From the NCBI GenBank assembly GCA_013375375.1, contig JABXJX010000009.1, positions 1 to 41,636 on the forward strand: DNA of 41,636 nucleotides. The letters run 5' to 3'. Position numbers and translations under genes: made by a program. Shown here piece by piece: positions 1 through 41,636 of this stretch. Below the pieces are notes generated by a model. That model had not been told where the DNA came from. It saw only the letters and a program-made list of their open reading frames with translations, and ran no database searches. This DNA comes from Desulfobacterales bacterium (GTDB lineage: Bacteria; Desulfobacterota; Desulfobacteria; Desulfobacterales; C00003060). Every line of letters starts with the position of its first letter. Within the stretch, counting starts at the first letter, position 1.

Positions 1-126
1 TGGGTCATCCGAACCCACAAAGACGACACTTGCGTCTATTCGGTTCGACTCAGAGGCATCGATAATAGCCTGAAGATTGGTCCCGCCTCCTGAGAGCAGG
101 ACACCGATGCGGATCTTGTGAGCCAT
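1..126 (-). CDS. purN: Phosphoribosylglycinamide formyltransferase, N-terminal part (runs off the window)
   Basis: This enzyme transfers a formyl group from 10-formyl-tetrahydrofolate to glycinamide ribonucleotide in purine synthesis, in the cytosol. Only the first 42 residues are visible, on the minus strand from an ATG at 124-126. They begin [20 protein letters not shown], the typical N-terminal beta strand and [10 protein letters not shown] substrate-binding loop of the PurN family. The rest lies left of position 1. The gene is divergent from the WYL regulator that follows, with about 100 bp between the two starts. The ORF track omits it because it is cut by the window edge. Confidence 0.88.
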
Positions 127-195
127 AAATGTGTGACTACCAAGGGGCTTTGAACCTGTCAATAAGAATACAGTCTCGACGGGCTTATTTTTATC

Positions 196-224
196 TTGAC
201 TTTGAATCTATTTGAATCTATAGT
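196..224 (+). promoter_or_regulatory. Sigma-70-type promoter with a 10-bp tandem repeat as spacer, for the WYL regulator
   Basis: A TTGACT -35 (196-201) and TATAGT -10 (219-224) are separated by 17 bp. The spacer is almost entirely two perfect copies of TTTGAATCTA (201-210 and 211-220). The start codon of the next gene begins only 6 bp after the -10, so transcription would begin at or next to the ATG. The direct repeats could be a regulator site; that is inference. Confidence 0.5.
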
Positions 225-230
225 TTTTTC

Positions 231-884
231 ATGCAAAGTCACAGACTTGCACGTCTTCTGCAAATCATCGTCGAGGTTAGGGCGCAGCCTGACAACCCCC
301 CCGATCGAATCGCAAAGGCCTTTGGGATATCTACCAGACAATTCTACTATGACCGAGATCAACTTGCCCAAATGGGATTTCGGTTTTCACGTGAAAAAGG
401 CCGGTTCACTATCCTTAGAGATCCTGTGGTCACCATTGGGAATCTCCCGCTCAGTGAACTCCTGGCCCTTGTCCTGGCTACTCGCCATTTGTTTGCCACA
501 AGAGATTTTTCAGTCGTGCGGCGTGCGCTTACAGGGCTTTACAACATTATTGATCGGTTACCCGAGTCCCGGAAACAGCTTTTGAGGTCGGTCATACAGG
601 GTGTTATTATCAATGACGGCTTTGGTTGCAGGCCTGACGTCTTCGAAGACATCGTGCGCGCGGTTGACGAAAAGAGGCGTATCCTGGTGCACTTTAGGCG
701 TGCCGCTACAGGGAGCCGAACCGCGCTTGACCCGTTTGCGCTCTGTTTTAAGAAGTCCAAACTCTTTTTGGATGCCTATGCAGTCGAAAGAAAGAGACGA
801 AGACAATATAGACTGGGAACCATAGATAAAATTGTATTTACCCCGTTTTACAGGCCGGAATATTCTGGGAAGGAAGGAACTTAG
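231..884 (+). CDS. HTH-WYL domain transcriptional regulator
   Basis: Predicted DNA-binding regulator of 217 aa. Residues 1-60 form a winged helix (HTH_11/DeoR-like) with the recognition region around FGISTRQFYYDRDQL. Residues 140-210 match a WYL ligand-sensing domain, including DPFALCFKKSKLFLDAYAVE and YRLGTIDKI, although the signature W-Y-L reads L-F-L here. The protein stops right after WYL, so the C-terminal WCX extension common in this family is absent. No ligand can be assigned. The ATG at 231 is the only sensible start because the HTH begins immediately, yet it sits just 6 bp after a good -10, so the mRNA may be leaderless. A GGGGC-TTC-GCCCC hairpin follows the stop. The gene lies between purN and cobO on its own. 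Confidence 0.8.
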   Translation: MQSHRLARLLQIIVEVRAQPDNPPDRIAKAFGISTRQFYYDRDQLAQMGFRFSREKGRFTILRDPVVTIGNLPLSELLALVLATRHLFATRDFSVVRRALTGLYNIIDRLPESRKQLLRSVIQGVIINDGFGCRPDVFEDIVRAVDEKRRILVHFRRAATGSRTALDPFALCFKKSKLFLDAYAVERKRRRQYRLGTIDKIVFTPFYRPEYSGKEGT

Positions 885-896
885 GGGCTTCGCCCC
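884..896 (+). terminator. Short GC hairpin after the WYL gene
   Basis: GGGGC-TTC-GCCCC forms a 5-bp stem directly on the stop codon of the WYL gene. No T-run follows, so it may be an RNA-stabilising hairpin or a weak terminator. Confidence 0.3.
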
Positions 897-945
897 AACT
901 CAGCAGTCTTTGCGCCTGGTGAACTATTAACTAAAAGGGAAATAA

Positions 946-1476
946 ATGGGACTTCAAAAAGGCCTCATCCAAGTCTATACCGGCGACGGGAAAGGAAAGA
1001 CTACGGCTGCGCTTGGTTTGGCTATGCGTGCCGTGGGCCGCGGGTTGAGAGTGGTGATGATCCAGTTTTTAAAAGGGGACCGCGAAACAGGTGAGCTAAA
1101 CATAGCCCGGCGCCTCTCTCCGAAATTCATCATCAAACCCATGGGAAGGGACGGCTTTGTGGATCGGTCTAACTCTGATCCCGGGGATATAGACCTGGCG
1201 CAGACAGCCCTAAAAGAGGCCCGGAAAATATTTGATAATAAGGCGTGCGATTTACTCATTTTGGATGAGGTCAATGTAGCTGTTTCGCTGGGGCTTGTTG
1301 ACGAAGATGTGGTCCTGAAACTTATGAATGACAAGCCTCACGACATGGAACTGGTTCTTACAGGGCGTGATGCCCCTGCATCATTCATAGACAAGGCTGA
1401 TCTGGTGACCACCATGGAATGCACAAAGCATTATTTCAGCCGGGGAGAGGCCGCGCGGGTTGGCATAGAGCTCTAA
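946..1476 (+). CDS. cobO: Cob(I)alamin adenosyltransferase (ATP:corrinoid adenosyltransferase)
   Basis: Transfers the adenosyl group of ATP to cob(I)alamin or corrinoids to make adenosylcobalamin, in the cytosol. The 176-aa length and the sequence fit the CobA/CobO/BtuR family: a P-loop GDGKGKTTAA near residues 13-22, the strand RVVMIQFLKG at about 35-44, and the Walker B-like LLILDEVNVAVSLGLV at about 103-118, followed by LVLTGRDAP. The ATG at 946 has a modest AGGGAA ribosome site. The gene stands alone with no other cobalamin genes in view, as is common for salvage or maturation copies. It ends 46 bp before the NtrC-type regulator, so co-transcription is possible. Confidence 0.93.
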   Translation: MGLQKGLIQVYTGDGKGKTTAALGLAMRAVGRGLRVVMIQFLKGDRETGELNIARRLSPKFIIKPMGRDGFVDRSNSDPGDIDLAQTALKEARKIFDNKACDLLILDEVNVAVSLGLVDEDVVLKLMNDKPHDMELVLTGRDAPASFIDKADLVTTMECTKHYFSRGEAARVGIEL

Positions 1477-1522
1477 GCAACAGTTACGAAACAGAATGCA
1501 TCGTTTAAGCGGGGGTGTACAA

Positions 1523-2893
1523 ATGGGCAACAGCATACTTGTCGTTGATGATGAGCCGGACTTTCTGGAGACCGCCAGGAGAGGGCTGGTTACTTCTGGT
1601 TTTAAAAATGTGCGACTGGAGAGCGACTCCAGAAAGGCGGCGGCCCTTTTTGAACAGGGAGGGGCCGTTGATATAGCCCTTATAGATATAACCATGCCCG
1701 GGATGAATGGCGTGGAACTGCTGGAGGCAATAAAGAGTTCCAGCCCGAGCACCGAATGCATCATGGTCACGGCAATAAACGAGGCCAAGGTAGCTGTCGA
1801 GAGCCTGAAAAAAGGGGCCTATGACTACTTGGTCAAGCCGATCTCCAGAGATGATCTGGTCCTGGCAATAAATCGCGCCCTGGAAAGGAAACGGCTGCTT
1901 GATATCCTTGACCTCAGTAAAAAGAAGTCCCTCCCCAAACTGAAACACGTGGAAGCATTTAAACCGATTGTAACCAGGTCTGCCGACATATTCAGGGTGT
2001 TGAAAGAGGCAGAACTCCATGCCGCGAGTAATGTCCATGTTCTGATTACGGGGGAGAGCGGGACCGGAAAGGAGCTCTTGGCCAGGGCCATCCATTCAGC
2101 CAGCCCCAGGGCAAGATTTCCCTTCACGCCCGTCAACATGGCCTCGGTCACGGGAAGTCTGTTTGATGCCGAATTTTTCGGGCATACCCGTGGTGCCTTT
2201 ACAGGTGCGGAAAAGGACCGTGTGGGTTACCTGGAACACACCGGCCAGGGGACCCTGTTTTTGGATGAAATCGGTACATTGCCGCTTGACCTCCAAGGGA
2301 AATTACTCCGGGTGTTGCAGGAAGGGGAATATATCAAGGTCGGGACGAGCAAGACACAAAAGGCAAATGTTCGTTTTATCGCGGCCACCAACGCAAATCT
2401 GGAACGGCTGATGGCCAAAGGGGAGTTTCGAAAGGATCTATACTACCGTCTCAAAGGGGCGTGGCTCCACCTGCCACCCCTCAGGGAAAGACAAGAGGAT
2501 ATCCCCCTGTTGATAGAAAAGTTCTTAGAAGAATTTTGTAATGCCGGCGGAAATAGAGACATTGAGAAAGAGGCTGTATCCATTCTAATGGATTACGACT
2601 ATCCTGGAAACATCAGGGAACTCAGGTCCATTGTGCAGTCGGCAGTGAACCTGGCCCAGGGGAAGCCCATGGCCGTCAATTTTTTCCCGGATCATTTGCG
2701 AAAGCGAAAGGCCACGTCAAGGCGTGACCTTCAGGCAGGTTTTGAACCCATCGTTTCCCTTGCAGAAGCGGAAAAGGCCCATATTCTCAGGGCCTACAAG
2801 GAGACGGGCAAAAACAAATCCAGGGCGGCCAAGCTCCTGGGAATCGGCCTGAATACACTTCGCAGGAAATTGGAGTCCTATGGAGCCGAGTAA
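1523..2893 (+). CDS. Sigma-54-dependent NtrC-type response regulator
   Basis: Activates sigma-54 promoters after phosphorylation by an unknown kinase. In order it has a receiver domain (D9-D10-E11 acidic pocket, phospho-acceptor D55 in LIDITMPG, K105), an AAA+ domain with Walker A GESGTGKE near 178-185 and the sigma-54-contact loop GAFTGA at 224-229, and a Fis-type HTH at about 418-453 (KNKSRAAKLLGIGLNTLRRKL). The start at 1523 is preferred to the longer frame from 1496 because GGGGGTG precedes it and the receiver starts at once. The loop context is EFFGHTRGAFTGA rather than the usual ELFGHEKGAFTGA. No kinase adjoins; the c-di-GMP-type gene downstream may be functionally linked. Confidence 0.93.
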   Translation: MGNSILVVDDEPDFLETARRGLVTSGFKNVRLESDSRKAAALFEQGGAVDIALIDITMPGMNGVELLEAIKSSSPSTECIMVTAINEAKVAVESLKKGAYDYLVKPISRDDLVLAINRALERKRLLDILDLSKKKSLPKLKHVEAFKPIVTRSADIFRVLKEAELHAASNVHVLITGESGTGKELLARAIHSASPRARFPFTPVNMASVTGSLFDAEFFGHTRGAFTGAEKDRVGYLEHTGQGTLFLDEIGTLPLDLQGKLLRVLQEGEYIKVGTSKTQKANVRFIAATNANLERLMAKGEFRKDLYYRLKGAWLHLPPLRERQEDIPLLIEKFLEEFCNAGGNRDIEKEAVSILMDYDYPGNIRELRSIVQSAVNLAQGKPMAVNFFPDHLRKRKATSRRDLQAGFEPIVSLAEAEKAHILRAYKETGKNKSRAAKLLGIGLNTLRRKLESYGAE

Positions 2894-2987
2894 AGAATAG
2901 GTGAATCTCCCTCGGCTTGCTGCAGGGAGTTTCAATTAACGAAAAAGATATTAAGAGAAAGAGCCTTATCTTAAACAGGAGGTAACG

Positions 2988-4325
2988 TTGAAACAGCCAA
3001 ATTCTTCGACCTTAAAATCATGGATTGAGTTAAACCGACTCTTAAAGGAAAAAAAGAATTTAGAGGGATTGCTCCACGATAGAGTCACTGGCCTTCCAAC
3101 TATTCCACTTCTTTTTGCTGAAATTGAAAGGATACTGAAAGACCACAACCAGGTGGGCTTACTCTGCGTGGACGTTGTTAAGTACAGCAAAATCGAAGAA
3201 ATTTACGGCTATAAAATGTTTGACAAGGTAATGACAATGGTGGCCGATATCCTTGGGTCACTGCTTGGAGGATCACTCCGGGAAGCTGATATTATATCCC
3301 AGCTTATGATAAGCGGCAACACATTTGCCATCCTGCTTTCACCACCTCGCAAGAAGGGTGAACTTGGACAAGAGGACCTTTTAAGGATCAAAAAAAGGAT
3401 AAATTTAAAAATAACCAACGCCATTCGCGACTCTGTCGATTATGCGTTATTTCAAAAATTCGGCTGTTATGTAGGGAGTGCTATCCTCAATTATGACAAG
3501 GCCATCCGCCTTGAACGCCAACTTTACACTGCTATGGAGGAGGCACTCGAAGATTCGGCATCTGAACGAGATAAAGATGCTAAGAGAAGAATGGAGCAAC
3601 TTAAAAAGATAATTAAAGAAGAGGAGGTTTACACCCTCTTCCACCCAATAGTTAAGCTTCCGGGATATGAGATCATAGGATACGAAGCCTTAAGTAGGGG
3701 GCCGGGGCAAGGTGAATTCGAAAGACCGGACAAACTGTTCAAGGTTGCCTATCAAACTGAATTGCTTATCGAGCTTGATAGACTCTGTAGAAAAAAGGCT
3801 TTAACCGCCGCATCCGATATGAATCCCGAGCACATGCTTTTTTTGAATGTTGAGCCCGGCTCGGTAGACGATCCGGAACTAAGACAAATAGCAGCTTCTA
3901 CACTTTTGCTCGATTCCAACTTAACCCCTGATCGCATCGTTTTGGAGATTACAGAGCGCTCGGCCATAATGAATTTTTCGGCCTTTAGAAATGCCCTTGA
4001 ATACTTCCGGGCCTTGGGCTTTAAAATAGCAATCGACGATGGGGGGGCGGGCTATGCAACCCTTCAATCCATAATAGAACTAAAACCCGACTTCTTAAAG
4101 CTTGACATGTCCCTGATTCGAGACATAGACTCGGACAATGTAAAACAACAACTGGTAAAAGCCTTAAGAAGATTCAGCCAAGAAACGGACGTAAACATGA
4201 TAGCCGAAGGAATTGAAACCAAGGCCGAGCTAAAAACCTTGTTAAAGATGAACATAAATTTGGGCCAGGGATTCATCTTTGCGTATCCAAGCGAACCGTT
4301 TCCAAAAGTCAGAAGGGGGATATAA
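2988..4325 (+). CDS. Degenerate-GGDEF plus EAL domain protein (likely c-di-GMP phosphodiesterase)
   Basis: Predicted cytosolic c-di-GMP signalling protein of 445 aa. Residues 28-200 fold like GGDEF (HDRVTGLP at 30-37), but the catalytic GGDEF reads SGNTF at 109-113, so cyclase activity is not expected. Residues 205-440 are an EAL domain with the usual catalytic residues in place: E233 in YEALSR, N287 in FLNVEP, E320 in LEITER, D350-D351, K371 and D373 in KLDMS, E407 in AEGIET and Q428 in GQGF. The DDFG loop is DDGG. The start is a TTG at 2988 with an excellent AGGAGGT site 4 bp upstream. No membrane or sensory domain is visible. Located 94 bp after the NtrC-type regulator, so it may be its output or partner. 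Confidence 0.88.
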   Translation: MKQPNSSTLKSWIELNRLLKEKKNLEGLLHDRVTGLPTIPLLFAEIERILKDHNQVGLLCVDVVKYSKIEEIYGYKMFDKVMTMVADILGSLLGGSLREADIISQLMISGNTFAILLSPPRKKGELGQEDLLRIKKRINLKITNAIRDSVDYALFQKFGCYVGSAILNYDKAIRLERQLYTAMEEALEDSASERDKDAKRRMEQLKKIIKEEEVYTLFHPIVKLPGYEIIGYEALSRGPGQGEFERPDKLFKVAYQTELLIELDRLCRKKALTAASDMNPEHMLFLNVEPGSVDDPELRQIAASTLLLDSNLTPDRIVLEITERSAIMNFSAFRNALEYFRALGFKIAIDDGGAGYATLQSIIELKPDFLKLDMSLIRDIDSDNVKQQLVKALRRFSQETDVNMIAEGIETKAELKTLLKMNINLGQGFIFAYPSEPFPKVRRGI

Positions 4326-4405
4326 TCCGGTCTGTTGCCGCGTAGAATAATTGCTGCCGGGACGAAGATTAGCAGGGCGGAAATCTTCAAAATAGCATTT
4401 TTCCC

Positions 4406-4434
4406 TTGACATGAATTACATATAATATTATAAT
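4406..4434 (+). promoter_or_regulatory. Perfect-consensus sigma-70 promoter
   Basis: TTGACA (4406-4411), a 17-bp spacer and TATAAT (4429-4434) match the housekeeping consensus at all 12 positions. It lies in a very AT-rich stretch and would give a leader of about 60 nt before the small Cys protein at 4501. It may also contribute transcripts into gyrA. Confidence 0.75.
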
Positions 4435-4500
4435 AAATTTATTAAAAGTATAGGTAAGTGTTATTTAATTATATTTAATATGCTAACATAAAGGTTGACT

Positions 4501-4698
4501 ATGGAAAATTACATTGTTTGCGAAAAAAGAGGGAACCAGCCCAGAATTCATGTGGAAATATGCCGGCATCGATGCAAAGATGCCGGGGCCTGCCGGGCCT
4601 TTCGAAACTATATGAACAACCTATCCGAGACGGTGATCGAGGGCGCTGACGCGGTTTCCTTGCAACAAACAGACACGGTTTCCACGAGGGCCGCTTAA
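4501..4698 (+). CDS. Small four-cysteine protein of unknown function
   Basis: 65 aa, not recognised. The first half carries C7, C21, C25 and C31 (spacing C-x13-C-x3-C-x5-C), which suggests a small zinc or iron-sulfur site; the rest is low in secondary-structure signals. The ATG at 4501 is preferred over the TTG at 4495 of the ORF track. No strong Shine-Dalgarno is visible. A perfect-consensus promoter lies about 60 bp upstream, which argues that this is a real and strongly transcribed gene. gyrA follows after about 175 bp. The CxnCx5C ending resembles the later small protein at 9858, though overall similarity is weak. Function is unknown. Confidence 0.6.
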   Translation: MENYIVCEKRGNQPRIHVEICRHRCKDAGACRAFRNYMNNLSETVIEGADAVSLQQTDTVSTRAA

Positions 4699-4874
4699 TA
4701 CCTTCCAACCCGCACCCAAGAAGTCTTCCAGCCATTTTAATTCTTGACTAAAGGACGGAGAGTTTTTAAAAGTACATGTTTACGCCTTTCCTATTTTTGT
4801 GAGGGAAGTTGCCGGCCGGCGAGGTTCCCCCTGCCACATTTCTGCGGATACGACGGAGAAAGCAAGGCTTTTTG

Positions 4875-7304
4875 ATGAATATGTTGGATAGACAGGTCGA
4901 GGTCAAGATCGAAGATGAAATGAAGCGGTCCTATCTGGACTATGCCATGAGCGTAATCATCGGCCGCGCCCTGCCCGATGTTCGCGACGGCCTGAAGCCG
5001 GTTCATCGCCGGATTCTATATGCCATGCGCGAGCTTAAGAACGACTGGAACAAACCGTATAAGAAATCGGCTCGCATTGTGGGTGATGTGATCGGTAAAT
5101 ACCACCCACACGGTGACACAGCGGTTTACGATACCATCGTGCGTATGGCCCAGGATTTTTCTTTGCGTTATCCGCTGGTTGACGGTCAGGGAAATTTTGG
5201 CTCGGTTGACGGCGATGCGGCTGCTGCCATGCGGTATACCGAGATCAAGCTGATGCGTCTGGCACATGAGATGCTCGAAGACCTTGATAAGGAGACAGTT
5301 GATTTTACGCCCAACTATGATGAAACCCTGGCAGAACCTTCAGTGCTTCCGTCAAAGCTCCCGAACCTGTTGATAAACGGTTCTTCCGGAATCGCCGTAG
5401 GGATGGCAACCAACATCCCCCCTCACAATATCAGTGAAATAATTGATGCAGCGGTCGCTCTCATCGACAACCCGGAGATTTCCTGCGAAGAGCTGATGAC
5501 CTTTTTGCCGGGTCCTGATTTTCCCACCTCAGGCATCATTTACGGTCGCAAGGGTATTGAGAAGGCGTACAGTACGGGGCGCGGGATCATCAGGCTCAGA
5601 GCCCGGGTCATGGTCGAAAAGAACCCCAGAACCGGACGCGAGAGTATCATCGTGAACGAGATCCCTTATCAGGTGAACAAGGCGAGATTGATTGAAAAGG
5701 TCTCTGATCTGATCAGGGACAAACGGATCGAGTGGATTCAATATGTACGGGATGAATCAGACCGTGAAGGTATGCGGATCGTAATCGCTCTTAAAAAAGG
5801 CGCAAAGTCTGGCGTGATCATCAACCAGCTTTACACACATACCCAGATGGGATCCACATTTGGTATAATCCTGCTTGCCATAGTCGACAAGCAGCCTCAA
5901 ATCCTCCCCGTAAAAGATCTCATTGCCCACTTTGTAGAGCACCGAAAAGAGATCGTTGTTCGCCGCACGCGCTTTGACCTGGAAAAAGCAGAGGCCCGTG
6001 CCCATGTCTTGGAAGGGCTTAAGATAGCCCTGGATCATATTGATTCGGTTATTGATGTTATACGCTCTTCAAAGACACCGGCCGAGGCCAAGGAACGCCT
6101 CATTTCGCAGTTTGAACTGACCAAAATCCAGGCACAGGCCATTTTAGAGATGCGATTGCAGCGTTTGACCGGCTTAGAGCGCGACAAGATCGTAGAAGAA
6201 TACGAACAAACCATTCAGGCTATTGCCAGGTATCATGAAATCCTGGCCAGCGAGCGCTTGTTACTGAACATCATCAAGGAGGAGCTCGCTGAACTTAAAG
6301 AGCGATACGGGGACGAACGCCGTACCGAGATCGTCGATGAAACCGAGGAAATCAGCATAGAGGACATGATTGCTGAAGAGGACATGGTGGTCACGGTCTC
6401 ACATGCCGGTTACATCAAGCGCAATCCCATAACCCTGTACAACAGTCAGCGCCGAGGGGGTAAAGGGAAAACCGGCATGGCTACCAGAGAAGAAGACTTC
6501 GTGGATCGCCTGTTTGTGGCCTCCACCCATGACATATTCCTGTTTTTTACCAACCTTGGGCGTGTTTACTGGCGCAAGGTCTACGAACTGCCCCAGGCCG
6601 GACGGCTGGCACGAGGCAAAGCGATTGTTAACCTCCTTGCCCTTGGTAAGGGAGAAAAACTGGCTACCGTGCTCCCTGTGCGGTCGTTTGAGCCTGGGCA
6701 CGCCATTATCACGGCGACCAAAAACGGCATGGTGAAAAAGACAGACATTATGGCATACAGCCGCCCCAGGTCAGGTGGGATTGTTGCCTTGAATCTTGTT
6801 TCAGGCGACGAACTCATTGCAGCCCGCATTACAGACGGCACGCAGAATGTCTTCCTGGGATCCGGGCATGGGAAATCGATCCGGTTTCACGAATCGACCG
6901 TGCGGCTCATGGGCAGGGTTAGCCGGGGTGTTCGCGGCATGAACCTTGCCAAAGGCGATCATATAGTGGGCATGGAGGTACTCACCAACGGGAAGACCTT
7001 GATGACGGTAACCGAAAACGGGTACGGCAAGCGAACCTCCATCGACGAATATCCTGTGCGAAATCGTGGCGGCAAAGGCGTGATTACCATCAAGACCACG
7101 AAGCGAAACGGGATGGTGATCGGTATTATTCTGGTAACGGATGAGGAAGATATCATGCTGATGACTGATCGAGGAAAGATCATCCGGATGCCTGTAAAGG
7201 ACATCTCCGTCATTGGGCGAAACACGCAAGGGGTTCGGTTGATAGCCATGGAGCCCGGGGAGCGGGTGGTGAGTGCGGCCCGCCTGGCGGAAAAGGATGT
7301 ATGA
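4875..7304 (+). CDS. gyrA: DNA gyrase subunit A
   Basis: The DNA cleavage and rejoining subunit of gyrase, working with GyrB to introduce negative supercoils. The 809-aa product starts with [20 protein letters not shown]; this ATG fits the family N-terminus better than the TTG at 4809. Visible are [20 protein letters not shown], the quinolone-determining segment [12 protein letters not shown] (Thr at the E. coli Ser83 position, Asp at the Asp87 position), the active-site tyrosine in [11 protein letters not shown], and the GyrA box QRRGGKG opening the C-terminal beta-pinwheel. The GyrA box marks it as gyrase rather than ParC. gyrB is not in the window. The stop overlaps the first ATG of the gpsA frame, suggesting translational coupling. 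Confidence 0.97.
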
Positions 7305-7315
7305 GGGGGGCGGGT

Positions 7316-8323
7316 ATGAAAATTGGTGTGATCGGAGCCGGCGCATGGGGGACCGCGCTATCCAACCTGCTGGCCGAAAAAGGCTTTAAGGTCGATCTAT
7401 GGGTTTTTGAAGAAGAAGTCTGCGCAGACATACTCAACGAGCGGGAAAACAAGGTCTTTCTCCCGGGGGTTTCCCTTTCCGAAAACATTCGACCTTCAAA
7501 CGATCTTGATCATGTTGCTGCAAACAAAGAGATGTTGGTTCTTGTGGTCCCTTCACATGTATTTCGGTCCGTAGCCGTGAGGATGGTACACCACCCCACA
7601 GAAGAGGGCATCATCGTCACTGCCACGAAGGGAATAGAAAACGAGACTCACCTGACCGTATCAGGTATCTTGCAACAGCTTCTTCCCCCGAGACTTCAAA
7701 GCCGGATTGCGGTCCTCTCCGGCCCGAGTTTTGCCAAGGAGGTGGCGAAAAAGGTTCCAACGGCTGTTACCGTGGCGGCCTTTGATCTTGAGGCGGCAAA
7801 GGTCGTGCAGGGTGTTTTTGCCACCCAATATTTTCGTGTATATACCAGCCATGATGTGCGCGGTGTGGAAGTGGGCGGGGCACTGAAGAACGTGATTGCC
7901 GTTGCGGCAGGAATTTCAGACGGGCTTGGCCTTGGATATAACACCAGGGCGGCCCTCATCACCAGGGGTGTGACCGAGATACAGCGTTTGGGTACAAGGC
8001 TCGGTGCAAACCCACAAACCTTTATGGGCCTGGCGGGGATCGGTGATTTGGTTCTGACCTGCACCGGAAAGTTGAGCCGCAACTGGACTGTTGGTTACAA
8101 GATCGGACAAGGGATGAAGCTTGGGGTGATCCTCTCCGATATGCGCACGGTGGCCGAAGGTGTCAAGACCACAAAATCGGTTTACAATATGTCCCGAAAG
8201 ATAAGGGTGGAGATGCCTATCACGGAGCAGCTTTACCGTGTGTTGTACGAAGATCTTGATCCGAAACAGGCGCTTCAAACCCTCATGAGCAGAGACCTGA
8301 GATCTGAGATCGATGAGGAATGA
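7316..8323 (+). CDS. gpsA: Glycerol-3-phosphate dehydrogenase [NAD(P)+]
   Basis: Reduces dihydroxyacetone phosphate to sn-glycerol-3-phosphate for phospholipid synthesis, in the cytosol. The 335-aa protein opens with MKIGVIGAGAWGTALSNLLA, a Rossmann GxGxxG nucleotide site. It has the family blocks VTATKGIE, VLSGPSFAKEVA and the substrate/catalytic region GGALKNVIAVAAGISDGLG with its conserved lysine, then GLAGIGDLVLTC. Two starts are possible: an ATG at 7301 that overlaps the gyrA stop, and the ATG at 7316, preferred because the Rossmann strand begins there and a G-rich site precedes it. It reads like the tail of a gyrA-gpsA-radC transcription unit. Confidence 0.96.
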   Translation: MKIGVIGAGAWGTALSNLLAEKGFKVDLWVFEEEVCADILNERENKVFLPGVSLSENIRPSNDLDHVAANKEMLVLVVPSHVFRSVAVRMVHHPTEEGIIVTATKGIENETHLTVSGILQQLLPPRLQSRIAVLSGPSFAKEVAKKVPTAVTVAAFDLEAAKVVQGVFATQYFRVYTSHDVRGVEVGGALKNVIAVAAGISDGLGLGYNTRAALITRGVTEIQRLGTRLGANPQTFMGLAGIGDLVLTCTGKLSRNWTVGYKIGQGMKLGVILSDMRTVAEGVKTTKSVYNMSRKIRVEMPITEQLYRVLYEDLDPKQALQTLMSRDLRSEIDEE

Positions 8324-8379
8324 AGCTTAGGATTGATGATTTTTGATCGTCAATTTTCTTAAGGATGCCTGCAAGGCTA

Positions 8380-9108
8380 ATGCCTGAAGAAAAGAAACCT
8401 CACAAAAGTGCCGGCCATCGAAAGCGACTCAGGGAAAAATTCCTCGCCTCCGGGCTTGTCGGATTCCACGACTACGAGGTCATAGAGCTACTACTCACGC
8501 TTGGGACGCCCAGAAAGGACTGTAAAGACCAGGCCAAGGCGGCCTTGAAACGCTTTAAGACCTTGCAAGCGGTGATTGAAGCCCCGCCTGAACAACTCCA
8601 GGAGATTAAGGGGGTCGGTCCTAAAAATATCTTTGGGATCAAGTTCGTCCGGGCTGTTGCCGAGCGCTACCTTCAAAAGAAGCTGATCAAAAAGGATCCT
8701 ATCCGGTCTTCAAAGGAACTTTTCAGTTATCTCTACCACTCACTTCGAGACAAGAAACGTGAAATCTTCAAGGTCGTCTTCTTGGATGCCCAAAACAAGA
8801 TTATCGCCATCGAAGACCTTTTTGAGGGGACGCTCACTGCCAGCAGCGTTTACCCCAGGGAGGTAGTGCAGACCGCGCTCAGGTATCATGCTGCCGGCCT
8901 TTTCCTCATACACAACCACCCATCAGGAGAGCCGAGGCCTTCCCGTGAAGACAGGCTCATCACACGGGATCTGATCCATGCCTGCCGGGTCATGGAAATC
9001 ACGGTCCACGAGCACCTGATCATCGGAGACAACACCTATTTCAGTTTCGCGGATCACGGTTACATCGCCGAGATGAACCGCGAGTACGAGGCCCGTCGCG
9101 GGGCCTGA
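8380..9108 (+). CDS. radC: RadC family JAB/MPN-domain protein
   Basis: 242 aa. Residues about 10-105 form the UPF0758 N-terminal helix-hairpin-helix part (IELLLTLGTPRKD, IKGVGPKNIFGIKFVRAVAE). The C-terminal part is a JAB1/MPN metalloprotease-like fold with the metal motif IHNHPSGEPRPSREDRLIT, matching HxHPSGx3PSxxD. The DNA-repair role of RadC is historical and not well supported; the biochemical activity remains unclear. The start at 8380 is chosen over 8365 because AAGG is better placed. It sits 56 bp after gpsA, on the same strand. Confidence 0.9.
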   Translation: MPEEKKPHKSAGHRKRLREKFLASGLVGFHDYEVIELLLTLGTPRKDCKDQAKAALKRFKTLQAVIEAPPEQLQEIKGVGPKNIFGIKFVRAVAERYLQKKLIKKDPIRSSKELFSYLYHSLRDKKREIFKVVFLDAQNKIIAIEDLFEGTLTASSVYPREVVQTALRYHAAGLFLIHNHPSGEPRPSREDRLITRDLIHACRVMEITVHEHLIIGDNTYFSFADHGYIAEMNREYEARRGA

Positions 9109-9114
9109 TTACAA

Positions 9115-9150
9115 TAACCTTTTCCTTGACTCACAAGGTTCTTTTTCCTA
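9115..9150 (+). terminator. Weak terminator-like inverted repeat after radC
   Basis: AACCTT and AAGGTT pair across a 13-nt loop and are followed by CTTTTTCC. The stem is short, so this is only a possible terminator. The loop also contains TTGACT, which could act as a -35 for the next gene. Confidence 0.3.
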
Positions 9151-9160
9151 AGTAAGTATC

Positions 9161-9694
9161 ATGAACTCCCCAGACGAAGACAGAATAATACAAAAATTAA
9201 TGGATTATCAAAGCCAAATCCGGGAGATGGATTACAGTGTAAAGCAATATCTCTCAGATAGGGAAAATAATCCGCACCCCCTCTATGAGGACTTGATTAA
9301 CGAAATCCGAAGATTTGAAAATGAGGCACATAAAATTCGCAACACTGAAATTGAATTACGGCTTGACAGTCTCATGTATTCGTTACTCGTACATGAACAG
9401 GATTGGAAGCGATGGTTTGATGAGGATGCCGCAGCGCCTCGCAAAGAACATTCGGAGAGTGCCGGCCGACAGGATGAGAAGAAAGCTAATATCTTGGTTG
9501 ACAAAGTTTATGCAATTGCAGAAAAAAAGTGGGCCGAGATGGGCGTAACAAATACTGAATCAAAAGAAGATCTGGCCGAAAGGATTTGTCCAATATATAT
9601 GAAGGCCCTACAAGAGGGGCAAGAAGTGGGTTTTGTTTACAACAAAAAAACACACAGGATTCAAATAAAAATTAAAAACGGCGATACTTTCTGA
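9161..9694 (+). CDS. Hypothetical protein, charged and helical
   Basis: 177 aa, not recognised. The sequence is rich in charged residues and predicted helices, with an aromatic/acidic patch LLVHEQDWKRWFDEDAAAP around residues 75-93 and a C-terminal basic stretch ending in TFxxxK-like strands (VGFVYNKKTHRIQIKIKNGD). No signal peptide, membrane segment or cofactor motif is visible, so it is probably cytosolic. The ATG at 9161 has no strong ribosome site. The gene is AT-richer than radC upstream. It is flanked by unknown short genes, so context does not suggest a role. Confidence 0.55.
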   Translation: MNSPDEDRIIQKLMDYQSQIREMDYSVKQYLSDRENNPHPLYEDLINEIRRFENEAHKIRNTEIELRLDSLMYSLLVHEQDWKRWFDEDAAAPRKEHSESAGRQDEKKANILVDKVYAIAEKKWAEMGVTNTESKEDLAERICPIYMKALQEGQEVGFVYNKKTHRIQIKIKNGDTF

Positions 9695-9857
9695 ATCTCT
9701 TTAAAGCTTACTGCCATGTTTAATTAACATCTAAAGCCTTCAGCTATGTTTATGATTTTCTTTACTGGTAGTAATATGTTTCTCGTCCGCTCACTTTGGC
9801 CTAATGCCTCATCTTAGATTATAATTCTGCAATACATAAGAACCGGATCGATAAAAA

Positions 9858-10166
9858 ATGAAATCCGCAATCCAAAATCCGCAATCCAAAACCAGCAAAC
9901 ATCCAGACTGCTTTGGCCGGCTTGACACGGTTTTTCCCGTGGACGAAGAGGGAATACGCACAAGCCCGCCCGAATGCATGAATTGTTCTTTTGTTAAGTC
10001 GTGCCTGCAGGCTGCCATGCGCAGCCCGGAAGGCCTCAAACTTCAGGAAGAAAAGGTGGACAGGGCCTATGAGTACGGCCTGATCGGAAAGCTCGACCGC
10101 TGGTCCAAAAAGAAGCTTATCCGTCGGGAGATAGAGGCCATGACATCGAAAAAAAAATCAAAATAG
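9858..10166 (+). CDS. Small Cys-rich protein with a CxxCx5C motif
   Basis: 102 aa, not recognised. C18, C40, C43 and C49 make a pattern C-x21-CxxC-x5-C (PPECMNCSFVKSC) compatible with a zinc or Fe-S site. The C-terminal half is highly charged and helical, ending in a Lys-rich tail. The ATG at 9858 sits against a tandem 14-bp repeat that encodes the N-terminus, and there is no convincing Shine-Dalgarno. The next in-frame start candidate (GTG at 9939) would remove C18. The coding part from residue 17 onward looks genuine. Either the repeat inserted at the 5' end and supplied a new start, or translation begins elsewhere. Confidence 0.5.
   Translation: MKSAIQNPQSKTSKHPDCFGRLDTVFPVDEEGIRTSPPECMNCSFVKSCLQAAMRSPEGLKLQEEKVDRAYEYGLIGKLDRWSKKKLIRREIEAMTSKKKSK
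9861..9888 (+). repeat. Two tandem copies of a 14-bp dispersed repeat
   Basis: AAATCCGCAATCCA occurs twice head to tail (9861-9874, 9875-9888), followed by AAA. A diverged inverted copy lies at 38227-38251. It directly follows the ATG used by the small Cys protein at 9858, so the first residues of that protein (KSAIQNPQSK) are encoded by repeat sequence. Confidence 0.7.
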
Positions 10167-10190
10167 AGGCTTCCAGTCCAATATCATACC

Positions 10191-10538
10191 TTATACTTTG
10201 CCCAGTTCTAACTCTATCTCGTCAAAAATGTCTTCCATCTTGTATAGAAGCTGGTCGACTTTTGCCAGGTGCCAGTCGGCGATTTGTTCTTCAATCTCTT
10301 CGTAGAGCCTGTGTAGTGATGATCTGTGGCGAAGAAGGATCTCTCTGAAGGGGGGATCACCTTCCAGTTGGTACAGGAGCTTGTCGAGTTTTCCTGCGAT
10401 TTTAAAAAACGAGGGATTCTCCTCCAGCCACGCCTCGTCCAGATAACCAAAGCGACGGGCGATTTCGGGGTAAGCCTTCCCTAAACCCTCCTTGTAATAA
10501 GGATTAATACTCACCTTTAATTGCATGTATTTGCTCAT
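10191..10538 (-). CDS. Hypothetical helical protein, 115 aa
   Basis: Not recognised. The product is acidic and almost wholly helical (IAGKLDKLLYQLEG, LYEEIEEQIADWHLAKVDQLLYKMEDIFDEIELEL), with no cysteines, signal peptide or membrane segment. A GAGG site 6 bp before the ATG supports the start. The ATG overlaps the TGA of a small upstream frame (10535-10711) in an ATGA arrangement, which implies translational coupling of the two. It converges with the plus-strand small Cys gene and is divergent from dacB. Confidence 0.55.
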   Translation of the reverse strand: MSKYMQLKVSINPYYKEGLGKAYPEIARRFGYLDEAWLEENPSFFKIAGKLDKLLYQLEGDPPFREILLRHRSSLHRLYEEIEEQIADWHLAKVDQLLYKMEDIFDEIELELGKV

Positions 10539-10711
10539 GATTTATCCTCATCGGTTTGGGGTTCCTGATTGCTAATGAGAACCTTTTCTGCTCGACATTG
10601 GTTTGGGTACATGATGTCTTTTCCTCTAACGTCACCGAAATACCAGACCTGTTCTTTTAAGTCAAAGATCGAGATAGCCGGACGGGGCACGGAAATTAAT
10701 TGAATAGACAA
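10535..10711 (-). CDS. Small overlooked ORF upstream of and coupled to the 115-aa gene
   Basis: Too short for the ORF track. From a TTG at 10711 (or a GTG at 10690) the minus strand reads 58 (or 51) codons, including the protein-like stretches RPAISIFDLKEQVWYFGDVRG and MYPNQCRAEKVLISNQ. Its TGA overlaps the ATG of the next gene (TCATGA), as expected for an operon partner. No Shine-Dalgarno is visible before either start. A TATAAT on the minus strand (10730-10735) lies about 20 bp upstream of the TTG, so the message could be nearly leaderless. Function unknown; it could instead be a longer decayed gene. Confidence 0.4.
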   Translation of the reverse strand: MSIQLISVPRPAISIFDLKEQVWYFGDVRGKDIMYPNQCRAEKVLISNQEPQTDEDKS

Positions 10712-10743
10712 AAGCTGTGTTTTTGCTATATTATAACAATATT

Positions 10744-11979
10744 ATGCCTTTCTTAATAAGAATAGCGACAAAGGCGCGGATAACTGTTGCATTGAGTTTC
10801 ATCATACTGGTTTGTGCAGTATGGTTGTTGCAGCCTGCAATCTCACCGGCCCGTCAGGAATCTTTCCCTTTAAACCGAATCTCTTCGCAGGATGCTTTGC
10901 TGGTAGCAGGCCCTGACGGCCGCATCATCTACTCCAAGAATGAAACCAAAAAGTGTGTCCCAGCCTCGACCCTGAAGATTCTATCGGCCCTTGCAGCTAT
11001 TCATCACATGGGAACAACTTACAGATTCAAGACTGAATTTTATCAGGGCCCTGACCAAAACCTGAAGGTAAAAGGGTATGGGGACCCACTCCTTATCTCC
11101 GAGGTGTGGCAAGAAATAGCACAAGCCCTTGCCCCGAAGCTCCGGGGCTTCAAGGATCTTGTCCTTGATGACACATATTTTGCGCACGACATCCGGATCC
11201 CCGGAGTCGGCCCCTCTACCAATCCCTACGATGCCCCTGTTGGGGCATTGTGTGCCAATTTTAGCACGGTTTTTTTCAGGCAGGATGACAGGGGCAGGAT
11301 TGTCTCGGCAGAACCCCAGACCCCCATGACCCCGTTTGCCCTTGAGAAGATCCGGTTGCTCGGTTTAAGTAAGGGGCGTTACACCTTTTTACAGGACGGG
11401 CGTGATGCCGCGCGGTATACCGGGGATCTGATGTTGCACTTCTTGAAGGAGATGGGCAAGGTTTGCCGGGGCGAGGTTCGCACGGGCGTGGTGGGTCCCG
11501 GAGACACGCTGGTTTACACCTATCATTCGATTTTTACACTGGAACAGGCCCTGGGAAAGGTCTTTAAGTTTTCGAACAATTTTATGGCTAATCAAATCCT
11601 GATCGCCCTTGGTGCCCACGTGCATGGCCCGCCCGGCACCCTGGCCAAAGGGGTAAGGGTACTTTCCGACTATGCCCGAGAGGTGATACACTTAAACAAT
11701 GTTGAGATTGCAGAGGGATCCGGGATCTCAAGAAAGAACCGGTTGTCAGCCCTTGATATGCTTGCTGTTTTGCAGCGCTTTGAGCCGTATCGGGATCTCC
11801 TTGTCCGCAAAGGCCGGGCCCATTACAAGAGCGGCACCCTAAAGGGTGTCAAGACGAGAGCCGGATACATCGAAGGCAGATCCGGCAAGCCGTACTATTT
11901 CGTCATCTTTCTAAACAGCTCGCACGCAGATATTGACTCTGTTTTCGACTGTGTTAAGAAAAGCATCGATAATGGATAA
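10744..11979 (+). CDS. dacB: D-alanyl-D-alanine carboxypeptidase/endopeptidase, PBP4 type
   Basis: Peptidoglycan hydrolase that trims or cleaves peptide cross-links in the periplasm (peptidase family S13). The ATG at 10744 begins a signal anchor (ITVALSFIILVCAVWLL, about residues 12-28). The active-site triad motifs are present in order: SxxK as STLK in VPASTLKILSALAAI, SxN as SNN in FKFSNNFMANQ, and KTG-like KSG in HYKSGTLKGV. The family block EGSGISRKNRLSALDM precedes the last one. At 411 aa it is shorter than E. coli PBP4 (477 aa), probably because of a reduced insertion region. The GTG at 10717 in the ORF track is less likely as the start. A short ORF overlaps its stop by 8 bp. Confidence 0.88.
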   Translation: MPFLIRIATKARITVALSFIILVCAVWLLQPAISPARQESFPLNRISSQDALLVAGPDGRIIYSKNETKKCVPASTLKILSALAAIHHMGTTYRFKTEFYQGPDQNLKVKGYGDPLLISEVWQEIAQALAPKLRGFKDLVLDDTYFAHDIRIPGVGPSTNPYDAPVGALCANFSTVFFRQDDRGRIVSAEPQTPMTPFALEKIRLLGLSKGRYTFLQDGRDAARYTGDLMLHFLKEMGKVCRGEVRTGVVGPGDTLVYTYHSIFTLEQALGKVFKFSNNFMANQILIALGAHVHGPPGTLAKGVRVLSDYAREVIHLNNVEIAEGSGISRKNRLSALDMLAVLQRFEPYRDLLVRKGRAHYKSGTLKGVKTRAGYIEGRSGKPYYFVIFLNSSHADIDSVFDCVKKSIDNG

Positions 11980-12142
11980 AATCCTTGAGATGGACAATTT
12001 AACCAAATCCTTTGATGGCTTGGGCCCCGGCCATAGTGATTATTTCGTTGGGTTGAGACCAGGTTATGTGATAGAAGAATCTGTAAGAAAGCGCTCACAC
12101 TTGTTCCGTTCCGAAGATGAAAAGGGGAAAGATGAAACTTGA
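11972..12142 (+). pseudogene. Short ORF resembling the start of an ABC transporter ATPase (possible remnant)
   Basis: 56 codons beginning MDKILEMDNLTKSFDGL, which resembles the first strand of branched-chain amino acid-type ABC ATPases (LLEVxNLTKxFGGL). The resemblance ends there; no Walker A follows, and the rest (SDYFVGLRPGYVIEESVRKRS) is not recognised. It overlaps the dacB stop by 8 bp and the start of the next gene by 11 bp. It could be a genuine small coupled gene, a leader peptide or a truncated ATPase. The similarity is short and may be chance. Confidence 0.3.
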
Positions 12143-13952
12143 CGATCAGGGCTCCACGGGGGCATCCCCCTTTGATCCCGAACATCCCTACAAGCCGGGC
12201 CAAGAGCCTGCTACTGATGCCTGGTACACGACGTTTTTCATAGAAAATCACCTCGATTACTATGCCTATCCTAATCTTGTGGCTTCTCCGGAACAGGTCC
12301 GTTTTATGGTCTATACCGAGGGAGACGAGCGGTACTATCCGTGCACTGATCGCATGTTCGGCACACTCATGATGCGCCAAGATTCAGGATTTTTACAGGA
12401 AAAATATGAAAAGGTCCTACATAGGATGCTAGGTCTGATTGACCGGCAGATCGAGGATGAATGGGACAAAGCCTTTTTGAAATCTCTTTTAAAGACCAAG
12501 TACGAACACGAGACAAGGGATGGGTTGATAATCCCTTCCCGTCTGGAAAAGAGCCTTCTGAAAATCTACATTGATCGTACCCAGATAGAGGACCCGTATC
12601 AATACGAAAAGACACAGCGAAACAATCGGGCTTTTGAAGTGCTCAGCTCCGAGGTGTTCCAGAAGGCATTGAACCTTGTTGACGATGCCGTCCTCCTTTC
12701 CTCCCCTGTTAGCCTTAATAAGATCAAGGGGCGAGTGGACTACCTGAAACTACGGCGCCTCTTTGCCCTGTCTGTTGAAAGCGCGCTCTGGGAATCTGCT
12801 GAGCTCTTACAATACACCGCGGAGGATTACCTTAGGCTCTTCAACCGTCGTTTCACCGGAGATGGTATCGAGCCATTGTGGCAACTCTTAGGGATTCAAG
12901 GGGAAGAGAGTGCTTCACACGTACCGCAGTCTAAGAAAATCCTTTGGCTGGTCGATGAGACAGGCGGGGTGATGGTGGACCTGGTCATCATAAAATACCT
13001 GGCACAACTTGGCCACAAGATCATAGTTGCATTCAAAGGCGGCCCGTTGTTTACCAAGGCTGATTTTTATGATGCGCAGGAAGACGACATGCTTTGTCGG
13101 GAACTCGAACATGCCCTCTTGATCAAGGAAAAGGGCCTGGGCAAGAATGACTTGGTCAATATTTTTAAAAGCGATAAGAATATCATGGTTATCTCCGATG
13201 GTACACGTGAGAACCTCAACCTTCTGCTTGCCTCGACAACCTTTGCGCGGGCCTTCAAGGAGGTGGACGGAGTCATCTCCAAGGGGCCTGATCAAAGACG
13301 GCGTTTTTTTGATACCCACTTCCGGTTTACCCAAGACATTTACAGCGTCGCAAGAGATGAAGACGGCTCAACTTCAGTTTGGTACAAGGCCAGGCACCCT
13401 GCCGTGATAAAGTTCTCACACCAGGATCTCGAAAAGAAGGCACAAACAATCATCTCGCAGATGGAAGCAGCCAAAGAGAAAGGAATGACGGTCATATTTT
13501 ACAGCGGCATTATCGGTTCTATCCCTGGTAAGGTGACAATAGCCAAAAAGATCATGAAGACTTATACCCAGTACCTGAAAGACCAGACTGCCGGCACCTT
13601 CATTATCAATCCCTCAGAACATTATGAGCCGGGGATGGATGCCGATGACTTGATGTACATGTGGGAGATTGTTCAACAAAGCGGGTTGATCGACATATGG
13701 CGGTTCCAGGCTTATGATGATATTGTAAAAGCCTTTCAAATCATGAAGGCCAGGATTCCACCGGAATGGGTAGGCAAGGATGCCACATTCAGTACGGGTT
13801 GCACAAAGGAGATGGGGATTGCCGTTGAGGTTCAAAAAGAACACCCTGAAATGCAGATAATAGGGCCGTCGCAAGAAAAATTTCTAAGACGCGAGGAATA
13901 TGGCATAGGCAAGATGTACGACCGCCGGTTGAGCGAAGTTTGCTTACCGTAA
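12132..13952 (+). CDS. Large DUF89/ARMT1-like protein with an unassigned C-terminal domain
   Basis: 606 aa. The central part resembles the damage-control phosphatase (DUF89) fold: LWLVDETGGVMVDLVIIKYL around 275-293 in the position of the metal-binding DNxGExxxD motif, then HKIIVAFKGGPLF, and VDGVISKGPDQRRRFF in place of the SKGqgN block. The usual DNAGE reads DETGG, so metal binding and activity are uncertain. The last 170 residues (FYSGIIGSIPGKVTIAKKIM, NPSEHYEPGMDADDLMYMWE) are well-formed but not recognised. The ATG at 12132 is chosen because AGGGG lies 5 bp upstream, unlike the ATG at 12117. No signal peptide. Family members remove phosphate from damaged sugar phosphates; the substrate here is unknown. 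Confidence 0.6.
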   Translation: MKLDDQGSTGASPFDPEHPYKPGQEPATDAWYTTFFIENHLDYYAYPNLVASPEQVRFMVYTEGDERYYPCTDRMFGTLMMRQDSGFLQEKYEKVLHRMLGLIDRQIEDEWDKAFLKSLLKTKYEHETRDGLIIPSRLEKSLLKIYIDRTQIEDPYQYEKTQRNNRAFEVLSSEVFQKALNLVDDAVLLSSPVSLNKIKGRVDYLKLRRLFALSVESALWESAELLQYTAEDYLRLFNRRFTGDGIEPLWQLLGIQGEESASHVPQSKKILWLVDETGGVMVDLVIIKYLAQLGHKIIVAFKGGPLFTKADFYDAQEDDMLCRELEHALLIKEKGLGKNDLVNIFKSDKNIMVISDGTRENLNLLLASTTFARAFKEVDGVISKGPDQRRRFFDTHFRFTQDIYSVARDEDGSTSVWYKARHPAVIKFSHQDLEKKAQTIISQMEAAKEKGMTVIFYSGIIGSIPGKVTIAKKIMKTYTQYLKDQTAGTFIINPSEHYEPGMDADDLMYMWEIVQQSGLIDIWRFQAYDDIVKAFQIMKARIPPEWVGKDATFSTGCTKEMGIAVEVQKEHPEMQIIGPSQEKFLRREEYGIGKMYDRRLSEVCLP

Positions 13953-13978
13953 AGCTCGTTACACCGCTTTCCTGTTTA

Positions 13979-14428
13979 TTAATACCCCCAGACCAGGGGT
14001 TTATATATCCACCCAGCATCACCGTCCGCGTGCCGGACCTTAAGCCACCTTTTCTTTCTTTTCAGAACCTTGAAGCTGACCCCCTTTTCGGCCTGGAATA
14101 AGACCTTAAAGCCCGTTCCCGGTCTTTCCCGAACATTAACTATATTACTTTTAACAATGACGGCGCGGATCTCCTTAAGGAGCCTCCGGTGAATCCAGCC
14201 TATGTCCCCTTCAAAATCGCGAACCCGGTACCAGTTTCCTGATTTCTTTATGATGTCAACCGGATAATACTTTCCAACCGACCAAAGGGTTTCATGATTC
14301 GTCCCAGGGCCTGAGCGCACATTAGCCTTGTCTACGGCAACACTGAGCCGTTTGGCGCTGGCGGTGCCGACCCACGCCATGAGTGTCAACAAGGTGAAGA
14401 TGAGGGCCTTTTTCATTAGCCTGTTCAT
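13979..14428 (-). CDS. Exported protein with two bacterial SH3 domains
   Basis: 149 aa from the ATG at 14428. A signal peptide is clear (LMKKALIFTLLTLMAWVGTASA). Two SH3b repeats follow: VDKANVRSGPGTNHETLWSVGKYYPV...GDIGWIHRRLL and VKSNIVNVRERPGTGFKVLFQAEKG...GDAGWIYKPL. SH3b domains typically bind cell-wall peptides or help assemble envelope complexes, so a periplasmic role is likely. The ATG overlaps the TGA of the upstream hydrolase gene (ATGA), indicating translational coupling; the ATG at 14416 is an alternative. The ORF-track start at 14473 lies well inside the upstream gene and is less likely. Confidence 0.82.
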   Translation of the reverse strand: MNRLMKKALIFTLLTLMAWVGTASAKRLSVAVDKANVRSGPGTNHETLWSVGKYYPVDIIKKSGNWYRVRDFEGDIGWIHRRLLKEIRAVIVKSNIVNVRERPGTGFKVLFQAEKGVSFKVLKRKKRWLKVRHADGDAGWIYKPLVWGY

Positions 14429-15054
14429 GAGCTTAACAGAACCGCTTCGCAGGTTCCGGCCAGGGCGTCGCAAAACCGTCGGGCATCGTCCGCAGAACCG
14501 ACGATGGCACCGTAATGCATGGGGATCGCGAGCTTGGGCTTAATTATCTTAGCGGCTTCTATTGCCTCATCAGCGGTCATAACATAGGTCCCGGATACCG
14601 GGAGGAGCGCAATATCCACCTCAAGGGAACCCATTTCCGGTATCAGATCAGTATCGCCTGCATGGTAAATCCTCACGCCATCCACTGCCACGATAAACCC
14701 CAGCCAGCCGTTTTGTTTAGGATGAAAATTCTTGTTTGTGTTGTAAGCCGGAACAGCTTCGATCTCGATTCCCGAAACCGTGAGCTTGTCTCCGGGTCGC
14801 ACTACCCGCACATCTCCGGAAAGCTTCTTGGCCGAATCGGCCTCGGTCACGATCATTGTCGAATCCTTCCGAACCTTATTGATATCCTCTGGTGAGCAGT
14901 GATCATAGTGCTCATGGGTAACCAAGATAATATCTGCGGGCTCGCATTCCTTGACCTGAAAAGGGTCGATAACGATCGCTTTGCCGTTCCCCTTGATTAG
15001 AAACCCATCATGACCCAGCCAGGCGATGTTCTTAACAACATCGTTTACTCCCAT
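14425..15054 (-). CDS. Metallo-beta-lactamase-fold metal-dependent hydrolase (UPF0173-like)
   Basis: 209 aa. The sequence has the fold signature: WLGHDGFLIKGNGKAIVIDPF at the N-terminus, the zinc motif THEHYDH (HxHxDH), the later ligands HAGDTD and AIPMHYG near the C-terminus. This pattern fits the UPF0173 group of small metal-dependent hydrolases, whose substrate is not known. The start at 15054 is supported by GGAGGAA 7 bp upstream; the longer ORF-track start is less likely and would overlap the phosphatase gene. No signal peptide, so cytosolic. It overlaps the SH3b gene by 4 bp. Confidence 0.88.
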   Translation of the reverse strand: MGVNDVVKNIAWLGHDGFLIKGNGKAIVIDPFQVKECEPADIILVTHEHYDHCSPEDINKVRKDSTMIVTEADSAKKLSGDVRVVRPGDKLTVSGIEIEAVPAYNTNKNFHPKQNGWLGFIVAVDGVRIYHAGDTDLIPEMGSLEVDIALLPVSGTYVMTADEAIEAAKIIKPKLAIPMHYGAIVGSADDARRFCDALAGTCEAVLLSS

Positions 15055-15085
15055 AACCGGTTCCTCCCTTACTATAAAAACCGAG

Positions 15086-15721
15086 TTACACACCATAAAA
15101 CTTTACTGCCGGCAGTTCCACACAGGTCAGCTTGTTGCCGTAGACGGCACCGGTATCAATGCCGATCTTGTTGTCGAGGACCAGCGGCTCCCTGAAAGGC
15201 GTGTGGCCGAAGATTACGCGCCTTCCAAAATCAAAATCAGAATATATAAATTCCTCCCGTATCCAGAGTATATCTGATTCATCTTGTTTTTCAAGGGGTA
15301 CATTAGCCCTCATGCCCGCGTGGACAAAGATGTACTCGTTTGTCTCATAATATAGGCGCAGGTTGTCAAAGAAGTCGAGGTGCGCATCAGGTATAGGGCC
15401 GGCTCCGGCCAGTGGGCTTTCCTTCAAGTAACTATCGAGTGTTGCTTGCCCGCCGATTGTCAGAAAGTTGAAACGGTCGACTCCAGACAAGTAACGCTCG
15501 AGCATCAGTTCATGATTCCCCTTAAGAAAGACCACTCGACTTTGTTGCTTGGCCAGATTAATTAAATAGTCCACCACCTCCTTTGAGTGAGGGCCTCGAT
15601 CGATGTAGTCTCCTATGAACAGGAGCGTGTCTTTTTCCCGGTCAATGTCTATGACGTCCATCAAGGAGATTAACTTGTCGAGGCAGCCATGTATGTCGCC
15701 TACGGCAAAGATTTTTTCCAT
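15086..15721 (-). CDS. Calcineurin-like metallophosphatase (bacterial Ser/Thr phosphatase/ApaH type)
   Basis: 211 aa. The metal-binding motifs of the PPP family are all present: FAVGDIHGC (residues 5-13), FIGDYIDRGPHS (35-46), FLKGNHELM (65-73) and VIFGHTPF near residue 170. Related enzymes dephosphorylate Ser/Thr-phosphoproteins or cleave dinucleoside tetraphosphates; the sequence alone does not decide between them. The ATG shares one base with the TAA of the radical SAM gene upstream (TAATG), so the two are coupled. It is the second gene of a four-gene minus-strand run. Confidence 0.87.
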   Translation of the reverse strand: MEKIFAVGDIHGCLDKLISLMDVIDIDREKDTLLFIGDYIDRGPHSKEVVDYLINLAKQQSRVVFLKGNHELMLERYLSGVDRFNFLTIGGQATLDSYLKESPLAGAGPIPDAHLDFFDNLRLYYETNEYIFVHAGMRANVPLEKQDESDILWIREEFIYSDFDFGRRVIFGHTPFREPLVLDNKIGIDTGAVYGNKLTCVELPAVKFYGV

Positions 15722-16662
15722 TACATCCAGTGAAGTACAAAGGCCCGTTTTCGCTCATCCAGCCGTGTTATTCCCTCTTCACGGGCTGCCTGAATCGCCT
15801 CCCGGTATTCTTCCTCGGTGATAGTGCGCCCCAGTGCCTGCATTTCAGAGGCCCGGCCGCACGGCCTGTACTGTGCCATGACATTTACATAGCTATTGGG
15901 AGAGATTTCTCCGGCCAGGAAACGCATGACCTGCCGGGTACCAGCCAGCCCCCCGGGAAGCACCAGGTGTCTGACCAGGAGGCCTCTCCGGGCAATCCCC
16001 TCCCCGTCCGTCACCAGATCCCCAACCTGGCGGTGCATTTCCTTGAATGCCTTCCCGGCCACTTCAGGATAATCCGGCGCCTCGCATAGCTGCTCGGCTA
16101 TCTTTGTATCCCAGAACTTGAAGTCGGGCATATAGATATCGAACACTCCTTCCAGGATTCTCAGGGTTTCAGGCCTGTCATAGCCGCCGGTGTTATAGAC
16201 CAGGGGTACACGCAGTCCAAGTTCAACAGCCCTGTCAACAGCATCTAAGATCTGCGGCACTACGTGAGATGGCGTCACAAAGTTGATGTTATGGCAGCCC
16301 CTGTCCTGAAGGAGCAGCATTGCATTGGCAAGCTCTTCCGAAGACCAGGGAACTCCTTCGCCTTCATGGCTGATGTCGTAGTTCTGGCAGAAGATGCACA
16401 GCAGGTTGCATCGGGCAAAGAATATAGTCCCCGAACCGTGGCTCCCGACCAGGGGGGCCTCCTCCCCAAAATGAGGGCTGTAGCTTGATACAATAGCGTG
16501 TTTGCCTGTCCGGCATATTCCCTTTTCATCTGAGAGCCGGTCTACTCCGCATCCCCTGGGACAAAGGGCGCAGGCCTTCAGGATTTTATAAGCCCGGGCG
16601 ACTTTCTCCTTCAGGAGTCCTTTGTTGTGGGTTTCTATATATGCAGGTTTAAAGGAAGCCAT
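15721..16662 (-). CDS. PflX-like radical SAM protein
   Basis: 313 aa radical SAM enzyme resembling the uncharacterised PflX group of pyruvate formate-lyase activase-like proteins. The [4Fe-4S] motif is C85-x3-C89-x2-C92 (ARCNLLCIFCQN). An N-terminal cysteine set (C31, C34, C38, C50 in CALCPRGCGVDRL...GIC) is typical of this group and probably binds a metal. Later blocks NFVTPSHVVPQI, VYNTGGYD and IYMPDFKFWD fit the SAM barrel. The target protein or substrate is not known. The start codon lies in the loop of a GGAAGC/GCTTCC hairpin that also contains the ribosome site. It leads the minus-strand run. Confidence 0.85.
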   Translation of the reverse strand: MASFKPAYIETHNKGLLKEKVARAYKILKACALCPRGCGVDRLSDEKGICRTGKHAIVSSYSPHFGEEAPLVGSHGSGTIFFARCNLLCIFCQNYDISHEGEGVPWSSEELANAMLLLQDRGCHNINFVTPSHVVPQILDAVDRAVELGLRVPLVYNTGGYDRPETLRILEGVFDIYMPDFKFWDTKIAEQLCEAPDYPEVAGKAFKEMHRQVGDLVTDGEGIARRGLLVRHLVLPGGLAGTRQVMRFLAGEISPNSYVNVMAQYRPCGRASEMQALGRTITEEEYREAIQAAREEGITRLDERKRAFVLHWM

Positions 16663-16669
16663 AGCTTCC
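16654..16669 (-). promoter_or_regulatory. Hairpin enclosing the radical SAM start codon
   Basis: On the minus strand GGAAGC-TATG-GCTTCC puts the ATG in a 4-nt loop and the GGAAG ribosome-site candidate in the 5' arm. If formed in the mRNA it would limit translation initiation. The stem is only 6 bp, so its effect is uncertain. Confidence 0.35.
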
Positions 16670-16970
16670 GAGCTATTTTCCGATTTTCAGTTTGAACTGC
16701 AAAAAAGTGGGCGCATTCCCTGCCCGCCCAGGCGGGCTGCAGGGGCTTCAATGAAGAATTCTTATTAAATATCGGTTTCCATGTCAATCCATTATTACTG
16801 CCGGGACTTGTCCCTTTTTTCAAGGCACCCTACTGTTTACCGCAAACAATATTATGCTCTCGTTAGTATAAAGGCATAACAGGATGTTGATAGAGATTGA
16901 AAAGTCTGATATTGACCAATGACCAGTCCCGGGATAGAATCCTGGCAACCAAGTGCTACCTGTTATCTCA
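16663..16970. other. Intergenic region between divergent radical SAM and glgX genes
   Basis: About 308 bp with no coding signal. It contains a strong inverted repeat at 16718-16744 (CCTGC.CCGCC/GGCGGgctGCAGG type) that may be a REP-like element or hairpin. I see no consensus promoter that I would defend for glgX. Confidence 0.5.
16718..16744. repeat. GC-rich palindromic element
   Basis: The core GCCCGCC-CA-GGCGGGC forms a 7-bp stem, extended by outer CCTG/CAGG pairing. There is no T-run, so it is more like a dispersed palindromic unit than a terminator. Confidence 0.5.
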
Positions 16971-19088
16971 ATGAGTTGCAGAAATTTGAAAACATGGAAC
17001 CGTCAACCCGGCCGGCCTCTCCCGCTAGGTGCAAGCATTACACCTGACGGGGTGAACTTCTCCGTTTTTTCCCGAAACGCTGAATCTGTCACGCTTGTCC
17101 TCTTTGAGAAAGCATCCCCAAAAGCCATAGCTGAAATTCCTCTAGATCCCGATATCAACAGGACAGGCGATATCTGGCACATTCACCTGATCGGTGCGAA
17201 TCGATCACTCAGGTACGCCTATCGAGCCGCCGGCCCGTTTGATCCCAAGGGGAAGGGACACCGGTTCAACAAGAAGAATATTCTTCTTGATCCCTATGCC
17301 CGGGCCTTGGAAGGAGGGGAGACTTGGGGAGGCCAAGCAAGCAAAAGGTTTCAGGCTGGCAAAGGTGCCTCATTTCAACGGCGCTGTTTGATTGTTGAGG
17401 ACGATTTTGACTGGGAAGGCGACAGGCCGCTGAATTTGCCTTTGAAAGACTGCGTCATTTATGAACTCCATGTACGGGGATATACGGTTCATGAATCTTC
17501 CGGGGTTACAAAGCGAGGCACCTACAAAGGTTTGATCGAAAAGATTCCTTACATAAAATCTTTGGGTGTCACAACTGTGGAATTAATGCCTGTCTTTGAA
17601 TTCAACGAGCTGGAAAACAAGCGGGTGAACCCAAAGACAGGGGAGAGGCTTAAAAACTTCTGGGGATACAGCACCATGGCATTCTTTGCGCCCAAGGCCT
17701 CTTATGCCTCGAATGGTTGGGACGGAAATCAGGTGAAAGAGTTTAAGGAGATGGTCAAGGCCTTTCACCGTGCGGGCCTGGAAGTAGTCATTGACGTTGT
17801 CTTCAATCACACGGCAGAGAGTAAGTCAAAGGGGCCGGTTATCAGCTTCCGCGGATTAGATAATTCAATTTATTACATCCTGGAACGGGAATCAAGGCGT
17901 TATCTGAATCTTTCAGGCTGCGGCAACACGGTCAACTGCAATCACCCTGTGGTTCAGGCATTCATCCTGGACTGCCTCAGGTACTGGGTCGTGGAGATGC
18001 ATGTGGACGGGTTTCGTTTTGACTTGGCCCCTATTCTGAGGAGGGATCACAAGGGCGGACTCCTCCCTGGTCCATCACTCATTGATGCCATAGAGCAGGA
18101 CCAAGTGCTTGCCCGAACAAAAATCATTGCAGAAGCATGGGATGCCAAAACTAATCAGGTTGGACATTTTCCAGGACGTTGGGCTGAGTGGAATTCACAT
18201 TACAGGGACGACGTCAGGCGTTTTGGCCGTGGAGACCGGGGCATGGTACCTGTGCTGGCTACACGCATCGGGGGCAGCTCTGATCTCTATCAGGCGAGCG
18301 GCCGCCGGCCGTTCAACAGCATCAACTACATAACCTGCCATGACGGCTTTACGCTCTATGACTTGGTATCGTACAACCACAAGCATAATGAGGAAAACGG
18401 TGAAGATAACAAGGACGGGAGCGACCAAAACTTTAGCTCAAACAGCGGAGTTGAAGGCCCCGTGGACAACAGCCTGGTGCATGCCATGCGGTTGCAACGG
18501 ATCAAGACCTTTGCAACCATTCTTATGGTATCCCATGGTGTGCCCATGATTCTGGCCGGAGACGAGTTTGGCCGGACCCAGCTGGGAAACAACAACCCGT
18601 ATTGCCAGGACAATGTGACGAGCTGGATCGACTGGCGGATAGCCGAAAAGAATGCCGGCCTGCTGAGATTTTTCCGGAAAATGATTGCCCTGAGAAACGG
18701 ACATCCTGTGTTTCGCAGGCCCCGTTTTTTGACCGGAGAGGACAGGAATGGAGATAAGTATCCTGACGTCAGCTGGCAAGGACTTGAACTTGGTAGGCCG
18801 GACTGGTCTGAAGATGCCGGAGTCCTTGCCTTTCTGTTGGACGGGTCAGAACTTGCCGGTGGCGAGAGAGATGATGATTTTTTTGTGATCCTGAATGGGG
18901 ACAGGGTAAAACACAGCTTTGAGATACCGCGGCCTCCAGGAGGCAGGAACTGGTTTCGCATCATAGATACCAGCAGGCCATCCCCGGAAGACATCTTGGA
19001 TAAGGATAAAGGGAAACCGGTGATCCTTGAAAGAAAATATTCCGTGCTTCCCATGGCTGCGGTGGTATTCATCTCAAGAAGGCATTGA
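16971..19088 (+). CDS. glgX: Glycogen debranching enzyme (isoamylase type)
   Basis: Hydrolyses alpha-1,6 branches of glycogen or limit dextrin; glycoside hydrolase family 13, cytosolic. About 705 aa. The N-terminal CBM48-like domain starts at GRPLPLGASITPDGVNFSVFSRNA. The catalytic barrel shows ELHVRGYT, EVVIDVVFNHTAE, the nucleophile region DGFRFDLAPIL, the acid/base region IIAEAWDA, and ITCHDGFTLYDLVSYNHKHN, matching GlgX/TreX. The start is uncertain: ATG at 16971 or GTG at 16953, neither with a good ribosome site. No other glycogen genes are nearby. The 3' end overlaps, in another frame, the remnant of a crotonase gene. Confidence 0.93.
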   Translation: MSCRNLKTWNRQPGRPLPLGASITPDGVNFSVFSRNAESVTLVLFEKASPKAIAEIPLDPDINRTGDIWHIHLIGANRSLRYAYRAAGPFDPKGKGHRFNKKNILLDPYARALEGGETWGGQASKRFQAGKGASFQRRCLIVEDDFDWEGDRPLNLPLKDCVIYELHVRGYTVHESSGVTKRGTYKGLIEKIPYIKSLGVTTVELMPVFEFNELENKRVNPKTGERLKNFWGYSTMAFFAPKASYASNGWDGNQVKEFKEMVKAFHRAGLEVVIDVVFNHTAESKSKGPVISFRGLDNSIYYILERESRRYLNLSGCGNTVNCNHPVVQAFILDCLRYWVVEMHVDGFRFDLAPILRRDHKGGLLPGPSLIDAIEQDQVLARTKIIAEAWDAKTNQVGHFPGRWAEWNSHYRDDVRRFGRGDRGMVPVLATRIGGSSDLYQASGRRPFNSINYITCHDGFTLYDLVSYNHKHNEENGEDNKDGSDQNFSSNSGVEGPVDNSLVHAMRLQRIKTFATILMVSHGVPMILAGDEFGRTQLGNNNPYCQDNVTSWIDWRIAEKNAGLLRFFRKMIALRNGHPVFRRPRFLTGEDRNGDKYPDVSWQGLELGRPDWSEDAGVLAFLLDGSELAGGERDDDFFVILNGDRVKHSFEIPRPPGGRNWFRIIDTSRPSPEDILDKDKGKPVILERKYSVLPMAAVVFISRRH

Positions 19089-19198
19089 ACCTGAATTATG
19101 CCAAGCAGGTTACTATTGCCAATCTTTTTGCCGAGGACGCAAGAGAGGGGCTTTCTGCATTCCTTGAGAAAAGAAAACCGGCCTGGAAAGGAAAATAG
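19079..19198 (+). pseudogene. C-terminal remnant of an enoyl-CoA hydratase/crotonase gene
   Basis: In a frame different from glgX, 39 codons end in LFAEDAREGLSAFLEKRKPAWKGK then TAG. This is the typical crotonase C-terminus (seDAxEGxxAFxEKRkPxxkG+). No start and no catalytic oxyanion-hole part exist upstream, because glgX occupies the space. It is therefore a truncated leftover whose 5' end has been replaced by, or fused onto, the 3' end of glgX. The overlapping first few codons (KALN) lie inside glgX, so the exact junction is unclear. Confidence 0.65.
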
Positions 19199-19363
19199 AC
19201 GCTCTGTAATAGGCTTTTGTTGCATGAATTATTTTTGCTCCACATAATATCAAAAGCGTGATATAGGGATTGCGACCAGCAAGCATTTCTGCATTATTTA
19301 ATGTAAATGGGCTGTTTGGGCAACAACCTGTAAGCAATAAAGTATTGCGAAAGAAAGATAATG

Positions 19364-19507
19364 GTCTCGTAAAAAGTCATCAAATGGACGGCACAGTAAA
19401 AAGCTTCAGATGCAAGGCGCGCGAATCTTGAGGAATGAGGTCCGCCTCAGGCGGATCGCAATGACGAAAGATGAAGCGCAACACCGCAGATGGACTTTTT
19501 ACGAAGC
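19364..19507. mobile_element. MITE-like element with terminal inverted repeats
   Basis: TCGTAAAAAGTC at 19367-19378 is repeated in perfect inverted form as GACTTTTTACGA at 19493-19504; with one gap and a few mismatches the match extends to about 20 bp. Between them lie about 114 bp with no transposase, including the hairpin TCCGCC-TCA-GGCGGA (19441-19455). This is the layout of a small non-autonomous element. Its right end is only about 11 bp from the ribosome site of the ADH synthase gene. No clear target duplication is visible. Confidence 0.6.
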
Positions 19508-19529
19508 CGTCAAAGTGGAGGATGAAAAA

Positions 19530-20330
19530 ATGAGTATAGGTAAGGAAGTCCGTAAAGAACGAATCCTGAACAAGGAAACCGGCAAGACCGTAATTGTTCC
19601 AATGGACCACGGGGTGACAGTAGGTCCGATCAAGGGTCTGATCGATCTGCCCGGGACCGTGGACCTGGTAGCCAAGGGCGGGGCTAATGCCGTGGTCGAA
19701 CACGTGGGTATGGTCGGCCAGGGGCATCGCCGCTACGGGCGTGATATCGGGCTGATCGTCCATCTTTCCGGCTGCACCACTCTTTCCCCGGATCCTAACC
19801 GCAAGGTGCTGGTCTGTTCTGTGGAGCGCGCAGTTCGAGTTGGGGCGGATGCTGTAAGTATCCATGTCAACATCGGTGCCGAAAACGAGGGCGAAATGTT
19901 TGAAGCTTTCGGCGAAGTCTCGGAAGCCGCTGATTACTGGGGCGTGCCGCTTCTTGCTATGGTTTATCCCCGTGGTCCCAAGGTCGCCGACGAAAAAGAT
20001 GTTGAGAACGTAAAAATCGCGGCCCGGGTGGGCGCCGAGCTCGGGGCGGACATAGTCAAGGTTCCTTACACCGGGTCTCCCGAGACCTTCAAGGATGTGG
20101 TTGATGGATGTCCCATTCCCGTGGTAATAGCTGGCGGATCAAAGCTCTCTGATGAGGACACCTTAAAGATGGTTGAGGGTGCCGTGAATGCGGGGGCGGC
20201 AGGCCTATCAATGGGCCGCAATGCTTTTCAGCACAAGAATCCGGTGCGCTTGGTGTCTGCTGCGTGCGCCATTGTTCACGACGGTAAGAGCGCGAAAGAG
20301 GCAATGAAGATTCTCAAGGGTAAGGCGTAA
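19530..20330 (+). CDS. 2-amino-3,7-dideoxy-D-threo-hept-6-ulosonate synthase (archaeal-type class I aldolase family)
   Basis: Predicted first enzyme of the archaeal-type route to 3-dehydroquinate. In Methanocaldococcus (MJ0400 family) it condenses a C3 aldehyde-derived fragment with L-aspartate semialdehyde. The 266-aa protein is a DeoC/FbaB-like barrel with [11 protein letters not shown] near 23-33, the Schiff-base lysine K177 in [13 protein letters not shown], and the phosphate-binding [13 protein letters not shown] and [14 protein letters not shown]. Plain fructose-bisphosphate aldolase is the alternative, but the dehydroquinate synthase II gene next door favours the aromatic role. The ATG at 19530 has GGAGG 9 bp upstream; the ORF-track start would run into the MITE-like element. 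Confidence 0.87.
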
Positions 20331-20381
20331 GGCTAAGGGCGAGAGGAAGAACCCTTGGCCTTTAGCCCTTTGCCCTTAGCC
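20331..20381 (+). other. Inverted repeat between the two aromatic-pathway genes
   Basis: GGCTAAGGGC (20331-20340) pairs perfectly with GCCCTTAGCC (20372-20381) around a 31-nt internal part that itself has smaller self-complementary pieces (AACCCTTGGCC, TTAGCCCTTT). It begins directly after the synthase stop codon. It could be an attenuator, an mRNA-stability hairpin or a dispersed repeat. There is no T-run. Confidence 0.5.
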
Positions 20382-20473
20382 AGTTCAAACTGTTTGAGAA
20401 AATAGTCAAAACTTTTTTGCAATAGATACGAATTTAATTTCTAAGAAGTTAATAAGGGGCATAGGAGTATATC

Positions 20474-21472
20474 ATGCCGAGGCTGTTTTGGGTTAATGCG
20501 AAGCCGTATAAAAAGAAATTAGTGACCACTGCGCTGGAAAGCGGGGCTGACGCCGTGATTGTTCCCCTGGGCCAGTCGAAAAAGGTCCATGAGCTCGGGC
20601 TTATCAAGACTGTGTCGCCGGACGGTGACTTGAAACTCGGTGAGGACGTGATCGAGATCGCTATTTCCTCTGAAAAAGACGAGGCCAAGGCGCTCAAGGT
20701 TGCGGCCGAGAAGCTGCTCCTGATCAAGACCAGCGACTGGAAGGTGATTCCGCTTGAAAACCTGATCGCCAAGAGGGGCAAGGGCCTGCTGGCCTGGGTG
20801 CGCAGTGCGGAAGAGGCCAAAGTCGCGTTAGAGATCATGGAGCGCGGGGTTGACGGGGTAGTTCTCGCTACAAGCGATCTTTCCGAGATCAAGCGAACGG
20901 CGGCCGTAGTCCGGGAACAGGGAGAGCGGCTCCATATAGTTCAGGCCACTATCAAATCAGTTCGGCCGCTGGGTATGGGAGACCGGGTCTGCGTTGATAC
21001 CATTACCAACATGAAGCCAGGACAGGGCATGCTCGTTGGAAACTCCAGTTCGGGCATGTTTCTGGCCTATGCCGAAAACGTTGAGACACCATATTGCGCC
21101 ACCCGTCCCTTTCGTGTAAATGCCGGGGCCGTCCACGCCTACATACGCGTACCGGACAGCAAGACCTCTTACTTGGCCGACTTGAGCATTGGTGACCCGG
21201 TTTTGATAGTAGACCACAAGGGGGGAACCGAGGTTGGCTTCGTGGGCCGGGCAAAGGTAGAAAAAAGGCCCATGATGCTGGTGGAAGCCGCCCATAAGGG
21301 CAAGCCATTGTCATTGGTCATGCAAAACGCTGAGACCATCAGGTTGACCAAGCCTGGAGGTGAGCCCGTCTCCATTACCCAACTGAAAGTCGGCGACCGA
21401 GTACTTGCCTACCTGGAGGAAGCCGGTAGGCATTTCGGGGTAAAGATCGAAGAGACAATAGTGGAAAAATAG
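20474..21472 (+). CDS. 3-dehydroquinate synthase type II
   Basis: Converts 2-amino-3,7-dideoxy-D-threo-hept-6-ulosonate to 3-dehydroquinate by NAD-dependent oxidative deamination and cyclisation (MJ1249 family), replacing the classical DAHP synthase/AroB route. The 332-aa length matches the family. Recognisable blocks are FWVNAKPYKKKLVTTALESGADAVIV at the N-terminus, RVCVDTITNMKPGQGMLVGNSSSGMFL near the middle, the segment RPFRVNAGAVHAYIRVP and the strand-rich C-terminal part with GDRVLAYLEEAGRHFG. AGGAG lies 7 bp before the ATG. It follows the ADH synthase gene on the same strand after 143 bp containing a hairpin, so the two probably form one pathway unit. Confidence 0.93.
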   Translation: MPRLFWVNAKPYKKKLVTTALESGADAVIVPLGQSKKVHELGLIKTVSPDGDLKLGEDVIEIAISSEKDEAKALKVAAEKLLLIKTSDWKVIPLENLIAKRGKGLLAWVRSAEEAKVALEIMERGVDGVVLATSDLSEIKRTAAVVREQGERLHIVQATIKSVRPLGMGDRVCVDTITNMKPGQGMLVGNSSSGMFLAYAENVETPYCATRPFRVNAGAVHAYIRVPDSKTSYLADLSIGDPVLIVDHKGGTEVGFVGRAKVEKRPMMLVEAAHKGKPLSLVMQNAETIRLTKPGGEPVSITQLKVGDRVLAYLEEAGRHFGVKIEETIVEK

Positions 21473-21476
21473 CCCC

Positions 21477-22331
21477 TCAGTCTATGACGAGGGCCCTCAG
21501 CCGCTCTAAGTTTATGTGGTTGTAGTCAACTGCTCCTTTTGCTTTCGGTGTCTCAAGGATCTTTGGAACGGCCTTGAAATATGGGTCGTTCATAATAAAT
21601 CGAAAAGCATCAATTCCAATTGCCCCCTCCCCGATGTGCTCGTGTCGATCGACGCGGCTGCCAAGCTCTTTTTTGGCGTCATTTAGGTGGATCACACAGA
21701 GCCGCTCAAGGCCAAAGGCTCTGTCAACGGCCTTCATGGTCTTTTGGTAGTCCGTTGTTGTCCGCAAATCATAGCCTGCTGCAAATACGTGACATGTGTC
21801 AAAACAAAATCCGATCTTCTCTTTGGCCTTTACCATATCTGAGATAGCGGCCAACTGCTCAAAGGTGTAACCCAAATTCGACCCCTGGCCTGCCGTGGTT
21901 TCAAGGAGAAGCCGAGAGGTCGCGCCGGGAACACGGTCAAATACTCTGTTGATTCCTTCTGCAATCCGGCGCAAGCCATTATCTTCACCCATTCCCATGT
22001 GGGCGCCCGGATGCATGATAACATAGGGTATCGTGAGCCGAGATGAACGTAAAAGCTCCTGCTCAAGGGCTTTTATGGATTGCTCATATTTATGGGGTTC
22101 GGGCGAGGCCAGGTTGATCAGATAGGCTGTGTGTGAGCAGATCGACCTGATGTCGGTTTGCTCTCTTGCTGCGTTAAACAGCTCAATATCCTGGTCGGTC
22201 AGGGTTCTCTCGTTCCAGGTATTGGCGTTCTTCGTGAAAATCTGCAAAGAGGTGCAGCCATAACCATGGGCGGTAAAAAGGGCTTTATGCAGACCGCCTG
22301 CTATGGAGAAATGGGCGCCTATGAGAATCAT
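21477..22331 (-). CDS. nfo: Endonuclease IV (AP endonuclease)
   Basis: Cuts DNA 5' of abasic sites in base-excision repair; a three-zinc TIM-barrel enzyme. The 284-aa protein begins MILIGAHFSIAGGLHKA, and shows NANTWNERTLTDQDI, MHPGAHMG, LLLETTAGQGSNLGYTFEQLA, GFCFDTCHVFAAGYD and HLNDAKKELGSRVDRHEHIGEG, which contain the family metal ligands. The start at 22331 is preferred because homologues start at this strand; the ATG at 22367 is a second choice. The ORF-track frame runs much farther upstream, into an unrelated Smr fragment on the other strand. It converges with the DHQ synthase II gene, 4 bp apart. Confidence 0.95.
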   Translation of the reverse strand: MILIGAHFSIAGGLHKALFTAHGYGCTSLQIFTKNANTWNERTLTDQDIELFNAAREQTDIRSICSHTAYLINLASPEPHKYEQSIKALEQELLRSSRLTIPYVIMHPGAHMGMGEDNGLRRIAEGINRVFDRVPGATSRLLLETTAGQGSNLGYTFEQLAAISDMVKAKEKIGFCFDTCHVFAAGYDLRTTTDYQKTMKAVDRAFGLERLCVIHLNDAKKELGSRVDRHEHIGEGAIGIDAFRFIMNDPYFKAVPKILETPKAKGAVDYNHINLERLRALVID

Positions 22332-22404
22332 CTGATCGTTGTGATTATCTCTTTTTGTTTGCAACATGCTTGCGTTTTTGGCAAAAAAGGTACCCTCGCA
22401 GTTC

Positions 22405-22554
22405 ATGCAAAAAGGCCCGGGCAACAATGATAATACACAACCCGTTAAGATCCCTGTCAAGGATGTTATCGATCTGCATACCTTTTTTCCCAAAGAGATC
22501 CCCTGCCTGCTGAAAGAGTATCCGAATGCCTGCAGGGAGGCCAAGATTTACTGA
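22405..22554 (+). pseudogene. Truncated Smr (MutS2-type) domain fragment
   Basis: 49 codons from ATG 22405 reading VKIPVKDVIDLHTFFPKEIP and LLKEYPNACREAKIY, then a stop. This matches the first half of a stand-alone Smr domain (DLHTFxPKEIxxLxxxYLxxCxxxGI). The second half with the HGKG motif is missing from all frames downstream. It is most likely a decayed gene, divergent from nfo. Confidence 0.6.
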
Positions 22555-22561
22555 CGAAAAA

Positions 22562-22589
22562 TTGCTTTACTAATGGGCATTGATATAAT
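22562..22589 (+). promoter_or_regulatory. Sigma-70-type promoter before the kinase/regulator pair
   Basis: TTGCTT (22562-22567), a 16-bp spacer and a perfect TATAAT (22584-22589) lie about 40 bp before the histidine kinase ATG. Confidence 0.5.
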
Positions 22590-22630
22590 ATTCGTTTAAG
22601 GTCAATTTTTTATCGTAAGAATATATAAAG

Positions 22631-23377
22631 ATGACAATAGGTTCTGAGCAGGACATGAAATCTTCCAAAAGGCATCAGGAACTCATTTCAGCCGAACGGT
22701 TGAAGGCCGCTGAAAGGCTGGCGAGCGAGATTGCCCACGAATTGAATACCCCTCTTGGCGGGATCTTGATGTACAGCCATCTTATCTTGGACGATATGCC
22801 GGAAGACGATCCGTGCCGGGAGAATATAGTTAAGATCAACAAGCTGGCACATCGATGTAAAATCATCGTGCAGGGCCTTCTCGATTTTTCAAAGCACGAA
22901 AGCCTTCAGATGGGCTCGGTTGACGTAAACCGGGCTCTGCGTGGTGTCATAGGGTTCATGGAGGATCATGTGCTGTTTAAAGGGATTTCCATTCAAACCC
23001 ATCTCGATCCGGCCCTTCCTATGGTTACGGCTAATGAAAACAAACTTGAACAACTTTTTATAAACCTGATTCTCAACGCTGGAGAATCGATGGAAGGCGA
23101 TGGTACCCTTGCCCTACGTACCGGGTTTGAGCCAGATGCGAACCAGGTGAGGATCGAGTGCTCAGATACGGGCAACGGGATTGCCGACGAACACAAGGAA
23201 AGGATTTTCGAGCCCTTCTTTACCACCAAGAGACGTAGCAAAGGGACCGGACTCGGCCTGTCGATCAGTCATGGTATTGTGGATCTGCACGGCGGGACCA
23301 TTGCCGCTGAGAGTAATGGAGGACAGGGTTCCACGTTTATCATCTTTCTCCCTGTAGCCGAAGAGGGTGTTGATTGA
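22631..23377 (+). CDS. Soluble histidine kinase (HisKA-HATPase), no sensor domain
   Basis: 248 aa, cytosolic. The phospho-acceptor is H36 in ASEIAHELNTPLGGIL. The ATPase part has the N box LFINLILNAGES, the G1 box DTGNGIADEH, the F box RIFEPFFTTK and the G2 box GTGLGLSISHG. Before the H box there are only about 25 residues, so sensing must come from a partner protein or another signal. This NtrB-like layout and the immediate overlap of its TGA with the ATG of the NtrC-type regulator (TGATG) make a two-component pair very likely. The start could also be the ATG at 22655. Confidence 0.9.
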   Translation: MTIGSEQDMKSSKRHQELISAERLKAAERLASEIAHELNTPLGGILMYSHLILDDMPEDDPCRENIVKINKLAHRCKIIVQGLLDFSKHESLQMGSVDVNRALRGVIGFMEDHVLFKGISIQTHLDPALPMVTANENKLEQLFINLILNAGESMEGDGTLALRTGFEPDANQVRIECSDTGNGIADEHKERIFEPFFTTKRRSKGTGLGLSISHGIVDLHGGTIAAESNGGQGSTFIIFLPVAEEGVD

Positions 23378-24732
23378 TGAAAACCAGTTGCAACATTTTG
23401 GTCGTCGACGATGATGCATTCATGCGGGATGCCTGCCACCAGACCCTTAACCGACATGGTCACAGCGTAACCCTGGCGAAAAGCGGCGGCGAGGGTCTGG
23501 AATTGCTTAAAAGGTGGTCATTCGATCTTATCCTTCTTGATCTTAAGATGCCGGATAGAGACGGTTTGACTGTCTTGCCTAAGATCAAGGAAAGGGATCC
23601 AGAAGCGATTGTGGTCATCATTACCGGATACGGCACGATTAAGACCGCTGTTCAGGCTATCAAGCTCGGCGCTTTGGACTTTATTGCCAAACCGTTTACT
23701 CCGGACGAACTCCTTATACTGGTGAGGCGGGCGCTGAAGAACCGCCAGCTCACCATCGAGAACCTTTATCTCAAACAAAGCCTCAAGCAGGATACGCCCA
23801 GTACCGATATTATCAGTTGTAGCGATACCATGGCGAAGGTAAAGGATATGATCGCGATGGTAGGACCGACCGACAGCACGGTTCTGATACAGGGTGAAAG
23901 CGGTACAGGCAAAGGGCTTGTGGCCCGCAAAATCCATGAAAAGAGTCAGCGGCGGGAACACCCTTTTATATCAGTGGATTGTGGCTCTCTGGTCAAGACT
24001 TTGTTTGAAAGCGAACTCTTTGGTCATGTGAAAGGCGCATTTACAGGGGCAGACACCACACAGCACGGCAAGTTTGAGATGGCACACGGCGGGACCCTGT
24101 TCTTTGATGAGATATCCAACATCAATCTGGAGATCCAGGCCAAGCTTCTCAAGGCCGTGGAAGAAAAGTGCATATCCAAGGTTGGTGACCACAAGGTCAT
24201 AAAGGTGGATGTCCGTATCATATCGGCTACAAACCGTAATCTTCAAAAGACTGCAGCCGAAGGACTCTTTCGTGAAGACCTGTTCTTTCGGCTTAACGTG
24301 GTCTCCATTCACCTTCCCCCCCTGAGGGAGCGCAAAGAAGATATCCCACTGCTGACCAATCATTTTTTAGACAGGTTTAGCCGGAAACAGGGGAAGCCGA
24401 TTGACGGCATTTCCTCAAATGCCATGAAGGCCCTAACAGAATACAGTTGGCCCGGCAACGTCAGGGAATTGGAAAATACCATGGAGCGACTGGTGGTCTT
24501 TGCACGTGGTAATGCCATTACCACACAGGACCTTGTTTATTCGAATACAGTCTTGTCAAACGTGCTTGCGAGAGAACCGATTCGTTTGGAGGAAATGGAA
24601 CGCCTGCACATTATGAAGGTACTTCGGCGCACGGATGGGAACAAGAGCCGGGCCGCTCAATTGCTCGGTATTGACCGAAAGACACTCAGGACCAAGATAA
24701 AAAAATATCAGATCTCAGAGGCTGTTGCATAG
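23377..24732 (+). CDS. Sigma-54-dependent NtrC-type response regulator, partner of the adjacent kinase
   Basis: 451 aa. Receiver domain with D11-D13 pocket and phospho-acceptor D55 (LLDLKMPD), AAA+ domain with Walker A GESGTGKG, the sigma-54 loop ELFGHVKGAFTGAD and Walker B GTLFFDEI, then a Fis-type HTH (NKSRAAQLLGIDRKTLRTKI). The Walker A ends GKG rather than the usual GKE. The ATG overlaps the kinase stop by one base; the TTG at 23374 in the ORF track is not needed. It should activate sigma-54 promoters, but none was recognised in the window, so its regulon lies elsewhere. A hairpin follows about 50 bp after the stop. Confidence 0.94.
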   Translation: MKTSCNILVVDDDAFMRDACHQTLNRHGHSVTLAKSGGEGLELLKRWSFDLILLDLKMPDRDGLTVLPKIKERDPEAIVVIITGYGTIKTAVQAIKLGALDFIAKPFTPDELLILVRRALKNRQLTIENLYLKQSLKQDTPSTDIISCSDTMAKVKDMIAMVGPTDSTVLIQGESGTGKGLVARKIHEKSQRREHPFISVDCGSLVKTLFESELFGHVKGAFTGADTTQHGKFEMAHGGTLFFDEISNINLEIQAKLLKAVEEKCISKVGDHKVIKVDVRIISATNRNLQKTAAEGLFREDLFFRLNVVSIHLPPLRERKEDIPLLTNHFLDRFSRKQGKPIDGISSNAMKALTEYSWPGNVRELENTMERLVVFARGNAITTQDLVYSNTVLSNVLAREPIRLEEMERLHIMKVLRRTDGNKSRAAQLLGIDRKTLRTKIKKYQISEAVA

Positions 24733-24780
24733 GGAGTGTCGTTAGTCATTTGTCGCTCGTCAACTTGTTACCCTCTTTAT

Positions 24781-24812
24781 TACCCTTTTTTAAGGGTATT
24801 ACCCCTTTTTCG
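24781..24812 (+). terminator. Possible terminator after the NtrC-type regulator
   Basis: TACCCTT-TTTT-AAGGGTA gives a 7-bp stem and 4-nt loop, followed by TTACCCCTTTTT. It closes the two-component operon before the defence island. Confidence 0.45.
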
Positions 24813-24881
24813 CCAGACCGCCCCGTCCCACCCCAAAAATGCCAACATTCCATGGGCATCTCGGATTTCACGCTAACATGA

Positions 24882-24899
24882 GTCAAGAGCAGACTTGAC
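24882..24899. repeat. REP-like inverted repeat at the left edge of the defence island
   Basis: GTCAAG-AGCAGA-CTTGAC, a perfect 6-bp stem followed by CCCC, lies between the regulator gene and the XRE gene. Similar hairpins are widespread extragenic palindromes in bacteria. It may mark an insertion boundary. Confidence 0.45.
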
Positions 24900-24940
24900 C
24901 CCATGCCGCCTAATTTTTTGTTGACAATAACCCAAATATG

Positions 24941-24957
24941 GAGTTGACTAACAACTC
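24941..24957. promoter_or_regulatory. Palindromic operator candidate for the XRE regulator
   Basis: GAGTTG-ACTAA-CAACTC is a perfect 6+6 palindrome with a 5-bp centre. It overlaps the predicted -35 (TTGACT, 24944-24949), which is the layout of a self-repressed promoter. An XRE-type dimer encoded 38 bp downstream is the obvious ligand; that link is inference. Confidence 0.6.
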
Positions 24958-24972
24958 AACATGTATTATGCT
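24944..24972 (+). promoter_or_regulatory. Promoter of the Argonaute operon
   Basis: TTGACT (24944-24949), a 17-bp spacer and TATGCT (24967-24972) precede an excellent GGAGGT ribosome site (24981-24986) and the XRE ATG at 24995. A further TTGACA at 24921 has no well-placed -10. Confidence 0.55.
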
Positions 24973-24994
24973 TTAAAAGCGGAGGTAAAAAACA

Positions 24995-25345
24995 ATGACA
25001 AATTCATTCGGTAACGCACTTCGTGAATGTCGGCGAGCGGCCAAACTTAGTCAGAGAGAGCTGGCAAATCGGATCGGGTTGGACTTTTCATATATAAGCA
25101 AGATTGAGAATGGACGACTCCCTCCCCCATCGGCTGACACCATCGTAGAAATTTGTCGCGTATTAGAGATCGAGCCGGAAGAACTTCTTGCCCTCACTGG
25201 CAAAATTCCATCTAAAGTCAGGGAAATTGTTAGCAGCAGCAAGACCGCCCAAGAGTTCCTAAGCGAGGCACAACGAATGGGCCTTACTGACGATGAGTGG
25301 ACAACAATGGTTAAATCGCTACGAAAACTCAGAGGACACGACTGA
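24995..25345 (+). CDS. XRE-family HTH transcriptional regulator
   Basis: 116 aa. Residues 5-62 are a standard lambda-Cro/XRE helix-turn-helix (LRECRRAAKLSQRELANRIG, FSYISKIENGRLPPPSADT). The C-terminal 50 residues are helical and may serve dimerisation. As first gene of the operon, with a palindrome over the promoter, it probably represses its own transcription and that of the nuclease, Argonaute and protease genes. The last base of its TGA is the first base of the next ATG (TGATG), so translation is coupled. The GGAGGT ribosome site is the best in the operon. Confidence 0.92.
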   Translation: MTNSFGNALRECRRAAKLSQRELANRIGLDFSYISKIENGRLPPPSADTIVEICRVLEIEPEELLALTGKIPSKVREIVSSSKTAQEFLSEAQRMGLTDDEWTTMVKSLRKLRGHD

Positions 25346-26319
25346 TGAATGTGGCCAAGACATATCAAACGTCGTTATTTGAAGACAAGCCACAGCATGT
25401 TTCTGTACGAGAGGCTATCCAAAATATAACCTGGTCTCACAGTCGGCGCTCAACATTGGAACAGTGTGCCCGACGTTATTACTATCACTACTTTGGCGCA
25501 AACAAACGCACAGCAAAAAGGGAGCTGGCAAAAGAAACGCTCCATTTTCTCAAAAACAGGGTACAGAACCGTTATATGCTCGCTGGTTCTGCGCTCCACA
25601 TAGTGGTAAAAACCTACTTCGATAAAGCACAATTGGGTGATCTGTGGGACGTGGATCGTCTAATAGGCTTTGCTCGGAAAATCTTCCGAGAAAGCTGGTC
25701 ATACTCTCAAGCCCATCCAGATGGCAAAGTCACTCCAAACCAGAAGTACCCACCAATCTTGCTCCAAGAATACTATTACGAGCATCCCGAGGCGGAAGAC
25801 CTTTGTGCCGCCGAGGAAAACCGTCTTGTTAACGCCCTGCATTCCTTTGCAACAAATGATTTATACGATCAATTCCGGGTGGCTGGTTCTGCACCCGCCG
25901 CATTGGTTGAACGCAAGATTAAATTAGGGGACTTTCCTTGCAAGGTTGCGGGCAAAATTGATCTTGCTTACCAAGCAAATGCTGGAGTTTCTGTTGTGGA
26001 CTGGAAGTTAGGGCTTGGGGACGGAACGGGTGATGATAGCTTACAGCTAGGAGTTTATGCAGTGTGGGCGACTGACCATTTCAAGTGCGCCCCAGACGCA
26101 ATACGCGTGTGCAAAGTGCATTTATCATCCAATGAAACGGCTGATTTTAGAATCAATACTCAGGTACTTGCTTCTGTGCGTGCCCGTATAATCCAAGATG
26201 CAGAGCGAATGGTAGCGCTAGAAGAATACGGCAAGGAAGCTATAGTTGAGGCGTTTACTCGCTGTGAGAAGCCTTCTATATGCAACCTGTGTGTATTTAG
26301 GAGAGTTTGCTATGATTGA
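25345..26319 (+). CDS. Cas4/AddB-like PD-(D/E)XK nuclease with a 4Fe-4S cluster
   Basis: 324 aa predicted RecB-family DNA nuclease. Active-site motifs in order: H85 in AGSALHIVV (motif I), E189 and D206 in ERKIKL...GKIDLAY (motif II), D219 and K221 in VVDWKLG (motif III), and Q234 in LQLGVYAVW (QxxxY). Cysteines C41, C313, C316 and C322 (C...CxxCx5C) are spaced as in the 4Fe-4S clamp of Cas4 and AddB. No helicase domain is present. The gene touches the XRE gene and overlaps the Argonaute gene by 8 bp, so the three are one expression unit. Cas4-like nucleases are known neighbours of some prokaryotic Argonautes, where they may process guide or target DNA; that role is inferred here. Confidence 0.9.
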   Translation: MNVAKTYQTSLFEDKPQHVSVREAIQNITWSHSRRSTLEQCARRYYYHYFGANKRTAKRELAKETLHFLKNRVQNRYMLAGSALHIVVKTYFDKAQLGDLWDVDRLIGFARKIFRESWSYSQAHPDGKVTPNQKYPPILLQEYYYEHPEAEDLCAAEENRLVNALHSFATNDLYDQFRVAGSAPAALVERKIKLGDFPCKVAGKIDLAYQANAGVSVVDWKLGLGDGTGDDSLQLGVYAVWATDHFKCAPDAIRVCKVHLSSNETADFRINTQVLASVRARIIQDAERMVALEEYGKEAIVEAFTRCEKPSICNLCVFRRVCYD

Positions 26320-28636
26320 AACGAACATTCGAATTGTCTATCCAGGTAAGGGTTTATACGTGTCAGTCAAGGATGCTGAAGTGAAAGGATCTGACCTTTC
26401 GGTTGATCTGCTTGAGCGGGCATGTGGTAGGTTACGCTACCAACAGGGGCTTGCTTCAATTCTGTGCCCTGGTCCGCCAGCAAGTCTGCTGGTAGCGACT
26501 TCGCGTCCTATTCCAACCATGCTAATGGAGGACGAGGACTGGGAACTGGAAATATCAGATGCCGGCCGGAATGCGTGGCGTCTAACGCTATCCGATCAGA
26601 AAGGGGAGACCTTCTTGCCTTTGCTGATAGAGCGGGCGCTCATGGCAAAACTTGCACGTCACACCAAGTTTTGGACACTTGATAGCCCGCGTAACTGGTA
26701 TGAACCTGAGCCTTTCTGCATTGAAAGGGGCATCTCTGTCTATCGGCGGTATCGCATAGCCGGTCTGCCGTTGGGTGATCAGGGTATTGGCATTGCTGTG
26801 GACGTGGGCACAGCTTTTTTCACTGTCGATACCCTCGCTTACTTCTTTGACCCAGATGTCTCCCGCATGGAACAACAGCAACGTGAGAGACTATTCGACA
26901 AATTGACAAATCGACAAAGAGGGCAAAAAGGTACGCTTCTGTATGATAACAGCAAATCGCAAGTGAAATGCTATTTCGAGTCAGCCCCTCCTGGCATTAC
27001 CTGTGCAACTACCGGAATAATTCGGGCGAAGGGACACAGCTATGACTCTCTGTATGATTATTATAAAGCCGTATATCCCAAGTTGAAAGTTAATAAGGAT
27101 GCACAGGCTGTGAGCGTCTCTTTCAGCAACATACGCAAGCCGCAATGGGTGGCTGCCCAGCAAGTGCGCGTCCGTGTGATGAACGACTCATTGCCAAGAG
27201 AACTCAGCTCGATTGACAAAATCAAACCCAATATGCGGCGCGAGCTATTACAAGGGTTTTGGGCGAAGCTTGGGTCACGCCCGTTTGGGCCAGGTTTCCC
27301 CAGTCTATACCGAGGATTTTGGCGTCCTAAGACAGAGCGCGTTCGTCAGTTTTCAATTCCCGACCTAACCTTTGGCCGAGATAAGGTCCTGTCCGCACCG
27401 TCAACACCCTCAGCGAAAGCTTATCGGAGTAATTATATGCAGCGCTTGGAGTATCTGGAAGAAATCGGTTGTTACTATGTACCGCCAGACATGCCACGTA
27501 CTTTGCATTTTGCCTATCCTAACAACCTCGATGGAAAGATATGTGAGCAATTTGCTAGTGATCTGACTCAAGCTGTCCGCACCTGGACTGCGTGGGCGGG
27601 GTGTTCGGTTCAAGCTGCTCAGCCGATTGGATACGACTCGGTCTCCAGTGGCATCGAAAAACTCAGGACTGCAGAACGCGACGGCATTGCGGTATTCGTT
27701 CTAAGTGCTGAGCCTACTGCATATCACGAGGTTGCTTTCCAGCTTGAACGCTGGCGTGTCAAACGAATTACCGAGCATTCTCTCCAGGAGCATTACCAAT
27801 ATCTCAAAGAAGGCTACTGGAGTAAGAAAAAAAAGGCACTGGACTTAGCTTCGGGTAAGAGACGCTGGGAAGACTTTGTTAAACAGAATGCGCTATGAGT
27901 TTTGCAGCTCCTGGATGCGGTTCCGTTTAGGTTTGATCAGGCAGGTCCATACGAAGCGCAGTTGATTATTGATGTGGGATATGATCGCCGCCACTCGGCA
28001 CTTTCCTTGCTTATTTCGCGTGACAGGGATAAGAAACCAGACTTCTGTATTGTTTCTGATATTCAGGTTAAGGCTGACCATCAGCATGAATTTATTAACC
28101 CTAAAGTATTAACTGATCACATTGTGAGGCTTTTCAAGAAAATCTTGCGTCGCCATAGCGTTCCAATAGAGTCGTTGTTGGTGTTACGCGACGGTCAATT
28201 CTGTGGCCAAGAACGTCAAGGGATTGATAATGCAGTGGCATCTTTGATCGATAAGAAGAAGTTTGCGAGAGAAATCCGGGTTGACGTGGCAGATTTCCGT
28301 AAAGACAGCCTAAAGGCGGTACGTCTTTGGGAGGTAAATGAGAACACAGGTACTGCTGAAAATCCTCTGGATGGTAGAGCGGTACAGTTGAATGACAAAA
28401 TGGTAGTGGTGACCTCAACCGGCGCTGCTACATTGCATCAGGGGACAGCACAACCTTTTATGATTGTTGGAAACGGTGGCTGTTCTCGTCTTATTGACGC
28501 AGCTCAAGCCACCTTTGCCGGGTCTCAGCTTAACTGGTCTAGTCCCAGAGTGGCTCAACGGCTACCATTGAATGCCAAACGCGCAGATGAAGAGCTCAAA
28601 GCACGTGCTGACCAAGAGATAAAACGGTTCCGGTAA
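26312..28636 (+). pseudogene. Long prokaryotic Argonaute interrupted by one in-frame TGA
   Basis: Read through the TGA at 27896-27898 (codon 529), this is one 774-residue frame with Argonaute architecture: N domain (1-170, ending GISVYRRYRIAGLPLG), PAZ-like (about 195-320, with KGTLLYDNS and GHSYDSLYDYYKAVYP), MID (about 400-525, with YHEVAFQLERWRVKRITEHSL) and PIWI (550-774). The PIWI tetrad can be placed at D554 (LIIDVG), E593 (HQHEF), D627 (VLRDGQ) and D759 (KRAD); the spacing is close to Thermus thermophilus Argonaute (D478/E512/D546/D660). The MID 5'-phosphate pocket looks altered. ORF callers give two pieces, 26312-27898 and 27902-28636, but the second has no ribosome site. It could be a nonsense allele, a readthrough product or a sequencing error. 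Confidence 0.88.
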
Positions 28637-28664
28637 CCCCTCTTGTCAGAAAGGAACGGTTCTA

Positions 28665-29111
28665 ATGAAGAATGACTGGATGACCACATCGAGTTTTGAG
28701 CGCATGCATGAGGTGATCTCTGCCATTAATGTGCTATCTATTCACGCAAAACTTGTGAAAGCCAAAGTGATAGACCCGACTGATCAAGCCGATATTCAAC
28801 GGGCTAGGGATCGTCTGTTAACTTTTCTGGGTCGCTTTCAAGTCCTAATCCAAAATGCTGAACAAGGTGGTGCCACCGTTGTCGGTGCTGATCCACGGTT
28901 GGGCGAGCTGGCCCTGCGATTTCTATCTCACAAACGGCGTTTATCGCATCGAACACCTCTATATGAGATGTCCTTTGATAGACTGAGGGAACTGATTAAA
29001 GTGGATAATTCGGAAAGCTTACCCGATCTTATATCATGTCTAAGGGACCTGCGTTCGCTGGTGGAGCAGCACGCTTATGCTGATGTAGTCGATCTTCTCG
29101 GAGACGTGTAG
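28665..29111 (+). CDS. Unknown 148-aa protein of the Argonaute operon
   Basis: Not recognised. Mostly helical, with segments FERMHEVISAINVLSIHAKLV (10-30), DIQRARDRLLTFLGRFQVLIQ (43-63) and a C-terminal LRELIKVDNSESLPDLISCLRDLRSLVEQH. A GGATxVxGADPRLGEL loop lies in the middle. There is no membrane segment, signal peptide or metal motif. An AGGAAC site precedes the ATG. It begins 28 bp after the Argonaute stop and ends 2 bp before the metallopeptidase start, so it is probably a partner or adaptor of one of them. Confidence 0.7.
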   Translation: MKNDWMTTSSFERMHEVISAINVLSIHAKLVKAKVIDPTDQADIQRARDRLLTFLGRFQVLIQNAEQGGATVVGADPRLGELALRFLSHKRRLSHRTPLYEMSFDRLRELIKVDNSESLPDLISCLRDLRSLVEQHAYADVVDLLGDV

Positions 29112-29113
29112 AG

Positions 29114-30322
29114 ATGCAAGACCTTTTGATGCGACGCAATCAGGAACTTATTCACAATATTGAGGTGCTGCTCGATTCCATAGATAAGGTGCAAATCCCT
29201 GAGGAGCTTCAGCCCTACAAGAAATATGTTGTACAAATGTGTAAAACGCTCCAAGGACATATCAATCGAAATATTGCCCACCTACGATTAGACCAAATAG
29301 ACATTTTGGACGATGTGCTTAGTAACACAAAGCAAGTCACTCAATATGTCCGTCTTTTGAGCTCGCGCCTGTCCACCCCACTTCTGCGTGCTTCGTCGTC
29401 CGACCGGCTTTCTCTCTACATCATCGGGTGGTTGCACAAAGAGCATCCTCAGACGGCGAATTATCCACCAGCCTTTGTTGACGGAGGCTGCTCAGTCTTT
29501 CCGTTTGAGTTATCACCTGTCTATTTTTTCCCGTCGGCTGAACAGCGAGGGCTTTTATATCAGCCTTTACTCTTTCATGAATTCGGTCATTTTCTCTACG
29601 TTCGCCATAAGCCTGAGATGGATGATCTAGTATCCGAACTCCGGCAGGACGTTACTGATTTACTCGTGCCTGTCTCACAGCGGAATGATCGCTATGCGGA
29701 AGAACAGGCGGAAAAGCGCCAAGTAATTGCGGATACATGGTATATCTGGGCTCAGGAATTATTCTGTGACGCGGTGGGCTTTGAGATAGGTGGTCCCAGT
29801 TTTCTATATGCTTTTTCTTCATTCGTCGGAGGGTTGCATCAAGGAGATTTTTCCCGTCAGCCAAAAGACTTGCGGCTGAGTGACCACCCAGTTACTTGGC
29901 TGCGTGTACGCTTTCTGGCAGAGTGGGCGGCAACTTCCGGTTTTGCTGACTTAGCAAAAGCTATAGAAGAAGAATGGAGCATGGTTGCCCAGATTATCGG
30001 CGCAGTGGAAGATTATCATGGCTTTTACCATGAAACATTATCGAAGGCGATCAAGGATACCATCCAGGACATGCTAACAGAAGCCTCACCCCGAAAACAC
30101 ACTGATTCTGAAGCAACCGCTGGTGGCTGGAGTCCAACCTCCGACTCGCCTGTGCGTTTGCTCAATTGGGCTTGGCAGATTTACACAAATGACTATGAGC
30201 AGTACCCTACTTGGGAAGCCGAACAGATAGAATTACTTATCTCTAATGCAACTTACAACCTCCAAAATGGAGAACAGTCAGAAAACGACAAAGGGGTCTT
30301 GTCATTGAAAACATTTGCATGA
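29114..30322 (+). CDS. HExxH zinc metallopeptidase of the Argonaute operon
   Basis: 402 aa. The zinc motif is H155-E156-F-G-H159 (LLFHEFGHFLYVRH), and the likely third ligand is E215 in AQELFCDAVGFEIGGPSF, a gluzincin-like arrangement. The first 110 residues are helical (IPEELQPYKKYVVQMCKTLQGHINRNI) and could bind a partner. No signal peptide or membrane segment, so it acts in the cytosol. It is the last gene of the operon, two bases after the 148-aa gene, and a convergent gene follows. Proteases triggered by a nucleic-acid sensor are known effectors in other defence systems; such a role here is inference. Confidence 0.82.
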   Translation: MQDLLMRRNQELIHNIEVLLDSIDKVQIPEELQPYKKYVVQMCKTLQGHINRNIAHLRLDQIDILDDVLSNTKQVTQYVRLLSSRLSTPLLRASSSDRLSLYIIGWLHKEHPQTANYPPAFVDGGCSVFPFELSPVYFFPSAEQRGLLYQPLLFHEFGHFLYVRHKPEMDDLVSELRQDVTDLLVPVSQRNDRYAEEQAEKRQVIADTWYIWAQELFCDAVGFEIGGPSFLYAFSSFVGGLHQGDFSRQPKDLRLSDHPVTWLRVRFLAEWAATSGFADLAKAIEEEWSMVAQIIGAVEDYHGFYHETLSKAIKDTIQDMLTEASPRKHTDSEATAGGWSPTSDSPVRLLNWAWQIYTNDYEQYPTWEAEQIELLISNATYNLQNGEQSENDKGVLSLKTFA

Positions 30323-30400
30323 TGTTGCCTAATGCAGGATCCTTCCTCTATTACTTCAACGCACACTTGATAAGCGTCGCATTCAGCTTCCTCACTTCAT

Positions 30401-31114
30401 CTACCCCAACTGCCACGTCGGCTCGTCCTCAAAGTGGATATTGTTCACCTGGAGCCAATGCACAGGATCAAACTCGGGCCTGCTTGCGTACGCCCTTGTG
30501 AGTCCCACACTCAATACCACTGCCACATTGCTCTGTAATCGTTTCACGAGGTGCTGAACAAGGGCCTCATTGGGGGTGACGTGATCATCGCCGTACAGGC
30601 GTATATCCGTCACGCCACAGTCGGGATAGAAATCGCTATCATTGAATTGCAAGCGAATCTGACTCGGCCTATCTGACCTCTTTCGAATGTAAAGCATCGG
30701 ACGTCCCCGCGGTACAACGCATCCAAGGGAAGCCGACCCCTTGCCAACCTCAACAGCGTAAGACTCGCTGCCCACTGCCGTTAGATCATCCCCAAAAACA
30801 TCCCTTAATCTCGGCTTAGCGATCTGGGTAAGGAGGCTCCAGAATTTTCCTGCCTTAAGCGTCCCGATGGTCCTTGCTCTGGATAGATCAACGACATGAT
30901 CTTCGACTTCGGGCCTCCTTTGGAGAGATCTGGGTGTGCCGAGATCCACAACGACACGCATGTCAAACGGACCATTATTGCGGACCAGGAGATTTGTACT
31001 CAGCCTCCCCGCTACGGACACTGGCCTCACATGGTGTCCAGTATCCATATCGACGCCTGCGACACACATATAGCCCCGCTGCATCCGGGTTAGATGATTA
31101 ACGACGATCCTCAT
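30401..31114 (-). CDS. Dual OB-fold-like domain protein
   Basis: 237 aa, beta-rich, cytosolic. The start MRIVVNHLTRMQRGYMCVAGVDMDTGHHVRPV and later LQFNDSDFYPDCGVTDIRLYGDD and VVLSVGLTRAYASR fit the family annotated as dual OB domain proteins, which I recall from memory only. OB folds usually bind nucleic acids or nucleotides. No catalytic motif is evident. It begins 9 bp after the second DUF488 gene and closes that three-gene minus-strand operon. It converges with the metallopeptidase gene. The function of this module is unknown; its place between an Argonaute operon and a restriction system suggests a defence or nucleic-acid-handling role. Confidence 0.55.
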   Translation of the reverse strand: MRIVVNHLTRMQRGYMCVAGVDMDTGHHVRPVSVAGRLSTNLLVRNNGPFDMRVVVDLGTPRSLQRRPEVEDHVVDLSRARTIGTLKAGKFWSLLTQIAKPRLRDVFGDDLTAVGSESYAVEVGKGSASLGCVVPRGRPMLYIRKRSDRPSQIRLQFNDSDFYPDCGVTDIRLYGDDHVTPNEALVQHLVKRLQSNVAVVLSVGLTRAYASRPEFDPVHWLQVNNIHFEDEPTWQLG

Positions 31115-31123
31115 GCGGCTTTT

Positions 31124-31561
31124 CTACAGGTGGACTATCTTTATATTCCCCCACTTGTCTTTGAGGTACTCCGAAACCAAGCGTCTATGGCAATGATCTG
31201 CCGTCGGCTCGCTGCAAAGGAGAACAGCCGGGACTTCAAACAGTGCCTTGTCAACTTTTTCTTCAATCCTGCGTTCTGCCATCAGTGCCATGAAACGTCT
31301 CTCGTAATCCTGCCAGGTTATTTTCTTATTCTTGTAGTCGTCGAGGATATCATTGGTGGGGGCAAGTATGGACATATGGATATATTCCGCGGCGCACAGT
31401 TCCTGGAGAAAGAAGGAGAGATCATCTCGCTTGGTGAAACCCGCGAGCTGGGAAGAGTTGTTCAGTCTCACATCTATGAGACGCTTGATTCCGGCCTTTT
31501 TCAATGCGCTGAAGAACTGTCGAGCTTTTTTCTTGGCAAAACCGATTGTGTAGACTTCCAC
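31124..31561 (-). CDS. DUF488 family protein (second of two)
   Basis: 145 aa. DUF488 features: VYTIGFAKKKARQFFSALKKAGIKRLIDVR at the N-terminus, IHMSILAP in the position of the usual YLG-LGP segment, and the Cys-His motif LLCSEPTADHCHRRLVSEYL. The start is a GTG at 31561 with an excellent AAGGAGGAGG upstream. It lies inside the upstream DUF488 gene, so the two overlap by 61 bp in different frames and are likely coupled. It is shorter and more diverged than its neighbour (32% or less by eye), consistent with a heterologous pair rather than a fresh duplication. The biochemical function of DUF488 is not established. Confidence 0.85.
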   Translation of the reverse strand: MEVYTIGFAKKKARQFFSALKKAGIKRLIDVRLNNSSQLAGFTKRDDLSFFLQELCAAEYIHMSILAPTNDILDDYKNKKITWQDYERRFMALMAERRIEEKVDKALFEVPAVLLCSEPTADHCHRRLVSEYLKDKWGNIKIVHL

Positions 31562-32121
31562 TCGGGGACCTCCTCCTTGGGCTCGAAAAAGCTTAGTTGA
31601 GCCTGCTCACCCTTGCTCTGGTATGCCTCCTGGGCAAGTTCGTCTTCATCTTGAACCGTGCCATCTCCACGAATGTGCCGAACACTTACTCCTCGCTTCG
31701 CGAGCACCCGACCGACAAGAAGCTGGCGATGGCAATTTGCAGGGTTTTCTTCACTGCACATCACAGCCACGCGATAGTTCTTGATTCCTTTTATCAGGCG
31801 ATCAATGCCTTCAAGAAACAACGGAGATTCAGCAATCCGCGAATACAAAACAAACCCTTGGTTGTCGTAAAATTTCGAGCCCTGTGGCCTTCCGCCAAGC
31901 TCCCTTCCCAGAAATAAATACTTAATGCCACTTGCTTTAAGTGCCTTCTCAAACCCCCCCTTGTTAAATTGGGGTGAGAACCGCGAAAACGGCTTGGAAC
32001 GTACGTCAACGAGCACTTCAATCTTGTGGGATTGTAGTAGATTGATGAACACCTCCAACGAATGGTTGGAATGACCAACAGTGAATATGGTGAGTTTTCC
32101 TTGTAACTGGTTGTCGTTCAT
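31501..32121 (-). CDS. DUF488 family protein (first of two)
   Basis: 206 aa. Typical DUF488 sequence: FTVGHSNHSLEVFINLLQSHKIEVLVDVRSKPFSRF, then YLFLGRELGGRP, and the conserved CSEENPANCHRQLLVGRVL. The C-terminal 50 residues are a charged, likely flexible tail that overlaps the start of the second DUF488 gene by 61 bp. No signal or membrane segment. Two tandem DUF488 genes followed by an OB-fold gene look like a conserved functional unit; the conserved Cys/His residues could bind a metal or take part in catalysis, but that is unproven. Confidence 0.9.
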   Translation of the reverse strand: MNDNQLQGKLTIFTVGHSNHSLEVFINLLQSHKIEVLVDVRSKPFSRFSPQFNKGGFEKALKASGIKYLFLGRELGGRPQGSKFYDNQGFVLYSRIAESPLFLEGIDRLIKGIKNYRVAVMCSEENPANCHRQLLVGRVLAKRGVSVRHIRGDGTVQDEDELAQEAYQSKGEQAQLSFFEPKEEVPEWKSTQSVLPRKKLDSSSAH

Positions 32122-32132
32122 GTCAGCTCATC

Positions 32133-32234
32133 TCAGAATCCAAGCCTTGCTGCGACGTCTTCGTAATGCAGAGGTTCCCCGTAGAGCTCTTCCAGTTCAG
32201 AGAAAGGGGTCGCTCTGCAATTTTTCTTGGTTTC
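32133..32234 (-). pseudogene. Orphan C-terminal peptide, probable gene remnant
   Basis: Just upstream of the DUF488 pair the minus strand holds 33 open codons ending FSELEELYGEPLHYEDVAARLGF then TGA. The sequence looks like a genuine protein C-terminus, but the frame is closed upstream by TAA and no start is present. The family is not recognised. Confidence 0.3.
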
Positions 32235-32363
32235 TTACCGCTATAGCTGTGGCACAAATACAGCTTGACCTGTCGAGCCAGTTTTTCATCTCAGGACAGT
32301 TTTGTCAAATGTGTAGGTACTGACACCTTTCTTTCCCAAACGGAGCTATAGAGGAGGGCTAAC

Positions 32364-35135
32364 TTATTTCGAGTGTTTCCTAATTACTCCCTCAATATCG
32401 CTCGGGTGAAAAGATACATCTGCATTCCACTTTCCAAAGCCACCGTGTGAATTGACGGCATTCACCCATTCTTTCAGATATGCCCTTTTTGTTCTATTCC
32501 GTGCATTATCTTGTCCCTTCGTTTCCAGAATCAAATGCTGGCCATTTGTCAGTTTGATGATGAAGTCTGGGTAATATTTCCTTATTACGCCTTGATAATT
32601 GTAGAGTATGGTAAAGCCCAAATGGTCATTTTTTACATAGGATTTTACCAGCGGACTCTTATCAAAAGCATAGGCCTCCGATGCTTCCCATGTGCTATCA
32701 AACACAACATGATTTATATGTGATTTTTGTGCCCACTCGCACGGTTTACTGGTATCCCATGTCCTCATCTGCCATGTTGATCGAATAGGATTTTCCGAAT
32801 CAAAGACCGGCACCAATTCTTCAGTGTTCTCCGCCCTGATTAAGTCCCATATATGCTGAACAATCTTATTCATGTTCAGCAGAATAAGAACTCGCCGTTT
32901 CCATTCTTCAAGACCGAACAAGTCGTTTCTAATGACAATCTTGTTAGAATTTACAAAGCCTTGGATAAGTCTTACAAGCTGAGCAAGAAGATATTCCTTT
33001 GTCCCCTTCCAGTTAGGCTTTTCATTATTGTAAATCTGGGAGGCAATCTTGAATATTATGGTTTGCAGCCTGTTCTCTTCCGCAATCCGCTTCAGATCGA
33101 TTTCAGAAATAACTGTTGGATTTGGTTTGCCCGCAATAATTGCTGCCAGTTCGGCATGTGTAATGCTGTCATAAGGATCAAGCTCAATTGGCGCAACCTT
33201 GTCATAATCAAGAGCAAGTCGGGTTCTATAAACGTGTTCTATACGGATGATATTGGGCCATGATATTTTGTGTTCCTGCTTTTCCTTTACCGGCTCAATC
33301 GTAGTTTTAGGCTTAGGTGGTGGAGGTGCGACCTCGTCTCCGCCCTCGTGTGGCAGGAAAGTAAATGGCACACCGAAAATATTAACATACTCGGGCTCGT
33401 ATAGCCCGCCGTCACCCACATCATAGCATGTCCTTCTTAATCCGCGGCCAACAACCTGTTCGCACAAAAGCTGGCTGGAAAAAGCTCTGAGTCCCATAAT
33501 ATGTGTGACTGTCTTGGCATCCCATCCTTCAGAAAGCATTCCAACAGAAACCACATTTTGAATCTGCTCTCCTACCTCGCCAATCTTACCCACAGTATCC
33601 ACCTGTCTGCGCAGCAGTTCAGCCTGTTCTTTTTTGGTAAGCTTTTTCTCAGCCTTGTCTGTCCAATCGACAGAAATGCTTTCTGCTTCTTCCTCTGCCT
33701 TCTTCAAAACCTTGCTGTCTATTTGTAGCGTCTTTTCTGAATCACAGAGCTCAGGAATCAAAACCTGATTATGCTCAAAGGCATAATTGATCCGTGCGGA
33801 TGTCTCTGTCCTGTTTGCCACCGTGATCATCACAGGCGGAACCTTATGGCCGGTCTTTTCCCAATTCTCTTTGGTTACGAGCCAGTCTTTGCCCAGCAGG
33901 TAATAAGCATTAGTGACCAAGTCTGGCAAGGGCTCACTCTCCTTAGCCCTTCTGTTTATGTCATCTTTAACCTCATCGTCCATATAGATGTGGTAAAGTC
34001 GTGGCTTGAGTTCTCTCGTCATTCTACTGTCGTCTCTTATCACTACCCGCGGCGTTTTGACCAATCCTGACTCAATAGCATCATTCAGTCCAAAATCGCT
34101 GACAATCCAACCGAAAAGTGCCTCTTCGGTGCTCTTCTTACCTGATGGTGCAATGGGAGTGGCCGACATGTCAAAGCTGCGCACGATGCCTCTGCTTCTG
34201 TGTATTCGGTCTAATCCGCTCACCCACACCGTAGCTTGCTCTATTTCTTCCTTTTTGACTCCCTTTACCTTACTTTCGGCAGGAACTCTCCAGGCATGGT
34301 GTGCCTCATCATTTATCACAACGATATTTCTGGCGTTTGCCATATCGCCAAGCACTTCCCGGACATAGGCCTCATCGCTTTTTGGGCCACGTTTATCTAC
34401 GGTTTTCTTTTTAGCAATTTGCTCTTCAGATTCCCAGGAAAGTGCATGCCAGTTTTGAATTAGCACCTTCCCCTGTCGCAGTTTATCCATCAGGGCTGGG
34501 GGAACAACATTGAACTCTTCGTAATAATTGTTCGGATCATTGGGATTGAGCACAGACAAACGGCTTTTGACTGTCAGGCCGGGAGCAACTACCAGCACAT
34601 TCTTTGAAAAACGCGTATCCTTGATATTGGCCACCTTATTGAGTACCTGCCAGGCTATTAGCATCGACATTACCACTGTCTTGCCAGAGCCCGTGGCCAT
34701 CTTGCAACACCAGCGAACAAAGTCTCCCCCATCTGACGGTATTTCTACCCCCACCCTGTCTGAGTCTGGCGCTTCAGTAAGCCAGATAAGGGTTTCAATA
34801 GCCTCGAGCTGGCAGAAGAAAAAACGACTGTCTTTTCGCTCTTCCAGGTCACGCCAGTGATTGAGAAGGCGCTTGGTAATTCCCGTAACACCGGAATAGT
34901 TGTTCTCCTGCCATTCTTTCACACGCGGTCTGATCTTGTTGACAAGTTCTATGGGCACAAATATTCCTGGATCGTCAAAAGCCCTGGAGCCAGGTGTTGC
35001 AATTACATATCCGGCGGGCCTTCGACCGTCAGCCTTTGAAAAGGTGCGGCTTTCGCGGTTATACAACCAATACTTTGTGGGTTCTTCAAACGGCGGATTT
35101 ATGATGAGCCTGTCTATTGTAGTTCTCTTTTTCAT
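32364..35135 (-). CDS. Type III-like restriction endonuclease subunit (Res, DEAD/DEAH helicase-nuclease)
   Basis: 923 aa. ATP-dependent restriction subunit. Helicase motifs: Walker A MATGSGKTVVM near residue 150, Walker B NDEAHH, motif III DMSATPI, motif VI QVVGRGLRR. At the C-terminus YYPDFIIKLTNGQHLILETKGQ (about 855-875) is a PD-(D/E)XK nuclease site with the layout D-x13-ExK. It resembles the Res group annotated as BPTD_3080 family. One base separates its ATG from the TGA of the methyltransferase gene upstream (TGATATG), so the two are made together. All motifs appear intact. Confidence 0.92.
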   Translation of the reverse strand: MKKRTTIDRLIINPPFEEPTKYWLYNRESRTFSKADGRRPAGYVIATPGSRAFDDPGIFVPIELVNKIRPRVKEWQENNYSGVTGITKRLLNHWRDLEERKDSRFFFCQLEAIETLIWLTEAPDSDRVGVEIPSDGGDFVRWCCKMATGSGKTVVMSMLIAWQVLNKVANIKDTRFSKNVLVVAPGLTVKSRLSVLNPNDPNNYYEEFNVVPPALMDKLRQGKVLIQNWHALSWESEEQIAKKKTVDKRGPKSDEAYVREVLGDMANARNIVVINDEAHHAWRVPAESKVKGVKKEEIEQATVWVSGLDRIHRSRGIVRSFDMSATPIAPSGKKSTEEALFGWIVSDFGLNDAIESGLVKTPRVVIRDDSRMTRELKPRLYHIYMDDEVKDDINRRAKESEPLPDLVTNAYYLLGKDWLVTKENWEKTGHKVPPVMITVANRTETSARINYAFEHNQVLIPELCDSEKTLQIDSKVLKKAEEEAESISVDWTDKAEKKLTKKEQAELLRRQVDTVGKIGEVGEQIQNVVSVGMLSEGWDAKTVTHIMGLRAFSSQLLCEQVVGRGLRRTCYDVGDGGLYEPEYVNIFGVPFTFLPHEGGDEVAPPPPKPKTTIEPVKEKQEHKISWPNIIRIEHVYRTRLALDYDKVAPIELDPYDSITHAELAAIIAGKPNPTVISEIDLKRIAEENRLQTIIFKIASQIYNNEKPNWKGTKEYLLAQLVRLIQGFVNSNKIVIRNDLFGLEEWKRRVLILLNMNKIVQHIWDLIRAENTEELVPVFDSENPIRSTWQMRTWDTSKPCEWAQKSHINHVVFDSTWEASEAYAFDKSPLVKSYVKNDHLGFTILYNYQGVIRKYYPDFIIKLTNGQHLILETKGQDNARNRTKRAYLKEWVNAVNSHGGFGKWNADVSFHPSDIEGVIRKHSK

Positions 35136-35136
35136 A

Positions 35137-38013
35137 TCACAACCTCATAATCTTCAGGCTCTCAATTCCACGGTCGTCAATGATTTTAACTGCAATTTGC
35201 TTTGACATCTCAAAAGGCAGACTGACTGTTCCCCGGTATGCCTCGATTCTTTCTTCATCAATTTGTGCCTTCAGGTTTCGCGCCAATTTGTTCCAACCCT
35301 CTTTTGCGCCTGCCAGGGGGAAGAAAACCTGTGAAGGGAAAAGGCTCCTTCCGTCATAGTCCGTGTCGAGCATCCACATGGCAATGTTATTCTTGCCACC
35401 AGATTCCACATTGCCGATTTTGGTGTTGTAATAGTCAAAGCCTAGCACCTCGACCTGTAGCTTACCCTTGTGCTCGCCCTTCTTGATGTCCAACACCCTT
35501 ACATCCGGCTGACCTACAAGCCAGAAGCTCTCATTGCTTAAGCGCTTCTTTTTTAAATCATCTGTGAGAAGATCGGCGTTCATCTGCACCTTTAGAAACT
35601 TCATACCGGCAGTTTCCGGTGGCATCTCGTCAATATCCTTGGCTGCCTCATCATCAAACTGGAAGGCAACAAAAAGCAGTATGTGCGGATTAAAAGGCCG
35701 TGCTTCCTGCCAGGCTTCCTCGACCTGGCGTTGCTCCAAGGGTGCATGTTCCGGGCCGAAAGAGATCAAAACCTTTTCAGGCTTCCAGATAGGAACGGCC
35801 TCTGCAACTGTGTCAGCACCAGCATCGCTTCTCTTGGTTTCTGCTTCAGCGTGCAAATAACGTGTTCCTGCAAGAGGTTCAACCCGCGAAAACATAATCC
35901 GCTGTCCCGCTTTCCCACGGATGCCTGTTTTTAGAAGCTCCTGTCGCCATTCGTCCTGTCGCAAGGTCTCTCCAGAGCGGGTTACACTTTCGTCCCCGAC
36001 CTCTTTGTCCTCCGCAATTTCTTCAAAGGACTTTGCAACCGGCGCAGGCACAGCCTCAACAGTAAACGGCCCGGTGATGTGTTTTCTCTTCTTGTCAACA
36101 AGCGGCTGGTCATAAAGGGTTTCTTCTTTGGGTGGTTCATTGTTGGCAATGGATTTGAGGGTGATGTGCGGCACTGTCTTGTATTTGAAGCCGCTTCCAA
36201 CCCCTTCGTCAGGATGTGCCAGCTCATAGTAATCATAGATGGCAGTCATGAGCCTCTGTTTCGCCAAGGTAAGGGCCACTCTGGATGTATCGCAGGTGAT
36301 CCATCGTCTGCCCCACTGCTCGGCAACATAGGCGATAGTGCCACTTCCGCAGGTGGGGTCAAGGACAAGATCACCAGGGTCTGTAGCCATAAGAAGACAA
36401 CGCTGAATTACCTTGTTTGATGTCTGAACAACATACTGAATATCAGTTGCACCATGCGTATCATTCCATAAATTATGCAGGGGCTGCACAGGAAAATCAT
36501 CGTGATATTGCACGAAACAAGGGAGATTGCCGGGTGCCGTGATGCGCCCTACTTGGACTAAACGGCTCATCCCTTCTTTGTGCGTTCTCCAGCTCTTTCT
36601 TCCACATTTGAAAGTGCGGCCTTCAAACTCAAAATCATACATGCACGTCGGGGTATAGCCCGAGGAAGAGAGGGAACTCGTAAAAAAGACTCGAGCATCT
36701 TTGGGTAAATTCCTCGGATTTCTTTTTTCATCCAGCGTCATTTTTCGACGCGTTCCATCTGAAAGCTCAACCCATGTATACCCAGTTCCTTCACCAATTG
36801 GCTTTCCCTCAAATAGCTCTCTATACTTAATATTTCGCACATCTTTTGCATACCAAAGAATATAATCGGACACGCCGGCTAGCCCTGAGCTTCCGAGCGG
36901 CAGGGTTTTCTTGAATGTTATAAGGCTAAAAAAGTTCTCCGACCCAAAAACCTCGCCGAGCAACTCCCTAACATGATGTATGTTCTCGTCTCCGATTTGC
37001 ACCAAGCAGCTTCCGCTATTATGTAGAAGCTCTCGCGCTAGCATTAGCCGGTCGCGCAGATAAGTCAAATAGGAATGAATCCCCAGTTCCCAGGTGTCCC
37101 TGAAAGCCTTTATCATCTCTGGTTCGGCAGTCAGATCTTCATCTTTTCCGTCCTTGACATCCCGCTTGTTCACAAATGGCTGAAAGTTAGAGCCGTACTT
37201 GATGCCATACGGCGGATCAATATAGACCATCTGTACCTTGCCGCCCATGCCTTCCTTTTCCAGCAAAGAATTCATCACAAGCAGGCTGTCTCCTGCAATC
37301 AAACGGTTTGTCCAACCCTCTTTGTGCTTGTAGAATTCAATTGCCTGTCTGAGCGGTCTTTCAAACTGTTCAAAAAGAGAAGCCTGGACAGGGCCTTTTT
37401 CTTCTTTCTTGACAGTCTCAATTATTCTTTTTGGATCGATCCGCTCGTGGACATGCAATGAGACGGTGTCTACCTCAAGGCTTGTGTGTTCCGCCTTTCC
37501 GGCCCACTGAAGCTGAGGGTCAAGATGCGGGTCGTATTCATATTTGTTCTTCTTAGACTGTAGCGGATCGGTCTTGGGATTCACAAGCCCTACAGGGGGG
37601 TTGTTCAGCCGCTCTTTGTCCTTGTGCTCATATTGTTCAATCGGCTTTTGACCCTTGCTTCTTGTCGCCATGCCCACATCCTTTCCTGTCTTGCCGGTTT
37701 TTTGCTTTGCACGTTTACTGTTTGCCTGTTTTGCCTTGGTTCTTTTCCTGCTGGTGTTTCCCAAAATAGCCCTTATCAAATCATGTTTTTTATGAGACTC
37801 TGCTGTAAGTTCAAACGCATGCAAGATTTCCTTTAATTCCGAAACTCTCAAAAAATCAAGAATTTGCTCTAAAGTGAGGCTCCTGATCTTCATCAAGGCG
37901 TCAACAATATCCGCCTTTTTATTCACAGAAGGCCCAGAAACCTCGAAATACCTACAGATGTCAACAAGCCCTTTTTTTGTAAGGCATTCCAGCACTTTTC
38001 TTTTGGTAATCAT
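35137..38013 (-). CDS. Type III-like site-specific DNA methyltransferase (Mod)
   Basis: 958 aa. A beta-class adenine-type methyltransferase: the catalytic DPPY motif (MVYIDPPYGIKYGSN, near residue 270) comes before the SAM-binding LDPTCGSGTIAYVAEQWGRRW (near 555). Residues 1-100 are a helical region with SAP-like repeats (NKKADIVDALMKI, KKHDLIRAIL) followed by a Lys-rich linker, perhaps for DNA binding. The long C-terminal part (650-958) is family-specific and beta-rich. It should modify the recognition site of the adjacent Res and allow it to cut unmodified DNA. The ATG at 38013 lacks a strong ribosome site. Confidence 0.92.
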   Translation of the reverse strand: MITKRKVLECLTKKGLVDICRYFEVSGPSVNKKADIVDALMKIRSLTLEQILDFLRVSELKEILHAFELTAESHKKHDLIRAILGNTSRKRTKAKQANSKRAKQKTGKTGKDVGMATRSKGQKPIEQYEHKDKERLNNPPVGLVNPKTDPLQSKKNKYEYDPHLDPQLQWAGKAEHTSLEVDTVSLHVHERIDPKRIIETVKKEEKGPVQASLFEQFERPLRQAIEFYKHKEGWTNRLIAGDSLLVMNSLLEKEGMGGKVQMVYIDPPYGIKYGSNFQPFVNKRDVKDGKDEDLTAEPEMIKAFRDTWELGIHSYLTYLRDRLMLARELLHNSGSCLVQIGDENIHHVRELLGEVFGSENFFSLITFKKTLPLGSSGLAGVSDYILWYAKDVRNIKYRELFEGKPIGEGTGYTWVELSDGTRRKMTLDEKRNPRNLPKDARVFFTSSLSSSGYTPTCMYDFEFEGRTFKCGRKSWRTHKEGMSRLVQVGRITAPGNLPCFVQYHDDFPVQPLHNLWNDTHGATDIQYVVQTSNKVIQRCLLMATDPGDLVLDPTCGSGTIAYVAEQWGRRWITCDTSRVALTLAKQRLMTAIYDYYELAHPDEGVGSGFKYKTVPHITLKSIANNEPPKEETLYDQPLVDKKRKHITGPFTVEAVPAPVAKSFEEIAEDKEVGDESVTRSGETLRQDEWRQELLKTGIRGKAGQRIMFSRVEPLAGTRYLHAEAETKRSDAGADTVAEAVPIWKPEKVLISFGPEHAPLEQRQVEEAWQEARPFNPHILLFVAFQFDDEAAKDIDEMPPETAGMKFLKVQMNADLLTDDLKKKRLSNESFWLVGQPDVRVLDIKKGEHKGKLQVEVLGFDYYNTKIGNVESGGKNNIAMWMLDTDYDGRSLFPSQVFFPLAGAKEGWNKLARNLKAQIDEERIEAYRGTVSLPFEMSKQIAVKIIDDRGIESLKIMRL

Positions 38014-38061
38014 AGGCCAAAAAACCGAAAACAGGGGGTCGCGTCTACACTCTTGACAAAT

Positions 38062-38079
38062 GTGGTAATCGTGGTAATC
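38062..38079. repeat. Short tandem repeat upstream of the methyltransferase gene
   Basis: GTGGTAATC occurs twice in direct tandem (38062-38070, 38071-38079), 50-65 bp upstream of the methyltransferase start. It could be a regulator site for the restriction operon. No consensus promoter was found next to it. Confidence 0.4.
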
Positions 38080-38226
38080 GGGGCTTGCCCTTTAAGTTGC
38101 CCTGTTTCTTAATGATTTAGGACGATTTTTTATCAGGAATAAGCGCTAAAGTAAAGGCTTAAGCCCCTATTCACTGTTGCATTTGCCTGTATTGTAAAAC
38201 AGCACTGTGACAGATAAGGCCATAGC

Positions 38227-38251
38227 GATTTTGGACTGCGGATTGCGAATT
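38227..38251 (-). repeat. Diverged copy of the dispersed CGCAATCC repeat
   Basis: Reverse complement AATTCGCAATCCGCAGTCCAAAATC resembles the tandem repeat at 9861-9888. It lies between the restriction operon and the PIN toxin gene. Confidence 0.5.
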
Positions 38252-38255
38252 AATG

Positions 38256-38318
38256 AAGGAGTCTGATGGGGGGTAGGGCAGGGAGGCCTTGCATATTTGG
38301 TTAACCGCCAGACTCCTT
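38256..38318. other. Inverted repeat spanning the 3' end of the PIN toxin gene
   Basis: AAGGAGTCTG (38256-38265) and CAGACTCCTT (38309-38318) pair perfectly over 10 bp around a 43-nt loop that includes the toxin stop codon. It may stabilise the mRNA end or be a terminator without a T-run. Confidence 0.4.
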
Positions 38319-38756
38319 GTTCAAAGCCAATCGAATACAAGACAACAATTCCCCAGGCGTCAAGACTTCTAATCGTGCGGTGTCGTGAGGCCAATAATCC
38401 TTGACGTTAAAGGTAACGAGAAATTGCGCTTTTGTCTCAAATGCCGATGCCAGTATGGAAACATCTTTCTTGTGGGCCTGGTTTGAGACAAGAGACAGTG
38501 AAGCTTTGTCGGGCTGGGTTGTCGTGATCGACACACACCTTTCAACGATGTTCTCAAAAGGGGCAATAGCGCCGGGCAGTTTCTTTGCAAGGTTTCTTCG
38601 GCATTCCTCCAACACCCGGACAGAAACATAACCCTTAATAAGACCCAACTCAGCCAACTGAAGGAGGGCAAAGGAGGCGCCGCCGGCAGAAGCGCTTCCG
38701 GCAATCATGACGTCTGAGTCGAAGAAAACGGGTACTGGGAAATTGAGATCCTTCAC
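38301..38756 (-). CDS. PIN-domain toxin (VapC-like ribonuclease)
   Basis: 151 aa. PIN-fold features: an N-terminal strand with the first acidic residue (VPVFFDSDVMIAG), a central acidic helix (SVRVLEECRRNL), HKKDVSILASAFETKAQFLVTFNVKDY carrying the later Asp residues and the typical LVTxNxKDF block. Members of this class cleave RNA and form toxin-antitoxin pairs. The start is a GTG two bases after the antitoxin stop. The gene order antitoxin-toxin and the tight spacing support a functional pair with the AbrB gene. It lies at the right edge of the defence island. Confidence 0.82.
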   Translation of the reverse strand: MKDLNFPVPVFFDSDVMIAGSASAGGASFALLQLAELGLIKGYVSVRVLEECRRNLAKKLPGAIAPFENIVERCVSITTTQPDKASLSLVSNQAHKKDVSILASAFETKAQFLVTFNVKDYWPHDTARLEVLTPGELLSCIRLALNKESGG

Positions 38757-38758
38757 CC

Positions 38759-39022
38759 CTATTCCACGTCCGTTCCGTATTTCGCACGCTGCTCTGCCAC
38801 GCCGGCAATCAGTTCTTCGGTTGAGACACCGTGTTTTTGCCTCAAATGCTCAATTTCTTGCGCAAGCTTTGGCAGCAAGGAACGCTTCGGACTTAGAAAC
38901 ACACCTTCTCCGAGGTCTATTAGGGTCAGAGGGTCTCCTTCCTCCAGACGATATTTCTCCCGTATTGTCACTGGGAGTGTTATGGTCCCGCGCTTTCGGA
39001 GCTGGATTGTCGTGGTATTCAT
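38759..39022 (-). CDS. AbrB/SpoVT-type antitoxin
   Basis: 87 aa. Residues 1-48 are a swapped-hairpin AbrB DNA-binding domain (TTTIQLRKRGTITLPVTIREKYRLEEGDPLTLIDLGEGVFLSP). The C-terminal helical part (LLPKLAQEIEHLRQKHGVSTEELIAGV) is the likely toxin-binding region. As usual for such pairs it should bind and neutralise the PIN toxin encoded just downstream and repress the shared promoter. Confidence 0.87.
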   Translation of the reverse strand: MNTTTIQLRKRGTITLPVTIREKYRLEEGDPLTLIDLGEGVFLSPKRSLLPKLAQEIEHLRQKHGVSTEELIAGVAEQRAKYGTDVE

Positions 39023-39098
39023 GCTGATTCTCCGTATTTCAGATTATCCACCTGATCATAGCGATTCTATCTGCCGTTGTCAAGCTTCGGTTTTCCAA

Positions 39099-40289
39099 TC
39101 AGGCCCTTATCAGGGTAAACTCTACGATCTCGGGTTTGCAAAAAATCCTGCTCGGCGCGATAATGGTACCAATACCGCGGCTGACGTACATGCGCGCCTC
39201 GGAATCTTTGTCCGATTCATAAAGGCCGTGGGTGTAAGTGACAAAGAGTCTTGCAAGTGAAAAACCCCTTTCCCCCACCCCGGGAATAATTACCTGTCCT
39301 CCATGGGTATGACCAGCCAGGGTTAGCTGAACGTTCCAATCCTTGGATACCCTGAATATCCCCGGCCTGTGAGAAAGAAGCAAATTGAATTGATTTGGAT
39401 CAGCAAGCCGGAAAACAGTCCTTAAGTCTTTGAAACGCGCATCAGTTGCCCAGCCTGAGACAGGGTCATCAACCCCTATGATATTCAACAACCCCTCCAG
39501 TCCCTTCCCGGCGTTACGGCTGTGACTTAGCATGGATATGTGAGTCTTTGAAAAGCCTTCCCTTACACTTTCGATCCCCGTGTAGTAATCGTGGTTTCCA
39601 TACACGCCGAATACCCCGGCGTTTGCCTTGAGATCGTTGAGTAACTGGACGCAACCGTCCACATAGGCCGGGTTGTTGTTGACATAGTCACCTGTAAGCA
39701 CGATCAAATCCGGTTTAAGGGCATTTGCCGTGGAGATTGTCCTGGCAATCGATTCAAAGGATATGAATGGGCCGGCATGAATGTCTGTGATTTGCACAAT
39801 CCTGAATCCGCAGAGATCAGGATGAAGCCCCTTGTATGATAGGGCTATCCTGGATATTTCGAGGAGCTTGTTTTCATGATAGGTGCCGTAGGCGAGTACG
39901 CCAAAAGAAGTTCCAACCAGTGTCCTTGCAGCATTTCCGACGAAATCTCGCTTAGACTTGTCAAATCCGGGCCCCGGTTTGAGCAACCGGAACATCGATC
40001 TTGCAAGTAAAACGATTAGAAAGAGTACGCCGGAAAAGGCCGATGCGACCATGAAGACGGCATAGATAGATACGATAAGCTCCCGGTGCCACCAGGGAAG
40101 TTGATCCATGATGTGGTCTGTTCTCAAGTACAAAAACGGAATAGTGTTTATGCCGAGGGTAACAAAAGAGGCGATGATGCGCCTTGCCGTGGCGGAAAGT
40201 CCTTTGGGAAGCATGTAACGGATGAGTGTGTACTGAAAGGCTGCAACAGCGAGAAATGAAGATATTACAATGGCAAAAAAGGAGCTCAT
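39099..40289 (-). CDS. Membrane-anchored calcineurin-like metallophosphoesterase
   Basis: 396 aa. Three to four hydrophobic segments occupy residues 1-105 (FFAIVISSFLAVAAFQYTLI, IIASFVTLGINTIPFLYL, LIVSIYAVFMVASAFSGVLFLIVLLA). The catalytic domain follows with all metal motifs: QITDIHAGPF, VLTGDYVNN, YGNHDYYTG, LLSHRPGIF and LAGHTHGGQV. This matches the YaeI/YkuE type of membrane phosphoesterase; the substrate (possibly a lipid or UDP-linked lipid) is not determined by sequence. It stands alone on the minus strand, 77 bp upstream (in its orientation, downstream) of the antitoxin gene. Confidence 0.9.
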   Translation of the reverse strand: MSSFFAIVISSFLAVAAFQYTLIRYMLPKGLSATARRIIASFVTLGINTIPFLYLRTDHIMDQLPWWHRELIVSIYAVFMVASAFSGVLFLIVLLARSMFRLLKPGPGFDKSKRDFVGNAARTLVGTSFGVLAYGTYHENKLLEISRIALSYKGLHPDLCGFRIVQITDIHAGPFISFESIARTISTANALKPDLIVLTGDYVNNNPAYVDGCVQLLNDLKANAGVFGVYGNHDYYTGIESVREGFSKTHISMLSHSRNAGKGLEGLLNIIGVDDPVSGWATDARFKDLRTVFRLADPNQFNLLLSHRPGIFRVSKDWNVQLTLAGHTHGGQVIIPGVGERGFSLARLFVTYTHGLYESDKDSEARMYVSRGIGTIIAPSRIFCKPEIVEFTLIRA

Positions 40290-40711
40290 GGGCGGTTAAT
40301 TAATATTGCAGAGATATTTGCCGGCTGTCAAGGGGCACAAGAAAGCCGGGTGCGATCGTTCGAGCTTCAAATTTTGCTGGAAAACGCAACCGTTATATGG
40401 TATGGGGCCACAAAGTGAAGCCTTGGTTGCGCTTGACGGCTTTAAAACATCCAATATGTATGTGCCCATTATTATGGGGGTACCCCTGCTGTATCGGGGT
40501 ATTTTGAATCGCTACTGGGGCAAAATTCCCCGCCAGGCGCATTGCCGACACAAACTGGATATATTTTGAATTTTAAAATTAGCTATAATATCCGGATGTT
40601 ACAATGTTCTTTGCCAAGAGGATTCTTTCGGCCACAGTTGGCACAAAATTGGTATTAAGATATTCACCTACACCAAGCGATTGTAGGGTTTGCACCAACC
40701 GAAAGTCAACT
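40290..40711. other. Intergenic region before the receiver-protein gene
   Basis: About 420 bp. ORF 40306-40569 has no family resemblance and looks spurious. There is a hairpin with T-run (40481-40505) and a TATAAT at 40584-40589 without a good -35. Confidence 0.5.
40481..40505 (+). terminator. Terminator-like hairpin
   Basis: TACCCC-TGCTGTATC-GGGGTA followed by TTTT. The stem is 6 bp with a 9-nt loop. No known plus-strand gene lies immediately upstream, so its role is unclear. Confidence 0.3.
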
Positions 40712-41134
40712 ATGTCCCTCACAGGCAAAGGCGAAGTCATACTGATTATCGATGACGAAGAATGCATTAGAGATTCTTGTTGTCAGGTATTGACCAAAGC
40801 AGGGTATCGCGTGGAAACGGCCATCAACGGAGAAGCAGGCCTGGCCAAGGTCAGAGAAATATGTCCCAACATCGTGTTGCTGGATCTTGATATGCCCGGC
40901 ACCTCTGGTTTTGAGGTCATGGATCGATTGAATGAGATCAGCCCGGGGATCATCAAGGTCGTGGTGACAGGAAACACTGCTGTCGATTTGGAAAAAGAAG
41001 TTATCCGAAAAGGCCGGGCCCTGAGCTACCTTGCCAAGCCTTTTTCACCGGAACAGCTAAAGCAAGTTGTCCGAGGGGCGCTGGACAGTAAGGGAGTAGG
41101 CAATAGGGAGTATGCAGAGAAGAGCGGCTGTTAA
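40712..41134 (+). CDS. Single-domain response regulator (CheY-like)
   Basis: 140 aa. A receiver domain covers residues 8-125: acidic pocket IIDDEE, phospho-acceptor in VLLDLDMPG, the T/S position in VVVTGNTA and the lysine in LAKPFSPEQL. No output domain follows; the last 15 residues are a polar tail. It may act as a phosphotransfer element or a diguanylate/chemotaxis-type adaptor. The ATG at 40712 fits the start of the fold. The frame is open to an ATG at 40604, directly downstream of a TATAAT, so a longer form with 36 extra residues cannot be excluded. It precedes fhs by 61 bp but need not be related to it. Confidence 0.85.
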   Translation: MSLTGKGEVILIIDDEECIRDSCCQVLTKAGYRVETAINGEAGLAKVREICPNIVLLDLDMPGTSGFEVMDRLNEISPGIIKVVVTGNTAVDLEKEVIRKGRALSYLAKPFSPEQLKQVVRGALDSKGVGNREYAEKSGC

Positions 41135-41195
41135 AAGGCTCATAATTTCACTAAGGTGTAGGATTTTCTATACATAAAAGCAAAGGAGGATTCCC

Positions 41196-41636
41196 ATGGC
41201 TCTTGATCCAACCAAGTACAAGGACTGGCAGATTTCTGAAGATGCGGAAAAAAGCATGCCCATGCCGGATGAGTGGAGGGAAAAGCTGGGCCTTGAAAAA
41301 GAAGAGGTCCTTCCCATGGGGAGGCTGGCAAAGCTTGACTTCCTTAAAATCATTGACCGCCTGAAAGACAAGCCCGATGGAAAGTATATAGAAGTTACCG
41401 CCATCACCCCCACGCCATTAGGCGAAGGAAAGAGCACTACTTCATGCGGCCTTATGGAAGGCCTTGGCAAGCGCGGCGTAAACGTCGGCGGCGCCCTCAG
41501 GCAGCCTTCAGGCGGCCCTACCATGAATATCAAGGGCACTGCGGCCGGAGGCGGCATATCCCTGCTTATTCCCATGACCGAGTTTTCCCTGGGGCTTACC
41601 GGCGACATCAATGACATCATGAACGCCCACAATCTC
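41196..41636 (+). CDS. fhs: Formate-tetrahydrofolate ligase, N-terminal part (runs off the window)
   Basis: ATP-dependent formation of 10-formyl-tetrahydrofolate from formate, a step of the methyl branch of the Wood-Ljungdahl pathway and of one-carbon supply. The first 147 residues are visible. They contain the family's ATP-binding loop [19 protein letters not shown] and the following [19 protein letters not shown] and [15 protein letters not shown] blocks. The ATG at 41196 has a strong AAAGGAGGA site 5 bp upstream. The ORF track misses it because it has no stop inside the window. Confidence 0.96.

Follow-up and report, generated by a model that had tools for sequence, protein, structure and literature searches.

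The 41,636-nucleotide stretch of Desulfobacterales DNA analysed here (the window) contains an open reading frame on the forward strand (12117–13952) that specifies 611 amino acids when read from the ATG at 12117 and 606 amino acids when read from the in-frame ATG at 12132. The latter is the better start because an AGGGGA sequence lies just upstream of it, and the start given in the preliminary description is thus preferred; residue numbers of the window protein are counted from the ATG at 12117. The features of the gene are summarized in Table 1. Its neighbours in the window, a D-Ala-D-Ala carboxypeptidase gene upstream and genes for SH3-domain and metallo-beta-lactamase-fold proteins downstream, say little about its function. 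N-terminal fusions seen in some homologues (ORFs of 830–953 amino acids) were rejected as out-of-frame artefacts of GC-rich DNA.

Table 1. Features of the DUF89-like gene and its product in the window
Feature	Position	Strand	Basis
Whole gene, protein with DUF89-fold part and C-terminal domain	12132..13952	+	ORF, Pfam, homologues
Probable ribosome-binding site, AGGGGA	12123..12128	+	Sequence; inference
Family-specific N-terminal part, residues ~31–90, outside the Pfam match	12207..12386	+	A35, N44, E59, Q60, F63, P75, and C76 conserved
DUF89/ARMT1-like domain, residues 95–408	12399..13340	+	PF01937, Foldseek, hhalign
DETGG, residues 280–284, where DNxGE is expected	12954..12968	+	Sequence; family counts
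Lys314, at the position of the second catalytic Asp	13056..13058	+	Alignments; counts; Asp role from PMC9352595
Invariant-residue cluster K343, D361, E365, N368, R378, E382 (plus T405)	13143..13262	+	Family counts
C-terminal alpha/beta domain of no known family, residues 435–602	13419..13922	+	Models, Pfam/PDB searches, family counts

The single Pfam match of the window protein is PF01937 (ARMT1-like; 44.2 bits, cutoff 25), a family also matched by 36 of 44 aligned relatives at an E-value of 0.01 or better, while NCBIfam equivalogs gave weak matches far under their cutoffs. An AlphaFold2 model was obtained for the whole protein (pLDDT 87.7, pTM 0.84), and its top Foldseek matches were DUF89 proteins, i.e. 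2g8l (the best; E 5.6e-10, prob 1.00, TM 0.75 on the target), 2ffj, 1xfi, and ARMT1-like proteins from fission yeast and others, with E-values ranging from 6e-10 to 2e-4. Profile–profile alignment of the family with 15 ordinary DUF89 proteins from the same phylum (hhalign) gave a probability of 99.5% and an E-value of 1.9e-22. Because of the Foldseek matches and this alignment, membership of the window protein in the DUF89 fold superfamily is secure, and the earlier claim that its core resembles damage-control phosphatases, which hinged on a structural match to DUF89, survives.

The window protein shares a common fold and detectable homology, over residues ~95–408, with the archaeal, plant, and PANK4-type DUF89 phosphatases, namely PH1575 of P. 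horikoshii (2g8l), AF1104 of A. fulgidus (2ffj), At2g17340 of Arabidopsis (1xfi), and the C-terminal domain of PANK4. Compared with these proteins, its family has the Asn of DNxGE and the second Asp replaced and the first Asp variable, and is extended by an N-terminal part and, at the other end, by a C-terminal domain of 170 residues. ARMT1 and the fungal DUF89 proteins (6umq, 7t7k, and 5by0; Foldseek E-values of 4e-6 to 2e-4) are structurally less similar to the window protein than the archaeal ones, and no counterpart of its C-terminal domain was detected in them.

A scan of GTDB genomes yielded 225 matching stretches, and the 80 listed, apparently from Desulfobacterales or their kin, show 51–84% identity over nearly the full length. 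The gene is carried by 31 of 60 genomes related to that of the window, and a profile search across the phylum, which extended to families beyond Desulfobacterales, found the full-length protein of ~600 amino acids, always in a single copy and down to about 34% identity, in 39 of 395 genomes. One homologue belongs to the cultivated Desulfospira joergensenii (L069). Plasmid and phage collections contained no match to the family. The dsrA gene is present in 36 of the 39 carriers, compared with 190 of all 395 genomes (Fisher p 1e-9). Shared ancestry confounds this association, and there are many dsrA genomes without the DUF89-like gene. At least 11 of the carriers have a gene for an ordinary DUF89 protein as well; replacement of the ordinary protein by the family was therefore rejected, and it is unlikely that either can stand in for the other. 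Our search of the literature on DUF89 in sulfate reducers found nothing relevant. In many sulfate-reducer-type genomes, the gene is a defined target present only once, and its function is approachable by ordinary genetics and enzymology.

Residues were counted in 103 non-redundant family members, comprising 81 of the Desulfobacterales type and 22 from other families, and compared with 16 ordinary DUF89 proteins of the phylum that had been extracted without selecting on the motif. All 16 ordinary proteins keep both D-N-x-G-[ED] and the second Asp. In human PANK4, both conserved aspartates (D623 and D659) are essential (PMC9352595). The family consensus at residues 280–284 is [DN]E[AST]GE, which becomes degenerate outside Desulfobacterales: position 280 is Asp in 68 of the 103 members, many of those outside Desulfobacterales having P, G, V, or R instead, whereas position 281 is never Asn (0/103) and is Glu in 78 of the 81 Desulfobacterales-type members, with a mixture elsewhere. 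The preliminary description had pointed to a change from DNxGE to DETGG; residues 280–284 do read DETGG, but the final G is largely confined to the window protein and a few relatives (position 284 is Glu in 71/81 Desulfobacterales-type members), and the family-defining change within the motif is that from Asn to Glu at position 281. Replacement of the second catalytic Asp by Lys314, missed earlier, is more telling than DETGG. This position, the equivalent of PANK4 D659, is Lys in 80 of the 103 members (78/81 of the Desulfobacterales type) and Asp in only one; beyond the 78, nearly all members have A, E, S, R, or K there. The window protein thus departs from the hallmarks of DUF89 phosphatases in having DE for Asp-Asn and Lys for the second Asp. 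The altered motif is not a product of chance: dozens of homologues share it, though it degenerates outside Desulfobacterales.

Seven other residues (K343, D361, E365, N368, R378, E382, and T405) are invariant in the family and are located in the same half of the DUF89 domain as the lost site. In the profile–profile alignment, D361-G-T falls opposite the canonical 'STG' stretch. The positions of G283, D288, K307, and D319, which are common to ordinary DUF89 proteins, including the archaeal, plant, and PANK4-type phosphatases, have been kept and are nearly invariant. The usual classification of DUF89 proteins is as metal-dependent damage-control phosphatases, and an automatic pipeline relying on PF01937 alone would label the window protein as such; a family without the residues that define this activity is a warning against transferring that annotation.

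The roughly 170 C-terminal residues, noted earlier as unassigned, remain so: residues ~435–611 gave no Pfam match with a useful E-value and had no relative in a PDB sequence search. Residues ~435–595 are confidently predicted to form a domain of alternating alpha and beta elements, and modelling of the domain by itself gave the same result (pLDDT 86.6). Foldseek searches with this domain identified no confident relative, returning RecA-like and scattered deoxyribosyltransferase-like matches with poor E-values. The domain is the most conserved part of the family and the densest in invariant residues, with a mean pairwise identity of 0.68, vs 0.50 in the DUF89 core and 0.43 in the helical part; its conserved motifs are GSIPG, INP, GMDADD, WRFQ, GKDxTxSTGCTKE, EMQxxGP, and FxRRxEYG. 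A strongly constrained domain is thus absent from every library searched. When a profile of the C-terminal domain alone was run against the 395 genomes, the same 39 carriers were recovered together with three weak extras. On visual inspection, these were taken to be fortuitous partial matches, two to a GatA-like amidase and one to an enoate-reductase-like flavoprotein, and they were rejected as standalone copies. Within the sampled phylum, therefore, the domain exists only as a fusion to the DUF89-fold part. This combination of a DUF89 fold with a C-terminal domain of no known family, present in many homologues, supports the earlier proposal of a distinct subfamily. The tail of the protein, residues about 589–602 (13881–13922), is nearly invariant in the family, yet residues 596–607 are predicted at low confidence; this pairing suggests that the tail may become ordered on a ligand or partner.

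The new invariants and the highly conserved C-terminal domain suggest a rebuilt active site. The explanation that we favour, and to which we give an even chance, is that the protein is a two-domain enzyme in which a rebuilt DUF89 pocket and an essential C-terminal domain act by another chemistry on a small metabolite, probably a phosphorylated one. The canonical metal-phosphatase site has been dismantled through the variable Asp280 and the changes to Glu281 and Lys314, while K343, D361, E365, N368, R378, and E382 form a new invariant set in that half of the domain. In the genomes sampled, the DUF89 domain is always fused to a Rossmann-like alpha/beta domain, which would supply essential catalytic or binding residues, and the metabolite, by its presumed class a phosphorylated one, may be bound in a putative cleft between the two domains. 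The reaction would then be other than the classical Asp-metal phosphohydrolysis of DUF89 proteins. A different chemistry had been suggested previously and is plausible, given that dismantling of the canonical Asp/Asn/Asp site extends to the whole family. Since most catalytic residues are lost and an extra, more strongly conserved domain is present, this conserved DUF89-fold protein of many sulfate-reducer-type bacteria probably has a role different from the known reaction. Counting against the two-domain enzyme are the gene neighbours, which point to no pathway, and the failure of Foldseek to find a confident relative of the C-terminal domain. A further point against it is that, in Desulfobacterales, a metal might yet be bound by Glu281 and by Asp280, which is retained in part.

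The chief alternative, which we regard as a serious though rather unlikely one, is that the protein is still a metal-dependent phosphatase, with E281, D288, and D361/E365 as substitute ligands, hydrolysing phosphate esters of another substrate range. Such an enzyme would account for the retained fold, the near-invariance of G283, D288, K307, and D319, the invariant new carboxylates D361/E365, and the alignment of 'STG' with D361-G-T, but both positions of the Asp residues essential in PANK4 (PMC9352595) are changed or variable, and many members outside Desulfobacterales have P, G, V, or R at position 280.

Loss of the canonical catalytic residues would also be expected if the DUF89 domain were dead and served as a scaffold or sensor, the C-terminal domain binding a protein or nucleic acid partner, and the near-invariant, low-confidence last ~15 residues behave as a segment that orders on a partner might. 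This is improbable: D, E, K, R, N, and C abound among the invariant residues, which are not just surface hydrophobics, the DUF89 domain has acquired a new set of charged residues that is invariant, and no conserved partner gene accompanies the family.

It is more improbable still that the C-terminal domain is a nucleoside 2-deoxyribosyltransferase (NDT)- or DNPH1-like N-glycosidase that cleaves the N-glycosidic bond of a nucleotide or nucleotide-sugar by means of Y462, D510/D511, and E565. The secondary-structure elements occur in the same order as in NDT/DNPH1 (PF05014), and Y462, D510, and E565, which are invariant in the family, could correspond to the Tyr-Asp-Glu arrangement of DNPH1 (Y24/D80/E104; PMC10603095); the Foldseek matches to the flavodoxin-like NDT fold, which are moderate, include BFVD A0A8S5T3R7 (prob 0.96, TMt 0.58), A0A8S5TW10 (prob 0.82), and Rcl in the PDB (4fyh, TMt 0.42). 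However, all of these have poor E-values and rank below RecA-like proteins, the Tyr is one residue away from its position in DNPH1, there is no Pfam match to PF05014, and profile–profile comparison with NDT/Rcl sequences taken from relatives and plasmids gave E-values of 0.06–0.14, within the background of 47 unrelated clusters, so that the identity failed at the sequence level and is a lead only. A P-loop NTPase reading, with GSIPGK as Walker A, was rejected because the GxxxxGK spacing is wrong and all 22 members outside Desulfobacterales carry Gln or Glu in place of K472.

A bolder form of the two-domain enzyme can be put forward tentatively, and we think it doubtful as a whole: a DUF89-fold enzyme that has given up the Asp-metal phosphatase mechanism and works together with a catalytic domain not described before. 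The metabolic or repair reaction that it would run would be new and would occur mainly in Desulfobacterota lineages that bear dsrA.

No constant partner gene or pathway was found among the neighbours across lineages, several of the gene names having been recognised by eye. At 26 Desulfobacterales loci, a HAD hydrolase gene is located just upstream, in most cases with a glycosyltransferase-like gene at position -2; other loci have queE-queC as neighbours, and those in other families lie near CorA/PhoH, gatB, or flagellar genes. In the first arrangement (L022, 5537–7940, and about 25 similar Desulfobacterales loci), FHA- and PP2C-like genes are present further upstream in places. Elsewhere in the window, a 177-amino-acid ORF with no Pfam match above cutoff lies beside a radC-like gene (9161–9694), and a PrpE/ApaH-like calcineurin phosphoesterase gene lies beside one for a radical SAM protein weakly similar to the AmmeMemoRadiSam enzyme (15086–16662, reverse strand). 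At 19410–21472, a gene for a DeoC/LacD-family aldolase adjoins one for an archaeal-type 3-dehydroquinate synthase II (PF01959, 414 bits), a pair corresponding to the alternative early shikimate route.
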